Of a stretch of DNA of 64,000 bases, positions 1 through 64,000 are shown piece after piece. The translations under genes and the position numbers were made by a program. The stretch lies in assembly GCF_004116495.1 (NCBI RefSeq), contig NZ_PDKC01000007.1:1-64000 (forward strand), written 5' to 3'. The notes under the pieces are model-generated. The model made no database searches. It was not told where the DNA came from and was given only the letters and a program-made list of their open reading frames with translations. Numbering within the stretch: position 1 is the first letter of the stretch; each line of letters begins with the position of its first letter. This DNA comes from Arcobacter sp. CECT 8985. Its GTDB lineage: Bacteria > Campylobacterota > Campylobacteria > Campylobacterales > Arcobacteraceae.

Positions 1-569
1 GTAATAATAATACCTATAAATATTCCCCAAGATAGTGATTCTAAAGTTGATGAGCTGATATAATTATATTGATTCTCTATTTTCCAAAAAGTTGAAATAC
101 TTGTGTAACTTTTATACATAATATAAATTGTGTATTTACTATTTTTTTCAACTTGTAAAGAAAATGTACTTTTTCTTGTTTGTAATTCTCTTTTTTTTAT
201 ATCTCTATTTTCTCCCAATTCAATTTTTTTATATGCTTTTTCATCTTTAAATATATATACATCAATAATATCAATTATTGGTCTATTATTTTCAAAATAT
301 AGTTTCAAATCTTTTGATGAGAGGTTTTTAATTGATAGTTTTGTCCAGATAGTATTTTTTGATGCTTTATAGTTACTTTTGCTTATTTGTTTGAAAGATG
401 TATTTTTTACCATATCATCAATTATTAATTTTGCAGATTTATCAATAAATGTTTTTTGATAACTAGTTGATATCAAATCTGAGTAATTAGTATTGTCATT
501 TAATATTAATGTATTAGCAATGATATAGTTAAAAGATATAAAAAAAAGAAATATTGCTTTTTTTATCAT
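1..569 (-). CDS. 7TMR-DISM sensor protein, N-terminal part (cut by left edge)
   Basis: Reading the minus strand from the ATG at 569 gives an open frame of about 189 codons that runs off the window. It starts with a signal peptide (MIKKAIFLFFISFNYIIA), continues as a beta-rich periplasmic domain with an IWTKLSIKN-type motif and an IYIMYKS strand, and ends at the first membrane segment (WGIFIGIIII). This is the layout of the 7TMR-DISM extracellular domain found in sensor kinases and diguanylate cyclases. The start overlaps the stop of the upstream response regulator in an ATGA, so the two are translationally coupled. The output domain lies outside the window; a histidine kinase is the best guess given the regulator next to it, but a GGDEF output is possible. 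Confidence 0.8.
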   Translation of the reverse strand, partial: MIKKAIFLFFISFNYIIANTLILNDNTNYSDLISTSYQKTFIDKSAKLIIDDMVKNTSFKQISKSNYKASKNTIWTKLSIKNLSSKDLKLYFENNRPIIDIIDVYIFKDEKAYKKIELGENRDIKKRELQTRKSTFSLQVEKNSKYTIYIMYKSYTSISTFWKIENQYNYISSSTLESLSWGIFIGIII

Positions 570-1249
570 GTTGTTATTTCCATCTCATAACCAATATTTC
601 TATGAGTTTTTATTAAATCTTTGCCTATTTTTTTTCTTAATCTATATATGATATTTTTAATTGAAGTATCATTCCAAAAATCTTCATTATTTATAATAAG
701 TGAAATTTCTTCTTTTGAAATTAATTCATTTTTTCTATTGATAAAATACTCTAAAATCTCAATTTCAACATTTGTTAGTAGTATATTTTCTTTTTGTATT
801 GTTAGTTTTTTTGTTTTAAAATTATATTCAATATCATTATGAAGTTTAAAAGTTAACAAATTATTTTTTATTAGTTGTTCTTTACATAAAATCAATGTAC
901 TTAGTAGTTCTTCATAATTTGTTGGTTTTTCTAAATATTGTGTTAAGTTTAAAGGAATACATTTTAAGAGTTTGTCTTTATCTGTAAAATTACTCATAAT
1001 AACAATTGGAGTTTTTTCACATATTTTTCTTACTTCTGTTATAAGTTCATATCCATTTAAATAAGGCATTATATAATCAGTTAAAATAATATTAGGTTTA
1101 TATTTTTTAAATATTTCTAAAGCTTCTTTACCATTTGAAGAAAAATACGTTTTGGAAAAAAGTAAATTTAAAATTTTACTTGTATTCTCTTTTATTTTTT
1201 CATCATCTTCTACATATAGTATTGATATATTCTTAAATAATTTACTCAA
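566..1249 (-). CDS. OmpR/PhoB-type response regulator
   Basis: A 227-residue two-domain regulator. The receiver (about 5-120) has the acidic pair D15-D16, the phosphoacceptor D58 in ILTDYIMP, switch residue S86 and the conserved K108 in EKP. The C-terminal winged helix (about 135-225) ends in the usual form: IIYRLRKKIG then THRNIGYEM. It is therefore expected to bind DNA when phosphorylated. It overlaps the start of the 7TMR-DISM sensor by 4 bases, which makes that sensor the likely partner. It diverges from the two-partner secretion operon that starts at 1413, so that operon is a plausible target, but this is inference from position only. Confidence 0.9.
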   Translation of the reverse strand: MSKLFKNISILYVEDDEKIKENTSKILNLLFSKTYFSSNGKEALEIFKKYKPNIILTDYIMPYLNGYELITEVRKICEKTPIVIMSNFTDKDKLLKCIPLNLTQYLEKPTNYEELLSTLILCKEQLIKNNLLTFKLHNDIEYNFKTKKLTIQKENILLTNVEIEILEYFINRKNELISKEEISLIINNEDFWNDTSIKNIIYRLRKKIGKDLIKTHRNIGYEMEITT

Positions 1250-1271
1250 AATATCCTATCCTAAAAAAAGT

Positions 1272-1404
1272 GTCGCAATAAAATACTACTCAATTTTTAA
1301 TTATAATAAGATTTATTTTTTTATTATATTTTTATTTCAAAAAAATGTTATAAGACTTTTCTGCGACTTTCATTATATATAATTATATCATAACACTATA
1401 AGGA
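1272..1404 (+). promoter_or_regulatory. Promoter region of the tpsAB operon
   Basis: This divergent intergenic stretch has a TATAAT at 1378-1383 and an AAGGA ribosome site at 1400-1404, eight bases before the ATG at 1413. Two GTCGCA/TGCGAC hexamers in inverted orientation (1272-1277 and 1362-1367) stand out in otherwise AT-only sequence. They could be half-sites for the adjacent regulator, but this is a guess. Confidence 0.5.
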
Positions 1405-1412
1405 TACATAAA

Positions 1413-3728
1413 ATGCAAAGATTGATTGATTATAAATCAAGATTTAGAATCTTAAAGGGTGGAAAAATAAGTTTAGTTGTAAGTGCTTTACTTACTGCTT
1501 CAACATTTTTAAATGCTGCTCCATCTGGTGGAGTTGTCACTAGTGGTAGTGCAAATATTTCTGCAAATGGCACAACTACAAATATTACACAACATACAAA
1601 TAAAGTGACTATAAATTGGAATAAGTTTAATATTGCATCAAATGAGACTGTAAATTTTAAACAACCAAGTTCTTCTTCTATTGCTTTAAATAGAGTTGTT
1701 GGAAATGAAAAATCTATAATCAATGGTGCTTTAAATGCAAATGGACAAGTTTGGCTTTTAAACTCAAATGGAATTTTATTTGGTAAAAGTGCAAAAATCA
1801 ATACTGCTGGTTTCTTAGGAACTACAAGACAGTTAAGTGATAGTGATTTTAATGCAGGTAATTATAACTTTAAAGGTGACTCACAAGAATCAGTTATAAA
1901 TCTTGGTGAAATTCAATCTGCTGATAATTCATATGTTGCATTACTTGCAAAAAATGTAGAAAATGATGGAACAATAAAAGTAGTAAAAGGTAAAGTTCAT
2001 TTGGTCGGTGCAAATGATGTATCAATAAATTTAAATGGAAACTCACTTGTAAACTTAAAAGTAAACAAAGGTCTACTTGATAGTTTAGTTAAAAATAGTG
2101 GAGCTGTTTATGCAAAAGGTGGTGAGATTTATTTAACTACAAATGCTGTAAATGAACTATTAAAAGGTGTAGTAAATAATACAGGTATTTTAGAAGCTAA
2201 CTCTTTTGAAGATTTTAAAGGGAAAGTCGCACTTTCTTCTATTGGTGGTGATATTGTGAACTCTGGTTCAATTAAAGTTTCTTCTTTGGACTCTAAAGCA
2301 GGGAAAATAACTTTACAAGCAGATAAAATTACATTAGAAAATAGCACTATTTTAGATGCAAGTGGTGCTACACAAGGTGGAGAAATTTATGTAGGTGGTG
2401 GTTTCCAAGGTAAAGATAATACTTTATATAATGCTTTAGATGTTCAAGTTGATAATGGTGCATTTATAGATGCAAGTGCTACATCAACAGGAGCTGCAGG
2501 TCAAATTGTATTTTGGTCAGATAAATTAATGAGATTTGCAGGTTTAATAAAAGCAACTGGAGGGAATATCTCTGGAGATGGAGGAGAAGTCGAAGTTTCA
2601 GGTAAAGAAAGACTTTGGTTTTTAGGAAAAACTGATTTGATTTCATCAAATGGGAAAAATGGTTCTTTACTTCTTGACCCTGGTACAATAACTATAGTTG
2701 ATGGTTCTTCTGGTCAAACAGGTACTCCTTCAGATTGGTCAGATAATAATGTATATGGAAGTTATGTTATTCCTGAAACTGTATTAGAAAGCTTAACGGG
2801 TGATGTAGTCTTAACTGCAAATACCGATATAATAATTGAAGATTTAAGTGATAATGAGTTGACTTTATCTGCAAGTAATATGCGCTTTTATTCAAATGAT
2901 GAAACAAGACCTACTTCAGCTGGTGGAATTTTAATGAAAGATATAAATGATACTATTTTCTTAAATCAAGGTTCTGGTCATGAACTTGTTTTTCAAGGAG
3001 GAAATATGTCATCTGCACCAGAAAGTGCATCTATATATCTTGGAAATATAAAAACTTCAGGTGCAAATGTGATTTTTAATACAAAAAGAAGTAGAGCTGC
3101 AACACCTATTAAAGTAAAAGGAACAGTTTTTACAAATGGAGGAAATATTACTGCTACTCCTGGAACTAGATTTGGAATAAATAATTCAGATGTAGTGGAT
3201 ATTTATTTTGATGGTTTAGTGAAAACATCTGGTGGAAACTTTACAAGTAATATGACAGGTGATGTTTATATGATTGGAGGTTTAGATGTAGGTAGTGGAA
3301 ATGCAAATATTGATGGAAATAATGTAAATGTAAATATAATAAAAAGTTCTTCAACTTCAACTACAAATAATAAAACTAAAGAAATTGAAAAGATTATTAC
3401 ACCAATTTCTAACGAGCAAGCAATTATCAAAAATAGTATAAAAACAAACATCAAAAACAACATAACTATTCCAACAGAGTTTAAAAGAACAGGTGTTTTA
3501 GTTAGTTCAACTCCATCAAATGATACACCAACAAAATTAGTTTCATTAAGTTCTTTAAAACAATCAAAATCAACTGGTGATTCAACAACACCAGAAGTAA
3601 ATGGCGATGTAGTTGTTCCATTAGGACAAAATTCAATTATAAATTTAGTAAATGGTGGTGTTAACTTACCATCAGGAGTAGAACAACAATTTTTTGTAGC
3701 AAGTCAAGATTCAAAAGGAAATAACTAA
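1413..3728 (+). CDS. Two-partner secretion exoprotein (TpsA, filamentous haemagglutinin-like)
   Basis: A 771-residue secreted protein. It opens with a long signal peptide (about 1-36, ending near LNAA|PSGG). The TPS domain (about 37-280) follows, with the family hallmarks WNKFNI (69-74), LNRV (92-95) and NSNGILFG (117-124, the NPNG-like motif). The rest is repetitive beta-helix sequence rich in G, N, S and T, with motifs such as LLLDPGTITIVDG, and a Thr/Ser-rich tail. At 771 residues it is short for this family, which often exceeds 2000. The TpsB partner follows directly, with a 1-base TAATG overlap. It is probably exported to the cell surface as an adhesin; its ligand cannot be read from sequence. 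Confidence 0.92.
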   Translation: MQRLIDYKSRFRILKGGKISLVVSALLTASTFLNAAPSGGVVTSGSANISANGTTTNITQHTNKVTINWNKFNIASNETVNFKQPSSSSIALNRVVGNEKSIINGALNANGQVWLLNSNGILFGKSAKINTAGFLGTTRQLSDSDFNAGNYNFKGDSQESVINLGEIQSADNSYVALLAKNVENDGTIKVVKGKVHLVGANDVSINLNGNSLVNLKVNKGLLDSLVKNSGAVYAKGGEIYLTTNAVNELLKGVVNNTGILEANSFEDFKGKVALSSIGGDIVNSGSIKVSSLDSKAGKITLQADKITLENSTILDASGATQGGEIYVGGGFQGKDNTLYNALDVQVDNGAFIDASATSTGAAGQIVFWSDKLMRFAGLIKATGGNISGDGGEVEVSGKERLWFLGKTDLISSNGKNGSLLLDPGTITIVDGSSGQTGTPSDWSDNNVYGSYVIPETVLESLTGDVVLTANTDIIIEDLSDNELTLSASNMRFYSNDETRPTSAGGILMKDINDTIFLNQGSGHELVFQGGNMSSAPESASIYLGNIKTSGANVIFNTKRSRAATPIKVKGTVFTNGGNITATPGTRFGINNSDVVDIYFDGLVKTSGGNFTSNMTGDVYMIGGLDVGSGNANIDGNNVNVNIIKSSSTSTTNNKTKEIEKIITPISNEQAIIKNSIKTNIKNNITIPTEFKRTGVLVSSTPSNDTPTKLVSLSSLKQSKSTGDSTTPEVNGDVVVPLGQNSIINLVNGGVNLPSGVEQQFFVASQDSKGNN

Positions 3729-5368
3729 TGAAAAAAATTATAGCATTATCAGCAATAACAACATCTTTACTATTTGCAGCAGCTCCAAATAGTAGTAGTA
3801 TTCAAAATCAATTAGAAAAACCAAGAAATTTACCAAAAAAATCGACTCCATTAGTTGAATTAAAAGGTGCAAAAAAATATAAAGCACCAATGCAAAGTGA
3901 AAGTACAAAGAAAATATTTGTAAAAGAGTTTAAAATTACAGGTGCAATTCATATAAAAGAAAAGAAGTTAAAAGCTTTAATAAAAAGCTATGAAAACAAA
4001 GAGTTAACTTTTGCACAAATTCAAGAAGTAGCAAGTATTATTACTAAAGAGTATAGAAAAGAGGGATACTTTGTTGCAAGAGCTTATATTCCTGTACAAA
4101 CTATACAAAATGATGTAATTGAAATTGCAATTATTGAAGGTAATTATGGAGAGTTTAAACTAAAAAATGACTCATTAGTTAAAGATAGTATTGTAAAAGG
4201 TATGCTTGATAATATCAAAGAAGCAAATATTATTAGTACAGACACTTTAGAAAGAGCAATGCTTATTATAAACGACACTCCAGGTGTAGTTGTAAGTAAA
4301 GCAGAAGTAATGCCAGGAAGTAAAGTAGGTACAAGTGATTTTCTTATTGAAACTACACCTTCAGCTAGATTTGATGGATATGTAGTTGCAGATAACTATG
4401 GAAGTAGATATACAGGAAAAAGTAGATTATCAACTCAAGTAAATATAAATTCTCCATTTAATATTGGTGATCAAATTAGCTTAGGTTCTTTAGTTTCAAA
4501 CCATGGTAATTTAAAAAACTATAATTTAGCATACAATTTTCCTTTAGCTTCAAATGGTTTAAGAGGTGAGTTTGCATATTCACATACAAAATATAATTTA
4601 GTTGAAGAGTATGAAGAGTTAGATGCACATGGACAATCTAATATTTTTGATTTTAAAATTAAATATCCAATAATAAAATCAAGAGTTGAAAATCTAGATG
4701 TACAACTTAAATTCTCAAATAAAAACTTTGATGACCACGTAAATGGAAATCAAACAGCAAATAAAAATATAAAATCACTTACAGCATCACTTCTTTATTC
4801 AAAAGACTATGTTTTATTTGATAGACCAAGTTATGTAAATAGTGGATTTAACCTTACAACTGGTAGATTAAAAAATGATAATTCAAATCTTTATGATGGA
4901 AGATATAATAAAATTGATTTTTATGTAAATAATACAATTTCATTAGCAAATACATATAGTTTAACAACTGGTGTAACTGCACAAAAAGTTCTAGGTGGAA
5001 AAAATCTAGACGGAAGTGAAGATATGAGTTTAGGTGGAGCATATGCAGTTAAATTCTATCCAGATAGTGAACAAAGTGCAGAAAATGGATATATTTTTAA
5101 TATTGAGTTATTTAAACAATTACAACCAATAAATTCTTATACTCATAGAGTAAGTTTTTTTTATGATATAGGAAATGTTTATATGGAAGATGCTTCAACT
5201 GATACAACTTTTGACAGAAGAACTTTACAAGATGCAGGTATTGGATACTATGCTAATTATAAAGACTTTTTTGCAAGAGTAAATTTAGCTTATAATATAA
5301 ATCATGAAGTAACAGCTGAACCAAACTATAATAGTAAAATCTTAGTTCAAGCAGGTTGGGTATTTTAA
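3728..5368 (+). CDS. Two-partner secretion outer-membrane transporter (TpsB, ShlB/FhaC family)
   Basis: A 546-residue Omp85-superfamily protein. After a signal peptide (about 1-18) and a linker come two POTRA-type domains (about 63-140 and 142-213). A 16-strand type beta-barrel follows and ends in the aromatic outer-membrane signature ILVQAGWVF. The loop-6 region reads SLGGAYAVKFYP (435-446). Most TpsB proteins have an Arg in VRGY or GVRAYP at this point, so K442 is a conservative change in a key motif. It secretes the TpsA encoded immediately upstream, with which it is translationally coupled. The family match is secure; substrate specificity is inferred from gene order. Confidence 0.93.
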   Translation: MKKIIALSAITTSLLFAAAPNSSSIQNQLEKPRNLPKKSTPLVELKGAKKYKAPMQSESTKKIFVKEFKITGAIHIKEKKLKALIKSYENKELTFAQIQEVASIITKEYRKEGYFVARAYIPVQTIQNDVIEIAIIEGNYGEFKLKNDSLVKDSIVKGMLDNIKEANIISTDTLERAMLIINDTPGVVVSKAEVMPGSKVGTSDFLIETTPSARFDGYVVADNYGSRYTGKSRLSTQVNINSPFNIGDQISLGSLVSNHGNLKNYNLAYNFPLASNGLRGEFAYSHTKYNLVEEYEELDAHGQSNIFDFKIKYPIIKSRVENLDVQLKFSNKNFDDHVNGNQTANKNIKSLTASLLYSKDYVLFDRPSYVNSGFNLTTGRLKNDNSNLYDGRYNKIDFYVNNTISLANTYSLTTGVTAQKVLGGKNLDGSEDMSLGGAYAVKFYPDSEQSAENGYIFNIELFKQLQPINSYTHRVSFFYDIGNVYMEDASTDTTFDRRTLQDAGIGYYANYKDFFARVNLAYNINHEVTAEPNYNSKILVQAGWVF

Positions 5369-5473
5369 TACCTAATCTGTAAAAAAACAAATAAAAATTC
5401 TTAGATAGTTATAAAACTGACACTCTTTATTGTTATGATTTAACAAGAATAAATTAGGGGAGTGGGGAATATT

Positions 5474-5815
5474 ATGAAAAGGCAATTAGATATCTATTTA
5501 TTAGATGAATTACAATTAATTAAACTTGCAAAGAGAACAAAAGATATTTTGCTATTAAAAAAGTTAAGTAAAAGCGTTTATCCAAATGTTCGCAAGTGTG
5601 TTGCAAAGAATATTAGTACTACAAAACATATAGTTAATAGTTTAGTTTTTGACAAAACATTAAATGTTTCATATTGGGCATTAAAAAATAAAAAATGTGA
5701 AATAAAAAATAGTTCAATATCTTCAACTCACCCTTGTGTAATATGTGAAGTTGATGAGGAGGAATACTCTAAAGTTTGTGGAAGTTGTCAAAAAATAAAA
5801 GTTTATAATAACTAG
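5474..5815 (+). CDS. Small HEAT-like protein with C-terminal zinc-ribbon cysteines
   Basis: I chose the ATG at 5474 rather than the in-frame GTG at 5462, because the GGGG run at 5463-5467 lies at a proper distance only from the ATG. The protein has about 113 residues. The first two thirds contain a HEAT/LRV-like helical repeat (motif VYPNVRKCVAKN). The end has two CxxC pairs (CVIC and CGSC), which could bind one zinc. No enzyme motif is visible. It stands alone, and its stop codon lies in a strong hairpin shared with the converging lapD-like gene. I do not recognise a defined family, and function is unknown. Confidence 0.65.
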   Translation: MKRQLDIYLLDELQLIKLAKRTKDILLLKKLSKSVYPNVRKCVAKNISTTKHIVNSLVFDKTLNVSYWALKNKKCEIKNSSISSTHPCVICEVDEEEYSKVCGSCQKIKVYNN

Positions 5816-5842
5816 TATGAAGTTAAATTTTCATACTAGTTA
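5809..5842. terminator. Convergent hairpin holding both stop codons
   Basis: A perfect 13-bp inverted repeat (TAACTAGTATGAA at 5809-5821 and its complement at 5830-5842) with an 8-base loop lies between the converging small zinc gene and the lapD-like gene. Both TAG stops are inside the stem. There is no long T-run on either side, so it may act as a weak terminator or an RNA 3'-end stabiliser. Confidence 0.6.
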
Positions 5843-8049
5843 CTTGCTGCATATACTTTAAGTTCTCTAACTTTATCCATATCTTCTTCATCTACAACAT
5901 TTTCTGCAAATAACTTGATATTTAAAAGGTGTGTTAGTTCAACTAAAGCTTCAACAAAACTTTGTTTTGAATTGTCATTTCTTATATTTTTTGTATACTC
6001 ACGTGCAAGTCTAATATAATCTAAATCCAAATCTTTTATGTCATCAAGCGCAATAAATTTTGATTCAAATCTTTTTACTATAATTTTTGCATCTAACCCA
6101 TGAACAACATCTACAAAATTTTTAAATTTTGTTATGTTTTTAGTAATTGCATATGCAGTTAATGAAAATACAATTTGAGGTGCAATATCTTTATATTTAG
6201 TAAGAGTATTTTTTAACCACTCAATAAATTCTATATCATCAATTGAATCAAAAGATAAGTTAATAGAGATATTGTGTTTTATCTCTTTTTCTTTTATATC
6301 ATCAATAATTTTAGAAATAACTGCTTTATCAAAATCAACTATTTTTTCATATTTTTCTGCAATTGATACAAATGTACCAATAGGAATAGAATTACCTTCT
6401 AAATCAAAAGCTTTAGTAAAAGCTTCTTGCATTACTACAATTCCTCTATTTGTCCCATTTAAAACTTTTGCATCTCCAATATATTCAACTTCGAATTTTT
6501 TATCTCCAATTATATTAAATACCAAATCTCTCCATGAATCCATGTCTCTTGCTAAATCATCATTATCTCTAATATAAGCTTCATTTGGTCCAATTAGTTT
6601 TGCTTTTTCGTATGCTTCATTTGCTGCTTGTAGCATCTCTTGAGTTGTTCCTATTGGGTTAAATGGAGTTGCACCAATATGTGCAATATCTTCTCTTCCA
6701 AACTCTTTTGCTAAATCTTCAAAATTTTGTTTTATAGTTTTAGTTAAATTTTTTGCTTCTTCATAATTTATTCCATCAGTTATAATTGCAAATTCTGAAC
6801 CATAAAATCTATAAGCACTTAGATTTAATTTTTTACTTTTTTTACCAGATTCTAATATCTTTGCAAATTTTTTGATAAATGAATTTACTTCATTTGTAGT
6901 ATGAGTTTTTGCAAATTCACTTAAATTATCAATTTTAATAGAGAAAATAAATCCTCTTGATTTTGAAATAAACATCTTTTTCATATCTGTTTCAAAAGTC
7001 TGTTTTATATTTAATCCAGTTAGTTCATCTTTAGATAATTTTTGTGTTAATTTTTCAAGATTTTTATTTAATTTACTAATTACTGATTCTATTTTTGTTG
7101 ACATTTCATTCATAGATATAGCAACGTTTCTCATTTCAGTTGTGTATGGAAGTTTATCTATTGTTTTAAAATTACCTATTGCAATACTTTGTGCAAGTTT
7201 CTCAATATTTTTAAGTGGTTTAAGTAAATATTGTACAAAAATAAATAGAAGAATCATAGAAATAATAAATGCAATTAATGAGTATATAATTCCATTTTTG
7301 GCTTGTTCATAAAGTTTTGCATATGCATCACCAGCATTTGCACTTACATAAATTATTGCTGTAGTTTTCCATCCATCACTTATTTCACTTTTCATCTCTT
7401 TTAAATGTATTGGAATTGCATTAATAAACCATTGTGGAATATAATCAAATCTTTCAGGTCTTGTAACTTTTACAATTGTTTTATTAAGTTTAATATTTGC
7501 AAATGTATTTACTGTTTTTTTATTTTTTGTAGCAGTAAAAGATATTTTTATATTTTTACTATTTACTTTTTCATTAGGAGTAAATTTATAATTTGATGGT
7601 TCTTTTGATTCTTGAATAGATGAGTTATTAGATTCAAGTGCATCAAGTTGTTGCATAAGTTCTAAGTCATCATTTTTACTTTCAATGTCACCAAATTTAC
7701 TATCAACTTTTACATTAGATAATTTCCATGTATTATTTAAAGATTTATCTTGTGAATTTTTTATTAACTCTTTCTTACTAATAGTAAATACAGCATTTTC
7801 AAGTCGAATCTCTTTATAAAAACCTCTATTTGCAATGGCATTTATTATTGATTGAATTTCAGCATCATTTTTATTTTTCATTAGCCCTTTTAGGCTCATA
7901 CCAAGAGATGTTGCAGTATCTTGCGCTTTTGTGCTAGCTTCTGTTTCTAAATACTCTTTAGTATTTTGTACACTGATTACAAAATTACCTGTAAAGATAA
8001 TTAAAAAGATAAATGCAATTATGATATATAATTGTTTTGACAAAGACAT
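5836..8049 (-). CDS. lapD: LapD-like c-di-GMP receptor with degenerate GGDEF and EAL domains
   Basis: A 737-residue inner-membrane protein. TM1 is about 8-26, followed by a periplasmic LapD/MoxY-type domain (about 27-250, with a polar insertion near 95-165), TM2 about 253-273 and a HAMP segment. The GGDEF domain is degenerate (YGSEF at 416-420). The EAL-type domain has no EAL motif (VVMQEAFTK near 538-546). Loss of both catalytic signatures is what is expected of a c-di-GMP-binding receptor rather than an enzyme. The gene lies 10 bases downstream of a LapG-type protease. In known LapD/LapG systems, c-di-GMP-bound LapD holds LapG so that it cannot cut a surface adhesin. The name is by family resemblance plus neighbourhood. 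Confidence 0.85.
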   Translation of the reverse strand: MSLSKQLYIIIAFIFLIIFTGNFVISVQNTKEYLETEASTKAQDTATSLGMSLKGLMKNKNDAEIQSIINAIANRGFYKEIRLENAVFTISKKELIKNSQDKSLNNTWKLSNVKVDSKFGDIESKNDDLELMQQLDALESNNSSIQESKEPSNYKFTPNEKVNSKNIKISFTATKNKKTVNTFANIKLNKTIVKVTRPERFDYIPQWFINAIPIHLKEMKSEISDGWKTTAIIYVSANAGDAYAKLYEQAKNGIIYSLIAFIISMILLFIFVQYLLKPLKNIEKLAQSIAIGNFKTIDKLPYTTEMRNVAISMNEMSTKIESVISKLNKNLEKLTQKLSKDELTGLNIKQTFETDMKKMFISKSRGFIFSIKIDNLSEFAKTHTTNEVNSFIKKFAKILESGKKSKKLNLSAYRFYGSEFAIITDGINYEEAKNLTKTIKQNFEDLAKEFGREDIAHIGATPFNPIGTTQEMLQAANEAYEKAKLIGPNEAYIRDNDDLARDMDSWRDLVFNIIGDKKFEVEYIGDAKVLNGTNRGIVVMQEAFTKAFDLEGNSIPIGTFVSIAEKYEKIVDFDKAVISKIIDDIKEKEIKHNISINLSFDSIDDIEFIEWLKNTLTKYKDIAPQIVFSLTAYAITKNITKFKNFVDVVHGLDAKIIVKRFESKFIALDDIKDLDLDYIRLAREYTKNIRNDNSKQSFVEALVELTHLLNIKLFAENVVDEEDMDKVRELKVYAASN

Positions 8050-8059
8050 ACTTTTTCCT

Positions 8060-8701
8060 TTATATTCTACTCATTAAATTTTTCCACGATTTAAGGTTAT
8101 TTTTTCCTACTCTTTGAGAACCTTTATTTTTAGCTCTCCATAATCCATTTGCATTGAAACTATAAACTGGTTTTAAATCAGGTCTTCTTGTGGCTAGTTT
8201 CAATCTTTTATTTACATTATCTAATACAATTGGAGTTGCATTTGGTTTGTGATAATATGTAAGAACCATATGTGCTTGTTCATATTTTGAGTTTCTAGTT
8301 TTTAATTTAACATATACAATTCTTAATTTTTTATCTTTAATACCCAATTGTCTTAATGTAAAATATTTTGCAATAGCATAATCTTCACAATCACCAGCAC
8401 CAGATCCTAAAAATTCAAATGGACTTGCCCAATAATCAACTTTCCCCCAATGTGTAATATCTCTTTCATATTTAATTTTATTAAAAAAATCATTTACAAG
8501 TTTTAATTTATGTAAAATATCTTTATGTTTTGCCACTTCAATTAAATTATCCCATAGAAGAAGTCTTTTTTTAGCTTTTTCTCCATACTTTTTGGTAAAT
8601 TCATTGATCTTTTTTTGAGAGAAGTTTATAGGGTTTTTTGCGATTGATATAGAGGTAAGTATAAAAAAAGATAGAACAACTGTGAAAATTGCTTTTTTCA
8701 T
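8060..8701 (-). CDS. lapG: LapG-like periplasmic cysteine protease
   Basis: A 213-residue protein with a signal peptide (about 1-21) and a transglutaminase-like cysteine protease fold of the LapG (peptidase C93) type. The triad can be read as C105 in GAGDCEDYA, H144 in QAHMVL and D161 in VLDNV. Acidic residues around the Cys resemble the calcium site of known LapG. It is the first gene of a two-gene unit with lapD. Known LapG enzymes cut the N-terminal di-alanine retention site of giant RTX adhesins. No such adhesin or type I secretion operon is in this window, so the substrate is not known from here. Confidence 0.88.
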   Translation of the reverse strand: MKKAIFTVVLSFFILTSISIAKNPINFSQKKINEFTKKYGEKAKKRLLLWDNLIEVAKHKDILHKLKLVNDFFNKIKYERDITHWGKVDYWASPFEFLGSGAGDCEDYAIAKYFTLRQLGIKDKKLRIVYVKLKTRNSKYEQAHMVLTYYHKPNATPIVLDNVNKRLKLATRRPDLKPVYSFNANGLWRAKNKGSQRVGKNNLKSWKNLMSRI

Positions 8702-8750
8702 TACCTTACCTCTATTTAGAAATTATAACTAATATATAGTATAAGAGAAA

Positions 8751-10067
8751 TTATTTTAATAAGTTCTTAACGCCTTGCTCATCTATAGTATTGCTATCAT
8801 ATTTTACCACAATAATATTTTCTGATTCATTAATATACCACTCATCGATATGAGCAACATCATGAAGTTTGTGAGCATTGTCTCTTTTAAATTCATCCAA
8901 ACTTAAATATGTAGTTTTTCTTTTTGCTGGATTTGGCATAGTTGCTATTAATATTATCCAAATTACACAAATTACAGCAATTATAATAACTAAAGTTGAT
9001 AAAGATACATCTTCATAGAATATACCACCAATTAAACCACCAAAGAAAGTACCAAGATAACCACATGCATTAAAAATACCTAACATTAAGCCTCTTTGGT
9101 GAACTTTTGCGAATTTTGAAGCAAGTGATTGCATAATTGGTTCATGCATATTAAACCCTGCAAAGAAAATCATTACTCCAATTACAAAAACTAAAGAACT
9201 AGAAGTTGTTCCAATGATTAGATATGAAACAGCAAAAAATGCAATACCAATCATAAGTATTTCTTTGAATTTACCTTTTTTTTCTGCCATCACTGCAGCT
9301 GGTCCCATAGAAAGTACACCTAATACCATAGCTGGAAGATAAACTTTCCATAACTCTTTCATCGTCCAGTCAAAATGATGAATTAAAATGATTGGAATTA
9401 ACATAAAAGCAAATGTCATTAATCCTTTTTGTAAAAAATTTGTTACATTCATTTTTAATAAATTTTTGTTTGCTAATATTTCATTTAAATTTGCTTTTTT
9501 ATTGTATGTATGTGTAATTTTTGGAGCTTCTGGCACAGCTTTTATTACTATGATAATTGAACTTAATGCTAAAAGCATAGTAATATAAAAAAGTGTACTT
9601 ACTCCACCTGCATAAGCACTAATTGTAGGACCTGCTAACATAGAAACTGCAAAACTTATTGCAATAGAACCACCCATTAAAGCCATTGCTTTTGGTCTTT
9701 GTTCTTCTTTTACTACATCACTAATCATTGCAGTGATAACTGCACCAATTGCACCTGCACCTTGTAAAAAACGCCCAAACATTAACATGTAAATATCATT
9801 TGAAATTGCACAAAAATAAGAACCAATTGCAAATAATAAAAGTCCTGTAATTATTGTTCCTTTTCTTCCAAGTTTATCACTCATTACACCAAATGGAACT
9901 TGAAATAGCATTTGTGTAAGTGCATAACCACCTACAACAATACCAACTACTTCGTTTGTTGCTCCTTTTAGATTTAATGCATAAGCTGATAAAACAGGTA
10001 GTACAAGGAATAAACCTAAAAATCTTAATGCTATAATTGAACTAAGAGGTAATACTGATTTAATCAT
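8751..10067 (-). CDS. MFS transporter with C-terminal YAM-like domain (YajR type)
   Basis: A 438-residue protein with twelve hydrophobic segments and the MFS motif A (GVMSDKLGRKG) between TM2 and TM3. After TM12 there is a soluble tail (about 390-438) ending DEWYINESENIIVVKYD. It has the alternating pattern of a ferredoxin-like YAM domain, as in the YajR family of proton-driven exporters. The substrate cannot be read from sequence. It diverges from rdgB. Adjacent lapG is on the same strand 49 bases downstream, but the two functions do not suggest a common pathway. Confidence 0.82.
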   Translation of the reverse strand: MIKSVLPLSSIIALRFLGLFLVLPVLSAYALNLKGATNEVVGIVVGGYALTQMLFQVPFGVMSDKLGRKGTIITGLLLFAIGSYFCAISNDIYMLMFGRFLQGAGAIGAVITAMISDVVKEEQRPKAMALMGGSIAISFAVSMLAGPTISAYAGGVSTLFYITMLLALSSIIIVIKAVPEAPKITHTYNKKANLNEILANKNLLKMNVTNFLQKGLMTFAFMLIPIILIHHFDWTMKELWKVYLPAMVLGVLSMGPAAVMAEKKGKFKEILMIGIAFFAVSYLIIGTTSSSLVFVIGVMIFFAGFNMHEPIMQSLASKFAKVHQRGLMLGIFNACGYLGTFFGGLIGGIFYEDVSLSTLVIIIAVICVIWIILIATMPNPAKRKTTYLSLDEFKRDNAHKLHDVAHIDEWYINESENIIVVKYDSNTIDEQGVKNLLK

Positions 10068-10238
10068 AATAAATTATCCTAATATTTTTTAATTTTTTAA
10101 TAAGCTAAGATTATATTATTATAAAGTTAATAAGATGTTAAAAGCTAGAGTTAGACAAATTACTTTAAGCTTACATATAAAAGCATAAATTTTTTATAAA
10201 TTTATTATAATGTCAAAACAAAAAATAAAAGGAATCTA

Positions 10239-10829
10239 ATGAAAATTGTTTTAGCAACTGGAAATAAAGGAAAAATACAAGAGTTTAAAAATTTACTTCC
10301 TTCTCATGAAATTATAGCTTTTAAAGATTTACTTGGCGAAGTTGAAGTAGTTGAAGATAAAGATTCTTTTAAAGGCAATGCCATAAAAAAAGCAAAAGAG
10401 ATTTATAAATTATTAAATGATGAAAATGCTATTGTACTTTCAGACGATAGTGGAATTACAGTTCCTGTAATAAATAATGAACCAGGAATTTACTCTGCAA
10501 GATACGCTGGAATCAATGCTACAGATGAGCAAAATAATACTAAATTAATATCAAAATTAAATGAAAGAAATCTAACTGAAACACCAGCTTATTATACAGC
10601 TTGTATAGCAATTGTATATAAAAATGAAGTAAGCTCTGTACATGGTTGGATGCATGGTAAAGCTATAAATAAAACTTTAGGTGAGGGTGGTTTTGGATAT
10701 GATCCTATGTTTATTCCAAATGGTTATGATAAAACACTTGGTCAATTACCTTCTGAAGTAAAAAAGTCTTTTTCTCATAGAACAAAAGCTTTAAATCTTG
10801 CATTAAAAGTTTTAGAAGTTATTTTATAA
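10239..10829 (+). CDS. rdgB: XTP/dITP diphosphatase (RdgB/HAM1)
   Basis: A 196-residue cytoplasmic enzyme that hydrolyses non-canonical purine nucleoside triphosphates (ITP, dITP, XTP) to monophosphates and so keeps them out of DNA and RNA. All family signatures are present: ATGNKGKIQEF at the N-terminus, LSDDSGI (about 67-73, with D70 as likely general base), PGIYSARYAG, GFGYDPMF and the C-terminal SHRTKAL. The length is normal for the family. RBS AAAAGGAA lies just ahead of the ATG. It converges on the pseudopilin-like gene cluster, overlapping its last gene by 11 bases. Confidence 0.97.
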   Translation: MKIVLATGNKGKIQEFKNLLPSHEIIAFKDLLGEVEVVEDKDSFKGNAIKKAKEIYKLLNDENAIVLSDDSGITVPVINNEPGIYSARYAGINATDEQNNTKLISKLNERNLTETPAYYTACIAIVYKNEVSSVHGWMHGKAINKTLGEGGFGYDPMFIPNGYDKTLGQLPSEVKKSFSHRTKALNLALKVLEVIL

Positions 10830-11142
10830 GAGTTCTTGTAACTCTTATATTATAATCTTTTGCACTAACACTCATAAATATTTTAAGTTTAGTATCTTTT
10901 TTTACTTTAGCTTCTATATTAAATTTTTTATTTTCAATTATTATTTCATCATTATTTTTTAAGTTTTTTAAATGCTTAATATACTCTTGTAAAAAATCAA
11001 GATGATTATTGGCTTGGATATATAGATATTGATTTACTAAATTAACATTTGTAATTGCTCTTGCTTGAAATATTTTTACTGATACTAAAGCTAATATTGT
11101 AATTACTAAAATAGTAAAAAGTAGACTAAAAGCCTTTTTCAT
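10819..11142 (-). CDS. Type IV pilin-like/pseudopilin-like small membrane protein
   Basis: A 107-residue protein with a short basic start (MKKAFSLLF) and one hydrophobic helix (about 4-24) followed by a polar domain rich in Lys and Ile. The prepilin-like KKAF/SLLFT start and the single N-terminal helix resemble pseudopilins, but the usual Glu at +5 after the processing site is not obvious. It is the third of three such genes behind proC and overlaps the preceding one by 4 bases (ATGA). Related clusters in Campylobacterota belong to the Cts competence/type II secretion-like machinery. That link is inference. Confidence 0.55.
   Translation of the reverse strand: MKKAFSLLFTILVITILALVSVKIFQARAITNVNLVNQYLYIQANNHLDFLQEYIKHLKNLKNNDEIIIENKKFNIEAKVKKDTKLKIFMSVSAKDYNIRVTRTLIK
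10825..10849. terminator. Convergent terminator hairpin between rdgB and the pseudopilin cluster
   Basis: A 10-bp inverted repeat (TATAAGAGTT and AACTCTTATA) with a 5-base loop covers the overlapping 3' ends of rdgB and the converging small gene. AT-rich sequence lies on both sides. It is probably used in both directions. Confidence 0.6.
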
Positions 11143-11492
11143 TTAAAAACCCAATTTACATCATAACTATTTTTATATCTAAAACTAATATTTGTAAATG
11201 AATTGTTTTTAGAAATTTTAAAGTTATCAATATTTTCTAAAAAAAGTGAATTTTTTATTAGTAAGTTATGATTTTTATAATGTAAATTATTTAAATAATC
11301 TTTAGTTTTTTGAAGTATTATTTTAGAACTGAGTAAATCAACTTTATATATTGCTTTTGATTCATCTTTTTTTGATAAGGTATAAATGTCTTTTATTGAG
11401 ATAAATGAGTTAATAATGACAAGAGAACTAATTATAAGTACAATAAGAAGTTCAAAAGTAATAAATGCTTTTTTCTTATTTATTAAGTTCAT
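11139..11492 (-). CDS. Pseudopilin-like protein
   Basis: A 117-residue protein that begins MNLINKKKAFITFELLIVLIISSLV. The KKAF|ITFELLIVL block is a class III prepilin processing site: a basic leader, a cut before a hydrophobic residue, then Glu at +5 followed by a long hydrophobic helix. The remainder is a small polar domain. It overlaps its upstream neighbour by 17 bases and its downstream neighbour by 4, so the three are one transcript with proC. Likely a minor (pseudo)pilin of a competence or type II secretion-like fibre; the main machinery is not in this window. Confidence 0.7.
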   Translation of the reverse strand: MNLINKKKAFITFELLIVLIISSLVIINSFISIKDIYTLSKKDESKAIYKVDLLSSKIILQKTKDYLNNLHYKNHNLLIKNSLFLENIDNFKISKNNSFTNISFRYKNSYDVNWVFK

Positions 11493-11784
11493 ATTTATAT
11501 ATCTTTATTCCATTTTCATTGTAAGTTATTTTTTTTACACTAATTTTATCTTCTTTGCCATTTTTTAATATTTTAATTATTTGATTTTTAGTTGAGAAAT
11601 CTGAGTAATTTTTACTTGTAAATTTATTTTCTAAAGAGTTTAAAATCATAAACTCTTTAGTTGAACTATCGTGAAAAGTTATTGAATATATCAAAGTAAT
11701 CACAATAGATAAAATTGTTAAACTAACAATTGTTTCAAAAATAGTAAAAGCTTTTTTATTTTTACTATTTATTTCCAAGTTCAT
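11476..11784 (-). CDS. Pseudopilin-like protein
   Basis: A 102-residue protein with a 13-residue leader ending in NKKA, then FTIFETIVSLTILSIVITL. This is a clear class III prepilin cleavage and N-methylation signal with Glu at +5 of the mature protein. The remaining 65 residues are a short globular part. It overlaps the 3' end of proC by 20 bases, which indicates coupled translation. It is first of a run of three similar small genes, probably encoding minor subunits of one pseudopilus. The specific subunit cannot be named from sequence alone. Confidence 0.72.
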   Translation of the reverse strand: MNLEINSKNKKAFTIFETIVSLTILSIVITLIYSITFHDSSTKEFMILNSLENKFTSKNYSDFSTKNQIIKILKNGKEDKISVKKITYNENGIKIYKYELNK

Positions 11785-12529
11785 CTGCTTTATTATATGC
11801 TGCTTGAATGGCTTTTATCATACTATTTCTAACATTTCCCTCTTCTAGTGCAGCAACACCAGCAGCAGTTGTTCCTCCTGGACTCATCACAGAATCTTTT
11901 AATATTGCAGGATGTGTTTTTGCTAATAGTGCAGATGTTCCTAAAAATAATCCATGAACTAATTCTGTAGAAATATGTCTTTCAAGTCCAGCTTTTACAG
12001 CACCATCAGTAATTGCTTCAGCTACTAAAGCTAAATAAGCTGGCCCACTTCCTGCTATTGCAGTTGCTATATCTAATTGTTTTTCTGTATTTACCCATAC
12101 AGTTTTTCCAATAGCATTAAATATTTCCATTGCACTTATTTTCGCTTCATTATCTCCTGTAATTGTTGTCATAGACATTGAAACAGAAGCTGCTACGTTT
12201 GGCATTGTTCTTACATAATATTTTGATGATATTTGTTTTTTTAATGATTCTAGCTTTGTACCTGCAAGAATAGAATATAAAGTATTTGCTTTTCCTGTAA
12301 GTCTAGCTGCAACACTTTGTAATGCATAAGGTTTTACACAAAAAATTACGTTTTTATTACTAATATCTTCTTGATCATCAAGTTCTTTAATTGTAATTTC
12401 TGGAATTTTTTCTTTTACTTGTTTTAATTTGCTAATATCTCTACCAATCATTTCAACTTCATAGTTGTTAACTAGTCCCTTTGCAAGAGACTGAGCCATG
12501 ATCCCATTACCTATTAATGTTAGTTTCAT
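11765..12529 (-). CDS. proC: Pyrroline-5-carboxylate reductase
   Basis: A 254-residue enzyme for the last step of proline synthesis (1-pyrroline-5-carboxylate plus NAD(P)H to proline). The dinucleotide-binding start reads IGNGIMAQSLAKGL. The family signatures VRTMPNVAAS, AGSGPAYLALVAEAITDGAVKAG and MSPGGTTAAGV are all present, with the C-terminal helix EEGNVRNSMIKAI. The length is close to the usual 260-270 residues. It is the first gene of a minus-strand unit that continues into three pseudopilin-like genes. Similar proC-pilin linkage can be chance, and no functional tie is evident. Confidence 0.96.
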   Translation of the reverse strand: MKLTLIGNGIMAQSLAKGLVNNYEVEMIGRDISKLKQVKEKIPEITIKELDDQEDISNKNVIFCVKPYALQSVAARLTGKANTLYSILAGTKLESLKKQISSKYYVRTMPNVAASVSMSMTTITGDNEAKISAMEIFNAIGKTVWVNTEKQLDIATAIAGSGPAYLALVAEAITDGAVKAGLERHISTELVHGLFLGTSALLAKTHPAILKDSVMSPGGTTAAGVAALEEGNVRNSMIKAIQAAYNKADELGNK

Positions 12530-12633
12530 TAGACACCCTTTTTTTATTTTCCTTAGTATATCAAATAAAAATTTTTATTTCATATAAGCAATGATTAGAT
12601 AAAATACTATTTTTACGAAAAAGGATACTAAAC

Positions 12634-13293
12634 ATGATTAGAAACTTGAATTTAAAAAATCTGTTGTTGGTTTGTACAACAGGCTTTATTTTAGCTTCTT
12701 GCTCTTCAAAAAGTGATCAACTTGAAGAGTATGATAGACCGGCACTTTATTGGTATAATAAAATGACAAAACAGATTGCAGATTATGATTTGGAAGCAGC
12801 AGATGATACATTTACATCTTTGGAAAGTGAACATAGAAATTCACCATTATTGCCAACATCACTGATTATTTTGGCAAACGCACATATGGATGAAGAGGAG
12901 TATGCACTTGCTAACTTCTATTTAGATGAATACATAAAAAAATATACTTTAAGTAAAGAAATTGATTATGTACGATATCTTAAAATAAAAGCAAATTATA
13001 AAGGTTTCTCTTATCAATTAAGGGACCAACAATTAATTGATGATACAATTAAAGAAGTAAAAGTTTTTAAACAAAACTATCCTAATTCAAAGTATATACC
13101 ATTAGTAGAAACAATGGAATCAAGATTATATATGGCAAAAGCAAACTTAAATAATGAGATTGCAGATTTATATAAAAGAATTGATAAGCCAAAAGCTGCA
13201 AAAATATATTCACAAAAAGCAAAAGAAGCTTGGAGTGATACAGATGATATAGCAAAGGTAGATGTACCGTTTTATAGATCTGTTTTTGAATAA
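12634..13293 (+). CDS. bamD: Outer-membrane assembly lipoprotein BamD
   Basis: A 219-residue lipoprotein with lipobox LASC (acylated C23) followed by TPR-like helical repeats. The N-terminal pattern (LYWYNKMTKQIADYDLEAA, then SPLLPTSLIILANAHMDEEEYALA) is the characteristic start of BamD/YfiO. BamD is the essential lipoprotein of the BAM complex, which inserts beta-barrel proteins into the outer membrane. The TpsB and TolC-type proteins elsewhere in the window would depend on it. It lies 36 bases upstream of lon, a neighbourhood common in Campylobacterota. Confidence 0.93.
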   Translation: MIRNLNLKNLLLVCTTGFILASCSSKSDQLEEYDRPALYWYNKMTKQIADYDLEAADDTFTSLESEHRNSPLLPTSLIILANAHMDEEEYALANFYLDEYIKKYTLSKEIDYVRYLKIKANYKGFSYQLRDQQLIDDTIKEVKVFKQNYPNSKYIPLVETMESRLYMAKANLNNEIADLYKRIDKPKAAKIYSQKAKEAWSDTDDIAKVDVPFYRSVFE

Positions 13294-13329
13294 TAAATAA
13301 TACAAATATAATGGGAGGAGTAATATTTA

Positions 13330-15747
13330 ATGGAATTAGAAAATTATGATTCGTTTCCTCAAGAATTACCATTAATTATTGAAGAAGATATTTTTTTATA
13401 CCCTTTTATGATTGCACCTTTATTTCTTGATGATAAAGAGAATATTGATGCAGTAGAAGATGCAATAAATAATAATAAATTAGTAATAGTAAGTGTAAGT
13501 AAACAAGGTTTTGATAAAACAAGAAAAGAAAATAGTTTTTATGATGTTGGTGTAATTGGAAACATCATGAGAAAAGTGTCTTTACCAGATGGTAAAACTA
13601 AAGTACTTTTTCAAGGTTTAGCTAAAGGTAAAATAACTAATTTTGATGAAGAAAATAGTACTTTTGCAACTATTGATTTGCTTGAACCAAATGAATATTC
13701 AAAAGAATCAGTAGATTCTATAATTGAAGTTTTAAGAGAACAAGTAAAAAAATTATCAAGAGTAAACTCTAAGTTTCCAGTTGATTTAATAAAAACAATA
13801 GAAGAAAATGATGATGCAGTAAGAATTGCAGATTTAATCTCTTCTGTTTTAAAAATCAAAAAAGAAGAGGCATATAAGCTTTTTGCTGAAGTTGATGTAG
13901 AAAAAAGACTATTAGCAATTATTGAAACAATTAAAAAAGAGATTGAAGCTTTAAAAATTCAAAAAGAGATTACTCAAAAAGTAAATTCTAAAATTGAAAA
14001 GACTCATAAAGATTATTTCTTAAAAGAACAAATAAAAGCTATTCAAAAAGAGCTTGGTGGAGATAATCAAAAAGACAATGAGATAAAAGCTTACAAAAAA
14101 AAGCTAAAAAAAATCAAAAACTTTATGCCAAAAGATGGATATAAAGAGACAAAAAGACAAATTGAAAAATTAAGTAGAATGCATCAAGATTCACCAGATG
14201 CTTCCCTTTTACAAACATATATTGAACAAGTACTAGAAATTCCATTTGGAGAGTATGCAGATGAAAAAATATCAGTTTGTAATGTAGAAGAACAATTAAA
14301 TAAAGATCATTACTCTTTATGCAAAGCAAAAGAGAGAATTTCTGAATATTTTGCTGTAAAAGAGCTACTTGAATCAAGAAAAATTGAAAGTACAAAATCA
14401 AAAGGTACAGTTTTATGTTTTGTAGGACCTCCAGGTGTTGGTAAAACTTCACTTGCAAACTCAATTTCACAAGCTTTACATAGACCACTTGTAAGAGTTG
14501 CTCTTGGTGGGATGGAAGATGTAAATGAGTTAAGAGGTCATAGAAGAACATATGTTGGAGCGATGCCAGGTAGACTTGTAAAAGGTTTGGTTGATGCTAA
14601 AAAAATGAATCCAGTAATTGTACTAGATGAAATTGATAAAGTAGGTGCAAATCATAGAGGTGACCCAACTGCAGTTATGTTAGAGGTTTTAGACCCTGAA
14701 CAAAATAATGAATTTAGAGATCTTTATTTAAATTTTGCAATTGATTTATCTCAAGTTATTTTTGTAGCAACAGCAAATGATGCCAGAAGAATACCACCTG
14801 CATTAAGAGATAGAATGGAATTTATTGAGATTAGTTCTTATACTCCAAATGAAAAATATCACATTGCTAAAGATTATCTAATTCCTCAAGAGTTAGAAAA
14901 ACATGGGCTTAAAAAAAGTGAAATTTCTATGAGTAAACCAACAATAGAGAAAATTATTGCTGAGTATACAAGAGAAGCAGGAGTTAGAAATCTAAGAAGA
15001 ATTTTTGCAAAACTTTTCAGAAAAGCAGTTAAGAAAATAATATCTGAGAAAGATACTAAAAAAGTAACTATAAATACACAAAATTTAAAAAACTATTTAG
15101 AAAATCCAATTTTCGAAATAGACCCAGCAGAAAAGAAAAGTCAAATTGGTGTTACAAATGGGCTTGCTTGGACAGCAGTAGGGGGAGATGTATTAAAAAC
15201 TGAAGCTGTTAAATTAAGAGGAAAAGGAATTTTATCTGTTACTGGTAATATGGGTGATGTGATGAAAGAATCATCAAGAATATCATTCTCAGTAGTTAAA
15301 CTTCTAATTGATGAAAAGAAATTAAAAGTAAATGAAGATATAATTCCAAAAACTCAAAAAGAGAAAGAAGAAAATTCAATTATTGAGCCAAGTGAAGTAT
15401 ATAAAAGATTTGATATTCACTTACATATACCAGAAGGTGCAACACCAAAAGATGGACCAAGTGCAGGTATAACAATGGCAACAACAATTGCTTCTATATT
15501 GACAAATAGAGCTGTAAAATCAGATATTGCTATGACTGGTGAATTGACATTGACAGGGAAAGTACTTCCTATTGGTGGATTAAAAGAGAAATTAATTGCA
15601 GCTTATAAAGCAAAAATGAAAAAAGCATTAATTCCTAGAAAAAATTACCAAAGGGATTTGGATGAAATTCCTGCTGAGGTAAAAAAATCAATGGAAATAA
15701 AAGCTGTTGATACAATTGAGGATGTGTTAAAAGAAACACTAATTTAA
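13330..15747 (+). CDS. lon: ATP-dependent protease Lon
   Basis: An 805-residue cytosolic protease that degrades misfolded and regulatory proteins. The N-terminal LAN domain starts LPLIIEEDIFLYPFMIAPLF. It is followed by coiled coil, the AAA+ module with Walker A GPPGVGKT (366-373), Walker B VIVLDEIDK, and the Lon protease domain with the Ser-Lys dyad S711 (DGPSAG) and K754 (GGLKEKL). All catalytic residues are present and the length is normal. GGGAGG lies ahead of the ATG as ribosome site. The next two genes follow with a 3-base gap and then an 11-base overlap, so they may be co-transcribed. Confidence 0.98.
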   Translation: MELENYDSFPQELPLIIEEDIFLYPFMIAPLFLDDKENIDAVEDAINNNKLVIVSVSKQGFDKTRKENSFYDVGVIGNIMRKVSLPDGKTKVLFQGLAKGKITNFDEENSTFATIDLLEPNEYSKESVDSIIEVLREQVKKLSRVNSKFPVDLIKTIEENDDAVRIADLISSVLKIKKEEAYKLFAEVDVEKRLLAIIETIKKEIEALKIQKEITQKVNSKIEKTHKDYFLKEQIKAIQKELGGDNQKDNEIKAYKKKLKKIKNFMPKDGYKETKRQIEKLSRMHQDSPDASLLQTYIEQVLEIPFGEYADEKISVCNVEEQLNKDHYSLCKAKERISEYFAVKELLESRKIESTKSKGTVLCFVGPPGVGKTSLANSISQALHRPLVRVALGGMEDVNELRGHRRTYVGAMPGRLVKGLVDAKKMNPVIVLDEIDKVGANHRGDPTAVMLEVLDPEQNNEFRDLYLNFAIDLSQVIFVATANDARRIPPALRDRMEFIEISSYTPNEKYHIAKDYLIPQELEKHGLKKSEISMSKPTIEKIIAEYTREAGVRNLRRIFAKLFRKAVKKIISEKDTKKVTINTQNLKNYLENPIFEIDPAEKKSQIGVTNGLAWTAVGGDVLKTEAVKLRGKGILSVTGNMGDVMKESSRISFSVVKLLIDEKKLKVNEDIIPKTQKEKEENSIIEPSEVYKRFDIHLHIPEGATPKDGPSAGITMATTIASILTNRAVKSDIAMTGELTLTGKVLPIGGLKEKLIAAYKAKMKKALIPRKNYQRDLDEIPAEVKKSMEIKAVDTIEDVLKETLI

Positions 15748-15750
15748 CAT

Positions 15751-16299
15751 ATGATAAGAGAAAGACAAGGTCAGATAATAAATAACTTTTTTACATTTGC
15801 TACTATAGTTATTGTATCTATTGTCTTGACTCTTTACTCAAGGTATCTAAATGATGATAACGAAAAAAAAGCTACACAATTTATAAAACCCACTTGTTTT
15901 ACAAAAGATTCTAAGTTAAGAGTAGATAATAAAAAATATATTTCTAAACTTTATAAAGCTTTACATAAAGGTTATTATAAAATAAATACTTCTTATGTAC
16001 AACCTATAAAAACGAAATCATATATTGAAAATTATATTTCATCAAATGATTTTGATAGTTATTTTATTGATGCTATTGAATCTGCACCTTTTAAAAATCC
16101 TAAAAAATATGTAACAATAAAAAATGAATTAATTGAGTATGAAAAACCAAATAAAAACTTTGCAGGAGTAAATACTTCTTTTAGAATAAATGGCAAAGAG
16201 GTTTTTGGCGTATTTACCAATTTTGTTTATTTTGATACAATAAAATTGAAAAAACTTGTGAAATGTACAATAAGGACTCTAAAAACAAATGAGAAATAG
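15751..16299 (+). CDS. Hypothetical membrane-anchored protein
   Basis: A 182-residue protein with a single N-terminal membrane anchor (about 12-30, FFTFATIVIVSIVLTLYS) and a basic, probably periplasmic domain with scattered aromatics. I do not recognise the family. The gene starts 3 bases after the lon stop and overlaps the rhomboid gene by 11 bases, so it sits in the middle of a lon-rhomboid transcript. With a membrane-anchored single-pass topology next to a rhomboid protease it could be a partner or a substrate; there is no motif evidence for either. Confidence 0.7.
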   Translation: MIRERQGQIINNFFTFATIVIVSIVLTLYSRYLNDDNEKKATQFIKPTCFTKDSKLRVDNKKYISKLYKALHKGYYKINTSYVQPIKTKSYIENYISSNDFDSYFIDAIESAPFKNPKKYVTIKNELIEYEKPNKNFAGVNTSFRINGKEVFGVFTNFVYFDTIKLKKLVKCTIRTLKTNEK

Positions 16300-16828
16300 T
16301 AATATAACTTTTACAAACATAGTAATAGCAATAACAGTATTTATGTATATAGTTCAAATTAACTTAAGTGCTGGTGGTTTAGTTCTTGGACTAAATATGT
16401 ATATGATTTATGAAGATTTTTGGTGGCAACCACTTTCAACTATGTTTGCACATGGTGGAATAGGGCATTTAGGTATGAATATGTTTGTTTTATACCAATT
16501 TGGAAATGCTGTTGAAAGATACAAAGGTAAAACTACATTTTTCATTACATATTTTATATTTGGATTATTAACATCTCTTTTAAGCTTTTTATATATACTT
16601 TATTTTAATAATCAAGTAAATTTAGTAGGAGCATCAGGTGCAATTTGTGCACTTTTAGGATATGTTGCCTTAGTTGATTCTTATCAAAGAAAAGGAATAA
16701 TAACTTGGATTTTATTAATCTCTGTTGCACCACTTTTATTAGGTTTACCAATTGCTTGGTATTCACACTTAATAGGTCTTGTTGTAGGATTTTTGGGTGG
16801 AATGATATTACGTAAAGTTAAGTTATAA
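16289..16828 (+). CDS. Rhomboid-family intramembrane serine protease
   Basis: A 179-residue, six-helix protein. The catalytic dyad is visible: S116 in GASGA and H160 in the last helix (YSHLIGLVVGFLGG). The conserved HGGIGHLGMNMFVLYQFG segment in helix 2 supplies the oxyanion-side His and Asn. This is the compact bacterial core form without extra domains. Rhomboids cut single-pass membrane proteins inside the bilayer. The overlapping upstream gene encodes such a protein. Confidence 0.92.
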   Translation: MRNSNITFTNIVIAITVFMYIVQINLSAGGLVLGLNMYMIYEDFWWQPLSTMFAHGGIGHLGMNMFVLYQFGNAVERYKGKTTFFITYFIFGLLTSLLSFLYILYFNNQVNLVGASGAICALLGYVALVDSYQRKGIITWILLISVAPLLLGLPIAWYSHLIGLVVGFLGGMILRKVKL

Positions 16829-16976
16829 AATAAGTTACTATACTCATAACAACTAAAACTATAGCTATTCCAATAAAAATATCTTTTAGTTTTACTGTTG
16901 GGTTTAGTATCCCACAATAAGGGCATTGTCTCTTTTTTGCCTCAACTTCTCTATGGCAATTTCTACATTTTTCTAT
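16818..16976 (-). CDS. Small zinc-ribbon plus single-TM protein without a canonical start codon
   Basis: On the minus strand there is a protein-like frame of 52 codons: a short CRNC...CPYC zinc ribbon, the sequence ILNPTVKLKDIF, then one membrane helix (IGIAIVLVVMSIVTYFI) and a TAA stop. Nothing in frame before the first CxxC is ATG, GTG or TTG, and a TAA closes the frame upstream. An AAGGA ribosome site sits six bases before an ATA codon at 16976-16974, so ATA could be the start. The other reading is that the start codon has been lost by mutation. The 3' end overlaps the converging rhomboid gene by 11 bases. Confidence 0.55.
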   Translation of the reverse strand: MEKCRNCHREVEAKKRQCPYCGILNPTVKLKDIFIGIAIVLVVMSIVTYFIT

Positions 16977-17057
16977 AGTTAATCCTTTTTATTTTTAATA
17001 ATATCACAAAATGAAATATTTTTGGCTTATATCTTTTTATTTTGGTAAAATTATATT

Positions 17058-18320
17058 ATGTTTTTACATATGGATTTAGATTGTTTTTTTGTATCTGCTC
17101 ATAGAATTTTAGATAAAAGTTTAGAAAATATCCCTGTTGCAGTAGGAGGTAGAAGCAACTTGAGTATTTTTGATAATAAAAAGCATACAAGAGCTATAAG
17201 TAGCAGTTCAGGTGCTTTTGTAAGTTCTATACTAACGCAGGAAGACAGGAGTTTTAAAGAGTATTTTAAAGATGAAAATGGCCGAATTAGAGGAATTATT
17301 ACAACTTCTTCATATGAAGCTAGAGCATTTGGTGTAAAAACTGCAATGAGTGTAAATGAAGCTTTGAAACTTTGCCCACATTTACTTATGATACCACCAA
17401 ATTACCCTTTATATCATCAATTGTCTCAAGAACTAAAAAAACTTTTATTAAATGAAATACCAATGATTGAACAATATAGTATAGATGAATTCTTTGGTGA
17501 TGTTACTGGATATATTGATGAAAATGAAGTTTTTGATTTTGCAAATAATTTAAAACAAAAAATTCAAAAAGAGTTAGGATTGCCAATTTCAATAGGTATA
17601 GCCCACTCAAAATATCTTTCAAAGTTGATAACTGAATATGCAAAACCAGATGGAATAAAACATATAAAAAAAGAGCATATTCCAAATTTTATAAGAGATA
17701 TTCCAATTGAAGAATTTCCAGGAATTGGGAAAAATTATACAAATAGATTAAAAGGCTATGGTATTAAAACTCTTGGAGATATAAAATCTAGAAAAGAGTT
17801 ATTTTATTCATGGAAAAAACCTGGAATTCAACTTTATAATAGAGTATGTGGAATTAATGATAGAAAACTAAATACAACAAGAGATAAAAAATCAATAGGA
17901 ATTGGAAGAACCTTTGATGTTATATATGATAGAGTAGAGTTACAAAGAAGAGTTGTTATACTTTGTAGGTATTTATGTTTTTTAGTAAAAAAAGCAAAAG
18001 TAAATCCTTTAACTTATGCAATAAAAATAAGATATGAGTCAAATACAAAATCAAAAGATTATATAAATGTAAATAGGCTTTTTAATGAAAATGATTTTAA
18101 AGTAAGTATGAAAAAATTATTTAATAAAAGTGATAAACATCCAACTCATGGAGTTGTTCAGTTAAATATTACTGTATCAAATTTTGCTGATAATACAAAA
18201 TATACATATAACCTATTTGAGTATGAAAATGATTTGAAAAAACAAGAACTTACAAATAAAGTACAAGATTTAAGAACAAAATTTGGAATAGATATTATTA
18301 AAAGTGCATCAGAACTTTAA
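17058..18320 (+). CDS. Y-family DNA polymerase (DinB/UmuC type)
   Basis: A 420-residue translesion polymerase. The catalytic acidic residues are D6 (FLHMDLDCFF), D143 and E144 (YSIDEFFGD). The steric-gate region and the YEARAFGVKTAM fingers motif are present, as is the helix-hairpin-helix GIAHSKYLSKL...FPGIGKNYTNRL. The length is nearer to UmuC than to DinB. There is no umuD-like or lexA-like gene beside it. It probably copies damaged DNA with low fidelity. The name DinB or UmuC cannot be decided by eye. Confidence 0.92.
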   Translation: MFLHMDLDCFFVSAHRILDKSLENIPVAVGGRSNLSIFDNKKHTRAISSSSGAFVSSILTQEDRSFKEYFKDENGRIRGIITTSSYEARAFGVKTAMSVNEALKLCPHLLMIPPNYPLYHQLSQELKKLLLNEIPMIEQYSIDEFFGDVTGYIDENEVFDFANNLKQKIQKELGLPISIGIAHSKYLSKLITEYAKPDGIKHIKKEHIPNFIRDIPIEEFPGIGKNYTNRLKGYGIKTLGDIKSRKELFYSWKKPGIQLYNRVCGINDRKLNTTRDKKSIGIGRTFDVIYDRVELQRRVVILCRYLCFLVKKAKVNPLTYAIKIRYESNTKSKDYINVNRLFNENDFKVSMKKLFNKSDKHPTHGVVQLNITVSNFADNTKYTYNLFEYENDLKKQELTNKVQDLRTKFGIDIIKSASEL

Positions 18321-18369
18321 TAAAAAATTTTTCTTATGATATGTTATAATAAAATAAAAAGATTATATA

Positions 18370-18684
18370 ATGGGCATAAAAGATAAAATAAAACAAAATT
18401 CATCAAAAATATATAAAATAGCAAAAAGTAGTGCTTCGAAAGCATTTGATTATCCAAGTTTAAAAAGTAAAGCATTAAAAGAAGCAATATCAAAAAAGAT
18501 AAGAAAAAGAGCAATACTTAGTACAAAAGCAAGACTTGCAGAAAGAAATAAAAGTTTTGAAGATTATACTGATGAGGAGTTAGAAATTATTATAACTGAT
18601 GAAGAAAGAAAAATAAAAGATGATTTAAAGACAAAATCTTTAGTTGCAGCACTTGCAATTTTGGGATTAGATTTTTTTATATAG
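18370..18684 (+). CDS. Small basic hypothetical protein
   Basis: A 104-residue, strongly basic protein (many Lys/Arg, few aromatics) with a mostly helical middle and a short hydrophobic C-terminus (SLVAALAILGLDFFI). I do not recognise the family. It lies 49 bases after the Y-family polymerase with its own TATAAT-like sequence (ttataat) ahead, and 9 bases before another small membrane gene. The two may form a small operon. The charge suggests contact with nucleic acid or membrane lipid, with no direct evidence. Confidence 0.65.
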   Translation: MGIKDKIKQNSSKIYKIAKSSASKAFDYPSLKSKALKEAISKKIRKRAILSTKARLAERNKSFEDYTDEELEIIITDEERKIKDDLKTKSLVAALAILGLDFFI

Positions 18685-18693
18685 GTAGCTTAG

Positions 18694-19107
18694 ATGTTTA
18701 AACAAGTAAAATCTGCAGTTTTTTGGTATTATTTATATAAATTTAGAAGAAGAGTGATTTTTATATGTTTTCTTCTTTTGGTTGCAATATTTGCAAACTC
18801 AATTTACACAGATGTAGTACAATATTTACAATTGAAAAATAAACTTGAATATTTAGAGTATGTTTTGATAATTAAGTGGGTAATAATTATATCATCTGTT
18901 CTGGTTTCTATATATTTAATATTAACTATATTTAAAAATAAAAACTGTGAAGAAGATAGTAATAAAAAAGATAAAGTTAATAAACAAAAAATAAATAATC
19001 AAAAAGTGACAAAAGAAAAAATTACTAATAAACTATCAAAAAGAGAAGAAGAGTTTTTAAATAAGGGAAATCTTAAAAGTAAAGCTGATAGATTACTAGA
19101 CAGATAA
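18694..19107 (+). CDS. Small two-TM hypothetical membrane protein
   Basis: A 137-residue protein with two hydrophobic segments (about 19-38, VIFICFLLLVAIFANSIY, and about 60-80, VIIISSVLVSIYLILTIF). They are followed by a Lys/Asn-rich, probably cytoplasmic tail with a KREEEFLNKGNLKSKADRLL ending. That tail resembles the short conserved ends of Campylobacterota membrane proteins. I do not recognise a defined family. It lies 9 bases downstream of the small basic protein and is probably co-transcribed with it. Confidence 0.65.
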   Translation: MFKQVKSAVFWYYLYKFRRRVIFICFLLLVAIFANSIYTDVVQYLQLKNKLEYLEYVLIIKWVIIISSVLVSIYLILTIFKNKNCEEDSNKKDKVNKQKINNQKVTKEKITNKLSKREEEFLNKGNLKSKADRLLDR

Positions 19108-19211
19108 ATTATATAAAACTTATTAAAAATAACTAATTAAATCTTAAAGAATTAGATTTTGTTTTAGTTGTATAATTCTACTTCAATTAATATTTTATAT
19201 TAGGAGTGAAT

Positions 19212-19604
19212 TTGAATAATGAGATAGAAATATCCAAAAATACTATGATTGTATCAGAAACTGATACAAAAGGAATTATAACTTATGCTAATAATGACTT
19301 TTGTGAAATTGCAGGTTTTACAAAAGATGAGCTTATTGGTCAACCTCACAATATCTTAAGACATCAAGATATGCCTAAATCTGCTTTTAAAGACTTATGG
19401 GAAAAAGTAAAAAACAATCAAACTTGGAATGGCATCGTAAAAAACAGATGTAAAAATGGTGATTATTATTGGGTAAATGCTTTAGTTTACAGTGTAGAAA
19501 AAATGGGAAGAAAAAGATATATATCTGTAAGAGTAAAGCCTACAAAAGAAGAGATAACTAACTCAATAAAACTATATAAAAAACTGAAAGTAAAAGAGAT
19601 ATAA
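19212..19604 (+). CDS. Stand-alone PAS domain protein (Aer/CetB-like energy-taxis sensor)
   Basis: About 130 residues forming one PAS domain: SETDTKGIITYANNDFCEIAGF, then the HNILRHQDMPKSAFKDLWEKV block and NGDYYWVNALVYSV. These are diagnostic of Aer-type PAS domains that bind FAD. I place the start at the TTG at 19212, five bases after AGGAG (19202-19206); the GTG at 19206 overlaps that ribosome site. The next gene, 3 bases downstream, is a soluble chemoreceptor. In Campylobacter the split CetB (PAS) and CetA (receptor) proteins together mediate energy taxis, and this pair looks like the same idea. Confidence 0.85.
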   Translation: MNNEIEISKNTMIVSETDTKGIITYANNDFCEIAGFTKDELIGQPHNILRHQDMPKSAFKDLWEKVKNNQTWNGIVKNRCKNGDYYWVNALVYSVEKMGRKRYISVRVKPTKEEITNSIKLYKKLKVKEI

Positions 19605-19607
19605 TTT

Positions 19608-20909
19608 ATGCTAGGGAAGAGTAAAGATATAGAAAAGATAGAAGGTTTTTTAGATAATTTTGAAAAATATTTAGAAAATGATATTAACAGTTTAGATGAA
19701 TTATCTAATATTAAAAGTGCAAAATTAAAAAAAATAGAAGAGAAAATCTTAAATATTTCAAATAAATTAAGAAAGAAAAAGAACGAAGATTTAAAAGTAT
19801 ATGGTGAAATAATGCTTACATGTGAAAAATTATCAGATGGAATTACAAATGACTTTATTGTCTTTGAATCATCAGATCCTAAAATATCTTATTTAATAAA
19901 AACAATAAATAATATGGGAAAAAAGTTAGATATATCTATAAATGAAGTTATTCAAAGATTACAAGAATATAAAGATAAAAACTATTTAAATAAACTAGAT
20001 ATAGAATTATTTCGTGCTGGAAAATTAAGAGAATTACTAGAAGGTATTAATTCATTAAGAGATAGTATAACTCAAAATCTTCAAAAAAGTGTACGAGAAT
20101 CTATGATTTTAGAATATGAATCAGAAAACTTACGAAATGAAGCAGAACTTTTAGCTAACTCATCAATGAAACAAGCAGCTACAATAGAAGAAGCATCAGC
20201 TTCAATTGAAGAGATTACAGTGAACATAACTGAAAATAGAAAAGATACAGATGAAATGACCAAAATTTTTAATATGTTAGAGAAGAATTCAAATAATTCT
20301 AAATCATATTCAGTCAATACCTTAACTTCAATGGAAGATATTCAAGATGCAGTAAAAAAAGCAAATGAGTCTATAAGCGCAATATCAGATATTGCATTTC
20401 AAACAAATATACTATCGTTAAATGCAGCAGTAGAAGCAGCAACAGCAGGTGAAGCTGGCAAAGGCTTCGCAGTTGTTGCACAAGAAGTTAGAAATCTTGC
20501 AAATAGAAGTGCTTCAACAGCAAAAAATATTCAAAGCCTTATGGATATTTTAAAAGAAAAAACAGAAGAAGGAACAAATACAACTCATCTAATGAATAAA
20601 GAGTATGAAAATTTGAGTAAAAATATAGATTCGGCATCAAATCTAATAATAAAAATAAACAATGCAACCCATGAACAAGAAGAAGCTCTTATTCAAATAA
20701 ATAATGCAGTATCCCAAATAGATACACTAACTCAACAAAATGCACAAGTTGCAAATGAAGTTAAATTAATAGCAACTCAAAGTAATAATATCGCAACAAA
20801 AGCATCAAATACTGCAAAAAGTGCAGAGTTTGAAGGAAAAAATAAAATTAAAATAAGAAAAAGAGAGAACCAAAATAATTACCAAGGTCAAGATAGAAGA
20901 AAAAATTAG
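19608..20909 (+). CDS. Soluble methyl-accepting chemotaxis protein
   Basis: A 433-residue chemoreceptor without any membrane segment. A helical N-terminal region (about 1-180) precedes the signalling domain. The hairpin tip reads [33 protein letters not shown] in the family pattern and is followed by a methylation helix. The absence of both TM helices and a ligand domain fits a receptor that takes its signal from a partner. The partner is probably the PAS protein encoded 3 bases upstream. A C-terminal basic tail ([18 protein letters not shown]) is unusual and could contact membrane or partners. It is expected to work through CheA/CheW, which are not in the window. Confidence 0.9.
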
Positions 20910-20974
20910 GTCTCTTTTAAAGAATAATATATTTTAATATTGATATAATTCCACTTTTAAAATATATTATTCTA

Positions 20975-21059
20975 GCGACCGTGGTGAAATTGGTAGACAC
21001 GCTATCTTGAGGGGGTAGTGCCTTAGGGTGTACGAGTTCAAATCTCGTCGGTCGCACCA
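20975..21059 (+). tRNA. tRNA-Leu (anticodon GAG)
   Basis: An 85-base cloverleaf with encoded CCA. The acceptor arms GCGACCG and CGGTCGC pair fully, and the discriminator is A. The anticodon stem CTATC/GGTAG holds the loop TTGAGGG, giving anticodon GAG (reads CUU and CUC). A long variable arm (GTGCCTTAGGGTGTAC region) and the T arm with GTTCAAATC mark a class II leucine tRNA. It stands alone between a chemoreceptor and a decayed gene end. Confidence 0.97.
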
Positions 21060-21070
21060 AACTAGAATAA

Positions 21071-21235
21071 GACTTTCATTTTAATATACTAGCAGTACAA
21101 AAAGATCTAATCACTTACATACTATTTATAATAAATACAATTTTGGATTCAAATGAAGAAGAGTCTTGTAATGTTTCAGGTTTGATTATAGATAAATTTA
21201 TTGATGTTGTTAAAAGACATATTAATTTATATTAA
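21071..21235 (+). pseudogene. Possible decayed 3' end of a gene after tRNA-Leu
   Basis: From just after the tRNA (TAA at 21068-21070) there is one open frame of 54 codons ending in a TAA at 21233-21235. The stop lies inside a Rho-independent terminator. The translation has protein-like composition (VQKDLITYILFIINTILDS, then GLIIDKFIDVVKRHINLY). There is no ATG/GTG start with a ribosome site; one TTG lies in the middle. A 3' gene remnant with its own terminator next to a tRNA is what a past insertion or deletion leaves. I cannot name the family, and chance is not excluded. Confidence 0.3.
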
Positions 21236-21267
21236 CTAAAAAGTTATTGATTTTTTAGTTTTTTTAT
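21234..21267 (+). terminator. Rho-independent terminator
   Basis: A 9-bp stem (AACTAAAAA at 21234-21242 and TTTTTAGTT at 21252-21260) with a 9-base loop is followed directly by a run of T. It overlaps the stop codon of the possible gene remnant and can end transcription from the tRNA side before the RND operon. Confidence 0.75.
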
Positions 21268-21369
21268 AATTTATACAAAGCATTTATTTTTCGTTTAATT
21301 TAAATAGATACAATTCTACGGTGATAAAATCATAATTACTCACAGAATTAATTGCTTATCATATAATAT

Positions 21370-21384
21370 TAATAATAATTATCA
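21370..21384 (+). promoter_or_regulatory. Possible Fur box before the RND operon
   Basis: TAATAAT-A-ATTATCA matches the 7-1-7 Fur pattern TGATAAT-N-ATTATCA at all but one specified base. It lies between a TATAAT (21362-21367) and the ATG at 21399, so a bound repressor would cover the transcription start. In DNA this AT-rich the match could arise by chance. Confidence 0.4.
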
Positions 21385-21398
21385 AATTTAGGAAATAG

Positions 21399-24300
21399 AT
21401 GTATAAAATTATAGAGTACTTTTTAAAAAATTCAAGATTAAACCATACTTTATTGGTTTTTATTCTTGTGATGGGAATTTTTTCTTATTATAAGATTCCA
21501 AAAGAGATGTTTCCTTCAGTTGCATTAGATAGTGTTATTGTGACAGGAGGATATACAGGTGCAAGTGCAGAGAGTTTGGATAACTTTGCTGTAACGGAGA
21601 TTGAAAATGGAATAGATACATTATCAGGAGTTGATAAAGTAACATCCACTATAACAAATGGTAGCTTTTCTATAAATGTAGAACTTCAAGATGGTGTAGA
21701 TAAAAATGAAATGTTAAATGATGTCAAAGATGCAGTAAGTAGAGCAAGAAAGTATCTTCCAAGTGATATGACAGAACCTTCTGTTTCAACTATTAATTTT
21801 CAAATGTCACTTTTAAATTTATCGCTTTCTTCTTCAAAATATTCAAAAAAGCAACTTTTAAAATTAAGTGATGATATAAAAACAAAAATATTACAAATAC
21901 CAAATATTAGTGAAGTTAATATTTTTGGAGATAGTGATTTACAAATTGATTTTTATTTAGACCATAAGAAGATAAATATGTATGGGTTAGAGCCATCTTC
22001 TGTGATTAGTTCAATTAGAAATCTTTCATATATATATCCAGTAGGTCAAATTGAGCAGACAGGAAATCATATCTATTTAACTGCAGATAATAATAAATTT
22101 GATAAGAAAAAATGGTTAAACACTGTAATAAGAATAGGTGATAAAAGAGTTTACTTAAAAGATATAGCAACTATATCTATTGATTATCCTACTGATGAAA
22201 CTATTTCAAGATTAAATGCTAAGGAGACTATTTCTTTAAGAGTTTATAAAGATAATGAAGGTGATTCTATTGCAATTTCAAAACTTGTAAAAAAGAAACT
22301 AAAAGAGTTTGAAAATACTCATAAAGATTTATCTATAAATATTTCAAGGGATAGCTCAAAACCTGTACATGATAGAATCAAAACAATTATTGCAAATATT
22401 ACTTTAGGACTTATATTGGTTGGACTTACAATGCATTTATTAATTAGTCCAAGACTTTCACTTGTTATTATTATGGGAATACCTTTTTCTTTTGTATTAG
22501 GTCTTTTAGTTATAGAACAAGCTGGATACAGTTTAAATATGATATCTCTAATGGCAATGTTAATTTCTCTTGGTATCGTCGTCGATGATGCAATTGTAGT
22601 AAGCGAAAATATACAAAGGCACTTAGATGAAGGTGATGAGATAAATGAAGCTGTTTTAAAAGGTGCAAAAGAGATGATTGCACCAGTTGTAATTGCAGCA
22701 TTTACGACTATTTTTGCATTTTTACCAATGCTATTAATTAGTGGTGAATTAGGAATGTTATTAAAACTAATACCAATTGTTTTATCTGTATTAATATTTT
22801 CTTCATTAATAGAGTCTTTTATCTTTTTGCCTTTACATGCAAAGCATGTATTAAAAAGAAAAGAGAAGATGCTAGATTGGACAAAAGCATATAATATTTA
22901 TGAAGTGATTTTACATAAAGTAATACATTATAAAAAAACATTTTTAATTTTATTTTTTATAACTATTCCTATTCTTACATTTTTATTAGTAAAAGCAAGT
23001 AGATTTCAAATGATGCCAGATATGGATACAAATAATTTAACATTTTCTGTAAAATTAGATGATTCTAAATCTTTAGAGCAAACAAATGAAATATCAAAAA
23101 AATATGAAAATATACTTTTAAAACATAAAAAAGATCTATTTATTAAGAATGTTGATACAACAGTAGGTAGTTATTCAAATATTGCAAGTGGTAGAGAACA
23201 AATAGAAAATGGATTTTCTATTGCTATAGAATTAGAAGATTTAAAAGAAGATAATTTTTTACAAAAGTATATAAACCCAATATTAAGTCTTAGTTTTGAT
23301 TTTGAGCAAAAAGATAAAATAAGAACTATTAGTACAAATGTCGCTATGAAAGAAATCAGAGATTTAATTACTCCTTTGACAAAAGAGGATAAGGCAGTTG
23401 ATTTTAATATGGTAAAAAGAAGAATCGGGGTTGTAAATACAGATATAGAAATAAACTTAAATCATCAAGATAAAACTCTATTATTACATAGTATAAATAA
23501 ATTAAAAAATGCACTAAAAAATATAAAAGGTGTAAGAGATATATCTGATAATACCCAATTAGGTGAGCAGCAGTATAAATTTACTATTAATAATTATGGA
23601 TTAAACTTAGGACTTACAGATAGCGATGTTTCAATACAATTAGCCAATTATTTTATGGAAAAAGATCAATCAGATACATTTGATGCAGACGGTGTAATTG
23701 ATATAGTAACCCAATCAAAATATAAAGATAGTTTAGATGATTTAAAACACTTCCTTATAAATATAGATGGAAAAAAAGTGGAACTTCAAGAAGTTGTTGA
23801 TTTTAAAATTGAAAGAAGTTTTGAAAAAATTGAAAAAGAGAATGGTCAGATTCAAAAAACAGTTTATGCAAATGTAAATAAAGACGTTACAAGTGCAAAT
23901 GAAGTTTTAGCAAAATTATCTAAAATAATAAAACAGATAAAAGACAAAGGTGTAAAAGTAACTTATGGTGGAGAAAAAGAAAAAAGTGCTCAAATGGCTA
24001 GAGATATGATTAAGTCATTTATGGTTGGATTGTTTTTGATTTTCTTAACTTTACTTATAAACTTTCCATCTTTTAAAAATGCTTTTATTATTCTTTCAGT
24101 AATACCATTTACTGTTGTAGGGGCAATAGTTGGACATTTTATCATGGGAATAAATATAAATTCCCAATCACTAATTGGTATGATGGGACTAGCAGGAGTT
24201 GTTATTAATGATGGGATTATTATGTTAGATTTTTTACATAATACAAAAGATAGAGATGAGTTTTTTAGAAGAGCAAAACAAAGAGTAAGACCTATATTAA

Positions 24301-24476
24301 TCACATCAATTACGACAATTCTAGGACTTGCAACATTAATCTTTTTCCCAACAGGAGAAGCGGTTATGTTACAACCAATTGCAGTTTCTTTAGGTTTTGG
24401 TATAGCTTGGGGAACAATTTTAAATCTAATATATGTACCAGCACTTTATGCAACATTATTTAAAATAAGGGATTAA
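21399..24476 (+). CDS. RND-family efflux pump inner-membrane transporter
   Basis: A 1025-residue AcrB/MexB-type protein with twelve membrane helices and two large periplasmic loops. The TM4 proton-relay Asp pair is visible in GIVVDDAIVVSENIQRHLDEG. N-terminal (KIPKEMFPSV) and porter-domain sequences (GGYTGASAESLDNFAVTEIE) are typical, as is the C-terminal LAGVVINDGIIMLDFLH. It moves substrates out using the proton gradient, together with the adaptor and TolC-like protein encoded next. Here the pump gene comes first, whereas adaptor-pump-channel is the usual order. The substrate cannot be told from sequence; the possible Fur box hints at an iron link. Confidence 0.95.
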   Translation: MYKIIEYFLKNSRLNHTLLVFILVMGIFSYYKIPKEMFPSVALDSVIVTGGYTGASAESLDNFAVTEIENGIDTLSGVDKVTSTITNGSFSINVELQDGVDKNEMLNDVKDAVSRARKYLPSDMTEPSVSTINFQMSLLNLSLSSSKYSKKQLLKLSDDIKTKILQIPNISEVNIFGDSDLQIDFYLDHKKINMYGLEPSSVISSIRNLSYIYPVGQIEQTGNHIYLTADNNKFDKKKWLNTVIRIGDKRVYLKDIATISIDYPTDETISRLNAKETISLRVYKDNEGDSIAISKLVKKKLKEFENTHKDLSINISRDSSKPVHDRIKTIIANITLGLILVGLTMHLLISPRLSLVIIMGIPFSFVLGLLVIEQAGYSLNMISLMAMLISLGIVVDDAIVVSENIQRHLDEGDEINEAVLKGAKEMIAPVVIAAFTTIFAFLPMLLISGELGMLLKLIPIVLSVLIFSSLIESFIFLPLHAKHVLKRKEKMLDWTKAYNIYEVILHKVIHYKKTFLILFFITIPILTFLLVKASRFQMMPDMDTNNLTFSVKLDDSKSLEQTNEISKKYENILLKHKKDLFIKNVDTTVGSYSNIASGREQIENGFSIAIELEDLKEDNFLQKYINPILSLSFDFEQKDKIRTISTNVAMKEIRDLITPLTKEDKAVDFNMVKRRIGVVNTDIEINLNHQDKTLLLHSINKLKNALKNIKGVRDISDNTQLGEQQYKFTINNYGLNLGLTDSDVSIQLANYFMEKDQSDTFDADGVIDIVTQSKYKDSLDDLKHFLINIDGKKVELQEVVDFKIERSFEKIEKENGQIQKTVYANVNKDVTSANEVLAKLSKIIKQIKDKGVKVTYGGEKEKSAQMARDMIKSFMVGLFLIFLTLLINFPSFKNAFIILSVIPFTVVGAIVGHFIMGININSQSLIGMMGLAGVVINDGIIMLDFLHNTKDRDEFFRRAKQRVRPILITSITTILGLATLIFFPTGEAVMLQPIAVSLGFGIAWGTILNLIYVPALYATLFKIRD

Positions 24477-24477
24477 A

Positions 24478-25182
24478 ATGAAAAAAACTATTATATTATT
24501 ATTAGCACCATTTGCACTTTTTGCACAAGTATATATGGCAAAAATACAGCCTTATGATGAATTTACAATATATTCACAAGCTTCAGGGCAGATTGTAAAA
24601 CTTGATAAAAGTGATGAAACAAAAAGAGTGTCAAAAATTTTAATTAAGCAAGATGATTTATTAGAAAGACAAAAACTTAAATTATATAAATTGCAACTAA
24701 AAGAAAATAGAGAAAAATTAAAATTGATGCAAGGAAATTATGCGAAGTTTTTAAAAATTAGAGGGAAAAGTAAAGTTGATAAAGATGAGAAATATTATGA
24801 AATTTTAGATTTAAAAATAAAAATCAATTCTTTAGAAATATCTATTAAAGAGTTAGAAGATACTATTAGAAAAAAAACAATAAGAGTTACAAATTTATAT
24901 ATTAAAGAGTTTTTAGTAAATAAAGGTGATTATGTTTCAACAGGAACAAAATTAGCAACTGCATATGATACAACTAAATCAAAACTTATTGTTTATGCAA
25001 GTGAAGATGACTATAAAAATATTAAAAATAAAACAGTATTAATAAATGGCAAAAAAGCAATTGCAAGAATTGAGAAGATTGATAAGACTTTGGATGAAGA
25101 GTATGTTTCTGCACATAAAATTACACTTGTAATAAATAACCATAATTTTGGAAAAGTACTTAAAGTGGAGTTTGTAAAATGA
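24478..25182 (+). CDS. Short periplasmic adaptor protein of the RND pump (HlyD/MFP family)
   Basis: A 234-residue protein with a signal peptide (about 1-16, ending LFAQV). A lipoyl-type half (IYSQASGQIVKLDKSDE) leads into a coiled-coil hairpin (about 60-125). The second lipoyl half follows (INKGDYVSTGTKLATAYD in pattern) with a beta-barrel end. The order lipoyl, hairpin, lipoyl identifies a membrane fusion protein. At 234 residues it lacks most of the membrane-proximal domain seen in adaptors of 370-400 residues. It begins one base after the pump gene and overlaps the channel gene by 4 bases, so all three are made together. Confidence 0.85.
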   Translation: MKKTIILLLAPFALFAQVYMAKIQPYDEFTIYSQASGQIVKLDKSDETKRVSKILIKQDDLLERQKLKLYKLQLKENREKLKLMQGNYAKFLKIRGKSKVDKDEKYYEILDLKIKINSLEISIKELEDTIRKKTIRVTNLYIKEFLVNKGDYVSTGTKLATAYDTTKSKLIVYASEDDYKNIKNKTVLINGKKAIARIEKIDKTLDEEYVSAHKITLVINNHNFGKVLKVEFVK

Positions 25183-26330
25183 AAAAACTAATATTATTAG
25201 TTTTAGTTTCAACTTTTGTATTTGCACAAGATAAAGATGTTTTATCAAATACAAAAAAGCAGATTATTGATTTAAAAGATAAGCAAATAAAACAAAAAGA
25301 GAAGACAAATAAATACAATTGGCTTACTGATATAAATATAAATAGTTCTATTAATGAAGATAATAAAGATATAAAAACAAAAGATTATTCTATTTCTATA
25401 TCACAAGATTTATTTAGATTTGGAGGAATATCTTCACAAATTCAATATGCTAAAGAGTTGAAAAAACTTGAGTTATTAGATTTAAAAAAGAATACAAAAG
25501 AGGACTTAAACTCTTTATATTCTTTGATAATTGATATAAAACTTGATGAAATAAAATTAAAACAAAATGTTTTAAATTTAGAAAATAGCCAAATTGATGT
25601 AGAACACAAAAAGTCAGAGTATGATAATGGTGAAGTTGGAATTACTGATTTAAATGATGCAATAATGAAAAGAAATGAATTAAGTGATTCACAAAAACAA
25701 ATAGAGTTGTCAAAACTTCAAAATATAAGTGAGATAAAAAAGTATAGTGATAATAAATACAGTAAAATTTCAATTCCTAATGTAAAACTTATGAGTAAAA
25801 AACTCTTTTTAGAAAATTCAACTTCTGTAAATTATGCAAAAGTAAATACAAATGTAAATAAACAATTGTATAAAATAAAAAAGAGTGATTATTTACCAAA
25901 ACTAACTGCAAATGCTAAATATGGGTACTCAAAAAGTGATTTAACTGATGGTGATGATTCTTATAATTATGGACTTAGTATCTCTGTTCCTCTTAGTTAT
26001 ACTTCAAATAATGATATAGAACAAAAAAGATTAGATTATTTGATTAGTAAGCAAGATTTAATGGATGAGGTAGTTAATGCAAAAGTTAAGTATGATAAAG
26101 CATTATTAAGTATAAAAAATTATAAAAAAAGAATAAATCTTGCAAAACAAGATATAAAATTATATTCTCAACTTCTTGAAGTTAATCAAGATGAATATAA
26201 TGCTGGTTATAAAACTATTGATGATGTGACAACAATTAAAAACTCAATGAAAATAAGACAGCTTGATATAAAAACGTATAAATTAAATATAAAAAAGCAA
26301 ATACTTAGTTTATATTTTGCAATAAAATAG
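25179..26330 (+). CDS. TolC-like outer-membrane channel of the RND operon
   Basis: A 383-residue outer-membrane efflux protein. A signal peptide (about 1-16, FVFAQ) is followed by long helices broken by short beta segments: KDYSISISQDLFRFGGISSQIQYA and NYGLSISVPLSYTSNND both have the alternating pattern of barrel strands. The repeat of helix-strand-helix is the OEP fold, though it is shorter than usual (about 430-480). It overlaps the adaptor gene in an ATGA. It should form the exit duct for this pump. Confidence 0.87.
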   Translation: MKKLILLVLVSTFVFAQDKDVLSNTKKQIIDLKDKQIKQKEKTNKYNWLTDININSSINEDNKDIKTKDYSISISQDLFRFGGISSQIQYAKELKKLELLDLKKNTKEDLNSLYSLIIDIKLDEIKLKQNVLNLENSQIDVEHKKSEYDNGEVGITDLNDAIMKRNELSDSQKQIELSKLQNISEIKKYSDNKYSKISIPNVKLMSKKLFLENSTSVNYAKVNTNVNKQLYKIKKSDYLPKLTANAKYGYSKSDLTDGDDSYNYGLSISVPLSYTSNNDIEQKRLDYLISKQDLMDEVVNAKVKYDKALLSIKNYKKRINLAKQDIKLYSQLLEVNQDEYNAGYKTIDDVTTIKNSMKIRQLDIKTYKLNIKKQILSLYFAIK

Positions 26331-26364
26331 ATTTAGGTATAATTCGCAACAAATAAGGAGAATT

Positions 26365-27474
26365 ATGGCTGGTTTATTAGGTTATTTATCAATGTTATCT
26401 GATGATATAAGTTCACTTGCAACTAAGACTATGGTAAGTGCTTCATCATCACTTGCTACATCATTTGATGATATAGGATTACTTTTTGATGATATTGCAA
26501 CATATACAAAAATAGCAACTGTAAAATCAACTGGATTGGTTATTGATGATTTAGCAGCAATTGCAAGTTTTACAAATGAAACAACTTCAGATATTTTGAA
26601 AAAAGAGTTGAAAAATGCAAAAACGGTAGATGAATTTAAAGAAAATATTAAAAAGTTATCAAAAGATGAACAAGAAAAAATAAAAAAAGATTTAGAAAAT
26701 ATTAGACAAACTGCTATTACTGAAGCTAAAAGAAAAGCAGCAAAAAGAGAACTTCCAATTGTCTATAAAATTGCTTTGGGAAGTTTAAAAAACAAGTTAA
26801 TAATTATTCCAATTGTTTTACTTTTGAGTTTCTTTCTTCCTTGGTTAATTTCACCAATTTTAATATTAGGTGGATCATATTTAGCTTATGAAGGTGTTGA
26901 GTCTATTTTAGAAAAACTTGGGAAAACAACTCATGATATTAAAGATAAAAGTGAAGATAATTTAACTTCAGTGAAATTAGAAGATAAAAAAGTAAAAGGG
27001 GCTATAAAAACAGATTTTATTTTATCTTTTGAAATAATTGTTATTACTTTAAGTTTAGTTGAAGATGGTAATTTTATTACAAAACTATCTGTACTTTTAA
27101 TAATTGGACTTATAGCAACTGTTTTTGTGTATGGTGTTGTAGGAATCATAATAAAGTTAGATGATATTGGATTTTATCTTCAAGAAAAAAGTAGTATTTT
27201 ATTAAGAAAAATTGGTGATATTTTTGTATCATCTATGCCAAAAGTTATTAAAACTATATCAATTATAGGTACAGTTGCAATGCTTGCAGTTGGTGGAGGA
27301 ATAATAGCCCATCAATTACATTTATTGAATTTTTTACATGAAATTGAAAAGATTAAATATTTAGGTATTACTGTTATATTTTTAACTGAGATTATTTTAG
27401 GTTTAATTGTTGGTTATATTATTATAAAAATTGAACCATTATTTATTAACTTATTTAAAAAAAATAAGTCTTAA
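26365..27474 (+). CDS. DUF808 (YedI-type) inner-membrane protein
   Basis: A 369-residue membrane protein. The start MAGLLGYLSMLSDDISSLA and the repeated DD motifs (FDDIGLLFDDIATYTKIA, VIDDLAAIA) followed by ELPIVYKIALGSLKNKL are the marks of the DUF808 family. There are four to six membrane helices. A Lys/Glu-rich insertion (about 75-125) sits between the DD-rich N-terminus and the first membrane segment. A TATAAT (TATAATTCGCAAC) and AAGGAG lie close ahead, so it has its own promoter although it follows the RND operon by only 34 bases. The biochemical role of the family is unknown. Confidence 0.88.
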   Translation: MAGLLGYLSMLSDDISSLATKTMVSASSSLATSFDDIGLLFDDIATYTKIATVKSTGLVIDDLAAIASFTNETTSDILKKELKNAKTVDEFKENIKKLSKDEQEKIKKDLENIRQTAITEAKRKAAKRELPIVYKIALGSLKNKLIIIPIVLLLSFFLPWLISPILILGGSYLAYEGVESILEKLGKTTHDIKDKSEDNLTSVKLEDKKVKGAIKTDFILSFEIIVITLSLVEDGNFITKLSVLLIIGLIATVFVYGVVGIIIKLDDIGFYLQEKSSILLRKIGDIFVSSMPKVIKTISIIGTVAMLAVGGGIIAHQLHLLNFLHEIEKIKYLGITVIFLTEIILGLIVGYIIIKIEPLFINLFKKNKS

Positions 27475-27540
27475 TCATACTTGCAAATATATATAATACC
27501 AAAAGTGTAAATATTATTTTATTATAGTTCATAAAACATA

Positions 27541-28092
27541 TTATACCATTTGAATATTATATTTATTTGTATTATTTTCTAATTCTCTTTCCATATGAAC
27601 TGTTGGCATTTTATTTTTTTCATCTAAAGTTATTTTAAATCCTTTTTTACTCCAAAAGTTATAACCTCCAGGTAAAAAATAGTGTGTATGTAAATACATT
27701 TTTTCATAATTATTTTTTTCTGCAAATGCAATAGCTAAATTTAGAAGTCTTGAACCAACACCACATCTTCTATATTTTTCATCAACATAACATCTTCCAA
27801 TTTCTGCAATGTCTTTATTCATATATCTATTTTTTAAACTTAAAATTCTATTATCATATTTAGTGATACTTATTGCTCCAATTATCTGTTTTTTTTCATT
27901 ATATGATACAAAGAAAGCATTTGTATCTTTTTGTTTCATCAAAATAGACATTTTTTTATAAATGACTTCATATTGTGATTTTGATATACGTTGTTCATAG
28001 TGCTTCATATACTCTTTTAGAATATAATCTTTTGTTGGTTTTTCTAAGTGTTTGTATACATATGAAAAATTTATACTGTTTATTCTTTTCAA
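27541..28092 (-). CDS. GNAT-family N-acetyltransferase
   Basis: A 183-residue enzyme with the GNAT acetyl-CoA loop: the motif A segment EIGRCYVDEKYRRCGVGSRLLNLAIAFAE contains the R/Q-x-x-G-x-G/A pattern as RRCGVGS. The motif B region ends YNFWSKKGFKI. The substrate is unknown. It lies 10 bases after the last nik gene on the same strand, so it is likely part of the nickel operon transcript. Whether it modifies something in nickel handling cannot be judged. Confidence 0.85.
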   Translation of the reverse strand: MKRINSINFSYVYKHLEKPTKDYILKEYMKHYEQRISKSQYEVIYKKMSILMKQKDTNAFFVSYNEKKQIIGAISITKYDNRILSLKNRYMNKDIAEIGRCYVDEKYRRCGVGSRLLNLAIAFAEKNNYEKMYLHTHYFLPGGYNFWSKKGFKITLDEKNKMPTVHMERELENNTNKYNIQMV

Positions 28093-28102
28093 CTTTTTTC
28101 CT

Positions 28103-28795
28103 TTAATCTTTTAGTAAAACAATAGAGTTTAATAACTCTTTTGTATATGGATGTTTTATATGTTTTAAATTATTACTTTTTAAAGATTCAACAATTTGTC
28201 CTTTATATAAAACTTTGATATTTTCGCATAATGCAGTCGCTACTTCTAAATCATGAGTTATTAAAAAGTATGTTAAGTTCTTTTTATTTTTAAGCTCTTG
28301 TAATAGTGAAATAATATTTACTTTTGTTGAGACATCTAAAGCACTTAACGCTTCATCTAATATTAAAAAAGATGGGTTTGATAATAAACTTCTTAATATA
28401 CAAACTCTTTGAAGTTGACCTCCACTAAGTTCGTGTGGAAACTTTTCTAAAATAGAGTTATCAAGCTCCAATTTTTTTAAATAAATTTCTAATTCACTTT
28501 CTAAAATAGTATGAGAAGTTTGCCAAAAAGCTTCATCAATAATTTGTTTAATTGTAAATATAGGATTTACTGAACTTCTATAATCTTGAAATACAACAGA
28601 TACTTTTTTCTTATTTAAAGTTATCTTTCCTTTTGTTGGTTTTTCTAGTTTTAATATAAGTTTTGCAAGTGTACTTTTACCACTTCCACTTTCTCCTACA
28701 ATAGCAATGCTTTCATTAGATTTTAAATCAATATTTATATCTTTTAAAATATCAGTTTTATTATATATTTTACATAGATTTTCTATTTTAAGCAT
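28103..28795 (-). CDS. nikE: Nickel ABC transporter ATP-binding protein NikE
   Basis: A 230-residue ABC ATPase with Walker A GESGSGKST, a Q-loop in VVFQDYRSS, signature LSGGQLQRV, Walker B LILDEALSALD and the H-loop in LITHDLE. It belongs to the peptide/nickel (Opp/Dpp/Nik) subfamily. It overlaps nikD by 13 bases and is last of the transporter genes. With NikD it powers uptake through the NikBC channel. The nickel assignment comes from NikA in the same operon rather than from this protein alone. Confidence 0.88.
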   Translation of the reverse strand: MLKIENLCKIYNKTDILKDINIDLKSNESIAIVGESGSGKSTLAKLILKLEKPTKGKITLNKKKVSVVFQDYRSSVNPIFTIKQIIDEAFWQTSHTILESELEIYLKKLELDNSILEKFPHELSGGQLQRVCILRSLLSNPSFLILDEALSALDVSTKVNIISLLQELKNKKNLTYFLITHDLEVATALCENIKVLYKGQIVESLKSNNLKHIKHPYTKELLNSIVLLKD

Positions 28796-29523
28796 TCTAA
28801 AAACCTTTTTGATAGCTTTTTTTGTGTTGATTTTAGATATTTTGCATAGTTATCATTCTCTTTTATAATTTCGCCATCTTTAAAGAAAATTGTTCTATTT
28901 GAAATATATGAAATAATAGCTAAATCATGTGAAATAAAAATTATTGTTTTATTTTTTAAATTTTTAAAGATTTCAACTATTTGTTTTTGGTTTATAGTAT
29001 CTAATGCAGATGTGGGTTCATCTGCAATAATTATGTTTGTATCTTGTAATAATGCAATAGCAATCATAACTCTTTGCAGTTGACCACCACTAAGTTCATT
29101 TGCATAACTATTTAATATTTTATTTGTATCTTTTAATCCTACTTCTTCTAAAAAAGATTTACATTTTTCATATTTTTGTTTTTTACTTAATCTTTCTTTT
29201 ATACTTTCAAACATATGCTCTTTTATAGTAAACATAGGATCAAAAGCACTCATAGCTTCTTGAAGAACTACACTAAAATTTTTTCTTATTTGTTTTTCGT
29301 TTTTTAAAATCTCTTTGCCATTTAATTTTATACTTCCTTGAAGCTTTAAGTTTGAACTTAAAAGATTTAATATTGCTTTACATGTGAGTGATTTTCCACT
29401 TCCACTTTCACCTGCAATTGCTAGAATTTCATTTCTTTTTACATTAAAAGATATATTTTTCAATAATGTTTTTCTAGATGAATTATCTTCAATTTGTAAA
29501 TTTTTTATTTCTAAATAGTTCAT
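28783..29523 (-). CDS. nikD: Nickel ABC transporter ATP-binding protein NikD
   Basis: A 246-residue ABC ATPase: Walker A GESGSGKSL, signature LSGGQLQRV, Walker B IIIADEPTSALD and H-loop FISHDLA. In the Opp/Dpp/Nik group the two ATPases form a heterodimer, here with NikE encoded next. It overlaps the permease gene nikC by 4 bases. All nucleotide-binding motifs look intact. Confidence 0.88.
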   Translation of the reverse strand: MNYLEIKNLQIEDNSSRKTLLKNISFNVKRNEILAIAGESGSGKSLTCKAILNLLSSNLKLQGSIKLNGKEILKNEKQIRKNFSVVLQEAMSAFDPMFTIKEHMFESIKERLSKKQKYEKCKSFLEEVGLKDTNKILNSYANELSGGQLQRVMIAIALLQDTNIIIADEPTSALDTINQKQIVEIFKNLKNKTIIFISHDLAIISYISNRTIFFKDGEIIKENDNYAKYLKSTQKKLSKRFLECLK

Positions 29524-30368
29524 CCTTCATCCTTTATTTTTAGATGATAAGTAGGATCAAGCGCATCTCTTATACTATCTCCCAAAAAATTAAAAGATGC
29601 AACTACTATTAATATCATTATTCCAGCAGGTAACATCATATAAGGATTTATACTCATTAATTCTTTTGCTTCATTTAACATAATTCCCCACTCACAAGTT
29701 GGAGCTTGAACTCCTAATCCTAAAAAAGATAAAGCAGAAATACTTAATATAATTGTTCCTACATTTAAAGTTGCTAACATTACAATATCACTTAATATTA
29801 GAGGAATAAGATGTTTTTTTAAAATAGTTATTTTTGATACATTTGTAACTTTTGAATAGTTAATAAAATTCTTATTCATATGATTTATACAAAATGTATA
29901 TATCATTCTTGTGTACCAAGCAACTTTTGAAATTATTGCTGCAATAATTATATTTTCTATTCCTGTACCAATTAAACCAACAATTGCCAACATCATTAAT
30001 TCACTTGGAAAAGATAGTAATACATCGCAAGTTCTTAACATTATATTTTTTATGCTACTAGAAAAAGTTGCAATTAGTGCAAAAATCAATGCCAAAATAA
30101 CAGTTACAAACATCGCAAAAAGTGAATAGAAAACTGTAGTTCTAATTCCATAAATTAATCTTGACGCAATACATCTTCCTAGATGGTCTGTACCTAAAGG
30201 ATATTGTAAACTAAATGATAAAAGTTTATTATTAAGATTTACTTCATAAGGGTTATTTGGTGAGACATAAGGTGCAAATATTCCAGATAAAATTATTACA
30301 ACAATAATTATCATGCTTAAAAGTGCAACTTTATCTTTTACTAGCTTTTTAAAAAAAAGTTTATTCAA
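29520..30368 (-). CDS. nikC: Nickel ABC transporter permease NikC
   Basis: A 282-residue inner-membrane permease with about six helices. The N-terminal oligopeptide-permease-C type start includes APYVSPNNPYEVNL and the diagnostic LGTDHLGRCIASRLIYG. The EAA-type coupling loop lies in LSFLGLGVQAPTCEWGIML. It pairs with NikB. Overlaps of 4 bases on both sides show one tightly coupled operon. Confidence 0.88.
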   Translation of the reverse strand: MNKLFFKKLVKDKVALLSMIIIVVIILSGIFAPYVSPNNPYEVNLNNKLLSFSLQYPLGTDHLGRCIASRLIYGIRTTVFYSLFAMFVTVILALIFALIATFSSSIKNIMLRTCDVLLSFPSELMMLAIVGLIGTGIENIIIAAIISKVAWYTRMIYTFCINHMNKNFINYSKVTNVSKITILKKHLIPLILSDIVMLATLNVGTIILSISALSFLGLGVQAPTCEWGIMLNEAKELMSINPYMMLPAGIMILIVVASFNFLGDSIRDALDPTYHLKIKDEG

Positions 30369-31294
30369 TTAAACTCCCTTAACCTAGGATCTCTTTTGAT
30401 TACCCAAATATCAGCAATCAAATTAAAAACTATAAATAGTATTGCCATAAATAAAACATATGATTGAATAATAGGATAATCCCTTACAAATATTGCATGA
30501 ACACATACTCTACCAAGCCCAGGTAAAGCAAATATATTTTCAATTATTACTGTACCAGCAAGTAGTTTTGGAATAGACATATTTAAAGCAACTATAAAAG
30601 GTGTGATTGCATTTCTAACTTGATGTTTTACAAGCATAGATTTTTTTACTCCTCTTGCTTTTGCATAAGTCATAAATAAAGAGTTTTTAGTCTCAATTAT
30701 AGAGTTTCTTATAATTCTTACAAAAGTAGAAATATATGTAACTGCTAAAGTAACTGAGGGCAAAACTAAACTATCAAATCCTTCAAATCCATTAGATGGA
30801 AAAATATTATAATAATATGCAAAAGCATAAATCAAAAGTAAAGCAAGCCAAAAGCTAGGAATAGCAGTTGTTGTAAAAATCGCACCTCTTAATATTCTGT
30901 CAAAAAGGCTATTTTCAAATAATGCACATAAAATACCAATTATGAAACCAAAGAAAATAATTAGAAAAAGTGAAAATAAACTTAAATATAAAGTTATTGG
31001 AAATGCATGAATTATCTCATCAAATACAGGTTTTTTACTTTCATAACTTATTCCAAAATCACCTTTTATTAAGTTGTTTATCCAAGAAAAATATTGATTT
31101 ATTAAAGGCTTATCTAATCCTAAATCTTTTCTTGTTTCTTCAATAGCCTCTTTTGTAACAGTAATATTATTAACTCTTAGAGTAACTTCTGCAGGATCAC
31201 TTTTATTTATATTTATAAGTGTAAAACATATAATTGTTACACCTAAAATTAAAGGAATACTCAGAAGTACTCTTCTTAATATGAAACTACTCAT
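30365..31294 (-). CDS. nikB: Nickel ABC transporter permease NikB
   Basis: A 309-residue permease with six helices. The DppB/NikB start is visible (RRVLLSIPLILGVTIICFTLI), followed by the periplasmic DKPLINQYFSWINNLIKGDFG motif and the EAA loop region TYAKARGVKKSMLVKHQVRNA. It is preceded by nikA with an ATGA overlap. It forms the translocation path with NikC. Confidence 0.88.
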   Translation of the reverse strand: MSSFILRRVLLSIPLILGVTIICFTLININKSDPAEVTLRVNNITVTKEAIEETRKDLGLDKPLINQYFSWINNLIKGDFGISYESKKPVFDEIIHAFPITLYLSLFSLFLIIFFGFIIGILCALFENSLFDRILRGAIFTTTAIPSFWLALLLIYAFAYYYNIFPSNGFEGFDSLVLPSVTLAVTYISTFVRIIRNSIIETKNSLFMTYAKARGVKKSMLVKHQVRNAITPFIVALNMSIPKLLAGTVIIENIFALPGLGRVCVHAIFVRDYPIIQSYVLFMAILFIVFNLIADIWVIKRDPRLREFN

Positions 31295-32874
31295 TTGCTC
31301 TTTTCAAAATACATTTTTTCAAATGGAATTTCATATTGACTAAGATTAAATCCTACACCTTTTAATATAGGGTTATATACAACTTTTGTTCTTGAGTAAC
31401 TAAGAGGAATATATACATCTTCTTTGTAAATATAAGAAAAAATTTCTTTATATAATTTTGTTCTTTTTTCTTTATTTGTTTCTATTAAAATATCACTAAT
31501 TGTTTTATCTAACCACTCTTTTTTATAAAGTCCTAATTGTGCTTGATAATCTCCATGTGAAGGAATTCTCCAAGAAGATATATATGATTGTGGATCATAA
31601 GGAATTCCCCAAGAAAGTGAGTATTGTAAATCAAAATTTCCATTTTGTTGTCTATCTAAAAATGATTGTTTCTCTTCACCAATTATTTTTAAATCTATAC
31701 CAATATCTTTTAAATTACTTTGAATATATTCACTTATTGTTTTTTCTTGAGCATTATTTGCATTATAATATAATTTTAGAATTAGTTGTTTACCATCTTT
31801 TTCTCTAATATTTGTATTTTTATTTAAAACCCAACCATCATTTTCTAAAATCTTTTTAGCCAAATTTACATTGTAAGTTTTTATAGGTAAGTCAATATTA
31901 CAATATGGTGTTGTTTTTGAAAAAAGTGTATTTGCAATTGTTTCTTTATTATTTAAGATACCTTTTATAATAGCTTGTTTATTTATTGCATGTTCTAGTG
32001 CTTTTCTAACTTCTAAATCTTTAGTAATTTCTCTTTTAGTATTTATCAAAATTGCTCTTGATGCAATAGGATTACTAAGTTTAGTTTTTATTTTATTGTC
32101 TTTTTGAAGCATACTAAAAGCATCTGAATTTATCATATCTCCATCAGCACCAAAGATTAAATCAATTTCACCTTTTTGTAAAGATAATAAAATAGATTGA
32201 TGATTTGGTATTACTCTCCATTTTACTTTTTTAATTTTTGTTTTATTATTCCAATAATTATCATTTCTTACAAATAATGCATAATCATTTTTCTTATGTT
32301 CTTTTAAAATCCAAGGACCAGTTCCAACATAACATTTAACACCATATTTTGTTTGTTTATTTTTGAAACAATTTGTTGAAATAAATCTAAATGGTCTAGT
32401 CATTGCTAGTTCTTTTAAAGTAGGATAATAAGCATTTTTTAGGTTCAATTCAAATGTAAATTTATCTATTACTTTTGTACTTTTAATCTCATTTACTAAT
32501 TCAAGCCAAGCATGTCTTACTCTATTTTTTAATATTGCATCAAAATTACTTTTTACAACATTTGCATCAAATATTAAGCCATCTGAAAATTTTACATCTT
32601 CTCTTAGTTTAAAAATATATGTTTTACCGTTGTTTGTTATTTTCCAACTTTTTGCAAGATTTGGTCTTATTCCATCTTTTGTATCAATTACTAATGATTC
32701 AAATAGCATATTTTGTGCAGCCATTTCTCCACCATAAAGATGAGGATTTATGTCTCTAATATCTTTTGTACTTGCATAAATAAGTTGATCTTTATTCTTT
32801 TTATTTTGGTTGTTACACCCTGAAACTAAAATTACTAATAATATTAGTAACATTGAATTTAAAAAAGTTTTCAT
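31291..32874 (-). CDS. nikA: Nickel-binding lipoprotein NikA
   Basis: A 527-residue substrate-binding protein of the peptide/nickel family. It carries signatures that set NikA apart from peptide binders: NPHLYGGEMAAQNMLFE, NRVRHAWLELVN, the AYYPTLKELA plus RPFRFI block, VGTGPWILKE, WGIPYDP and RIPSHGDYQAQLGL. Unlike the soluble periplasmic Escherichia coli protein, it has a lipobox (LVSGC, C20), so it is tethered to the membrane. It heads a nikABCDE operon. Nickel here would serve hydrogenase or urease, neither of which is in the window. Confidence 0.92.
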   Translation of the reverse strand: MKTFLNSMLLILLVILVSGCNNQNKKNKDQLIYASTKDIRDINPHLYGGEMAAQNMLFESLVIDTKDGIRPNLAKSWKITNNGKTYIFKLREDVKFSDGLIFDANVVKSNFDAILKNRVRHAWLELVNEIKSTKVIDKFTFELNLKNAYYPTLKELAMTRPFRFISTNCFKNKQTKYGVKCYVGTGPWILKEHKKNDYALFVRNDNYWNNKTKIKKVKWRVIPNHQSILLSLQKGEIDLIFGADGDMINSDAFSMLQKDNKIKTKLSNPIASRAILINTKREITKDLEVRKALEHAINKQAIIKGILNNKETIANTLFSKTTPYCNIDLPIKTYNVNLAKKILENDGWVLNKNTNIREKDGKQLILKLYYNANNAQEKTISEYIQSNLKDIGIDLKIIGEEKQSFLDRQQNGNFDLQYSLSWGIPYDPQSYISSWRIPSHGDYQAQLGLYKKEWLDKTISDILIETNKEKRTKLYKEIFSYIYKEDVYIPLSYSRTKVVYNPILKGVGFNLSQYEIPFEKMYFEKSK

Positions 32875-33002
32875 CTTTTCTCTTTATTTTTTTTATAGAA
32901 TTATAATAGATAAAAATAATAAAGATATAATAAAAATGCTCTCTTATGTATTTTACGTACAAATTAATATAAGCACTATTTTAATTAAACAGTGATATAT
33001 TC

Positions 33003-33018
33003 TTATTATGCATAATAA
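33003..33018. promoter_or_regulatory. Perfect palindrome in the nikA/SDR divergent region
   Basis: TTATTATGCATAATAA is a perfect 16-bp palindrome 19 bases before the SDR start and about 130 bases upstream of nikA. It is a possible operator for a dimeric regulator such as NikR, whose known sites in Epsilonproteobacteria are AT-rich inverted repeats. No regulator gene lies next to it. Confidence 0.35.
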
Positions 33019-33036
33019 AAACAATAGGGAAAAAAT

Positions 33037-33741
33037 ATGAATTTAAATAATAAAATAGTTTTACTTACAGGTGCAAATGGTGGAGTTGGTACACAATTAT
33101 TAAAACAAATAATAAATTTAGATGCAAAAAAAGTTTATTGTGTTGTACGAGATACAAATAATATATGTATTAAAAATGAAAATATCGAATACTTAAAAGC
33201 AGATATTTTAAATAAAAAGGAATTAGAAAAAACTTTAGAATCTATTGATAACATAGATTTGCTAATAAATACTGCAGGTGCAAATACAAATGCTAGAATT
33301 TTTGAGGATACAAAAAAAGATTTTGAAGTAAATATTTTTGGAACTATGAATGTTTGTAATTGTTTGAAAAATAAACTAAATAAAAATTCTGCAGTTATAA
33401 ATATTACATCAGTTCTTGCTTTGGTAAATCTTCCTATAATGGGTTTATATTCAGCTTCTAAGGCTGCTTTACACTCTTTAACACAAGCTTTAAGAGCAGA
33501 ACTAAAAAAAGATGCAATTGAAGTATTTGAAGTTTTACCAGGTCCTATTGATACAAAAATGACAGATGGTATTGAGATGCCAAAAGCTAAACCAGAAGAT
33601 ATTGCAAAAAGTATTTTAGATGGATATTTCTCAAAAACTTATGAAATATTTCCAGATGATTTTTCTAAAGTTATAAATAAAAGATTAAAAGAAGAACCTG
33701 AACTTGTAATAGAAGAGTTTTCTTTATCTGTTAGTAACTAA
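33037..33741 (+). CDS. Short-chain dehydrogenase/reductase
   Basis: A 234-residue NAD(P)-dependent SDR. Cofactor motif TGANGGVG (11-18), the NTAG-type INTAGAN stretch, the catalytic Ser in NITSVLA, and YSASK with Y138 and K142 are present. PGPIDTKMTD follows. The substrate is unknown. It is divergent from nikA and followed by a signalling gene, so context gives no hint. Confidence 0.88.
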   Translation: MNLNNKIVLLTGANGGVGTQLLKQIINLDAKKVYCVVRDTNNICIKNENIEYLKADILNKKELEKTLESIDNIDLLINTAGANTNARIFEDTKKDFEVNIFGTMNVCNCLKNKLNKNSAVINITSVLALVNLPIMGLYSASKAALHSLTQALRAELKKDAIEVFEVLPGPIDTKMTDGIEMPKAKPEDIAKSILDGYFSKTYEIFPDDFSKVINKRLKEEPELVIEEFSLSVSN

Positions 33742-33867
33742 AATGTAACAATAATAATCATAAAAACGTTTTTTACTTAATCTCAACAAAAAATTTATAA
33801 TTAAAATATAAAAATAATATTTTTTTTGGTAACATTTTTTACAGCATTTGCTGAAGGGAGATCTTAA

Positions 33868-36267
33868 TTGTTTAAAAATCCGCTTTTTGTAAAACTTCTA
33901 CTTATTTTTACTTTACCAGCTGTAGGGATTTTATATTTTAGTTCTATTTTAGTATATGAAAAAATTGACACTTTAGGTGACGTATCTAAAATTAAAAATA
34001 ATGTAGATTACATTGTTAGTGTAGAAAAGCTTCTGAGTTCTATAGACAAAGAAAGAACTTACTCTGTACTAAAAAGTCAAGCAATTAATAATAAAAAAAA
34101 ATTAAAAAAACAAATAAAAATTACCAATATAGAATATAAACATTTTTTAGAAAAAATGAATAAATATGCTGATTTTAATAATTTGATTAGTGCAAATATT
34201 CAAAAAGAGTTTCATAAATTATCTTTTATTCGAAAACAAGTAGAAAATAATAAAATTAATAACTTACAAATTATAAATGGTTATTCAAGTTTTAATGTTA
34301 AGTTATTAAGAACTTTACAAAGAATGAAACCTATTAAATATGAGACTGCTTTTAATTCAAAATTTCATCATATCTTTGATGTAATAAATGCAAAAGAGTA
34401 TTCAAACTTAGAAAAACTTTATGTATCATTATTTATACAAACAGGTATAATCAGTGATGCTTTATATAAAAAATTTATCAATTTAAACATAAAGCAGGAT
34501 ATTTATATACAAAGTTACTTAGATAAAATTGATGTGAAAGATTTGGAACTTTATAATGAAAATATAGATTTATCTATTGATAAAAGATTAGATTATATTA
34601 AAAATAATATAAAAAGTATTATAAGTTCTAACGATATTACTTTTAAAGATTGGTGGTTTCTTTCTAGTAAAAAGAATGAACAATTAAATGATTTATATAA
34701 CTCTTTAATAAAAGAATTTATTTTACTTACTAATAAAAAACAAAAAGAAGCTACACGTTCACAAATAGTAAGTTTGAGTTTTTTATTTATTTGTTTCGTT
34801 ACGTTAATAAGTCTTTTATTTGTATTGAAATATATTGTATTTAATCAACAAAGTAATTTTAATAAGTTAAAAAAACAACAATCTTTATATAAAATAATAA
34901 GTAAATTAAATAAAGTTATATTGAAAATTGATAATAAAAAAAGTTTATATAAAAAATTATTAAAAGTCATAACAAAAGATTCTAATTTATCTTTTGGTTT
35001 GATTTATACTGTCAAAAAAAATCAAATGAGACTCTCTTTTGTAAATGGCATACTAAAAAGTCAAATTGAAATTGTAGAAGATATGCAAAGAAACTTATTT
35101 CTTAAAAAAGCAATAATGGGTAAGAAAAATATCATTAAAAATAGTAATTTACAGACATATTCAAATCTAAAAATTGAAGATATAAAAAAACACAAAATAA
35201 AATCAATGGGAATTTTCCCAATTTATAAATTTGATAAAGTTGTATCATTAATTGTTCTTTATTCAAAAAGGGACAATTTCTTTGATAGTGAAATTGTAAT
35301 TTTATTTAATAAGTTATTTTTAGATATAGAATATGCATTGGAAAAATTAGATTATGAAAGAAATAAAGCAAAACAAGATGAACAACTTAGAATTGCTTCA
35401 TATGCTTTTGAATCAAATGAACCAATGATTATTACAAATAGCCAAGCAAAAATTATAAATGCAAATCAAGCATTTTGTAATATTATGGGATATAAAAGAG
35501 AGGAAATCTTAGGTAAAAATCCAAATATCTTTAAATCTGATGAACATTCACAAGGTTTTTATTTTTCAATGTGGGACTCAATAATCAAAAAAGGAAATTG
35601 GTCTGGAGAAATTTACAATAGGAAAAAAGACTCAACTGTTATCCCTTTAAAAGCTACAATAACAGCAATAAAAGATAAAAATTCACAAATAAAACATTAT
35701 TTATCACAATACAATGATATAAGTGAACAGAAGTTAAAACAACAATACTTAGAGTATCAAGCTACTCATGATAATTTGACAACATTACCTAATAGACTTC
35801 TTTTAATAGATAGAATGGAACATACTTTAAGTAAAGTTTCACGGTATAAAACTTATGCAGGAGTTATATTTATTGACCTTGATAATTTCAAAACAGTAAA
35901 TGATACAATGGGACATGAAACTGGAGATGTTTTACTTAGAATGGTGTCTAAAAAATTGCAAGAAACAGTTCGAGATGAAGATACTATTGCAAGAATTGGT
36001 GGAGATGAATTTATTGTTTTAGCAGATTCTTTAGGTTTAGATAAAGCAAGTGCAAGAAATAGTGCACAAATTTTAGCATCTAAAATTAAAGGTGCATTAA
36101 ATGATATTAAAACAATAAATGGTTTTGATAATATCTCAACCCCAAGTATAGGAATTACACTATTTAACGATGATACTTTTAGCGTAAAAGAGTTAATTAA
36201 ACAATCAGATGCTGCTATGTATATGGCAAAACGTTCTGGCAAAAATGCAATTTGCTTCTTTGAATAA
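33868..36267 (+). CDS. Membrane diguanylate cyclase with NIT-like, GAF, PAS and GGDEF domains
   Basis: A 799-residue protein with a TTG start behind GAAGGGAG. TM1 is about 9-28. A helical periplasmic NIT-like sensory region (about 35-295, containing KERTYSVLKSQ) leads to TM2 about 300-322. A GAF-like region (about 345-495) and a PAS domain (about 508-620, ANQAFCNIMGYKREEILGKNP) follow. The GGDEF domain (about 635-799) has the active signature GGDEF (711-715) and the inhibitory I-site R702-x-x-D705. It should make c-di-GMP, with product inhibition. NIT domains in some proteins sense nitrate or nitrite; that ligand is inference here. It could feed the LapD-like receptor in this window. Confidence 0.9.
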   Translation: MFKNPLFVKLLLIFTLPAVGILYFSSILVYEKIDTLGDVSKIKNNVDYIVSVEKLLSSIDKERTYSVLKSQAINNKKKLKKQIKITNIEYKHFLEKMNKYADFNNLISANIQKEFHKLSFIRKQVENNKINNLQIINGYSSFNVKLLRTLQRMKPIKYETAFNSKFHHIFDVINAKEYSNLEKLYVSLFIQTGIISDALYKKFINLNIKQDIYIQSYLDKIDVKDLELYNENIDLSIDKRLDYIKNNIKSIISSNDITFKDWWFLSSKKNEQLNDLYNSLIKEFILLTNKKQKEATRSQIVSLSFLFICFVTLISLLFVLKYIVFNQQSNFNKLKKQQSLYKIISKLNKVILKIDNKKSLYKKLLKVITKDSNLSFGLIYTVKKNQMRLSFVNGILKSQIEIVEDMQRNLFLKKAIMGKKNIIKNSNLQTYSNLKIEDIKKHKIKSMGIFPIYKFDKVVSLIVLYSKRDNFFDSEIVILFNKLFLDIEYALEKLDYERNKAKQDEQLRIASYAFESNEPMIITNSQAKIINANQAFCNIMGYKREEILGKNPNIFKSDEHSQGFYFSMWDSIIKKGNWSGEIYNRKKDSTVIPLKATITAIKDKNSQIKHYLSQYNDISEQKLKQQYLEYQATHDNLTTLPNRLLLIDRMEHTLSKVSRYKTYAGVIFIDLDNFKTVNDTMGHETGDVLLRMVSKKLQETVRDEDTIARIGGDEFIVLADSLGLDKASARNSAQILASKIKGALNDIKTINGFDNISTPSIGITLFNDDTFSVKELIKQSDAAMYMAKRSGKNAICFFE

Positions 36268-36399
36268 AAAATAAAATAGTTCAACTGTAAAAACACTAAT
36301 TTATAATAAGCATAAATTAAAAAAGTCACTTTTATATCCTTTTAGATAGTTAAAATATAAAAAATAATTATTTAGCATAAGCTAAAAAAAGGGAAAGAG

Positions 36400-38523
36400 A
36401 TGAAAGTAACTGGTATAAAGGCAAAATTACTTGTTCTTATATTTATTAGTGTTGGAATATCTTTTGGAATCTTAGGATATAAAAATGCTACTAATTCATA
36501 TAATTCCAAGTTTACATTAGTAAAAAATAAAGAGTACAATAGTGCAAAAAATATCTCTGAATATTTAGATATATATTTTAAATCAAAAATAGTTATTGTA
36601 AATGCAATAGCAGATGATTTAGCAAAAGAACAGATGAATATTCATAATAAAAAGATATTTAATTTGTTAGAACTAGGTAATAGAGCGGGACAATTTGGAC
36701 TTTTCTTTTTAGGGTTTGCTAATAATGGTCATGAAGTGGAATCTGGTGGAAAAACACTAACAATGGAAAAAGATAACTTTGATGCAAGAAAAAGACCTTG
36801 GTTTAAACAAGCAATGAAAAAAAGAAAATTGGGAGTTACAAAACCATATTGGGGAAAAACTTTAAATACTTATGTTATTACACTTTTTAAACCAATAATT
36901 AAAGATGGGAAGATTATTGCTGTGTTAGGAGCAGATATTCCTTTGGATTTATTAATTAAAAAAGTATCTAATGCTGATGTTATAGAAGGTGGTTATGCAT
37001 ATGTTGTTAATCATGACGGTGAGATATTAATTCATCAAAATAAAAAATTGATAGGTAAAGTATCTAAATTTAAAAGTAGTATAGAAAAAAGAAATAGTGG
37101 GTATCTTGTAAAAGAAGAAGATGGAATAAATCAACATATTTTCTTTAGTAAAATTAAAACATTAAATTGGGATATTATTATAAAAATTGATGAACATAGT
37201 ATTTTTGATGAGTTAGATAAAGAGTTAATAAATACAATAATCTTATTTGTTGTTTTACTTGCAATTATTTTAACTGTTTTATTTATATTCTTAAATAGAG
37301 CACTAGCACCTTTACAAATATTTCAAAATGGATTAGAATCATTTTTTATGTATTTAAAAGGTGAAAAAGACAGTATAAAACCAATTGAAATTAAATCAAA
37401 TGATGAATTTGGAAAAATGGCAAGTGTTGTAAATGGACAAATGCATGTTATAAAAGAATCACTTGATGAAGAACGAGCTTTAATTGAAAATGTAAAAAGT
37501 GTTGTTCATTATATAAAAGAGGGTGATTTATCAAAAGATGTTACTAATAATTGTTCAAATAAAGCATTGAATGAATTAAAAAATATATTAAATGATATGA
37601 TTGAAGCAATAAGAGAAAATGTAAATTCTGATTTAGTAAAAATTAGAGTTGTTTTAGAAGATTATTCAAAATTTGACTTTAGAAATGAAATAGATAATCC
37701 TTCAGGAATTATTGCTAAAAAAATAAATCAATTATGTGGAATTATTACTTTGATGCTTCAAACAAACAAAAAAAATGGTGAAATGTTAAATGATAATTCA
37801 AATATCTTATTGGAAAATGTAAAAAAATTGAATAGAGCAGCAAATGATACAGCAGTATCTTTAGAAGAGAGTGCTTCTGCATTAGAAGAAGTAACAAATA
37901 CAGTCATAGCAAATACACAAGATATACAAAAAATGGCTAATTACTCACATGAATTGGGAACTGCAATTACTCAAGGTGAGCAATTAGCTAGCAAAACTGT
38001 TACAGCAATGGATGAAATAAATGAAGAAACTAAACTTATAGAAGAAGCAATTACTGTAATTGATCAAATTGCATTCCAAACAAATATTTTATCATTAAAT
38101 GCAGCAGTAGAAGCAGCAACAGCAGGTGAATCAGGAAAAGGATTTGCAGTTGTAGCGCAAGAGGTTAGAAACTTAGCTTCAAGAAGTGCTCAAGCAGCAA
38201 AAGAGATAAAAGAACTTGTAGAAAAAGCAGCATTAAAAACAGAAAATGGAAAAGTAATAGCTGATGATATGATAGTTGGATATAAAAAATTAAGTGAAAA
38301 TGTTGAACAAACAACAACTTTAATATCAAGCATTTCAAATGCATCAAAAGAACAAAAAATCAGTATAGAACAAGTAAATGAGATGATTACAAAAATAGAT
38401 CATCAAACACAACAAAATGCATCTATAGCAACTGATACTCAAAATGTAGCAATAGGAACATCAGATATTGCGCAAGAGATTTTAAAAAGTGCAAGTGATA
38501 AAAAGTTTAAAGAAGAAGAGTAA
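36400..38523 (+). CDS. Methyl-accepting chemotaxis protein with dCache sensor
   Basis: A 707-residue transmembrane receptor: TM1 about 8-25, a double-Cache periplasmic domain (about 35-275, with [15 protein letters not shown] and [12 protein letters not shown] typical of dCache), TM2 about 281-303, a HAMP region and the signalling domain. The hairpin tip reads [17 protein letters not shown] then [12 protein letters not shown]. The ligand is probably a small organic molecule, not readable here. It converges on a paralogue at 38538 and shares with it a 131-bp identical stretch. A small inverted repeat (TTTAGC/GCTAAA, about 36370-36386) lies just before the ribosome site. Confidence 0.93.
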
Positions 38524-38543
38524 AGGTTTAAAAACCTTTACTC
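38518..38543. terminator. Bidirectional terminator containing two stop codons
   Basis: A 12-bp perfect inverted repeat (GAGTAAAGGTTT and its complement) with almost no loop separates the two convergent chemoreceptor genes. The stop of each gene is in one arm. T-rich sequence follows on the plus side (CTCTTTAAATTTTTTTT). Confidence 0.8.
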
Positions 38544-40664
38544 TTTAAATTTTTTTTGATTTACTGTATGTAGTATTTGTTGAGCAACTTTTGAAGTATT
38601 AATTGCTATATCATGTGTTTGAGTAGCAACAGAAGCATTACTTTGTGTTTGTTGATCAAGTCTAGTAATTACATCATTAATCTGTTCAATACTAGTTCTT
38701 TGCTCTTTTGAAGCTGTAGAAATATCATTTATTGCTTCTGTCGTTTTGGCAATATTCTCATTTAATTTCATATAACCCTTAATCATATTATCAGCAATTT
38801 GTTTTCCATTATCAGTTTTTGTTGTGGCATTTTCAACTAATTCTTTAATCTCTTTAGCTGCTTGGGCACTTCTTGAAGCTAAGTTTCTAACCTCTTGCGC
38901 TACAACTGCAAATCCTTTTCCTGATTCACCTGCTGTTGCTGCTTCTACTGCTGCATTTAATGATAAAATATTTGTTTGGAATGCAATTTGATCAATCACT
39001 GTAATTGCTTCAGCAATAGATTGTGTTTGTTCATTTATTTCATCCATTGATTTAACTGTAGAGTTAGCTAGTTGATTTCCTTCAGATATTGATTTTTTTA
39101 ACTCTTCTGAGTGTCCTGACATATCTGAAATTCTATTTGTATTATTAATAATAGTACTTGTGATCTCTTCAACTGCAGCAGCTGTTTCTTCTAAAGATAC
39201 AGCAGTTTCATTTGATGCTTTATTTAATTTATCAACATTATGAAGCAATGTTTTTGAGTTACTATCTAACTCAATACCATTTGCTTTATTTTCTCTTAAC
39301 ATTTCTGTAATAATTAAACAAAGATTATTTAATCCTCTTGATACTTTACCATCAGGATTATCAATATCGTTTGTAAAGTCAAGTTTTGCATAATCTTCTA
39401 AAACTTTTAAAATTGGGTTGATATCACTATTTACATTTGCATTAATATTTTCAATCATTTGATTTAAAATATCTTTTAAGTCATTTAGTGCTTTATTTGA
39501 AGTATTTGCTTTTACTAAAATATCAAGTTTTCCATTATTAATATGATTTACAACTGATTTTACCTCTTCAATTAAAGCTCTATCTTCATCAAGTCTTTTT
39601 GATATTTGTTTAATTTCATCATCAATTACTCTTCCCATATTTCCAAATTCATCATTAGTTTTAATATTTAATTCTTTTGCAACATTCTCTTCACCTTTTA
39701 AATATTTAAAGAAAAACTCTAAGCCATCTTCTACATCTTTTATTGGAGATAGTAATCTTGCCAGAGCAAAAAATAAAATAGCTAAAATAATAATAAGAAT
39801 TACTGTATAAATAAGAGCATCACCTATTATATTTGCTCTAATTTCATCATGAATTTCTTGTTTATCTAACTGAACAATTGTATACCAGTTTGTAAGAGGT
39901 ATTTTTGTATAAGAAGCAAATACTTCTCTATTTTTATATGTTGCTTCACCAAAATCTGTATTATTTGATGATTTTATTTTTGCAAATACTTCACTTGTTT
40001 TTTCAATTAGTTTCTTATCTTTGTGAACTAATATATTACCTTTTTCATCAGCTAAATATGCAAATCCAGTTTTTTTGAATTTTACATTTAAAATTGTATC
40101 AACAATAGTATCAATAAAAATATCTGAACCTACAACACCTACAATTTTACCATCTCTTTTTAATGGATAAAAAACAGAAACAACTAATTTTTTTGTCGTA
40201 TAGTCAACATAAGGAGGTGTTATTCCACCTGTACCCATTTGTACAGCTTGTGTATACCAAGATCTTTTTCTTGAATCATAATCTGTAGTTTGTGGAGTTC
40301 TTTTTGTCCCATCTGACATTAAGAAGTTACCATTTTTTTCATAACCAACATAAACTGCAACAAAGTTCCCAGATTTAGAAGCAAGCCTTAATTTATCTTC
40401 AATATCTTTATTATTGATATTTAGTTGATTAACATCTTGAGGAAGTTCATTTGCAACTGCTTTTAATATATCAACTTTTGATTGCAAATAACTATTAATA
40501 AATTTCGAATTTTGTTTTGATAAATCTAACTCTTTTTGTTTTAAATTCCCAAACAGAATATTATATTCAGTTTTTAAACTATTGAATCCTAAAAAAACAA
40601 ATGAAATTGTAATAGTAATAAGAAGTAGAATCAAAATTTTTGATTTAATACTGCTTGTTTTCAT
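38538..40664 (-). CDS. Methyl-accepting chemotaxis protein with dCache sensor (paralogue)
   Basis: A 708-residue receptor with the same plan as the one converging on it: TM1, dCache domain with YDSRKRSWYTQAVQMG and GFAYLADEKGNILVHKD, TM2, HAMP and signalling domain. The sensor halves of the two differ substantially while the signalling tips are near-identical at DNA level. They therefore probably bind different ligands and share the same CheA/CheW partners. The promoter side has a GGTATA/TATACC inverted repeat (40689-40702). Confidence 0.93.
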   Translation of the reverse strand: MKTSSIKSKILILLLITITISFVFLGFNSLKTEYNILFGNLKQKELDLSKQNSKFINSYLQSKVDILKAVANELPQDVNQLNINNKDIEDKLRLASKSGNFVAVYVGYEKNGNFLMSDGTKRTPQTTDYDSRKRSWYTQAVQMGTGGITPPYVDYTTKKLVVSVFYPLKRDGKIVGVVGSDIFIDTIVDTILNVKFKKTGFAYLADEKGNILVHKDKKLIEKTSEVFAKIKSSNNTDFGEATYKNREVFASYTKIPLTNWYTIVQLDKQEIHDEIRANIIGDALIYTVILIIILAILFFALARLLSPIKDVEDGLEFFFKYLKGEENVAKELNIKTNDEFGNMGRVIDDEIKQISKRLDEDRALIEEVKSVVNHINNGKLDILVKANTSNKALNDLKDILNQMIENINANVNSDINPILKVLEDYAKLDFTNDIDNPDGKVSRGLNNLCLIITEMLRENKANGIELDSNSKTLLHNVDKLNKASNETAVSLEETAAAVEEITSTIINNTNRISDMSGHSEELKKSISEGNQLANSTVKSMDEINEQTQSIAEAITVIDQIAFQTNILSLNAAVEAATAGESGKGFAVVAQEVRNLASRSAQAAKEIKELVENATTKTDNGKQIADNMIKGYMKLNENIAKTTEAINDISTASKEQRTSIEQINDVITRLDQQTQSNASVATQTHDIAINTSKVAQQILHTVNQKKFKE

Positions 40665-40790
40665 TTTAGTCCTTACTTTTAGTGTTTAGGTATAACTATA
40701 CCATTAAAAAGTAGCATTTTAGTATCTAATTTGTATATTATTCTTAATTTTTTGTATTAATTTTGTATATTAATTTCTTGAGTTAGTAAA

Positions 40791-40825
40791 AAAAAGGCCA
40801 AAGGTAAAAAACCTTTGACCTTTTT
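40791..40825 (-). terminator. Rho-independent terminator of atpE
   Basis: On the minus strand a 15-bp stem (AAAAAGGTCAAAGGT with its partner, one G-U wobble) and a short T loop are followed by a run of eight T. It lies 32 bases beyond the atpE stop. Confidence 0.85.
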
Positions 40826-40856
40826 GAGATTATTATAAAATCTGTAGTTTTATAAA

Positions 40857-41171
40857 TTATCCTAAGAATGGGTTTGCATATAATGCGATCATCGCAATAA
40901 CTAATGCATAAATAACTTGAGCTTCGATCATCGCTAATGCAATGAACATAGTAGTCATTAATTTTCCACCTAATCCTGGGTTTCTAGCAGTACCAGCGAT
41001 TGTTGCAGCAGCAGTGTTACCCATACCAATAGCACCACCTAATGCAGCAAGACCAAGACCAATACCTGCAGCAACTACAGAGTAAGCTTTTAAAGTTTCG
41101 TTTGCAACTGAACCATCAGCAGCGAAAGCAGCACCAGCAATAGCTAGCATTAAAAGAACGATTTTTTTCAT
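40857..41171 (-). CDS. atpE: F0F1 ATP synthase subunit c
   Basis: A 104-residue proteolipid of the ATP synthase rotor ring. It has an N-terminal signal-like helix (MKKIVLLMLAIAGAAFAAD), a first membrane helix with the GxGxG-type GIGLGLAALGGAIGMGNTAAA, the conserved polar loop ARNPG, and a second helix with the proton-carrying acid in ALAMIEAQVIYALV (the Glu). The presequence before the two helices is longer than in Escherichia coli and common in this phylum. It stands alone with its own promoter and terminator, as is usual in Campylobacterota. Base composition is visibly GC-richer than its neighbours, which fits a highly expressed gene. Confidence 0.96.
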   Translation of the reverse strand: MKKIVLLMLAIAGAAFAADGSVANETLKAYSVVAAGIGLGLAALGGAIGMGNTAAATIAGTARNPGLGGKLMTTMFIALAMIEAQVIYALVIAMIALYANPFLG

Positions 41172-41256
41172 TCTATATTCCTTATTATATATTTTTTTAC
41201 AAAGTCCGTTCGGCTTGCGTATCCCTACTTATCACTTCGTATTGGCTCGTATTATA
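41172..41256 (-). promoter_or_regulatory. atpE promoter and GC-rich leader
   Basis: On the minus strand a TATAAT (41256-41251) is followed by about 73 bases of leader. The first 50 or so are near 50 % GC, in sharp contrast with surrounding DNA. A short stem-loop can be drawn (CAAGCC-GAAC-GGaCTTTG, with a bulge). Then comes an AT-rich stretch with AAGGA before the ATG. The remainder of the intergenic region, 41257-41454, shows only AT-rich sequence and the promoter of the plus-strand gene. Confidence 0.55.
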
Positions 41257-41454
41257 CATAATAGTTTTTTAAAACTTTATTATTCTGCAATTAAAAAAAT
41301 TAATATTTACTTTTTGTAACATATAATTCTACTTTTTACTTATTTAACCTAAAAAATATAAATTAAATTATAAATATTAATAAATCTGATTTACTAATTT
41401 TCTTTTTGTTTTATTTGCTGTATAATCATTCAACTAAAAATTAAAGGGACTAAT

Positions 41455-43035
41455 ATGAAAAAAGTTTTTCTATTCTTTCTTGGTTCAATTCTAATCTTTT
41501 TAGGATTGGTATATGCACTTTTATTTACTCCAATAGGTAATTCAATTGTTGCTTCATATATTCAAGATAGTGTGAATTCAAAATTGGCACAGGCAAACTT
41601 TAAAGTTGAAAAATTCACTTTAACTACAAGTAAAATTAATTTTATTGCAGATATTGACTCAAACTCTAAAATTAATATTTCAGGTAATTTAGCAATTTTA
41701 GAAAAAAGTGTTGATTTAAATTATGTGATAAATATCGATGATTTATCGAAATTAGAAAAATTTACAAAACAGAAGTTAAATGGTAGTTTCTTTACAAAAG
41801 GTAGTGTAAAAGGTGATCAAAAACTTGTAGATATAAAAGGTATTAGTGACATTTTTGAAAGTAATACAACATATGATGTAAAATTGGAAAACTTCAAACC
41901 AAGCCAAATTAACTTTTTGATTAAAAAAGCAAAAATAAATAAGCTTCTTTATACTCTAAATCAACCAATTTATGCTCAAGGACTTATAAATATCAATGGT
42001 AAAATCAAAAATGCAGACTTAAACTCTTTAGATGGTATTATTGCTACTGTTATAACTGATGGTAAAGTAAATAATAAAATAGTAAATACTGCATTTAATC
42101 AAAAACTAAAATCATTGATTAACTTTAAAGGGGATATTGTTACTAATTTAAAACCAAATAAAGCAATATCAAAAGTTGATTTTTTTACAACTCCTGCGAA
42201 TTTATTTGTAGAAAAAGCAGTTGTTGATTTAAAAACTATGAAAATAAATAGTGATTATTTACTTAGTGTTTCAGATCTTTCAAAATTATATGATGTTACA
42301 CAAACAAAAATGAGAGGTTCTGTTAATATTTCAGGTAATATTGAAAAAACTGCAAAAGATTTAGAAGTTGATGGAAAATCAAATCTGTTAGCTGGAACTT
42401 TAAACTTTAAGTTGTTAAATGATGATTTAAGCGCAAATATAAAAGATATAGATATTAGAAAATTAACTCATATGATGTATTATCCTGATTTTTTTACTTC
42501 AAAAGCAGATGCTAATGTGAAGTTTAATACAAAAACACAAAAAGGTGATATTGATGCAAAATTATTAAATGGTAAATTTTTGCCAAATGAGTTCTCAACA
42601 CTTATTAATACATTTGCAAAATTTGATATTACAAAAGAGATTTATGAACAAATTACTTTAAAATCAAATATTGATAAAAAAATTATCGAGTCTAAAATCA
42701 ACATGAAAAGTAAACTTACTAAAATATCAGTTCCTAATAGTACAATTGATTTAGAAAATTCTACGGTTGATGCGTTGATTAAAACATCTTTAAAAGGTAT
42801 TGATTTTGATACAGTTGTTACAGGAGATTTAACAAGTCCAAAAATTTCAGTTGATACAACTAAACTTCTTAAATTAAAAATAAAAAAAGAGGGTAAAAAG
42901 TTTATTGATAAAAATAGAAAAAAATTAAAAGAAAAATTAAAAGAAAAACTAGAAGAAAAATTTGGTGCAAAAGCTGGTGGACAAACAGCAGATGATATCA
43001 TCAAAGGATTCAGAGCCTTTTTTGGAAATAACTAA
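41455..43035 (+). CDS. AsmA-like/TamB-like envelope protein
   Basis: A 526-residue protein with one N-terminal membrane anchor (about 3-25) and a long periplasmic part. That part is built of repeated short beta strands (patterns such as ININGKIKNADL, VNISGNIEKTAKDL and DVDGKSNLLAGTLNF-like blocks) and has a Lys/Glu-rich helical C-terminus (about 478-510). This is the repeating beta-groove architecture of the AsmA/TamB superfamily, which moves phospholipids between membranes. Identification is by architecture; no single signature motif decides it. It stands alone. Confidence 0.6.
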   Translation: MKKVFLFFLGSILIFLGLVYALLFTPIGNSIVASYIQDSVNSKLAQANFKVEKFTLTTSKINFIADIDSNSKINISGNLAILEKSVDLNYVINIDDLSKLEKFTKQKLNGSFFTKGSVKGDQKLVDIKGISDIFESNTTYDVKLENFKPSQINFLIKKAKINKLLYTLNQPIYAQGLININGKIKNADLNSLDGIIATVITDGKVNNKIVNTAFNQKLKSLINFKGDIVTNLKPNKAISKVDFFTTPANLFVEKAVVDLKTMKINSDYLLSVSDLSKLYDVTQTKMRGSVNISGNIEKTAKDLEVDGKSNLLAGTLNFKLLNDDLSANIKDIDIRKLTHMMYYPDFFTSKADANVKFNTKTQKGDIDAKLLNGKFLPNEFSTLINTFAKFDITKEIYEQITLKSNIDKKIIESKINMKSKLTKISVPNSTIDLENSTVDALIKTSLKGIDFDTVVTGDLTSPKISVDTTKLLKLKIKKEGKKFIDKNRKKLKEKLKEKLEEKFGAKAGGQTADDIIKGFRAFFGNN

Positions 43036-43041
43036 ATTAAA

Positions 43042-43059
43042 GTAGGGCACTTGCCCTAC
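43042..43059 (+). terminator. Hairpin after the AsmA-like gene
   Basis: GTAGGGCA and TGCCCTAC form an 8-bp GC-rich inverted repeat 6 bases after the stop codon. There is no clear T-run behind it, so it may be a weak terminator. Confidence 0.55.
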
Positions 43060-43083
43060 AAAATAAATAAATTTAAATCATTT

Positions 43084-43098
43084 TGATAATCATTGTCA
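43084..43098 (+). promoter_or_regulatory. Fur box of the imelysin operon
   Basis: TGATAAT-C-ATTGTCA fits the 7-1-7 Fur consensus with a single deviation (G for A in the right arm). It lies about 80 bases before the first gene of an operon made of proteins classically tied to iron. A ferric uptake regulator should repress the operon when iron is plentiful. Confidence 0.8.
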
Positions 43099-43180
43099 TT
43101 TTTAAGTAACATTTAAACTATCTTGTGTTTTAATTCCATATTGATAATAAATATTAAAATTAAAACAAAGGAAACTTAAA

Positions 43181-44542
43181 ATGGCATTTTCAAAATCGAA
43201 AATATTTGTAGCATCACTTTCATTTGCAGCTGCATTGGCATTAACTGGTTGTGCAACTTCAAATCAGAATTCAAACACTCAAATAAACAAAGAGATTACT
43301 GCACACAGTTTACTTTCTACTTATGCAAACATAGCATTAGCAAATTATAAAGACGCATTAAGAGATGCAAAAAATTTAGATAAAGCAATAAATGCATTAG
43401 CAAAAAATCCTACAGCAGAAACTTTAAATGCTGCAAAAGCAGCGTGGTTAGAATCAAGAGAAACTTATGGACAAACTGAAATCTTTAGATTATCAAATGG
43501 TCCTATTGATGCTGAAGAAGGTTGGATTGCCAAAGCATATGGTGCTTTAGAAGGGCAAATTAATGCATGGCCTTTAGATGAAAATATGATTGATTATACA
43601 ATTGATGCAAATGGTAAAAAAACATCAGGAAATATCATTGATACAAAAGGTAAATTTAAACCAGGTGGCGAAGATAGTACAATAGTTGATGTAAATAAAA
43701 TAACTGTTGATTCTTTAAGTGCATTAAATGAAAATGGTGGTGAAGCAAATGTTTCTACAGGATACCATGCCATTGAGTTCTTATTATGGGGACAAGACCA
43801 AGATTACTCTAATTTTATAAAAGATTCAGTAACTCATGGTCCATTAACAGCAGGACAAAGACCACTTAGTGATTTTACTACTGATAAAAATGCTCAAAGA
43901 AGACTTGCTTATTTAAAAGCAGCAAGTAAAAAAATGGTTGAAGATTTACAAACTGTAACTTCAGCTTGGGAAAAAAATATAAATGGAAATACAGGACTTT
44001 ATAGAGCAGCTTTCTTAGATAATTTAAAAGGTGCAAATGCTAGTAAAAATATTCCAACTAAAACTGCATTAAGACAAATTTTTGCTGGTATGGGTGTATT
44101 TGCTAAATCAGAACTTGCAAATGAAAGAATTGCAGTTGCAGTATTAACTCCAAGTGAAGAAGACGAACACTCTTGCTTCTCTGATAATACACACAGAGAT
44201 ATTTATGCAAACTATACTGGATTTAAAAATGTTTTATTTGGAACATATAATGGCAGAAGTTATGGTAAAGCAATGATTGATACTGTAGATGCAAAAACAA
44301 AACATAGAATTCTTGACTTAATGTCTTCAATTGAACAAAAAATTGCAAGCATAAATGCAGTTGCTCAATCTTCAAGACATTTTGATTATCAAATTCATCC
44401 AACTGATCCACAAGCAAAAGTTATTGTAAAACTTAAAAATGAGTTGAGAAAACTTGGTGATGAGATGGTTAATGTAGCGAAAGCAAATGGTATAGATTTA
44501 TCAACTAATGATGTTACAGATCCAGAAGAAACAAAAATATAA
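43181..44542 (+). CDS. Imelysin-family lipoprotein (iron-regulated, IrpA-like)
   Basis: A 453-residue periplasmic lipoprotein (lipobox ALTGC, C24). Two helical-bundle halves make up the imelysin/EfeO-like fold. The family motif GxHxxE is present as GYHAIE (194-199) in STGYHAIEFLLWGQDQ. The KAAWLESRETYGQTEIFR and GPIDAEEGWI blocks are also typical. Imelysin proteins are iron-regulated and thought to bind iron or haem, though their exact role is unsettled. It is the first gene after the Fur box and shares 35 bases with the di-haem oxidoreductase gene that follows. Confidence 0.9.
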   Translation: MAFSKSKIFVASLSFAAALALTGCATSNQNSNTQINKEITAHSLLSTYANIALANYKDALRDAKNLDKAINALAKNPTAETLNAAKAAWLESRETYGQTEIFRLSNGPIDAEEGWIAKAYGALEGQINAWPLDENMIDYTIDANGKKTSGNIIDTKGKFKPGGEDSTIVDVNKITVDSLSALNENGGEANVSTGYHAIEFLLWGQDQDYSNFIKDSVTHGPLTAGQRPLSDFTTDKNAQRRLAYLKAASKKMVEDLQTVTSAWEKNINGNTGLYRAAFLDNLKGANASKNIPTKTALRQIFAGMGVFAKSELANERIAVAVLTPSEEDEHSCFSDNTHRDIYANYTGFKNVLFGTYNGRSYGKAMIDTVDAKTKHRILDLMSSIEQKIASINAVAQSSRHFDYQIHPTDPQAKVIVKLKNELRKLGDEMVNVAKANGIDLSTNDVTDPEETKI

Positions 44543-45908
44543 TTTCTTTATAAACAAACTAATATTAGTTAAAAGTCTTGTAGCTATTTTTGCTACAGGG
44601 CTTTTTGCCGTTAATAATAGTAGTGAAGTTTTTACAGAAAATATATCAAAAAATAGTATTTTTAAACCAATAAAAGGTTTAAATAATAAACAATATGATG
44701 AATATATATTGGGAAAAAGTTTTTTTAGAATTCCATGGGTAGAAGCACCAAGTGCGACAACTGCAAGGGATGGATTAGGACCATTATATAGTGCAAATAC
44801 ATGTATTTCATGTCATCCATCAAATGGTAGAGGAACACTTTTTACAGAAAAAAAAGCTTTATCAAGAGCTTTGGTTGTAAGACTTTCAATACCAAATGAC
44901 AAAAGTAAAGAACATCAAATGTTGTTTAAAAAGAATGGCTTTATTCCTGAACCAGTTTATGGATCACAACTTTCAATAAATGGTGTTCATGGAGTTAAGT
45001 TTGAGGGTAGACCAAATATAAAATATAAAAAAATAAAAGTAAATTTTCCTGATAAAGAAGTTGCAACACTTTTAAAACCAATATATACTTTAAAAGATTT
45101 GAATTATGGAAAGTTACATAAAGATGCAATTATCTCATATAGAATGGCTCCAACTCTTATGGGCATGGGATTAATAGAACTAATATCAAATGAACAAATT
45201 TTAAAAAATGAAGATGCAGATGATAAAAATGGCGATGGAATATCAGGTAAAGCGAACTGGGTTTATTCTTCTTTGACAAAAAAGTATGAGTTAGGAAGAT
45301 ATACATGGAAAGCAAGTGTTGCAACTGTAGTAGAACAAATAGCAAATGCAATGCACAATGATATGGGACTTACAACTCCTTTTCATAAAGTTGAGAATTG
45401 TACTAAGTTTCAAAAAGCATGTAATGAAGCACCAAAAGATTTAAAATATGAGTTTGATGTACCAAAATTTAGACTTGATTCAATTGAATTTTATTTAGCA
45501 AATTCAAAAGTTTATAGACCAAAAGAAAATAGTGAATTTAAAAAAGGGCTTGAGCTTTTCAAACAAGTTGGATGTGCATCTTGTCATACTACAAGTTTTG
45601 ATACAAAAATTGGAAAAGTAAGACCATATTCTGATTTTCTACTTCATGATATGGGAAAAGATTTGGCTGATGGTAGAGTAGAGTTTAAAGCATCAGGTAG
45701 TGAGTTTAGAACTGCACCTTTATGGGGGCTTGCATTACATAAAAAAATAAATAAAAAAGAACCAAGATTGCTTCATGATGGAAGAGCAAGAAACTTCCAA
45801 GAAGCGATATTATGGCATGGTGGTGAAGCTAAAAATGTAAAAGATACATATATGAGTTTGCCAAAAGAAAAAAGAGAACAATTAATTAAATTTTTAGGAA
45901 AGTTATAA
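44508..45908 (+). CDS. Di-haem oxidoreductase (DUF1111, thiol-oxidoreductase/putative peroxidase family)
   Basis: A 466-residue exported c-type cytochrome. Haem sites CISCH (99-103) and CASCH (356-360) are present, with typical blocks GLGPLYSANTCISCHPSNGRG, YRMAPTLMGMGLIE, the DKNGDGISGKANWV stretch and FRTAPLWGL near the end. The only in-frame starts (ATG at 44508 or 44511) lie inside the preceding gene, so the signal helix (about 17-35) sits after an extra basic segment. The ending in TAATG couples it to the second imelysin gene. Imelysin plus DUF1111 pairs are known from many bacteria, but the reaction is not established. Confidence 0.9.
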   Translation: MMLQIQKKQKYNFFINKLILVKSLVAIFATGLFAVNNSSEVFTENISKNSIFKPIKGLNNKQYDEYILGKSFFRIPWVEAPSATTARDGLGPLYSANTCISCHPSNGRGTLFTEKKALSRALVVRLSIPNDKSKEHQMLFKKNGFIPEPVYGSQLSINGVHGVKFEGRPNIKYKKIKVNFPDKEVATLLKPIYTLKDLNYGKLHKDAIISYRMAPTLMGMGLIELISNEQILKNEDADDKNGDGISGKANWVYSSLTKKYELGRYTWKASVATVVEQIANAMHNDMGLTTPFHKVENCTKFQKACNEAPKDLKYEFDVPKFRLDSIEFYLANSKVYRPKENSEFKKGLELFKQVGCASCHTTSFDTKIGKVRPYSDFLLHDMGKDLADGRVEFKASGSEFRTAPLWGLALHKKINKKEPRLLHDGRARNFQEAILWHGGEAKNVKDTYMSLPKEKREQLIKFLGKL

Positions 45909-46855
45909 TGAAGAAAATAGTTATTTTATTTATGTTTTTATTTTCATTTGGATTTTCAAATACATTTACACAAGTAGTAAAAAATGTATCGTTACCAAAT
46001 GCAAATGAAGCTATAAAAGATTTAAAAGCCTTAGAAAAATCATATAGTAAAGATGATTTCAAAAAATTTGTATATTCTTGGAAAAAAGTTCAAGCTTTAT
46101 ATTTAGCAGGGACAATAAATAGTGATTATATTGATGAACCAAGATATATTGATACATTTCATCAAGGTCATGAAGATATAATCCCTCAAATTAAAAGAGC
46201 GATTAAATCAACAGATAAGCCACAAATTGCACTTTTTAAAAATTCAAATAAAAGTATTAATGCAGTTGAATTTATGTTATATAAATCTGATAAAAAATTA
46301 ACAAAAAGAGAAAAAGTTTTATTATCATATATGTTAAAAGCTATAGAATCTCACTTAAAACAAATACAATCAGTATATGCAGATTATGCAAAAAACAACA
46401 AAGAAACAATTGATGAAAAAACTGGTAATGGAGCTATTATTAATACTTTGATTGATTCTACTTATAAATTAAAAGAGTGGAGAGTTGGAGAGCCTGCTGG
46501 ATTGACAATGAAATACAAAAATGACCCAGATAATAAAAGAGGTGAGTATTATTTATCTCAGCAAAGTTTCGCTGCAATTAAAGCTATTTTAGATGCACAT
46601 GAACAAGTTATTGGTGATCAAAAGTATAAAAACTTTGCGACTATGGCTATTTATAGTGGGGCTAAAAAACAAGTAATTCAAGTAAGAGATGCTATCAAAA
46701 AAGCAAAAGCAGAACTTGCAAAATTAAAAACGGATGATTTTTCTAATGCACAAAATTTATATAAAGCATTGGTAGATTTTCATAACTCTTACTATTTATC
46801 ATTGATAGAGCAACTTTCAGTTACTGCAAAAATTTTAGAAGCGGATGGTGACTAA
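45908..46855 (+). CDS. Second imelysin-family periplasmic protein
   Basis: A 315-residue protein with a cleavable signal peptide (about 1-17, FGFSN). The helical imelysin pattern is visible (KKFVYSWKKVQALYLAGTI, SFAAIKAILDAHEQVIGD). Where the first imelysin protein has GYHAIE, this one reads INAVEF. The Glu is kept and the His position is replaced by Asn, so any metal site must differ. It is shorter than the first copy by about 140 residues. It is tied to its neighbours by a 1-base overlap upstream and a 2-base gap downstream. Confidence 0.85.
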   Translation: MKKIVILFMFLFSFGFSNTFTQVVKNVSLPNANEAIKDLKALEKSYSKDDFKKFVYSWKKVQALYLAGTINSDYIDEPRYIDTFHQGHEDIIPQIKRAIKSTDKPQIALFKNSNKSINAVEFMLYKSDKKLTKREKVLLSYMLKAIESHLKQIQSVYADYAKNNKETIDEKTGNGAIINTLIDSTYKLKEWRVGEPAGLTMKYKNDPDNKRGEYYLSQQSFAAIKAILDAHEQVIGDQKYKNFATMAIYSGAKKQVIQVRDAIKKAKAELAKLKTDDFSNAQNLYKALVDFHNSYYLSLIEQLSVTAKILEADGD

Positions 46856-46857
46856 AA

Positions 46858-47763
46858 TTGGATTTCTTTGCACTTGAGTATCTAACAAATCCGAATAAAA
46901 GAGTATTTTGGGGTTTTCTTTTAAGTTCCTTTGTTATTGCACTTATTTGTGTATATATAAAAAAAGACAAAACTAAAAAGATACTTTTTTCTTCAAAGCT
47001 TTGGTGGCATCCAAGTGCAAGAGTTGATTATATATATTTTGTATTTTCATACTTTATTAAGATATTTATGATTTATCCTATTGTTGTAAGTGCAAAAACT
47101 ATAGCATTAGGAGTTAATAGTTATATGATAGAGGAGTTTGGTTTTCATAGAGCCTCTTTATTACCTTATGAAACTATTATGATTTTATACACAGTATCTT
47201 TATTTTTAGTAAGTGATTTTACAAGATATTGGACACATAGGTTTTTGCATACTATACCGTTCTTGTGGCACTTTCATAAAGTCCACCATAGTGCAAAAGT
47301 ATTAAATCCTCTTACTTTTTATAGAATTCATCCAGTGGAAAACATATTGTTTGGATTTAGATATTCTTTAAGTATAGGTATTGTTACGGGAGTTTTTATT
47401 TACTTCTTTGGTGCAATGCTAAGTGTATTTGATGTATTTGGAGTGAATATATTTATTTTTATATTTTCATTAATAGGTACAAACTTGAGACATTCACATG
47501 TAAAATTTACATATTTTACAAAGCTTGAAAAATGGCTTATCTCTCCATATATGCATCAAATACATCACAGTACAAAACATTTCGATAGAAATTATGGAGG
47601 ATATTTAGCTATTTGGGACAGATTATTTAATACTTTAACACTATCAAAAGATGTAAAAACTATGAAATTTGGATTGAGAAAAGAGCAAATGAAAGATTAT
47701 GACAGCGTAATTAAACTTATATTTACTCCATTTCTTACACTATTTAAAAGGAAACAAATATGA
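46858..47763 (+). CDS. Fatty-acid hydroxylase/sterol-desaturase family membrane protein
   Basis: A 301-residue integral membrane protein with a TTG start. The di-iron histidine boxes of the family are all present: HRFLH, HKVHH and HQIHH, with an additional RHSH. Such enzymes use a di-iron centre and oxygen to hydroxylate or desaturate lipids. It lies in the middle of a Fur-box operon of imelysins and haem proteins, which is an unusual setting. Possible roles are lipid modification, or use of the di-iron chemistry on another substrate; neither can be decided. It overlaps the next gene by 4 bases. Confidence 0.9.
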   Translation: MDFFALEYLTNPNKRVFWGFLLSSFVIALICVYIKKDKTKKILFSSKLWWHPSARVDYIYFVFSYFIKIFMIYPIVVSAKTIALGVNSYMIEEFGFHRASLLPYETIMILYTVSLFLVSDFTRYWTHRFLHTIPFLWHFHKVHHSAKVLNPLTFYRIHPVENILFGFRYSLSIGIVTGVFIYFFGAMLSVFDVFGVNIFIFIFSLIGTNLRHSHVKFTYFTKLEKWLISPYMHQIHHSTKHFDRNYGGYLAIWDRLFNTLTLSKDVKTMKFGLRKEQMKDYDSVIKLIFTPFLTLFKRKQI

Positions 47764-48917
47764 ATAATTATATAAAAATATTGGGATGTTCTTTAATTGC
47801 ATTACTTATTAGTGGGTGTAATAGTGCTTCTATGAGCAAAGAACAATTAGCAAAAATACAATTACAAAAAGAAAGATTAGGGAAAGTTCTTTTCTTTGAT
47901 AAAAACTTATCAAAAAACAGAACGGAGAGTTGTTCTACTTGCCATAATCCACAAACTGGATTTGTAGATAATAGAGATAATGGTGTTAATAAAATGGCAT
48001 CTTTAGGAGATGATAATAAATCAATTGGAGATAGACAAGCTCCAACAGCAACATATGCAAAATACTCTCCTAAGTTTCACTATGATGCTAAGAAAAAAGA
48101 GTATATTGGTGGTCAATTTTGGGATGGAAGAGCACCAACTTTAGCAGATCAAGCTGGAGCACCACCTCTTAATCCAGCAGAAATGGGAATGCCAGATAAA
48201 AAATCTATAATAAATAGAGTAAAAGAAAATGAATATTATGTAAAACAATTCAAAGAGATTTATGGAGATCATATCTTTGAATCAAACGATAAAGCTTATA
48301 CAGCATTAACAAAAGTAATTGAAGCATTTGAAATGACTAAAGAGTTTGCACCATTTGATTCTAAATATGATAGATATTTAGAAGGAAAATATGATTTAAC
48401 TCCATTAGAAGATTTAGGAAAATCAATCTTCTTCTCAAACAATAACAACTCTTGCGCTAATTGTCATGTATTAAGAGGTGAAGACAAAAAATATGAAACT
48501 TTTACGAACTATGAGTATCATAATATTGGAACACCAATAAATAATAAACTAAGAGCAAAAAATGGTGTAAAAGCAATAGATAATGGACTTTTAAATAATC
48601 CAGAAGTTACAGATGTAAAACAAAAAGGTAAATATAAAGTACCAACACTTAGAAATGTAGCAGTAACAGCACCATATATGCATAATGGAGTATTTAAAGA
48701 CCTTAGAACTGTAATAGAGTTCTATGACAAATATAACAATACAAAAAGAAAAATAAATCCAGAAACAGGTAAACCTTGGGCTGAACCAGAAGTTGAATCA
48801 ACAATTGCAAAAGAGAAATTAAAAGCAAAAAGACTATCAGATAGAAAAGTAGATGCTTTAGTGGCATTTCTTAAATTACTTACAGATAAAAGATACGAAC
48901 ACCTACTAAAAAAATAA
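47760..48917 (+). CDS. Di-haem cytochrome c peroxidase/MauG-family lipoprotein
   Basis: A 385-residue periplasmic lipoprotein (lipobox LISGC, C20). Two haem c sites are present, CSTCH (58-62) and CANCH (232-236), with the family blocks LGKVLFFDKNLS, DRQAPTATYA, FWDGRAPTLADQA, the AYTALTKVIEAFE helix and VPTLRNVAVTAPYMHNGVF. This is the bacterial cytochrome c peroxidase/MauG superfamily. Classical members reduce hydrogen peroxide; MauG-type members modify protein side chains. It ends the five-gene Fur-box operon, and a terminator follows. Confidence 0.93.
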   Translation: MNNYIKILGCSLIALLISGCNSASMSKEQLAKIQLQKERLGKVLFFDKNLSKNRTESCSTCHNPQTGFVDNRDNGVNKMASLGDDNKSIGDRQAPTATYAKYSPKFHYDAKKKEYIGGQFWDGRAPTLADQAGAPPLNPAEMGMPDKKSIINRVKENEYYVKQFKEIYGDHIFESNDKAYTALTKVIEAFEMTKEFAPFDSKYDRYLEGKYDLTPLEDLGKSIFFSNNNNSCANCHVLRGEDKKYETFTNYEYHNIGTPINNKLRAKNGVKAIDNGLLNNPEVTDVKQKGKYKVPTLRNVAVTAPYMHNGVFKDLRTVIEFYDKYNNTKRKINPETGKPWAEPEVESTIAKEKLKAKRLSDRKVDALVAFLKLLTDKRYEHLLKK

Positions 48918-48925
48918 CATTGTGA

Positions 48926-48960
48926 GAAAAAGTTTCATATTTTGAAACTTTTTCTTCATT
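48926..48960 (+). terminator. Terminator of the imelysin operon
   Basis: An 11-bp perfect stem (GAAAAAGTTTC and GAAACTTTTTC) with a 7-base loop is followed by TTCATTTT. It lies 8 bases after the stop codon of the peroxidase gene. Confidence 0.8.
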
Positions 48961-49040
48961 TTATAAATAACAATATTTTTTAAGATTTTTAAAACCCTTT
49001 GTCTTATATACTATTTGTATAAATTATTTTGGAGATAATT

Positions 49041-49748
49041 ATGAGTAAAAAAAGAGTATTAATAACAGGTGGAAATAAAGGAATTGGTCTTGCAATTTCA
49101 AGAGCTATGCTTGAACTTGGGCATGAGATTATAATCGTCGCAAGAGAGTTTACTACTTGTCCTTTAATTGGGGTAAAAGATGTAACTGCTATTGAGTGTG
49201 ATTTATCAAAACTAGATACAATACCAGCACTTGCAAAAGAAGTTGGAGATATTGATATATTGATTAACAATGCAGGTTATATGCAACCAAAATATACTTA
49301 TGATAATTATCCAGAAGAAGCAAGAGATGCTATTATGAATGTTGATTTGTATGCTCCTGTTGAGCTTATGAATATTTTTTGTAAACATATGAAAAAACAA
49401 AAATTTGGAAGAATAGTAAACACTGCTTCAATAGCAGGTCAAGTTGGTCATCCTGATATTTGGTATGGGATTGCTAAAGCTGGACTTATTAATGCTACTA
49501 AAATATATGGAAAACTTCTAGGTTCTCATGGTATTACAGTAAATTGTGTAGCTCCAAGCCCAACAGAAACAGACATGCAAAAAGACAACTCAGAAGAAAG
49601 AAAAAAAGAGTTTAAAAAGTCAGTTAGTACAGGTAGATTTGCCGAACCAGAAGAGGTTGCAAAAACAATAGTTTGGCTAGCAACTGATAGTCCAGAGTAT
49701 ATAAATGGGACTTGTATTGATATAAATGACTGCTCTTATGCACGATAA
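49041..49748 (+). CDS. Short-chain dehydrogenase/reductase
   Basis: I place the start at the ATG at 49041, seven bases after GGAG; the in-frame TTG at 49029 overlaps that ribosome site. The protein has 235 residues with cofactor motif TGGNKGIG (9-16), INNAGY, the catalytic Ser in NTASIAG and Y142-x3-K146 in WYGIAKAG. The ending PEYINGTCIDIND is typical of the FabG-like SDR group. The substrate is unknown. A hairpin terminator follows. Confidence 0.88.
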   Translation: MSKKRVLITGGNKGIGLAISRAMLELGHEIIIVAREFTTCPLIGVKDVTAIECDLSKLDTIPALAKEVGDIDILINNAGYMQPKYTYDNYPEEARDAIMNVDLYAPVELMNIFCKHMKKQKFGRIVNTASIAGQVGHPDIWYGIAKAGLINATKIYGKLLGSHGITVNCVAPSPTETDMQKDNSEERKKEFKKSVSTGRFAEPEEVAKTIVWLATDSPEYINGTCIDINDCSYAR

Positions 49749-49756
49749 TTACAATT

Positions 49757-49786
49757 TAGATTTTTAGAAACTTTTTCTAGAAATCT
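49757..49786 (+). terminator. Terminator after the SDR gene
   Basis: AGATTTTTAGAAA and TTTCTAGAAATCT form a 13-base imperfect stem (one wobble) with a 4-base loop, followed by a T-rich stretch. Confidence 0.65.
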
Positions 49787-49872
49787 GAATTTTTCTTTTC
49801 TTTTTACTTTTAGTGTAGCTTTATAATAATTATTTTATAATATATTTAATTTTATAACAAATAGGGTCTAAT

Positions 49873-51207
49873 ATGTTATATAGAGTGTTTATATTGTTTT
49901 TTCTTATTGTTGAAAGTCTTTTTTCTCAAGAGAATAAACAAATAGTAGATTTAACACATCTATATAAAAAAGCATTGGAACAAAACTTCACTATAATTGT
50001 AAAAAATAACAACATAATAATAAACAACAAACAAAAATTTTCTATAAACAAAGATAAATCAGAGTGTATAATAGGTTTGTATTGTCAAGGCAATTACAAC
50101 TCAATGTTAGTTTTAGAACAACTTGTAAAAAGACATTATAAAGAATCAAAAACTAAAAAGAATAAATTATTATTGGATATGTTTTATGAAAATAAAGCTA
50201 AAAAGTTAGATGCTGTACTTTTATTTCAATTATCACTAATATATTTTGATACTTTAAAATTACAAAAAAACAAAGATTTATTACAAGAAAGAATCTATCT
50301 TATAAAAGATAATATGAAAATATCTAAAAAAAGAGAAAAAAGTGGAATAAAACAAGATAAAGATTTAAAAAAGTGGAATGTTGAATTAAAAAATGTAAAA
50401 AATGATCTATTAAAAGTAAAAGAAAAAATTCTTAAAAATAAAACTAGTCTATCCTATCTTACAAATAGCAATATAAAAAACAAAAAATTAAAAGATTATT
50501 TCATTGATAGTGAAGAGTTTAAGATACTAAATGAAACTATTGCTTTTTATATAAATAATAAAGAAAAATTTGATTCTATTAGTTCAAAATTGTCAAATGA
50601 AATTATACAAAATGATAAAGAAATTAAGATATTAAACTCTTTAATTGAACATAAATCAAAAGTAGTAAAAAAAAGTAATAAATATGAAAAACAATTAAAA
50701 GAAAAAAGTCAAAAGAATATACAAGAAGGTAAAAACCTAACAAAAGAGCATAAACCATGGAGTAGTGAGAAATTTGATAAAATTATTCAAGAAAAGCTTT
50801 CTGTTTATATGAATGCAAAAATAACAAATAAGACAGTACAAAATAAATCAGAACTTCAAAACTTGATATATACTTTGTCAAATAAAAAAATAAAAATAAA
50901 AAAGAAAATATATGATATTTTAAAAAAAGTTTTATCTTCATATAAAACAATTAATAATACCTACATATCAAGTATTACAACTAGAAATAATTTTATAGGA
51001 ATAAAGAAGTTATATGACAGATCAAAAATTGATATGAAAGTTTTACTTGATTCTCAAAATAGTATGATAATTTCAAATCAAAATAGATATAGTTCAATAT
51101 ATGATTATTTGGAAAATATTTTGATGCTATATTATGATGCAGGAAGTTTAAATATTATTTATGATAAAAATGAAAAATCTAAGTTTGAAACTAAGATTTT
51201 TCGTTAG
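49873..51207 (+). CDS. Divergent TolC-like exported coiled-coil protein
   Basis: A 444-residue protein with a signal peptide (about 1-19). The start of the mature protein (IVDLTHLYKKALEQNFTI) and the end (KVLLDSQNSMIISNQNRYSSIYDYLENILMLYYDAGSL) resemble the helices of outer-membrane efflux proteins. In between lies very Lys/Asn-rich helical sequence with no convincing barrel strands, and a long charged segment (about 250-310). It may be a degenerate or specialised TolC relative. No pump or adaptor gene adjoins it. It converges on an EamA transporter gene and overlaps its end by 17 bases. Confidence 0.6.
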   Translation: MLYRVFILFFLIVESLFSQENKQIVDLTHLYKKALEQNFTIIVKNNNIIINNKQKFSINKDKSECIIGLYCQGNYNSMLVLEQLVKRHYKESKTKKNKLLLDMFYENKAKKLDAVLLFQLSLIYFDTLKLQKNKDLLQERIYLIKDNMKISKKREKSGIKQDKDLKKWNVELKNVKNDLLKVKEKILKNKTSLSYLTNSNIKNKKLKDYFIDSEEFKILNETIAFYINNKEKFDSISSKLSNEIIQNDKEIKILNSLIEHKSKVVKKSNKYEKQLKEKSQKNIQEGKNLTKEHKPWSSEKFDKIIQEKLSVYMNAKITNKTVQNKSELQNLIYTLSNKKIKIKKKIYDILKKVLSSYKTINNTYISSITTRNNFIGIKKLYDRSKIDMKVLLDSQNSMIISNQNRYSSIYDYLENILMLYYDAGSLNIIYDKNEKSKFETKIFR

Positions 51208-52102
51208 TTAATTGCTTTTTTTTGAAAATTTTAATATTGTTTAATATCTTTACTGCAAATAAAGTCATGATTGTTCCTATAACAATCGATGGGCTGATTT
51301 CTTCTTTTAAAAATATTGCACTAAATGAAATGGCAAACACTGGAACTAAAAATATAAAAGTACTTACTTCATTTGCTCCTAGTTTTTCAATACCAATAAA
51401 ATATATTGTTGTTGCAAAAGTTGTAGAAATAACAGAAACAATAAACATATTAATCCAAAATACTGAATCAAAACTACTAAAATTAATAGCAGAAAAATCT
51501 ACAAAAAATACTGCAGCTATTATAGACATAATAACATACATATAAAATGAAAATACCATTGGAGAAGTATTTGTACTTTTAGAACTAACAATAGTAACCA
51601 ATGCCCAAAGTAATGAACCACATAAAAAGTATAAGTTATGAGCAGTAAATACCTCTTGCATATTAAATGTCCAAACATGAAGTATAGTAAGTACTCCAAA
51701 TCCTCCGATTATCAATGCAAATACATCTTTTTTCTGTATTTTTCTTTTATAAAATAGTGCCATTAATATAAAAGTATTTATTGGTATTAGAGTTGTTACT
51801 AATGCTCCACCTAAACTTGCAGTACCATATTTTGTTCCAAGAAAGTAGCATTTCATATATGCAATCATTAAAATAGAAGCAATGATACATAATATAAGAC
51901 TTTTTTTACTAATATAAAAATACTTTTTATAATATACTAAAATAGGTGCTAAAGTAATAATAGTAAAAAAGTTTCTAAAAACAATCATTTCGTATTCATT
52001 TATATATGAACTAAGAACCTTTGCATTAACCCAAGATGCTCCCCATCCAGACATTGCAAGTATCATTAATATATAAAATATATTTTTATTTTTTTGTGTC
52101 AT
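51191..52102 (-). CDS. EamA/DMT-superfamily transporter
   Basis: A 303-residue protein with ten hydrophobic segments in two homologous halves of five. EamA features include the GWGASWVNAKVLSSYINEYEMIVFRNFFTI start, the TKYGTASLGGALVTTLIPI end of the first half, and IEKLGANEVSTFIFLVPVFA in the second half. Likely an exporter of metabolites or amino acids; the substrate is unknown. It lies 49 bases downstream of the Zur-like gene on the same strand, so a link with zinc control is possible but unproven. Confidence 0.88.
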   Translation of the reverse strand: MTQKNKNIFYILMILAMSGWGASWVNAKVLSSYINEYEMIVFRNFFTIITLAPILVYYKKYFYISKKSLILCIIASILMIAYMKCYFLGTKYGTASLGGALVTTLIPINTFILMALFYKRKIQKKDVFALIIGGFGVLTILHVWTFNMQEVFTAHNLYFLCGSLLWALVTIVSSKSTNTSPMVFSFYMYVIMSIIAAVFFVDFSAINFSSFDSVFWINMFIVSVISTTFATTIYFIGIEKLGANEVSTFIFLVPVFAISFSAIFLKEEISPSIVIGTIMTLFAVKILNNIKIFKKKQLTNEKS

Positions 52103-52151
52103 AATAATCTCTCATATTTAAAAATTTAATTTGAATATATTAATTGTAAGG

Positions 52152-52520
52152 TTATTTATTTAGACAGTTAGAACAGATTCCTTTGATAATTATATTATCA
52201 ATTTTGTGATTTGGAATTTTAAAATCCATTTTTTCTGGAATACACTCTATTGCTGAGCATTTTGTACAAATGAAATGTGCATGGGGATTGTTTTGTATTT
52301 CATAGTATCTTTTCTTATCATTTGATTCGAAACTATTTACAATTCCTTCTTCTTCAAATTTTGTGATATTTCTATAAAATGTTGCTTTATCCATTGATAA
52401 ACTATTTTTTATATCATCATAACACAGAGGTTTACTAGAATTATTAAATATCTCTAAGATTGCTCTTCTAGCAGTTGTAAGTTTTAAATTTTTATTATCT
52501 ACTAATTTTTCTATATTCAT
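52152..52520 (-). CDS. Fur-family regulator, probably Zur
   Basis: A 122-residue winged-helix regulator. The DNA-binding half contains LTTARRAILEIF and KATFYRNITKFEEEGIV. The dimer half has structural zinc cysteines C85-x2-C88 and C116-x2-C119 and a metal-sensing His cluster (NPHAHFIC). It is short for Fur (about 140-155). It diverges from a ZnuA-like gene, and the shared promoter region has two matching palindromes. On these grounds it is called Zur rather than Fur or PerR; sequence alone does not settle the metal. Confidence 0.82.
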   Translation of the reverse strand: MNIEKLVDNKNLKLTTARRAILEIFNNSSKPLCYDDIKNSLSMDKATFYRNITKFEEEGIVNSFESNDKKRYYEIQNNPHAHFICTKCSAIECIPEKMDFKIPNHKIDNIIIKGICSNCLNK

Positions 52521-52563
52521 AAGAGTGATTATATCAATTTTTTATTAAATTTCCATTATTTAA

Positions 52564-52580
52564 TTGCGACTAAGTTGCAA
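52564..52580. promoter_or_regulatory. Palindromic operator 1 (probable Zur site)
   Basis: TTGCGACT-A-AGTTGCAA is a near-perfect palindrome with one mismatch, in the divergent region between the Fur-family gene and znuA. It lies just upstream of the TATAAT at 52592-52597. It shares the pattern TTGCnAnnnnGTTGCA with the second site. Confidence 0.65.
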
Positions 52581-52610
52581 TAAAGAAACTATATAATAAA
52601 ATTTCAAAAA

Positions 52611-52625
52611 TGCAACACGATTGCA
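52611..52625. promoter_or_regulatory. Palindromic operator 2 (probable Zur site)
   Basis: TGCAA-CACGA-TTGCA is an inverted repeat whose reverse complement reads TTGCAATCGTGTTGCA with its flank, matching site 1 at TTGC, the A, and GTTGCA. It lies just after the expected transcription start of znuA, where a repressor would block it. Confidence 0.65.
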
Positions 52626-52644
52626 AAAAAAATAGGAGAATTTA

Positions 52645-53553
52645 ATGAAAAAACTTTTTATTTTACTTCTTGCATTTAGTACTTTTGTACTTGCAAAAGA
52701 GGTTACTGTAAGTATTATTCCACAAAAATATTTTGTAGAAAAAATTGCAAAAGATAAAATATCAGTAAATGTTATGGTTAGACCAGGTTTTGAACCTGCA
52801 ACGTACGAACCAAAATCATCTCAAATGAGAAAACTTTCTAATTCAGATGCATATTTTGCTATTGGAGTACCATTTGAAAAAGTATGGTTAGAAAAATTTA
52901 AAAATGCAAATAAAAATCTTTTAATTGTAAATACTCAAGATGGTATAACTAAAATAAAAATGGCTGCACATCATCACCATGATGCAGATCATGAAGAACA
53001 CGAAGACCATGACCATGATGCAGATCATGAAGAGCATGAAGATCACGATGCACATGAACATACAGGATTGGATCCACATATTTGGTTAGATCCATTACTT
53101 GTTAAAGTACAAGCAAAAAATATTTATAAAACACTTGTAAAAATTGATGCAAAAAATAAAGATTTTTATAGAAAAAATTATGAAAATTTTATTTTGGAAA
53201 TTGATTCACTTTATTTAAAAATCAAAAATATTCTTAAACCTGTAAAAGGTAAAGCATTTATGGTATTTCATCCTGCTTGGGGATATTTTGCAAAAAGATT
53301 TGATTTACAACAAATTCCTATTGAAGTTGAAGGTAAAAACCCAAAACCAAGTCAATTAGCTCATTTGATTGATGAGGCAAAAGAACATAATATAAAAGTT
53401 GTATTTGTTGCACCTGAGTTTTCTCAAAAAAGTGCTAAAATAATTGCAAAAAGTATTAATGGTGTTGCTATACCAATGAGTCCTTTACATGAAGATTGGG
53501 AAAAATCTCTAATTAATACTGCTAAACAAATTGTTGATTCATATAAAAAATAA
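52645..53553 (+). CDS. znuA: ZnuA-like zinc-binding periplasmic protein with His-rich loop
   Basis: A 302-residue metal-binding protein of the cluster A-I family (ZnuA/TroA type). A signal peptide (about 1-17) precedes VSIIPQKYFVEKIAKD. The His-rich loop (about 108-143) is made of a tandem 12-residue repeat (HDADHEEHEDHD twice). Next come the metal-site blocks GLDPHIWLDP, VFHPAWGYFAKRF and a late Glu/Asp region. The loop and the divergent Zur-like gene argue for zinc. No ZnuB permease or ZnuC ATPase lies nearby; the next gene, starting at its stop codon, is a NicO-type permease. Confidence 0.88.
   Translation: MKKLFILLLAFSTFVLAKEVTVSIIPQKYFVEKIAKDKISVNVMVRPGFEPATYEPKSSQMRKLSNSDAYFAIGVPFEKVWLEKFKNANKNLLIVNTQDGITKIKMAAHHHHDADHEEHEDHDHDADHEEHEDHDAHEHTGLDPHIWLDPLLVKVQAKNIYKTLVKIDAKNKDFYRKNYENFILEIDSLYLKIKNILKPVKGKAFMVFHPAWGYFAKRFDLQQIPIEVEGKNPKPSQLAHLIDEAKEHNIKVVFVAPEFSQKSAKIIAKSINGVAIPMSPLHEDWEKSLINTAKQIVDSYKK
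52978..53049 (+). repeat. Tandem 36-bp repeat in the His-rich loop of znuA
   Basis: Two adjacent 36-bp units (52978-53013 and 53014-53049) encode the same 12 residues, HDADHEEHEDHD, with a few silent differences. Duplication of this unit lengthened the metal-binding loop, and copy number may vary among strains. Confidence 0.85.
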
Positions 53554-55016
53554 TGATAAAAAAATTACTTTTATTTCTCTTTTTGTTCACAAGCATAGCC
53601 TTTGGTTGTGCTTTGTGTGCTATTTATTCTCCTGATACAAAAGTTTCTATTAAAGTAAATTCAACAGATACAAAAATTACTTCATTGGATATAAAATGGG
53701 TAATTACAAAAGATTTTACAAATCAATTAAAACAAGTATATGATACAAACTTAGATAATAAGATAGATAAAGATGAATTAAAATTTGTCAAAAAAGCTCT
53801 TATTGATTATGCTAAATACAAAAATTATATGACTAGTATTTCATATGGTGAAATTATTAACAAAGAAAAATCTGATAACTTTACTGTTACTAAACAAAGA
53901 GTTGACATAGAAAATGGTTTTTTACATTTTTTCTATACAATAAATGTTGATTATGATATAAAAAATGACTATAGTTTGTATGTTCACTTAAATGATGATG
54001 AAAACTATTTTGCTTTATTACTCGAAAATGATTTTATATCATTTAGAAATAAAGCTAAAATATCAAAAATTACAGATAAACAAAGTGTTATATTTTTGAT
54101 AAATAATGCTCATATTCCTAAGAAAATAGAAAAAGAAAAAAAAGAAGAAAAAGAAAAAATTGTTCAAGAAAAAAAAGAGGTTGTAAAAAAGAGTAATACT
54201 CAAGTACAAAATTCATCTTTACAGTTCTCACTTCTTAAAAAATTTGTAGAAAAAGTAAAAAAATATCTTTTAGAAGTACAAAAAGGGAATAGTTTTGCTT
54301 TATTTACTTTGCTTTTTGTTTCATTTCTTTATGGTGTCATTCATGCACTTGGCCCAGGTCATGGGAAAACATTAGCATTTTCATATTTTAGTACGAAAAA
54401 AAGTAGTTATAAAAAAGCATTTGGAATTTCACTTGCTTCGTCGTTTCTTCATATCATAGGTGCTTTGATTTTAGTTTGTATTTCTGTATTTATTTTAGAA
54501 ACAGTATTAAGCAATTTTGTAAAAGATACAGTGAAAATATTAACACAAATTTCAGCTGTTATGATTATGCTTTTAGCTTTTTATATATTTTTGCAAAAAA
54601 TGAATAATAAAGGATGTGGTTGTAGCTCATGTAGTTCTACTAATCAACAAGGAATTACTTGGAATAATACAAATAGTATTAATTTAAAAAACAATGATAA
54701 TATTGATTTTAAAAAAGTAAATAAAAAAAGAAGTGATTTATACTTTATCTTAACAGCAGGACTCATTCCTTGTCCTGGAACTGTCATACTTTTTATTTAT
54801 GCATTTATATTAAAAACATATTTTGCAGTATTGTTAGCTTCTGTGGCAATTAGTTTTGGTATGGCTGTTGTAATATTTGCAAGTTCATTTTTAGGAGTTA
54901 GCTTACATAAAATAAGTTCAAAATCTCATAAACTTACTAATATCTTAGAAATTGGATCACCAATTGTTATGTTTATATTAGGTCTATTATTGCTATTTAG
55001 CTCAAATAGCTTATAA
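53553..55016 (+). CDS. Fused ZevA-ZevB-like (DUF1007 plus NicO-family) metal transporter
   Basis: A 487-residue protein. After a signal segment (about 1-18) comes a DUF1007-like periplasmic domain (about 28-190) with an EF-hand-like run D64-E75 (DTNLDNKIDKDE). A Lys/Glu coiled linker (about 192-225) leads to a NicO/RcnA-type membrane domain of six or so helices (about 245-487). That domain carries HALGPGHGKT (264-273) and a Cys-rich loop GCGCSSC. In Haemophilus, ZevA (DUF1007) and ZevB (NicO) are separate proteins needed for zinc uptake; here both are one chain. It is translationally coupled to the ZnuA-like gene behind the palindromes. Zinc is the likely substrate, and export or nickel/cobalt cannot be excluded. 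Confidence 0.8.
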   Translation: MIKKLLLFLFLFTSIAFGCALCAIYSPDTKVSIKVNSTDTKITSLDIKWVITKDFTNQLKQVYDTNLDNKIDKDELKFVKKALIDYAKYKNYMTSISYGEIINKEKSDNFTVTKQRVDIENGFLHFFYTINVDYDIKNDYSLYVHLNDDENYFALLLENDFISFRNKAKISKITDKQSVIFLINNAHIPKKIEKEKKEEKEKIVQEKKEVVKKSNTQVQNSSLQFSLLKKFVEKVKKYLLEVQKGNSFALFTLLFVSFLYGVIHALGPGHGKTLAFSYFSTKKSSYKKAFGISLASSFLHIIGALILVCISVFILETVLSNFVKDTVKILTQISAVMIMLLAFYIFLQKMNNKGCGCSSCSSTNQQGITWNNTNSINLKNNDNIDFKKVNKKRSDLYFILTAGLIPCPGTVILFIYAFILKTYFAVLLASVAISFGMAVVIFASSFLGVSLHKISSKSHKLTNILEIGSPIVMFILGLLLLFSSNSL

Positions 55017-55045
55017 GATTAGAAGTCTTTCTTCTAATCTTTTAC
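55015..55045 (+). terminator. Terminator of the znuA operon
   Basis: An 11-bp perfect stem (AAGATTAGAAG and CTTCTAATCTT) with loop TCTTT is followed by TT and AT-rich sequence. It begins at the stop codon of the fusion gene, so the znuA unit is only two genes long. Confidence 0.8.
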
Positions 55046-55112
55046 TTTAAATAAGTAAGAAGATATTAATTCAATTTAATTATAATATTACAAAATTTTA
55101 TAATGAGAAATA

Positions 55113-55988
55113 ATGTACAAAAACTTACCTACTGTTGCTTTTTGGCTAATAGGAATAATCTGGGGATCAAATTTTATATATATGAAATGGGCAAGTGAGT
55201 ACCTTAGTGCTTCTCAAGTTGTTTTTATTCGAGTTCTTTTTGGATTTATTCCTGTTTTTTGTTATGCTTTGTATTTAAAAGTCATAAAAGTAGAACACTT
55301 TAAATATGCAATACATTTTTTTATTATGTCTTTACTTGGAACAACAGTTTATTACTATTTCTTTGTAAAAGCAGCAGCACTTTTATTATCTGGAGTAAAT
55401 GGAGCATTAAGTGGTTCAATACCCCTTTTTACTTTTATTTTATCAATTATATTTATAAATGAAGAAAGAGCAACATTTCGTAGATTTTTGGGTATAATTG
55501 TGGGGTTATTAGGAGTTATTTTAATAGCTAAGCCATTTGATGCAAATCTATTACAAACAAATATAAATGGAGTTATTTATATAGTGACTGGCTCATTAAT
55601 TTTAGGCATGTCTTTTGTATATGCAAAAAAGTTTATAAGTAGATTAAAAATACATTTTGCTGCACTTACAACTTATCAGTTAGGTTTTGCACTGCTAGTT
55701 TTAACAATAATTACTGATTTTAGTAATATTTCTAATATATTAAATAATACACATGTATTTCTTGGAGCTGTATTTGGTCTTGGATTATTAGGAACAGGAT
55801 TAGCTTTTATTTTATACTATTATTTAGTAGAAAAACTAGGTGCGGTTAATGCCTCAACTGCTACTTATATACCCCCTGTTGTAGCACTTTTTATCGGATA
55901 TTTTTTCATCGGTGAAAATATTACATTAGTAGATATATTAGCCACAATGCTTATATTCTCAGGTGTATTCCTAATAAATAAAAAATAA
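55113..55988 (+). CDS. EamA/DMT-superfamily transporter
   Basis: A 291-residue, ten-helix protein. The typical first helix reads FWLIGIIWGSNFIYMKWASEYLSASQVVFIRVLFG. The end of the first half has LLSGVNGALSGSIPLFTFILSIIF, and the second half ends KLGAVNASTATYIPPVVALFIGYFFIGE. Probably an exporter of amino acids or other metabolites. The following MATE gene starts 15 bases later, so the two exporters may be co-transcribed. Confidence 0.9.
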   Translation: MYKNLPTVAFWLIGIIWGSNFIYMKWASEYLSASQVVFIRVLFGFIPVFCYALYLKVIKVEHFKYAIHFFIMSLLGTTVYYYFFVKAAALLLSGVNGALSGSIPLFTFILSIIFINEERATFRRFLGIIVGLLGVILIAKPFDANLLQTNINGVIYIVTGSLILGMSFVYAKKFISRLKIHFAALTTYQLGFALLVLTIITDFSNISNILNNTHVFLGAVFGLGLLGTGLAFILYYYLVEKLGAVNASTATYIPPVVALFIGYFFIGENITLVDILATMLIFSGVFLINKK

Positions 55989-56003
55989 TTATAAAAGAAA
56001 AAA

Positions 56004-57338
56004 ATGTTAACTTCAAAACCATTAAATGTATTTTTTAAATATGCTATTCCTTCGATTTTTGGATTAGTTGCAATATCATCTGCTTCTATAATTGATGGAT
56101 ATTTTGTAGGAAATTATATAGGTCCTATTGCACTTGCAAGTTTAAATATGAGTTATCCTATTGTTACAATTATTATAGGATTTGCTTTTATGTTTGCTGC
56201 TGGAAGTAGCGTATTATGTGCAAAATTGATTGGAGAAAAAAATATAAAAGAATCAAATAATATCTTTACAAAAGCTATTATTTTTATTGTAATATCTTCT
56301 ATTTTAATAGTATCTATTTTATTACTTAATCTTGATAATATTTTTACACTTCTTAATGCTGAAGATAGATTAAAAAAGCTTACAATTGAGTATTTATCAA
56401 TAGTTTTATATTTTTTACCAATTCTTATGACAGGAATAGTTTTAGACTATTTTGTAAGAGTTGATGAAAAACCAAACTTAGCTTTTTTTGCACTATTTTT
56501 TAGTTCAATTTCAAATATAATATTAGATTACTATTTAATAGTAATAAAAGGTTACGGAATAAGTGCAGCAGCATATGCAACTGGAATATCTCAATGTTTT
56601 ATTTTTATTATATTAATAATATATTTTCTAACTAGTAAATCAAATTTTAGTTTTATTATTCCATATGGAGGAATAAGTACTATTCTAAAAGCTATAAAAA
56701 ATGGTTCATCAGAGTTTGTAAATGAAGCTTCAAGTGGAATTACGGTGATTATATTTAACTATATAATGCTTAAAAATTTTGGAACATTTGGTGTTACTGC
56801 ATTTACCGTTATTGGATATTTTATTATGGCAAGTTTAGTTGTGAATTTTGCAGTTGCTGATTCTATGCAACCAGTAATTAGTAAAAATTATGGAGCATTA
56901 AATTTTCTAAGAATTGAAAAAATATTAAAAATTGCAGTTATTTTTTTAATACTTTATGGAATTACTTTAGCTTTTATTATTTTAAGTTATCCAAATATGT
57001 TAATTGAACTATTTTTAGAAGGTGAAAATAAAAAAGTTATAGAAGATTTAACTTTAAAATTTGTATTTTATATCTGGCCTGCATTTTTATTTTCAGGTAT
57101 TTGTATATTAATTACATCATATTTTACAGCACTTCACAAACCTTTAAACTCTATAATTATTGCAATTTCAAGAAGTTTGATATTACCTATATCATTGATT
57201 ATGATATTGCCAAAATTTTTAGGAGATATTGGGATTTTTTTGACTATTCCACTTAGTGAATTTATAACTTTTTTAATTGCAAGTTTTCTTTTTATTAAGC
57301 AAAGAAGTAATACATTTTTTTGTAAAACTAACAAATAA
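56004..57338 (+). CDS. MATE-family multidrug/cation antiporter
   Basis: A 444-residue protein with twelve hydrophobic segments. MATE features include the N-terminal FFKYAIPSIFGLVAISSASIIDGYFVGNYIG with the D in helix 1, ALASLNMSYPI, and the second-half FGVTAFTVIGYFIMASL with PVISKNYGA. It resembles the MepA-like branch. It exports cationic drugs or metabolites in exchange for H+ or Na+. It follows an EamA exporter. Confidence 0.9.
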   Translation: MLTSKPLNVFFKYAIPSIFGLVAISSASIIDGYFVGNYIGPIALASLNMSYPIVTIIIGFAFMFAAGSSVLCAKLIGEKNIKESNNIFTKAIIFIVISSILIVSILLLNLDNIFTLLNAEDRLKKLTIEYLSIVLYFLPILMTGIVLDYFVRVDEKPNLAFFALFFSSISNIILDYYLIVIKGYGISAAAYATGISQCFIFIILIIYFLTSKSNFSFIIPYGGISTILKAIKNGSSEFVNEASSGITVIIFNYIMLKNFGTFGVTAFTVIGYFIMASLVVNFAVADSMQPVISKNYGALNFLRIEKILKIAVIFLILYGITLAFIILSYPNMLIELFLEGENKKVIEDLTLKFVFYIWPAFLFSGICILITSYFTALHKPLNSIIIAISRSLILPISLIMILPKFLGDIGIFLTIPLSEFITFLIASFLFIKQRSNTFFCKTNK

Positions 57339-57390
57339 TTAATAAACATATTCTAAAATAGCAAATACTTGTGTCTTATGGAGAAATATC

Positions 57391-58053
57391 TTGAATGCAA
57401 TAAAAATTTTAGTTTTAGAAAGTATAGATAGTACAATTTCACAAATTATAAATATTTTAGAAGATAATGACTTCCAAATAGAAATTTGTAAAGACAATAA
57501 TGAATTTTTTGAATGTATTTACAATAATTTATATGATTTATATATGATAAATATAAATGAAATGTCATTGTCTAGATTTCAACTTATGCAAGCACTAAAT
57601 GATTTTCATGATATAACAATGAAAATGGTAATAACCTCTGCTCCAACTATAATAAAACCTTCATTTATACATGGCTGTGATGAATGTATTATTAAAAATG
57701 TAGATAAAAAAGAGATTTTATTAAGAGTAAAAGCTTTAATTAGAAGGCAATTTCGTGTATATACAGACAAAATAGCACTTAGAAAAGATATCTATTATGA
57801 TATTTTTTCAAAAAAGGTTTTAAAAAATGAAAAAGAGATTTTTTTAGGTGAGAAACCATTATTAATTTTAGATTATTTACTTAAATACAAAGGAAGTTTT
57901 GTATCTTCAAGTACTTTAGAAAATGGAGTATATCCAGTAAGTACTAATTGTAAAAATGGCTCAATTAGATTTCATATTCATAAGATTAGACAAATGATTG
58001 GTAATGATGTGATTATTTCAAATAGAACTAATGGTTATAAAATAAATATCTAA
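57391..58053 (+). CDS. Atypical OmpR-type response regulator lacking the phosphoacceptor Asp
   Basis: A 220-residue protein with a TTG start behind ATGGAG. The receiver-like half (about 1-118) keeps the fold pattern, but the acidic pair is LESID and the usual phospho-Asp position reads MIN54INEM, with Asn instead of Asp. The switch region TSAPT and the K in IIKNVDK remain. The C-terminal winged helix (about 130-220) ends IRFHIHKIRQMIGN, then SNRTNGYKI, and looks functional. It probably binds DNA without classical phosphorylation. No histidine kinase adjoins it; the nearest genes are the MATE exporter and the bd-like oxidase. Confidence 0.85.
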   Translation: MNAIKILVLESIDSTISQIINILEDNDFQIEICKDNNEFFECIYNNLYDLYMININEMSLSRFQLMQALNDFHDITMKMVITSAPTIIKPSFIHGCDECIIKNVDKKEILLRVKALIRRQFRVYTDKIALRKDIYYDIFSKKVLKNEKEIFLGEKPLLILDYLLKYKGSFVSSSTLENGVYPVSTNCKNGSIRFHIHKIRQMIGNDVIISNRTNGYKINI

Positions 58054-58078
58054 AAAGGAAGTGAAAACTTCCTTTTTA
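58051..58078. terminator. Bidirectional terminator between the response regulator and the bd-like operon
   Basis: An 11-bp perfect stem (AAAAAGGAAGT and ACTTCCTTTTT) with a GAAA tetraloop contains the stop codon of the regulator gene. It has T-runs in both directions, so it can end both converging transcripts. Confidence 0.85.
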
Positions 58079-58079
58079 T

Positions 58080-59273
58080 TTATAAAGAATTTTTAAATAA
58101 TATAAAAAATCCCCAAGCAAAATAAACTATGCACCATACAGATAAAATCCATAATACACTATTTGCTAAAAATGTAACTGTTTTATCTTTTGAAGCATCA
58201 AAGTAACCATTGTTTTTACCAACTTTCCATGCCATTGTTGAAATAAATGTTACTCCAATTCCTCCTAATGATACGAATGTTAATATAAACATACTAATTG
58301 AAGTCCATTCTATATTTAATGGATAATCATAAATATTATAGCCCATGTTATTCATAATATTAAATCTAATATATTCTCTAAAACCTGAAATTATTAATAG
58401 AAATACAATAAATAAAACAGTTGAAATATAGCTATTTTTTATGCTTTTTTCTAGTAGCAAAAATCCTAATAAATAAATACAAATTAAAATAGAAAAAATA
58501 TCAATAGTTTTCCACATTTGAAATGACCATGCTATAAATAATACAAAATTAATTATTATTGCAAATGTTGTGATTTTGCTGCCTAATGCTTTTATATGAT
58601 TAGTATATGATTCTAAAAATGATTTATTTGATTTAATAAAATCACTATAATTTTGTAAAAATAAACCAACCGCTGTAATACTTAAACTAATAAGAAATAA
58701 AAATCTAATAGTATCAATATGAAAGTTTAGACCAGAAGTATCAACAACACCATTTGGTGCATACCATTGCATCCATTTTTCAGGTTGAATTGATTGAACT
58801 GCAAAAGAGTGCATTAATAATCCTGCAAAAATAAGAAGTAAAAATGATATTGTACCTATTAATTTGCTACTGCTTTTATTTGCTTTATTTGCATAATAGT
58901 ACCAATAATACATACTATATCCAACCAATAAGCAATATATAAAAATAACAACCCAAAGTCCTGATAGAGTGTTTATTGTGTACCAGTTTGGATCATATAT
59001 AACTTGCGTAAAAAGTAATGGGGCAACTCCCAGTACTATAAGTAAAGATACACTAATTTTTCCAACTTGTATCAAATGAGGAGTTAATACACTCCAATTT
59101 TTATCTGTTTTTTGTCTAAGTGTACCATAAAGTGATAATCCTAAAGCTCCCAAAGATAAAAATACAAATAATGCATGTAAAGCCCATGTCAAAATATATA
59201 AACCTTGAAAAACTACAGGATAAAATGGAAGACCCGCTGGGTCTCTTAATAAATTTAATATATCTGCATTCAT
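58080..59273 (-). CDS. Cytochrome bd-superfamily membrane subunit (second subunit)
   Basis: A 397-residue integral membrane protein with about nine helices. The first helix (GLYILTWALHALFVFLSLGALGLSLYG) resembles CydA helix 1 with its haem-ligand His. A block LLMHSFAVQSIQPEKWMQWYAPNG resembles the CydA ANGWMQNP region. It therefore looks like a second CydA-type chain rather than a classical CydB. It is encoded directly after the cytochrome-c-tailed subunit with a 1-base junction. The two probably form a heterodimeric membrane oxidase or quinone/cytochrome c redox complex. Confidence 0.7.
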   Translation of the reverse strand: MNADILNLLRDPAGLPFYPVVFQGLYILTWALHALFVFLSLGALGLSLYGTLRQKTDKNWSVLTPHLIQVGKISVSLLIVLGVAPLLFTQVIYDPNWYTINTLSGLWVVIFIYCLLVGYSMYYWYYYANKANKSSSKLIGTISFLLLIFAGLLMHSFAVQSIQPEKWMQWYAPNGVVDTSGLNFHIDTIRFLFLISLSITAVGLFLQNYSDFIKSNKSFLESYTNHIKALGSKITTFAIIINFVLFIAWSFQMWKTIDIFSILICIYLLGFLLLEKSIKNSYISTVLFIVFLLIISGFREYIRFNIMNNMGYNIYDYPLNIEWTSISMFILTFVSLGGIGVTFISTMAWKVGKNNGYFDASKDKTVTFLANSVLWILSVWCIVYFAWGFFILFKNSL

Positions 59274-60616
59274 TATTTTTCCTTATTATTTTGAGATTCA
59301 ATCCAAGTAGCCATTGCATCAAACTCTTTATCTGGTAAATTTATTTTTGGCATATAATCAATTGCACCTTGTGCAAGAGTGTATTTCATAAATGATTTAA
59401 TCATTTCTTTATCTTGTCCTTTGAATTTAGGTAATAATGGTCTAAATTTACCATTTAACTCTAATGAATGACAATTTGAACATGCAATTTTTGTAAGTAA
59501 TTTACCAACTTCAAGTTTATTTTCTGGCGTAATAGTTTTTAGTCTTTTAGGAATCCAAACATTTACATTTAATAAACCATGTTTTGCAATAATATCTACT
59601 TCATTTTTTATGTTTTTACCTGGAACATCTCTTCCCATTACTTGATTACTATATACATATTGTCCCACAACATATGGTTTTCTAATACTCTCTCTTAATT
59701 TTTCTCCTGGCCAAAGTCCAATAATTCCAATAACAAATAACATAGTTATTGAAACAGCTTTATTTATAAAGTTTGGTTTGAAAATTGCTACTGCAAAATA
59801 TATTGAGAATAGAACAATCAATATGATTCTAGTATTTATTACTTGTGGAAGATAAATATCAAGTAATGTTTTTGCATTTTCAGGTAGTGTAGTTATATAC
59901 CACATAAAACTAACTAATGTTAAAAATCCCCCAATAATACTTATTACACCCATTTTTTTAGTAAGTTCTAGTTTTAATTCTTCTTGTTTTAATGCACTTG
60001 TAATTATCAATCCAATTACACCTGACATCATTATCATAAAACCAAGTCTTAAAAATAAATGAGGAAAAGTATTTATACCAAAGAATGCATCACTTACAGC
60101 ACCTGTTTGATAAAATGCATCATTTCCTGGCCACATCATGAAACTTATAATTCCAATAATTAAAAATAAAGTTCCAACAGAAGCTAGTGCAAATGCATAT
60201 GTTAATTTAAGATGAGTTTTTCTATCGATCTTTTCAATAAAATAAACTAAAGCAAAAACTCCAACAACTTCAAATAAGAAAAATACCCATTCTGTTGCCC
60301 ATACCCAAACAAAGTTGTGGATTAATGCACTAATACCTCTAGGGCTTGCAGCTGTTGCTGTATACCAAATACCTGGTCCAGTTATTGAACCTATCACATA
60401 AGAAAAAATAAGTAAAAACATTCCATATTTTTTCATATAAGAATAAAGTTCAGGTCTATCTTCTTTATATGCTTTATGTGCTAAAAAAGCAAAAAGCAAT
60501 GCTGCACCAACTGATGTATGCGAGGCAAGTATGTGAATAGTTCCTGTTATTCCCATAATCCATGCAGAACCTATTTCTGGAAAATAAAAAAGAGGAAACA
60601 TACCAATTTGTTCCAT
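59273..60616 (-). CDS. Cytochrome bd-like subunit I with C-terminal cytochrome c domain
   Basis: A 447-residue protein. The N-terminal membrane part (about 15-310, eight or nine helices) follows CydA: H28 in GTIHILASHTSVG aligns with the haem b His of helix 1, and E109 and E116 in WATEWVFFLFEVVGVF match the conserved glutamates. A periplasmic tail (about 355-447) holds a haem c site CSNCH (379-383) with probable axial Met in DYMPKI (M422). The long Q-loop of quinol-oxidising CydA is absent. This combination is found in unusual branches of the bd superfamily that may take electrons from cytochrome c. Function here is inferred. Confidence 0.8.
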   Translation of the reverse strand: MEQIGMFPLFYFPEIGSAWIMGITGTIHILASHTSVGAALLFAFLAHKAYKEDRPELYSYMKKYGMFLLIFSYVIGSITGPGIWYTATAASPRGISALIHNFVWVWATEWVFFLFEVVGVFALVYFIEKIDRKTHLKLTYAFALASVGTLFLIIGIISFMMWPGNDAFYQTGAVSDAFFGINTFPHLFLRLGFMIMMSGVIGLIITSALKQEELKLELTKKMGVISIIGGFLTLVSFMWYITTLPENAKTLLDIYLPQVINTRIILIVLFSIYFAVAIFKPNFINKAVSITMLFVIGIIGLWPGEKLRESIRKPYVVGQYVYSNQVMGRDVPGKNIKNEVDIIAKHGLLNVNVWIPKRLKTITPENKLEVGKLLTKIACSNCHSLELNGKFRPLLPKFKGQDKEMIKSFMKYTLAQGAIDYMPKINLPDKEFDAMATWIESQNNKEK

Positions 60617-60955
60617 TCTTTTCTCCTTTTTGTATATTTAGTTTGCACCTTGTGCTAAAACTTAAATAAAATGCTAATGCAATATTGTTAATTTTATGTT
60701 ATTAAATGGTCATTTTTTTATTTAGTGAAGTTTTATCAGAAATTAGTAGGAGACTGATTTTTATAAAAGAGTGTGATTTAAATGACCATTGGTGAAATAA
60801 TAAATAATGATTGTTAATTTTTTGTTTGTAGTAGTACTAAAATATCAAAAATGATGAATTAAATACAAGAAAATAGTATTAGTTAGTTGATAATAATGAA
60901 AAGGCTATTTTTAATATAGGAGTTTTTTATAGTAATAAAACTAAAGTCAAAAGTC
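60617..60955 (-). promoter_or_regulatory. Promoter region of the bd-like operon with a pair of inverted sites
   Basis: No gene is visible in these 339 bases. The same 11-bp element AAATGACCATT occurs twice in opposite orientation (60705-60715 on the minus strand, 60780-60790 on the plus strand), and each copy is itself partly symmetric. Between the first copy and the gene are two TAACA/TTAACA half-sites (near 60686-60702). These are likely operator sites for the oxidase operon. The binding protein is unknown. Confidence 0.5.
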
Positions 60956-62461
60956 TTAAGAAATAAGACTTTCTACTCTTTTAAATTCGTTGATAATATC
61001 TTCAATATTTTCAGTTCCAACTGAAATACGAAGTAAATCAATAGGTAAGTTTATTTTTTTTAAAAACTCCTGGCCTTTTTTACAAGAGATATAATTATAA
61101 TGTGCAAGATAAACATATGGCATAAGCAAAGTGAATTCAGTTCCTAGACTTGGTCCTTTTGCAAAGTTTAAGTTATCATATATTTTTCTAAAATCTTTTT
61201 TAAATGTGACAGAGATTAGTCCTGAATATGAATTATCATCAATCATAGCTATTTCATAATTTTGTCTGTTTTGTTTATTGCAACAGTAATAAATTTTATC
61301 TATAAGTGAGCTTTGCTTGAAATATTTTACAAGTTTTTTTGTATTAGAACTTATTTGTTTTACTCTTTTTTCATATCCTCTTATTTCATAAGCTAGTCTT
61401 TGAATATCTTTTATATATACCATATCAAGATGTTTAAAAAACTCACCTTGCATATGTGAAATTTTGAAGTTTTCATTTAATATAACTGCTCCCATTAGAA
61501 CATCTGCATTCCCACAGGCAAATTTAGTAAGTGATTCTACTAAAATATCTGCATATGGTTTTAGATTTAGATTATATGGTGTTGCTAAAGTTGCATCAAT
61601 AACAAGTGGAATATTGTATTTATCACATAATTGTCTTAATCTTTTTACATCAACACTTTGAATTAGTGGGTTTGTAGGAATTTCTGTAATTATTGCACAT
61701 ACATTTAAGCCATTATTTTCTAAAAATTCTTCAACAATATCAAGGTTTGTTATATCAAGAAATTTTTTTGTTTTATCATAATGGTGTTCTACGATATTCA
61801 TCGTATCAAGATATAACCATCCAAGTTGAACTAAAATTGTTCTATTGTTTCTTTCTTGAATTTTTTTCAAGCCTCGAACAACACCATATATTGCATTCAT
61901 ACCTGATGGGGCAAGTGCTATATTTTTTATTGGTTGATTGTACGCTTTTGCTAGAGTATTTTTTAGTATAAAAGTTGCAGTTTTTTCATCTTCAAGTTCT
62001 TCATGATAAATTGTATCAATTAGATTTACTTTATATAAGTAATCTTGTGCAAATCTTGAAGATAAATTACAACCAACATGTTGAATAAAAGTAAGAACTT
62101 TTTCAAGTTGTGTTGTTCCTTTTTGCACAAGAATTACACCAAAAGGTTCATCAATATCTATTTTATTATAAATAAAATATTTATCACTTACAATTTTTAC
62201 AGCTTCTTGTGAACTTAAAAGTACAACTTCATAATTATCACAAACATTATATTTTTCTTTTATATATTTTGCAAGAATTTTTAAATAAGGGTGCAAAATA
62301 AATCTAGGATAAGCACTTTTTATTTTTTTTAATATTTCAGGATTCTGCTCTTCATAATCTATTACATCTTGCAATTTTGGCATACTTACTGAAACTGCAT
62401 GAATATTATTTATAGGTAGTGTTTCTCCACAAGCAATGTGCTTAAATAATTCTTCTTTCAT
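60956..62461 (-). CDS. Large trans-sulfuration-family PLP enzyme (cystathionine synthase-like)
   Basis: A 501-residue member of the Cys/Met-metabolism PLP family. The catalytic core (about 170-500) has ALAPSGMNAIYGVV, ITEIPTNPLIQSVDVKRL, the Asp in LVIDATLATPYNL and the PLP Lys in VESLTKFACG. An extra N-terminal part (about 1-165) carries HIACGETLPINNIHAVSVSMP and resembles the long form of cystathionine gamma-synthase seen in fungi and some bacteria. It is encoded 7 bases after a second, standard-size family member. Together they may carry homoserine-derived sulfur transfer; exact reactions cannot be told. Confidence 0.82.
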   Translation of the reverse strand: MKEELFKHIACGETLPINNIHAVSVSMPKLQDVIDYEEQNPEILKKIKSAYPRFILHPYLKILAKYIKEKYNVCDNYEVVLLSSQEAVKIVSDKYFIYNKIDIDEPFGVILVQKGTTQLEKVLTFIQHVGCNLSSRFAQDYLYKVNLIDTIYHEELEDEKTATFILKNTLAKAYNQPIKNIALAPSGMNAIYGVVRGLKKIQERNNRTILVQLGWLYLDTMNIVEHHYDKTKKFLDITNLDIVEEFLENNGLNVCAIITEIPTNPLIQSVDVKRLRQLCDKYNIPLVIDATLATPYNLNLKPYADILVESLTKFACGNADVLMGAVILNENFKISHMQGEFFKHLDMVYIKDIQRLAYEIRGYEKRVKQISSNTKKLVKYFKQSSLIDKIYYCCNKQNRQNYEIAMIDDNSYSGLISVTFKKDFRKIYDNLNFAKGPSLGTEFTLLMPYVYLAHYNYISCKKGQEFLKKINLPIDLLRISVGTENIEDIINEFKRVESLIS

Positions 62462-62468
62462 CTACTTT

Positions 62469-63620
62469 TTACTTTACTGCTTGTTGTATGTCTTCTATTA
62501 AATCTTCAATATTTTCTAAACCAATTGAGAATCTTACTGTACTATCACTTATTCCAATTGCAGCCAATTCCTCTTTTGAAAAACTTGCATGAGAAATTTT
62601 TGCAGGAATTTCAACTCTTGAATCTGGACTTCCAAATGAACATTTTTCTCCAAATATTTTTGTTTTTTCTATAAATTTTTCAGCTAGCTCTTCACTTGTA
62701 AAGTCTACACAAAAAACACCTGGCATATATTTCATTTGTTTATTTGCAAGCTCATATTGAGGATGTGATTTTAAAGCAGGGTGAGTTACTTTTTTTATAT
62801 ACTCTTGTTTTTCTAAAAACTGTGCAATTTTGATAGATAAGTCTTGGTGTTCTTTCATTCTCACTTTTAGTGTAGGAATTCCAAGTGATATTAAATAAAC
62901 ATCCATTGGGTTTTGACTTCTTCCATGCGCATTTGCATAGTAGTGAATTTGTTGGCTTAACTCTTGTGTTTTAGCAACAATTGCACCTGCAACAACAGCA
63001 CCATGACCTGAAATATATTTTGTTGTAGAAAATAGACTAAAATCAGCACCTAAATCTAAAGGCTTTTGACTAATGAAAGTAGCAAGTGAATTATCAACTG
63101 CGAATAAGGCTTCATATTTATGTGCTAAAGTTGCAACTTTTTCTAAATCGATTATTTTAAGACCAGGATTTGTAGGACTTTCACAAAGTACAAGTTCAAT
63201 TGGATTATTTTTTAAAATCTCTTCAACATTATCAAATTCTAAAAAGTTAGCAAAGTGAACTGTAATATTATATTTTTCTTTAAATACTTTTAATAATCTA
63301 AATGTTCCACCATAACAATCAGCTTCTACAATTATATGTGAATTTGCTTTTAATACAGTTTCAAAAAGTAGTGCAACTGAAGCAATTCCTGTATGTGTAC
63401 AAACACATCCTGCACCATTTTCAACTTCAGTAAAAAGATTTTCTAGCATCTCTCTTGTTGGATTATCACTTCTTGTGTAATCATAAATCTTATCACCATT
63501 TTGTTTTTTTAAATCAAATGTTCCTGTATTGTATATTGGAAAATGTGAAGCACCTGCTACATCTTCAAAAGGTGCAAATTTCGCAATATGACTTAAAGCT
63601 GTTTCAATATTTTTATACAT
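62469..63620 (-). CDS. Trans-sulfuration-family PLP enzyme (cystathionine synthase/lyase type)
   Basis: A 383-residue enzyme of normal family length. It has the YDYTRSDNPTREMLE substrate/PLP-phosphate motif, HTGIASVALLFE, ADCYGGTFRL, CESPTNPGLKIIDL, the cofactor Asp in FAVDNSLAT and the PLP Lys in FSTTKYISGHGAVVAG. The end VRFSIGLENIEDLIEDI is typical. Cystathionine gamma-synthase, beta-lyase and O-acetylhomoserine sulfhydrylase share these motifs, so the reaction is not fixed. It heads a two-gene unit with the 501-residue relative. Confidence 0.88.
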   Translation of the reverse strand: MYKNIETALSHIAKFAPFEDVAGASHFPIYNTGTFDLKKQNGDKIYDYTRSDNPTREMLENLFTEVENGAGCVCTHTGIASVALLFETVLKANSHIIVEADCYGGTFRLLKVFKEKYNITVHFANFLEFDNVEEILKNNPIELVLCESPTNPGLKIIDLEKVATLAHKYEALFAVDNSLATFISQKPLDLGADFSLFSTTKYISGHGAVVAGAIVAKTQELSQQIHYYANAHGRSQNPMDVYLISLGIPTLKVRMKEHQDLSIKIAQFLEKQEYIKKVTHPALKSHPQYELANKQMKYMPGVFCVDFTSEELAEKFIEKTKIFGEKCSFGSPDSRVEIPAKISHASFSKEELAAIGISDSTVRFSIGLENIEDLIEDIQQAVK

Positions 63621-63694
63621 TTTATCCCCATAATTTCTTCTAATATAATAATATTTTACTATAAAAAAGATTATATAAAGTTATAGGTATAAAA

Positions 63695-64000
63695 CTATAT
63701 ATTTTTTTCAAAGTTTGTAATAATCTGTTTTTCTCTATATATTAAATATTCATCTTTAAAAAATTTATTATTTTTTGTTGGGATTGATTGTTTTAGTATT
63801 AGCCCCTTGATATCTGTTTTATCAATATGAAACTCTTCATAACTAAAGCCAACTTCTTTAAATGCACCTTTTACTAAGGTATTATTTTGTGAGCAAATTA
63901 TAATTGCATTTTTAGTTATAACTTCTTTTAACAAATTTATAAAATCATATGTTAAAAGTGAAGGATTAAGATTTGGCAAAAAAGTATCTAAAAATACAAT
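63695..64000 (-). CDS. MnmC/MnmD-like tRNA-modifying methyltransferase, C-terminal part (cut by right edge)
   Basis: The frame is open to the window end and reads IVFLDTFLPNLNPSLLTYDF at its start, about 101 residues in all. The pattern [LIF]LDxFxPxxNPxLxT followed by a short Rossmann-type end (AIIICSQNNTLVKGAFKEVGFSYEEF) is that of the MnmD methyltransferase (DUF752). That enzyme completes 5-methylaminomethyl-uridine at the tRNA wobble position. The D-P-F of the motif is D-T-F here. The N-terminus and SAM-binding part are outside the window. Confidence 0.7.
   Translation of the reverse strand: MVFLDTFLPNLNPSLLTYDFINLLKEVITKNAIIICSQNNTLVKGAFKEVGFSYEEFHIDKTDIKGLILKQSIPTKNNKFFKDEYLIYREKQIITNFEKNI

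Follow-up and report, generated by a model that had tools for sequence, protein, structure and literature searches.

A zinc locus of Arcobacter sp. CECT 8985 encodes a ZnuA-type solute-binding protein next to a NicO-type permease, which raises the question of how zinc is imported when no ABC permease or ATPase is encoded beside them. A sequence-only reading of the locus proposed that ZnuA operates without ZnuBC and feeds the non-ABC permease. The analysis described here covers the window, a stretch of 64,000 nucleotides of contig NZ_PDKC01000007.1, together with the rest of the genome and related Campylobacterota, and it points to a different answer. The locus is likely part of a split Zur-type ZnuABC regulon that is equipped with a fused ZevAB-type accessory protein, and not a non-ABC route.

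Organization of the zinc locus

The divergent Fur-family gene, the two palindromes, the duplicated His-rich loop, the overlap, the fusion and the terminator that had been described earlier are all present in the window, and are arranged as follows.

52520..52152, minus strand: Fur-family regulator gene, called Zur by context (122 aa; PF01475 (FUR), 61 bits)
52564..52580, strand not applicable: operator 1, TTGCGACTAAGTTGCAA, presumed Zur box (pattern match)
52610..52626, strand not applicable: operator 2, ATGCAACACGATTGCAA, presumed Zur box, 18 bp upstream of the znuA start
52645..53553, plus strand: znuA, encoding a 302-aa zinc-binding solute-binding protein of the ABC type (PF01297, E=4e-66)
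52798..52800, plus strand: Ala52 codon, replacing the first zinc-ligand His of ZnuA (alignments)
52969..53061, plus strand: His/Asp/Glu-rich ZnuA loop, in which the unit DADHEEHEDHD is duplicated (sequence)
53551-53555, plus strand: TAATG stop/start overlap between znuA and the fusion gene (sequence)
53553..55016, plus strand: DUF1007-NicO (ZevA-ZevB-like) fusion, 487 aa (NicO, E=2e-19)
53607..53618, plus strand: codons for the CALC motif, whose C19 and C22 are invariant, located where the mature N-terminus is expected (two alignments)
53634..54104, plus strand: periplasmic DUF1007-like domain with an EF-hand-like loop (AlphaFold2 model, conservation)
54117..54227, plus strand: charged disordered linker, residues 189-225 (pLDDT <50)
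54228..55007, plus strand: NicO-type membrane domain of the fusion (Pfam, alignments, AlphaFold2 model)
55015..55041, plus strand: terminator-like hairpin after the fusion gene (sequence)

ORFs that by eye resemble EamA/DMT transporters lie on either side of the zinc unit (51191-52102 and 55113-55988).

The regulator and a candidate Zur box

The Fur-family regulator carries two C-terminal CxxC motifs, and its gene is divergent from znuA in most relatives. No NCBIfam equivalog, the Zur family models included, recognizes the protein above its cut-off, and the general Pfam FUR model alone passes. From its context we infer that the regulator is zinc-responsive, that is, of the Zur type.

As in a Zur regulon, a common operator lies before the zinc-uptake genes. 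In a pattern scan of the 2.79-Mb genome, TTGCRAYNNNRTTGCA has exact matches only at 52564-52580 and 52610-52626, and on another contig (C15) the sequence TTGCAACTTAGTCGCA, located 19 bp upstream of znuC, is the exact reverse complement of window positions 52565-52580. The palindrome between zur and znuA recurs across the order, in most of the Campylobacterales loci compared, and this recurrence, together with the uniqueness of the pattern in the genome, rules out a chance origin. The box is also present upstream of the orphan znuC in all six genomes of the same genus, in genus codes g2, g60 and g67, and in most of the g69 genomes checked. It is absent before the orphan znuCB in the nine genomes of genus code g9 that were checked, therefore the co-regulation is not universal. 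In g9 (L275-L280, L289, L290), the znuA-fusion pair retains its Zur box.

Pattern matching across the source genome also places Zur-box-like palindromes upstream of the genes for GTP cyclohydrolase II (L014:3174, contig C27), the outer-membrane protein HP_OMP_2 (L013:5013, contig C22) and a TonB-dependent receptor (L016:780, contig C17), which would fit as candidate members of a zinc-starvation regulon. The literature hits consulted describe no Zur box of Campylobacterota. Operator conservation and gene context support the Zur-type arrangement of the Fur-family gene, the palindromes and znuA that had been proposed from the sequence.

ZnuBC is encoded elsewhere in the genome

The proposed lack of ZnuBC holds for the window locus and fails for the genome as a whole. 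The ABC-3 profile has one strong match, znuB on contig C15 (E=2.8e-71), where znuC (244 aa) and znuB (272 aa) overlap and znuA is not adjacent, hence the permease and the ATPase of a ZnuABC system are both present in this genome and a genome without ZnuBC is ruled out. Each of the six genomes of the genus encodes a single ZnuB and two proteins of the ZnuA family, and ZnuB is present in 97 of the 104 Arcobacteraceae genomes.

The second ZnuA-family protein of the source genome (262 aa, contig C1, L004:1432-2220) is encoded beside aspS and lacks the His-rich loop as well as all three zinc-ligand His residues, and it is therefore unlikely to be the true partner of ZnuCB for zinc. Short, low-scoring paralogues of the ZnuA family are common in many Arcobacteraceae. 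The window ZnuA is alone in this genome in retaining zinc-ligand His, and because there is a single ZnuB for it to serve, it most likely works with the distant ZnuBC. A distant, Zur-controlled znuBC using this ZnuA had been foreseen as an objection to a non-ABC route; the genes and their identical box are indeed there, and their use of this ZnuA is the most probable arrangement.

A ZevA-ZevB-like protein in one chain

The partner of ZnuA resembles ZevAB of Haemophilus influenzae in its DUF1007 periplasmic domain, its NicO permease and its zinc-uptake context, a likeness drawn from domain content and gene context. In contrast to the two separate Haemophilus proteins, here one 487-aa chain with a charged linker carries both domains as well as the cysteine motifs CALC and CxCxxC, and it is encoded beside Zur-linked znu genes. 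The DUF1007 match of the window protein by itself is sub-threshold (E=0.034); among its relatives the domain is found in 33 of 40 at E<=0.01 (best 4e-16) and NicO in 40 of 40, and the protein is conserved with ZnuA across genera, which bears out the one-chain architecture suggested earlier. None of the papers in the literature collection searched treats DUF1007 and NicO together.

The AlphaFold2 model predicts a confident periplasmic alpha/beta domain (residues 28-184), followed by the disordered charged linker (189-225) and a membrane domain (226-485), and also contains a disordered cysteine loop. Invariant or nearly invariant positions in the alignments include C19, C22, D64 and E75, and in the NicO-type membrane domain H264, H270, H300, the CxCxxC loop (355-360) and PCPG (406-409). 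Within the EF-hand-like loop (residues 64-75), D64 and E75 are invariant in the second alignment, and C19 could be a lipid-modified or metal-binding cysteine. A fold search with the model against the PDB gave no match at E<=0.001; the weak resemblance to ZrgA of Vibrio cholerae (8ezw, TM by target 0.50, E 0.18) is not significant. Similarly, a profile of the fusion matched mostly EF-hand-type stretches among PDB sequences and no convincing solved structure.

The missing zinc ligand of ZnuA

By its PF01297 match the window protein is a ZnuA-type solute-binding protein, and its best solved relative is Synechocystis ZnuA (1pq4, E=2.5e-73). Alignments reveal PATYEP where ZnuA proteins have PHTYEP, so that of the three His zinc ligands the first is replaced by Ala52, and H145 and H209 are retained. 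The first ligand (His60 in E. coli ZnuA) has been described as absolutely conserved, and the S. enterica protein is reported to be able to use a His from its flexible loop instead (PMC8900738). As judged from the alignments, the ligand that has been called absolutely conserved has been lost in this lineage.

A first survey found the His retained in 48 of 49 ZnuA proteins that are encoded in one locus with znuB. In the lone exception (L115), the ZnuA adjoins a fusion, and znuCB in that locus is accompanied by another ZnuA, which is of the His type. In a set of 109 ZnuA from Arcobacteraceae, Ala or Thr occupies the first-ligand position in 41, including a G372 copy that is full length with an unclear start codon, and all 41 adjoin a fusion. 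In contrast, 41 ZnuA have no fusion next to them; they comprise 38 with His, two with Glu and one with Asn, and these last three rows are the only ones in which the His is lost and no fusion adjoins. Whole-genome searches of nine genomes without an adjacent fusion found no fusion elsewhere in them either.

A ZnuA tree, built with the ligand column and its neighbouring columns excluded, places one loss of the His at the base of the family clade, followed by a return to His in the nested genus code g2 (Aliarcobacter-type). Monophyly of the His-less rows was rejected (AU test, p=0.005). The tree suggests that the first-ligand His was probably regained after its loss, in step with the presence of the partner protein. 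Six losses of the fusion are reconstructed, five on His branches, one on the Glu branch, where either the ligand change or the fusion loss may have come first, and none on the Ala/Thr branches. The latter account for 64% of the branch length, and the probability that six losses would avoid them is about 0.002, a post hoc figure. An independent-pairs test of ligand against fusion in the Arcobacteraceae ZnuA did not reach significance, given how rarely the ligand has changed, and the association is suggestive rather than proven. The fusion gene is interrupted in Arcobacter cryaerophilus-type genomes (L121:6001-7463; G187:C32:46522-47969) and absent in several relatives that retain znuA and znuCB.

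That Ala/Thr ZnuA always have a fusion as their neighbour, and that losses of the fusion are confined to His and Glu lineages, suggests that a His-less ZnuA may depend on the fusion. A stronger form, in which the His-less ZnuA and the membrane-tethered ZevA-like domain make up an obligate two-protein zinc relay toward ZnuBC or the NicO channel, with that domain as the donor or acceptor of the zinc, is conceivable, although we consider it rather doubtful.

Genomic companions of the fusion and alternative explanations

Matches to the fusion query occur in 102 of 298 Campylobacterota genomes and in 20 of 58 genera, with some lone NicO proteins included. Both ZnuA and ABC-3 permease matches are found in 55 of 56 selected genomes, and the remaining one has neither. 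Of 80 fusion loci fetched from the named genome collection, 62 contain znuA, and 34 of these carry a complete znuABC; across Campylobacterota, znu genes are the regular company of the fusion. Downstream of a divergent zur, the gene order is znuA-fusion-znuC-znuB in Campylobacter (C. concisus, C. portucalensis), znuA-znuC-znuB-fusion in the Sulfurimonas type, and znuA-fusion with znuCB elsewhere in Arcobacteraceae. The window shows the Arcobacteraceae version, from which znuCB has moved out, and the nearest named relative is Malaciobacter halophilus. In five Sulfurospirillum-type loci (L133, L138, L156, L166, L168), the fusion adjoins a separate lone NicO protein and no znu genes occur in the fetched stretch; this fusion perhaps has a different metal or role.

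These varying gene orders, together with the 18 of 80 loci that lack znuA, would also suit a fusion that acts as a parallel ZevAB-like importer, co-regulated with ZnuABC and without any contact with ZnuA. In Haemophilus, ZevAB forms a system apart from ZnuABC, according to work cited in PMC10563805. This is a sub-case of the split regulon, whose probability overlaps with that of the latter, and we regard it as a reasonable possibility that falls short of being probable: it leaves unexplained both why the His-less ZnuA has the fusion as its constant neighbour and why the six fusion losses fall on His/Glu lineages.

A more radical alternative is that ZnuA delivers zinc straight to the NicO-type fusion, with ZnuBC being irrelevant or served by another binding protein. 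The tight coupling of znuA and fusion in Arcobacteraceae, the adjoining fusion of every Ala/Thr ZnuA, the unboxed orphan znuCB of g9, and the presence in some Arcobacteraceae genomes of another complete znuABC, whose ZnuA is of the ordinary His type, all speak for it. However, the znuCB of the source genome retains the identical operator, its single ZnuB has no other ZnuA with ligand His to draw on, and the same fusion clusters with complete znuABC in many relatives (34 loci). The original proposal of a ZnuA that feeds a non-ABC permease without ZnuBC thus finds no support, and a direct route of this kind is improbable. Since loss of the ligand His occurs almost only beside the fusion, a working coupling between ZnuA and the fusion is possible beside the ABC route.

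Equally improbable is a fusion that exports competing nickel or cobalt upon zinc starvation, and thereby prevents mis-metallation of zinc sites: the NicO family includes RcnA-type efflux proteins and the best NCBIfam match, far below its cut-off, is to a nickel/cobalt efflux transporter, but the fusion sits with zinc-uptake genes and has a ZevA-like DUF1007 domain.

A model for the probable split regulon

In the preferred reading, the split ZnuABC regulon, the Zur-type repressor would leave its TTGCRACnnnGTTGCAA operators at low zinc. ZnuA and the one-chain ZevAB-type protein would then be made from the window locus, and ZnuC and ZnuB from the other contig under the same operator. ZnuA would act as the solute-binding protein of ZnuBC, and the fusion as a co-induced, membrane-anchored zinc-handling partner, the periplasmic DUF1007 domain of which may bind zinc and either pass it through the NicO channel of the fusion, the route proposed for ZevAB, or deliver it to ZnuA. 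The ZnuA of this lineage has lost its first ligand His and may since have come to rely on the fusion. The gene content, the common operator, the co-conservation, the ligand loss and the ligand-fusion association of this model can be read from sequence comparison. Its other elements are inferences: the zinc response of the regulator, the service of ZnuA to the distant ZnuBC, import as the direction of transport by the fusion, its metal and the handover to ZnuA.

The system shares the ZnuA, ZnuB and ZnuC families, and the operators before both transcription units, with ZnuABC/Zur of E. coli and Synechocystis. It differs in that the genes lie at two loci and an extra fusion protein is present, ZnuA lacks its first ligand His, and Zur is assigned by context. 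The window pair has only the idea of a handover, as proposed here, in common with AztD-AztC of Paracoccus, in which a periplasmic protein passes zinc to a zinc solute-binding protein (PMC6689063).

Significance

To conclude, these comparisons place a fused ZevAB-type protein in what is presumably the zinc-starvation response of a phylum to which Campylobacter and Aliarcobacter belong, and provide an order-wide palindrome as a candidate Zur box. Furthermore, they describe a ZnuA ligand that has been lost, and probably regained, alongside the presence of a partner protein. The roles of ZevAB and of the His-rich loop of ZnuA thereby become directly testable.
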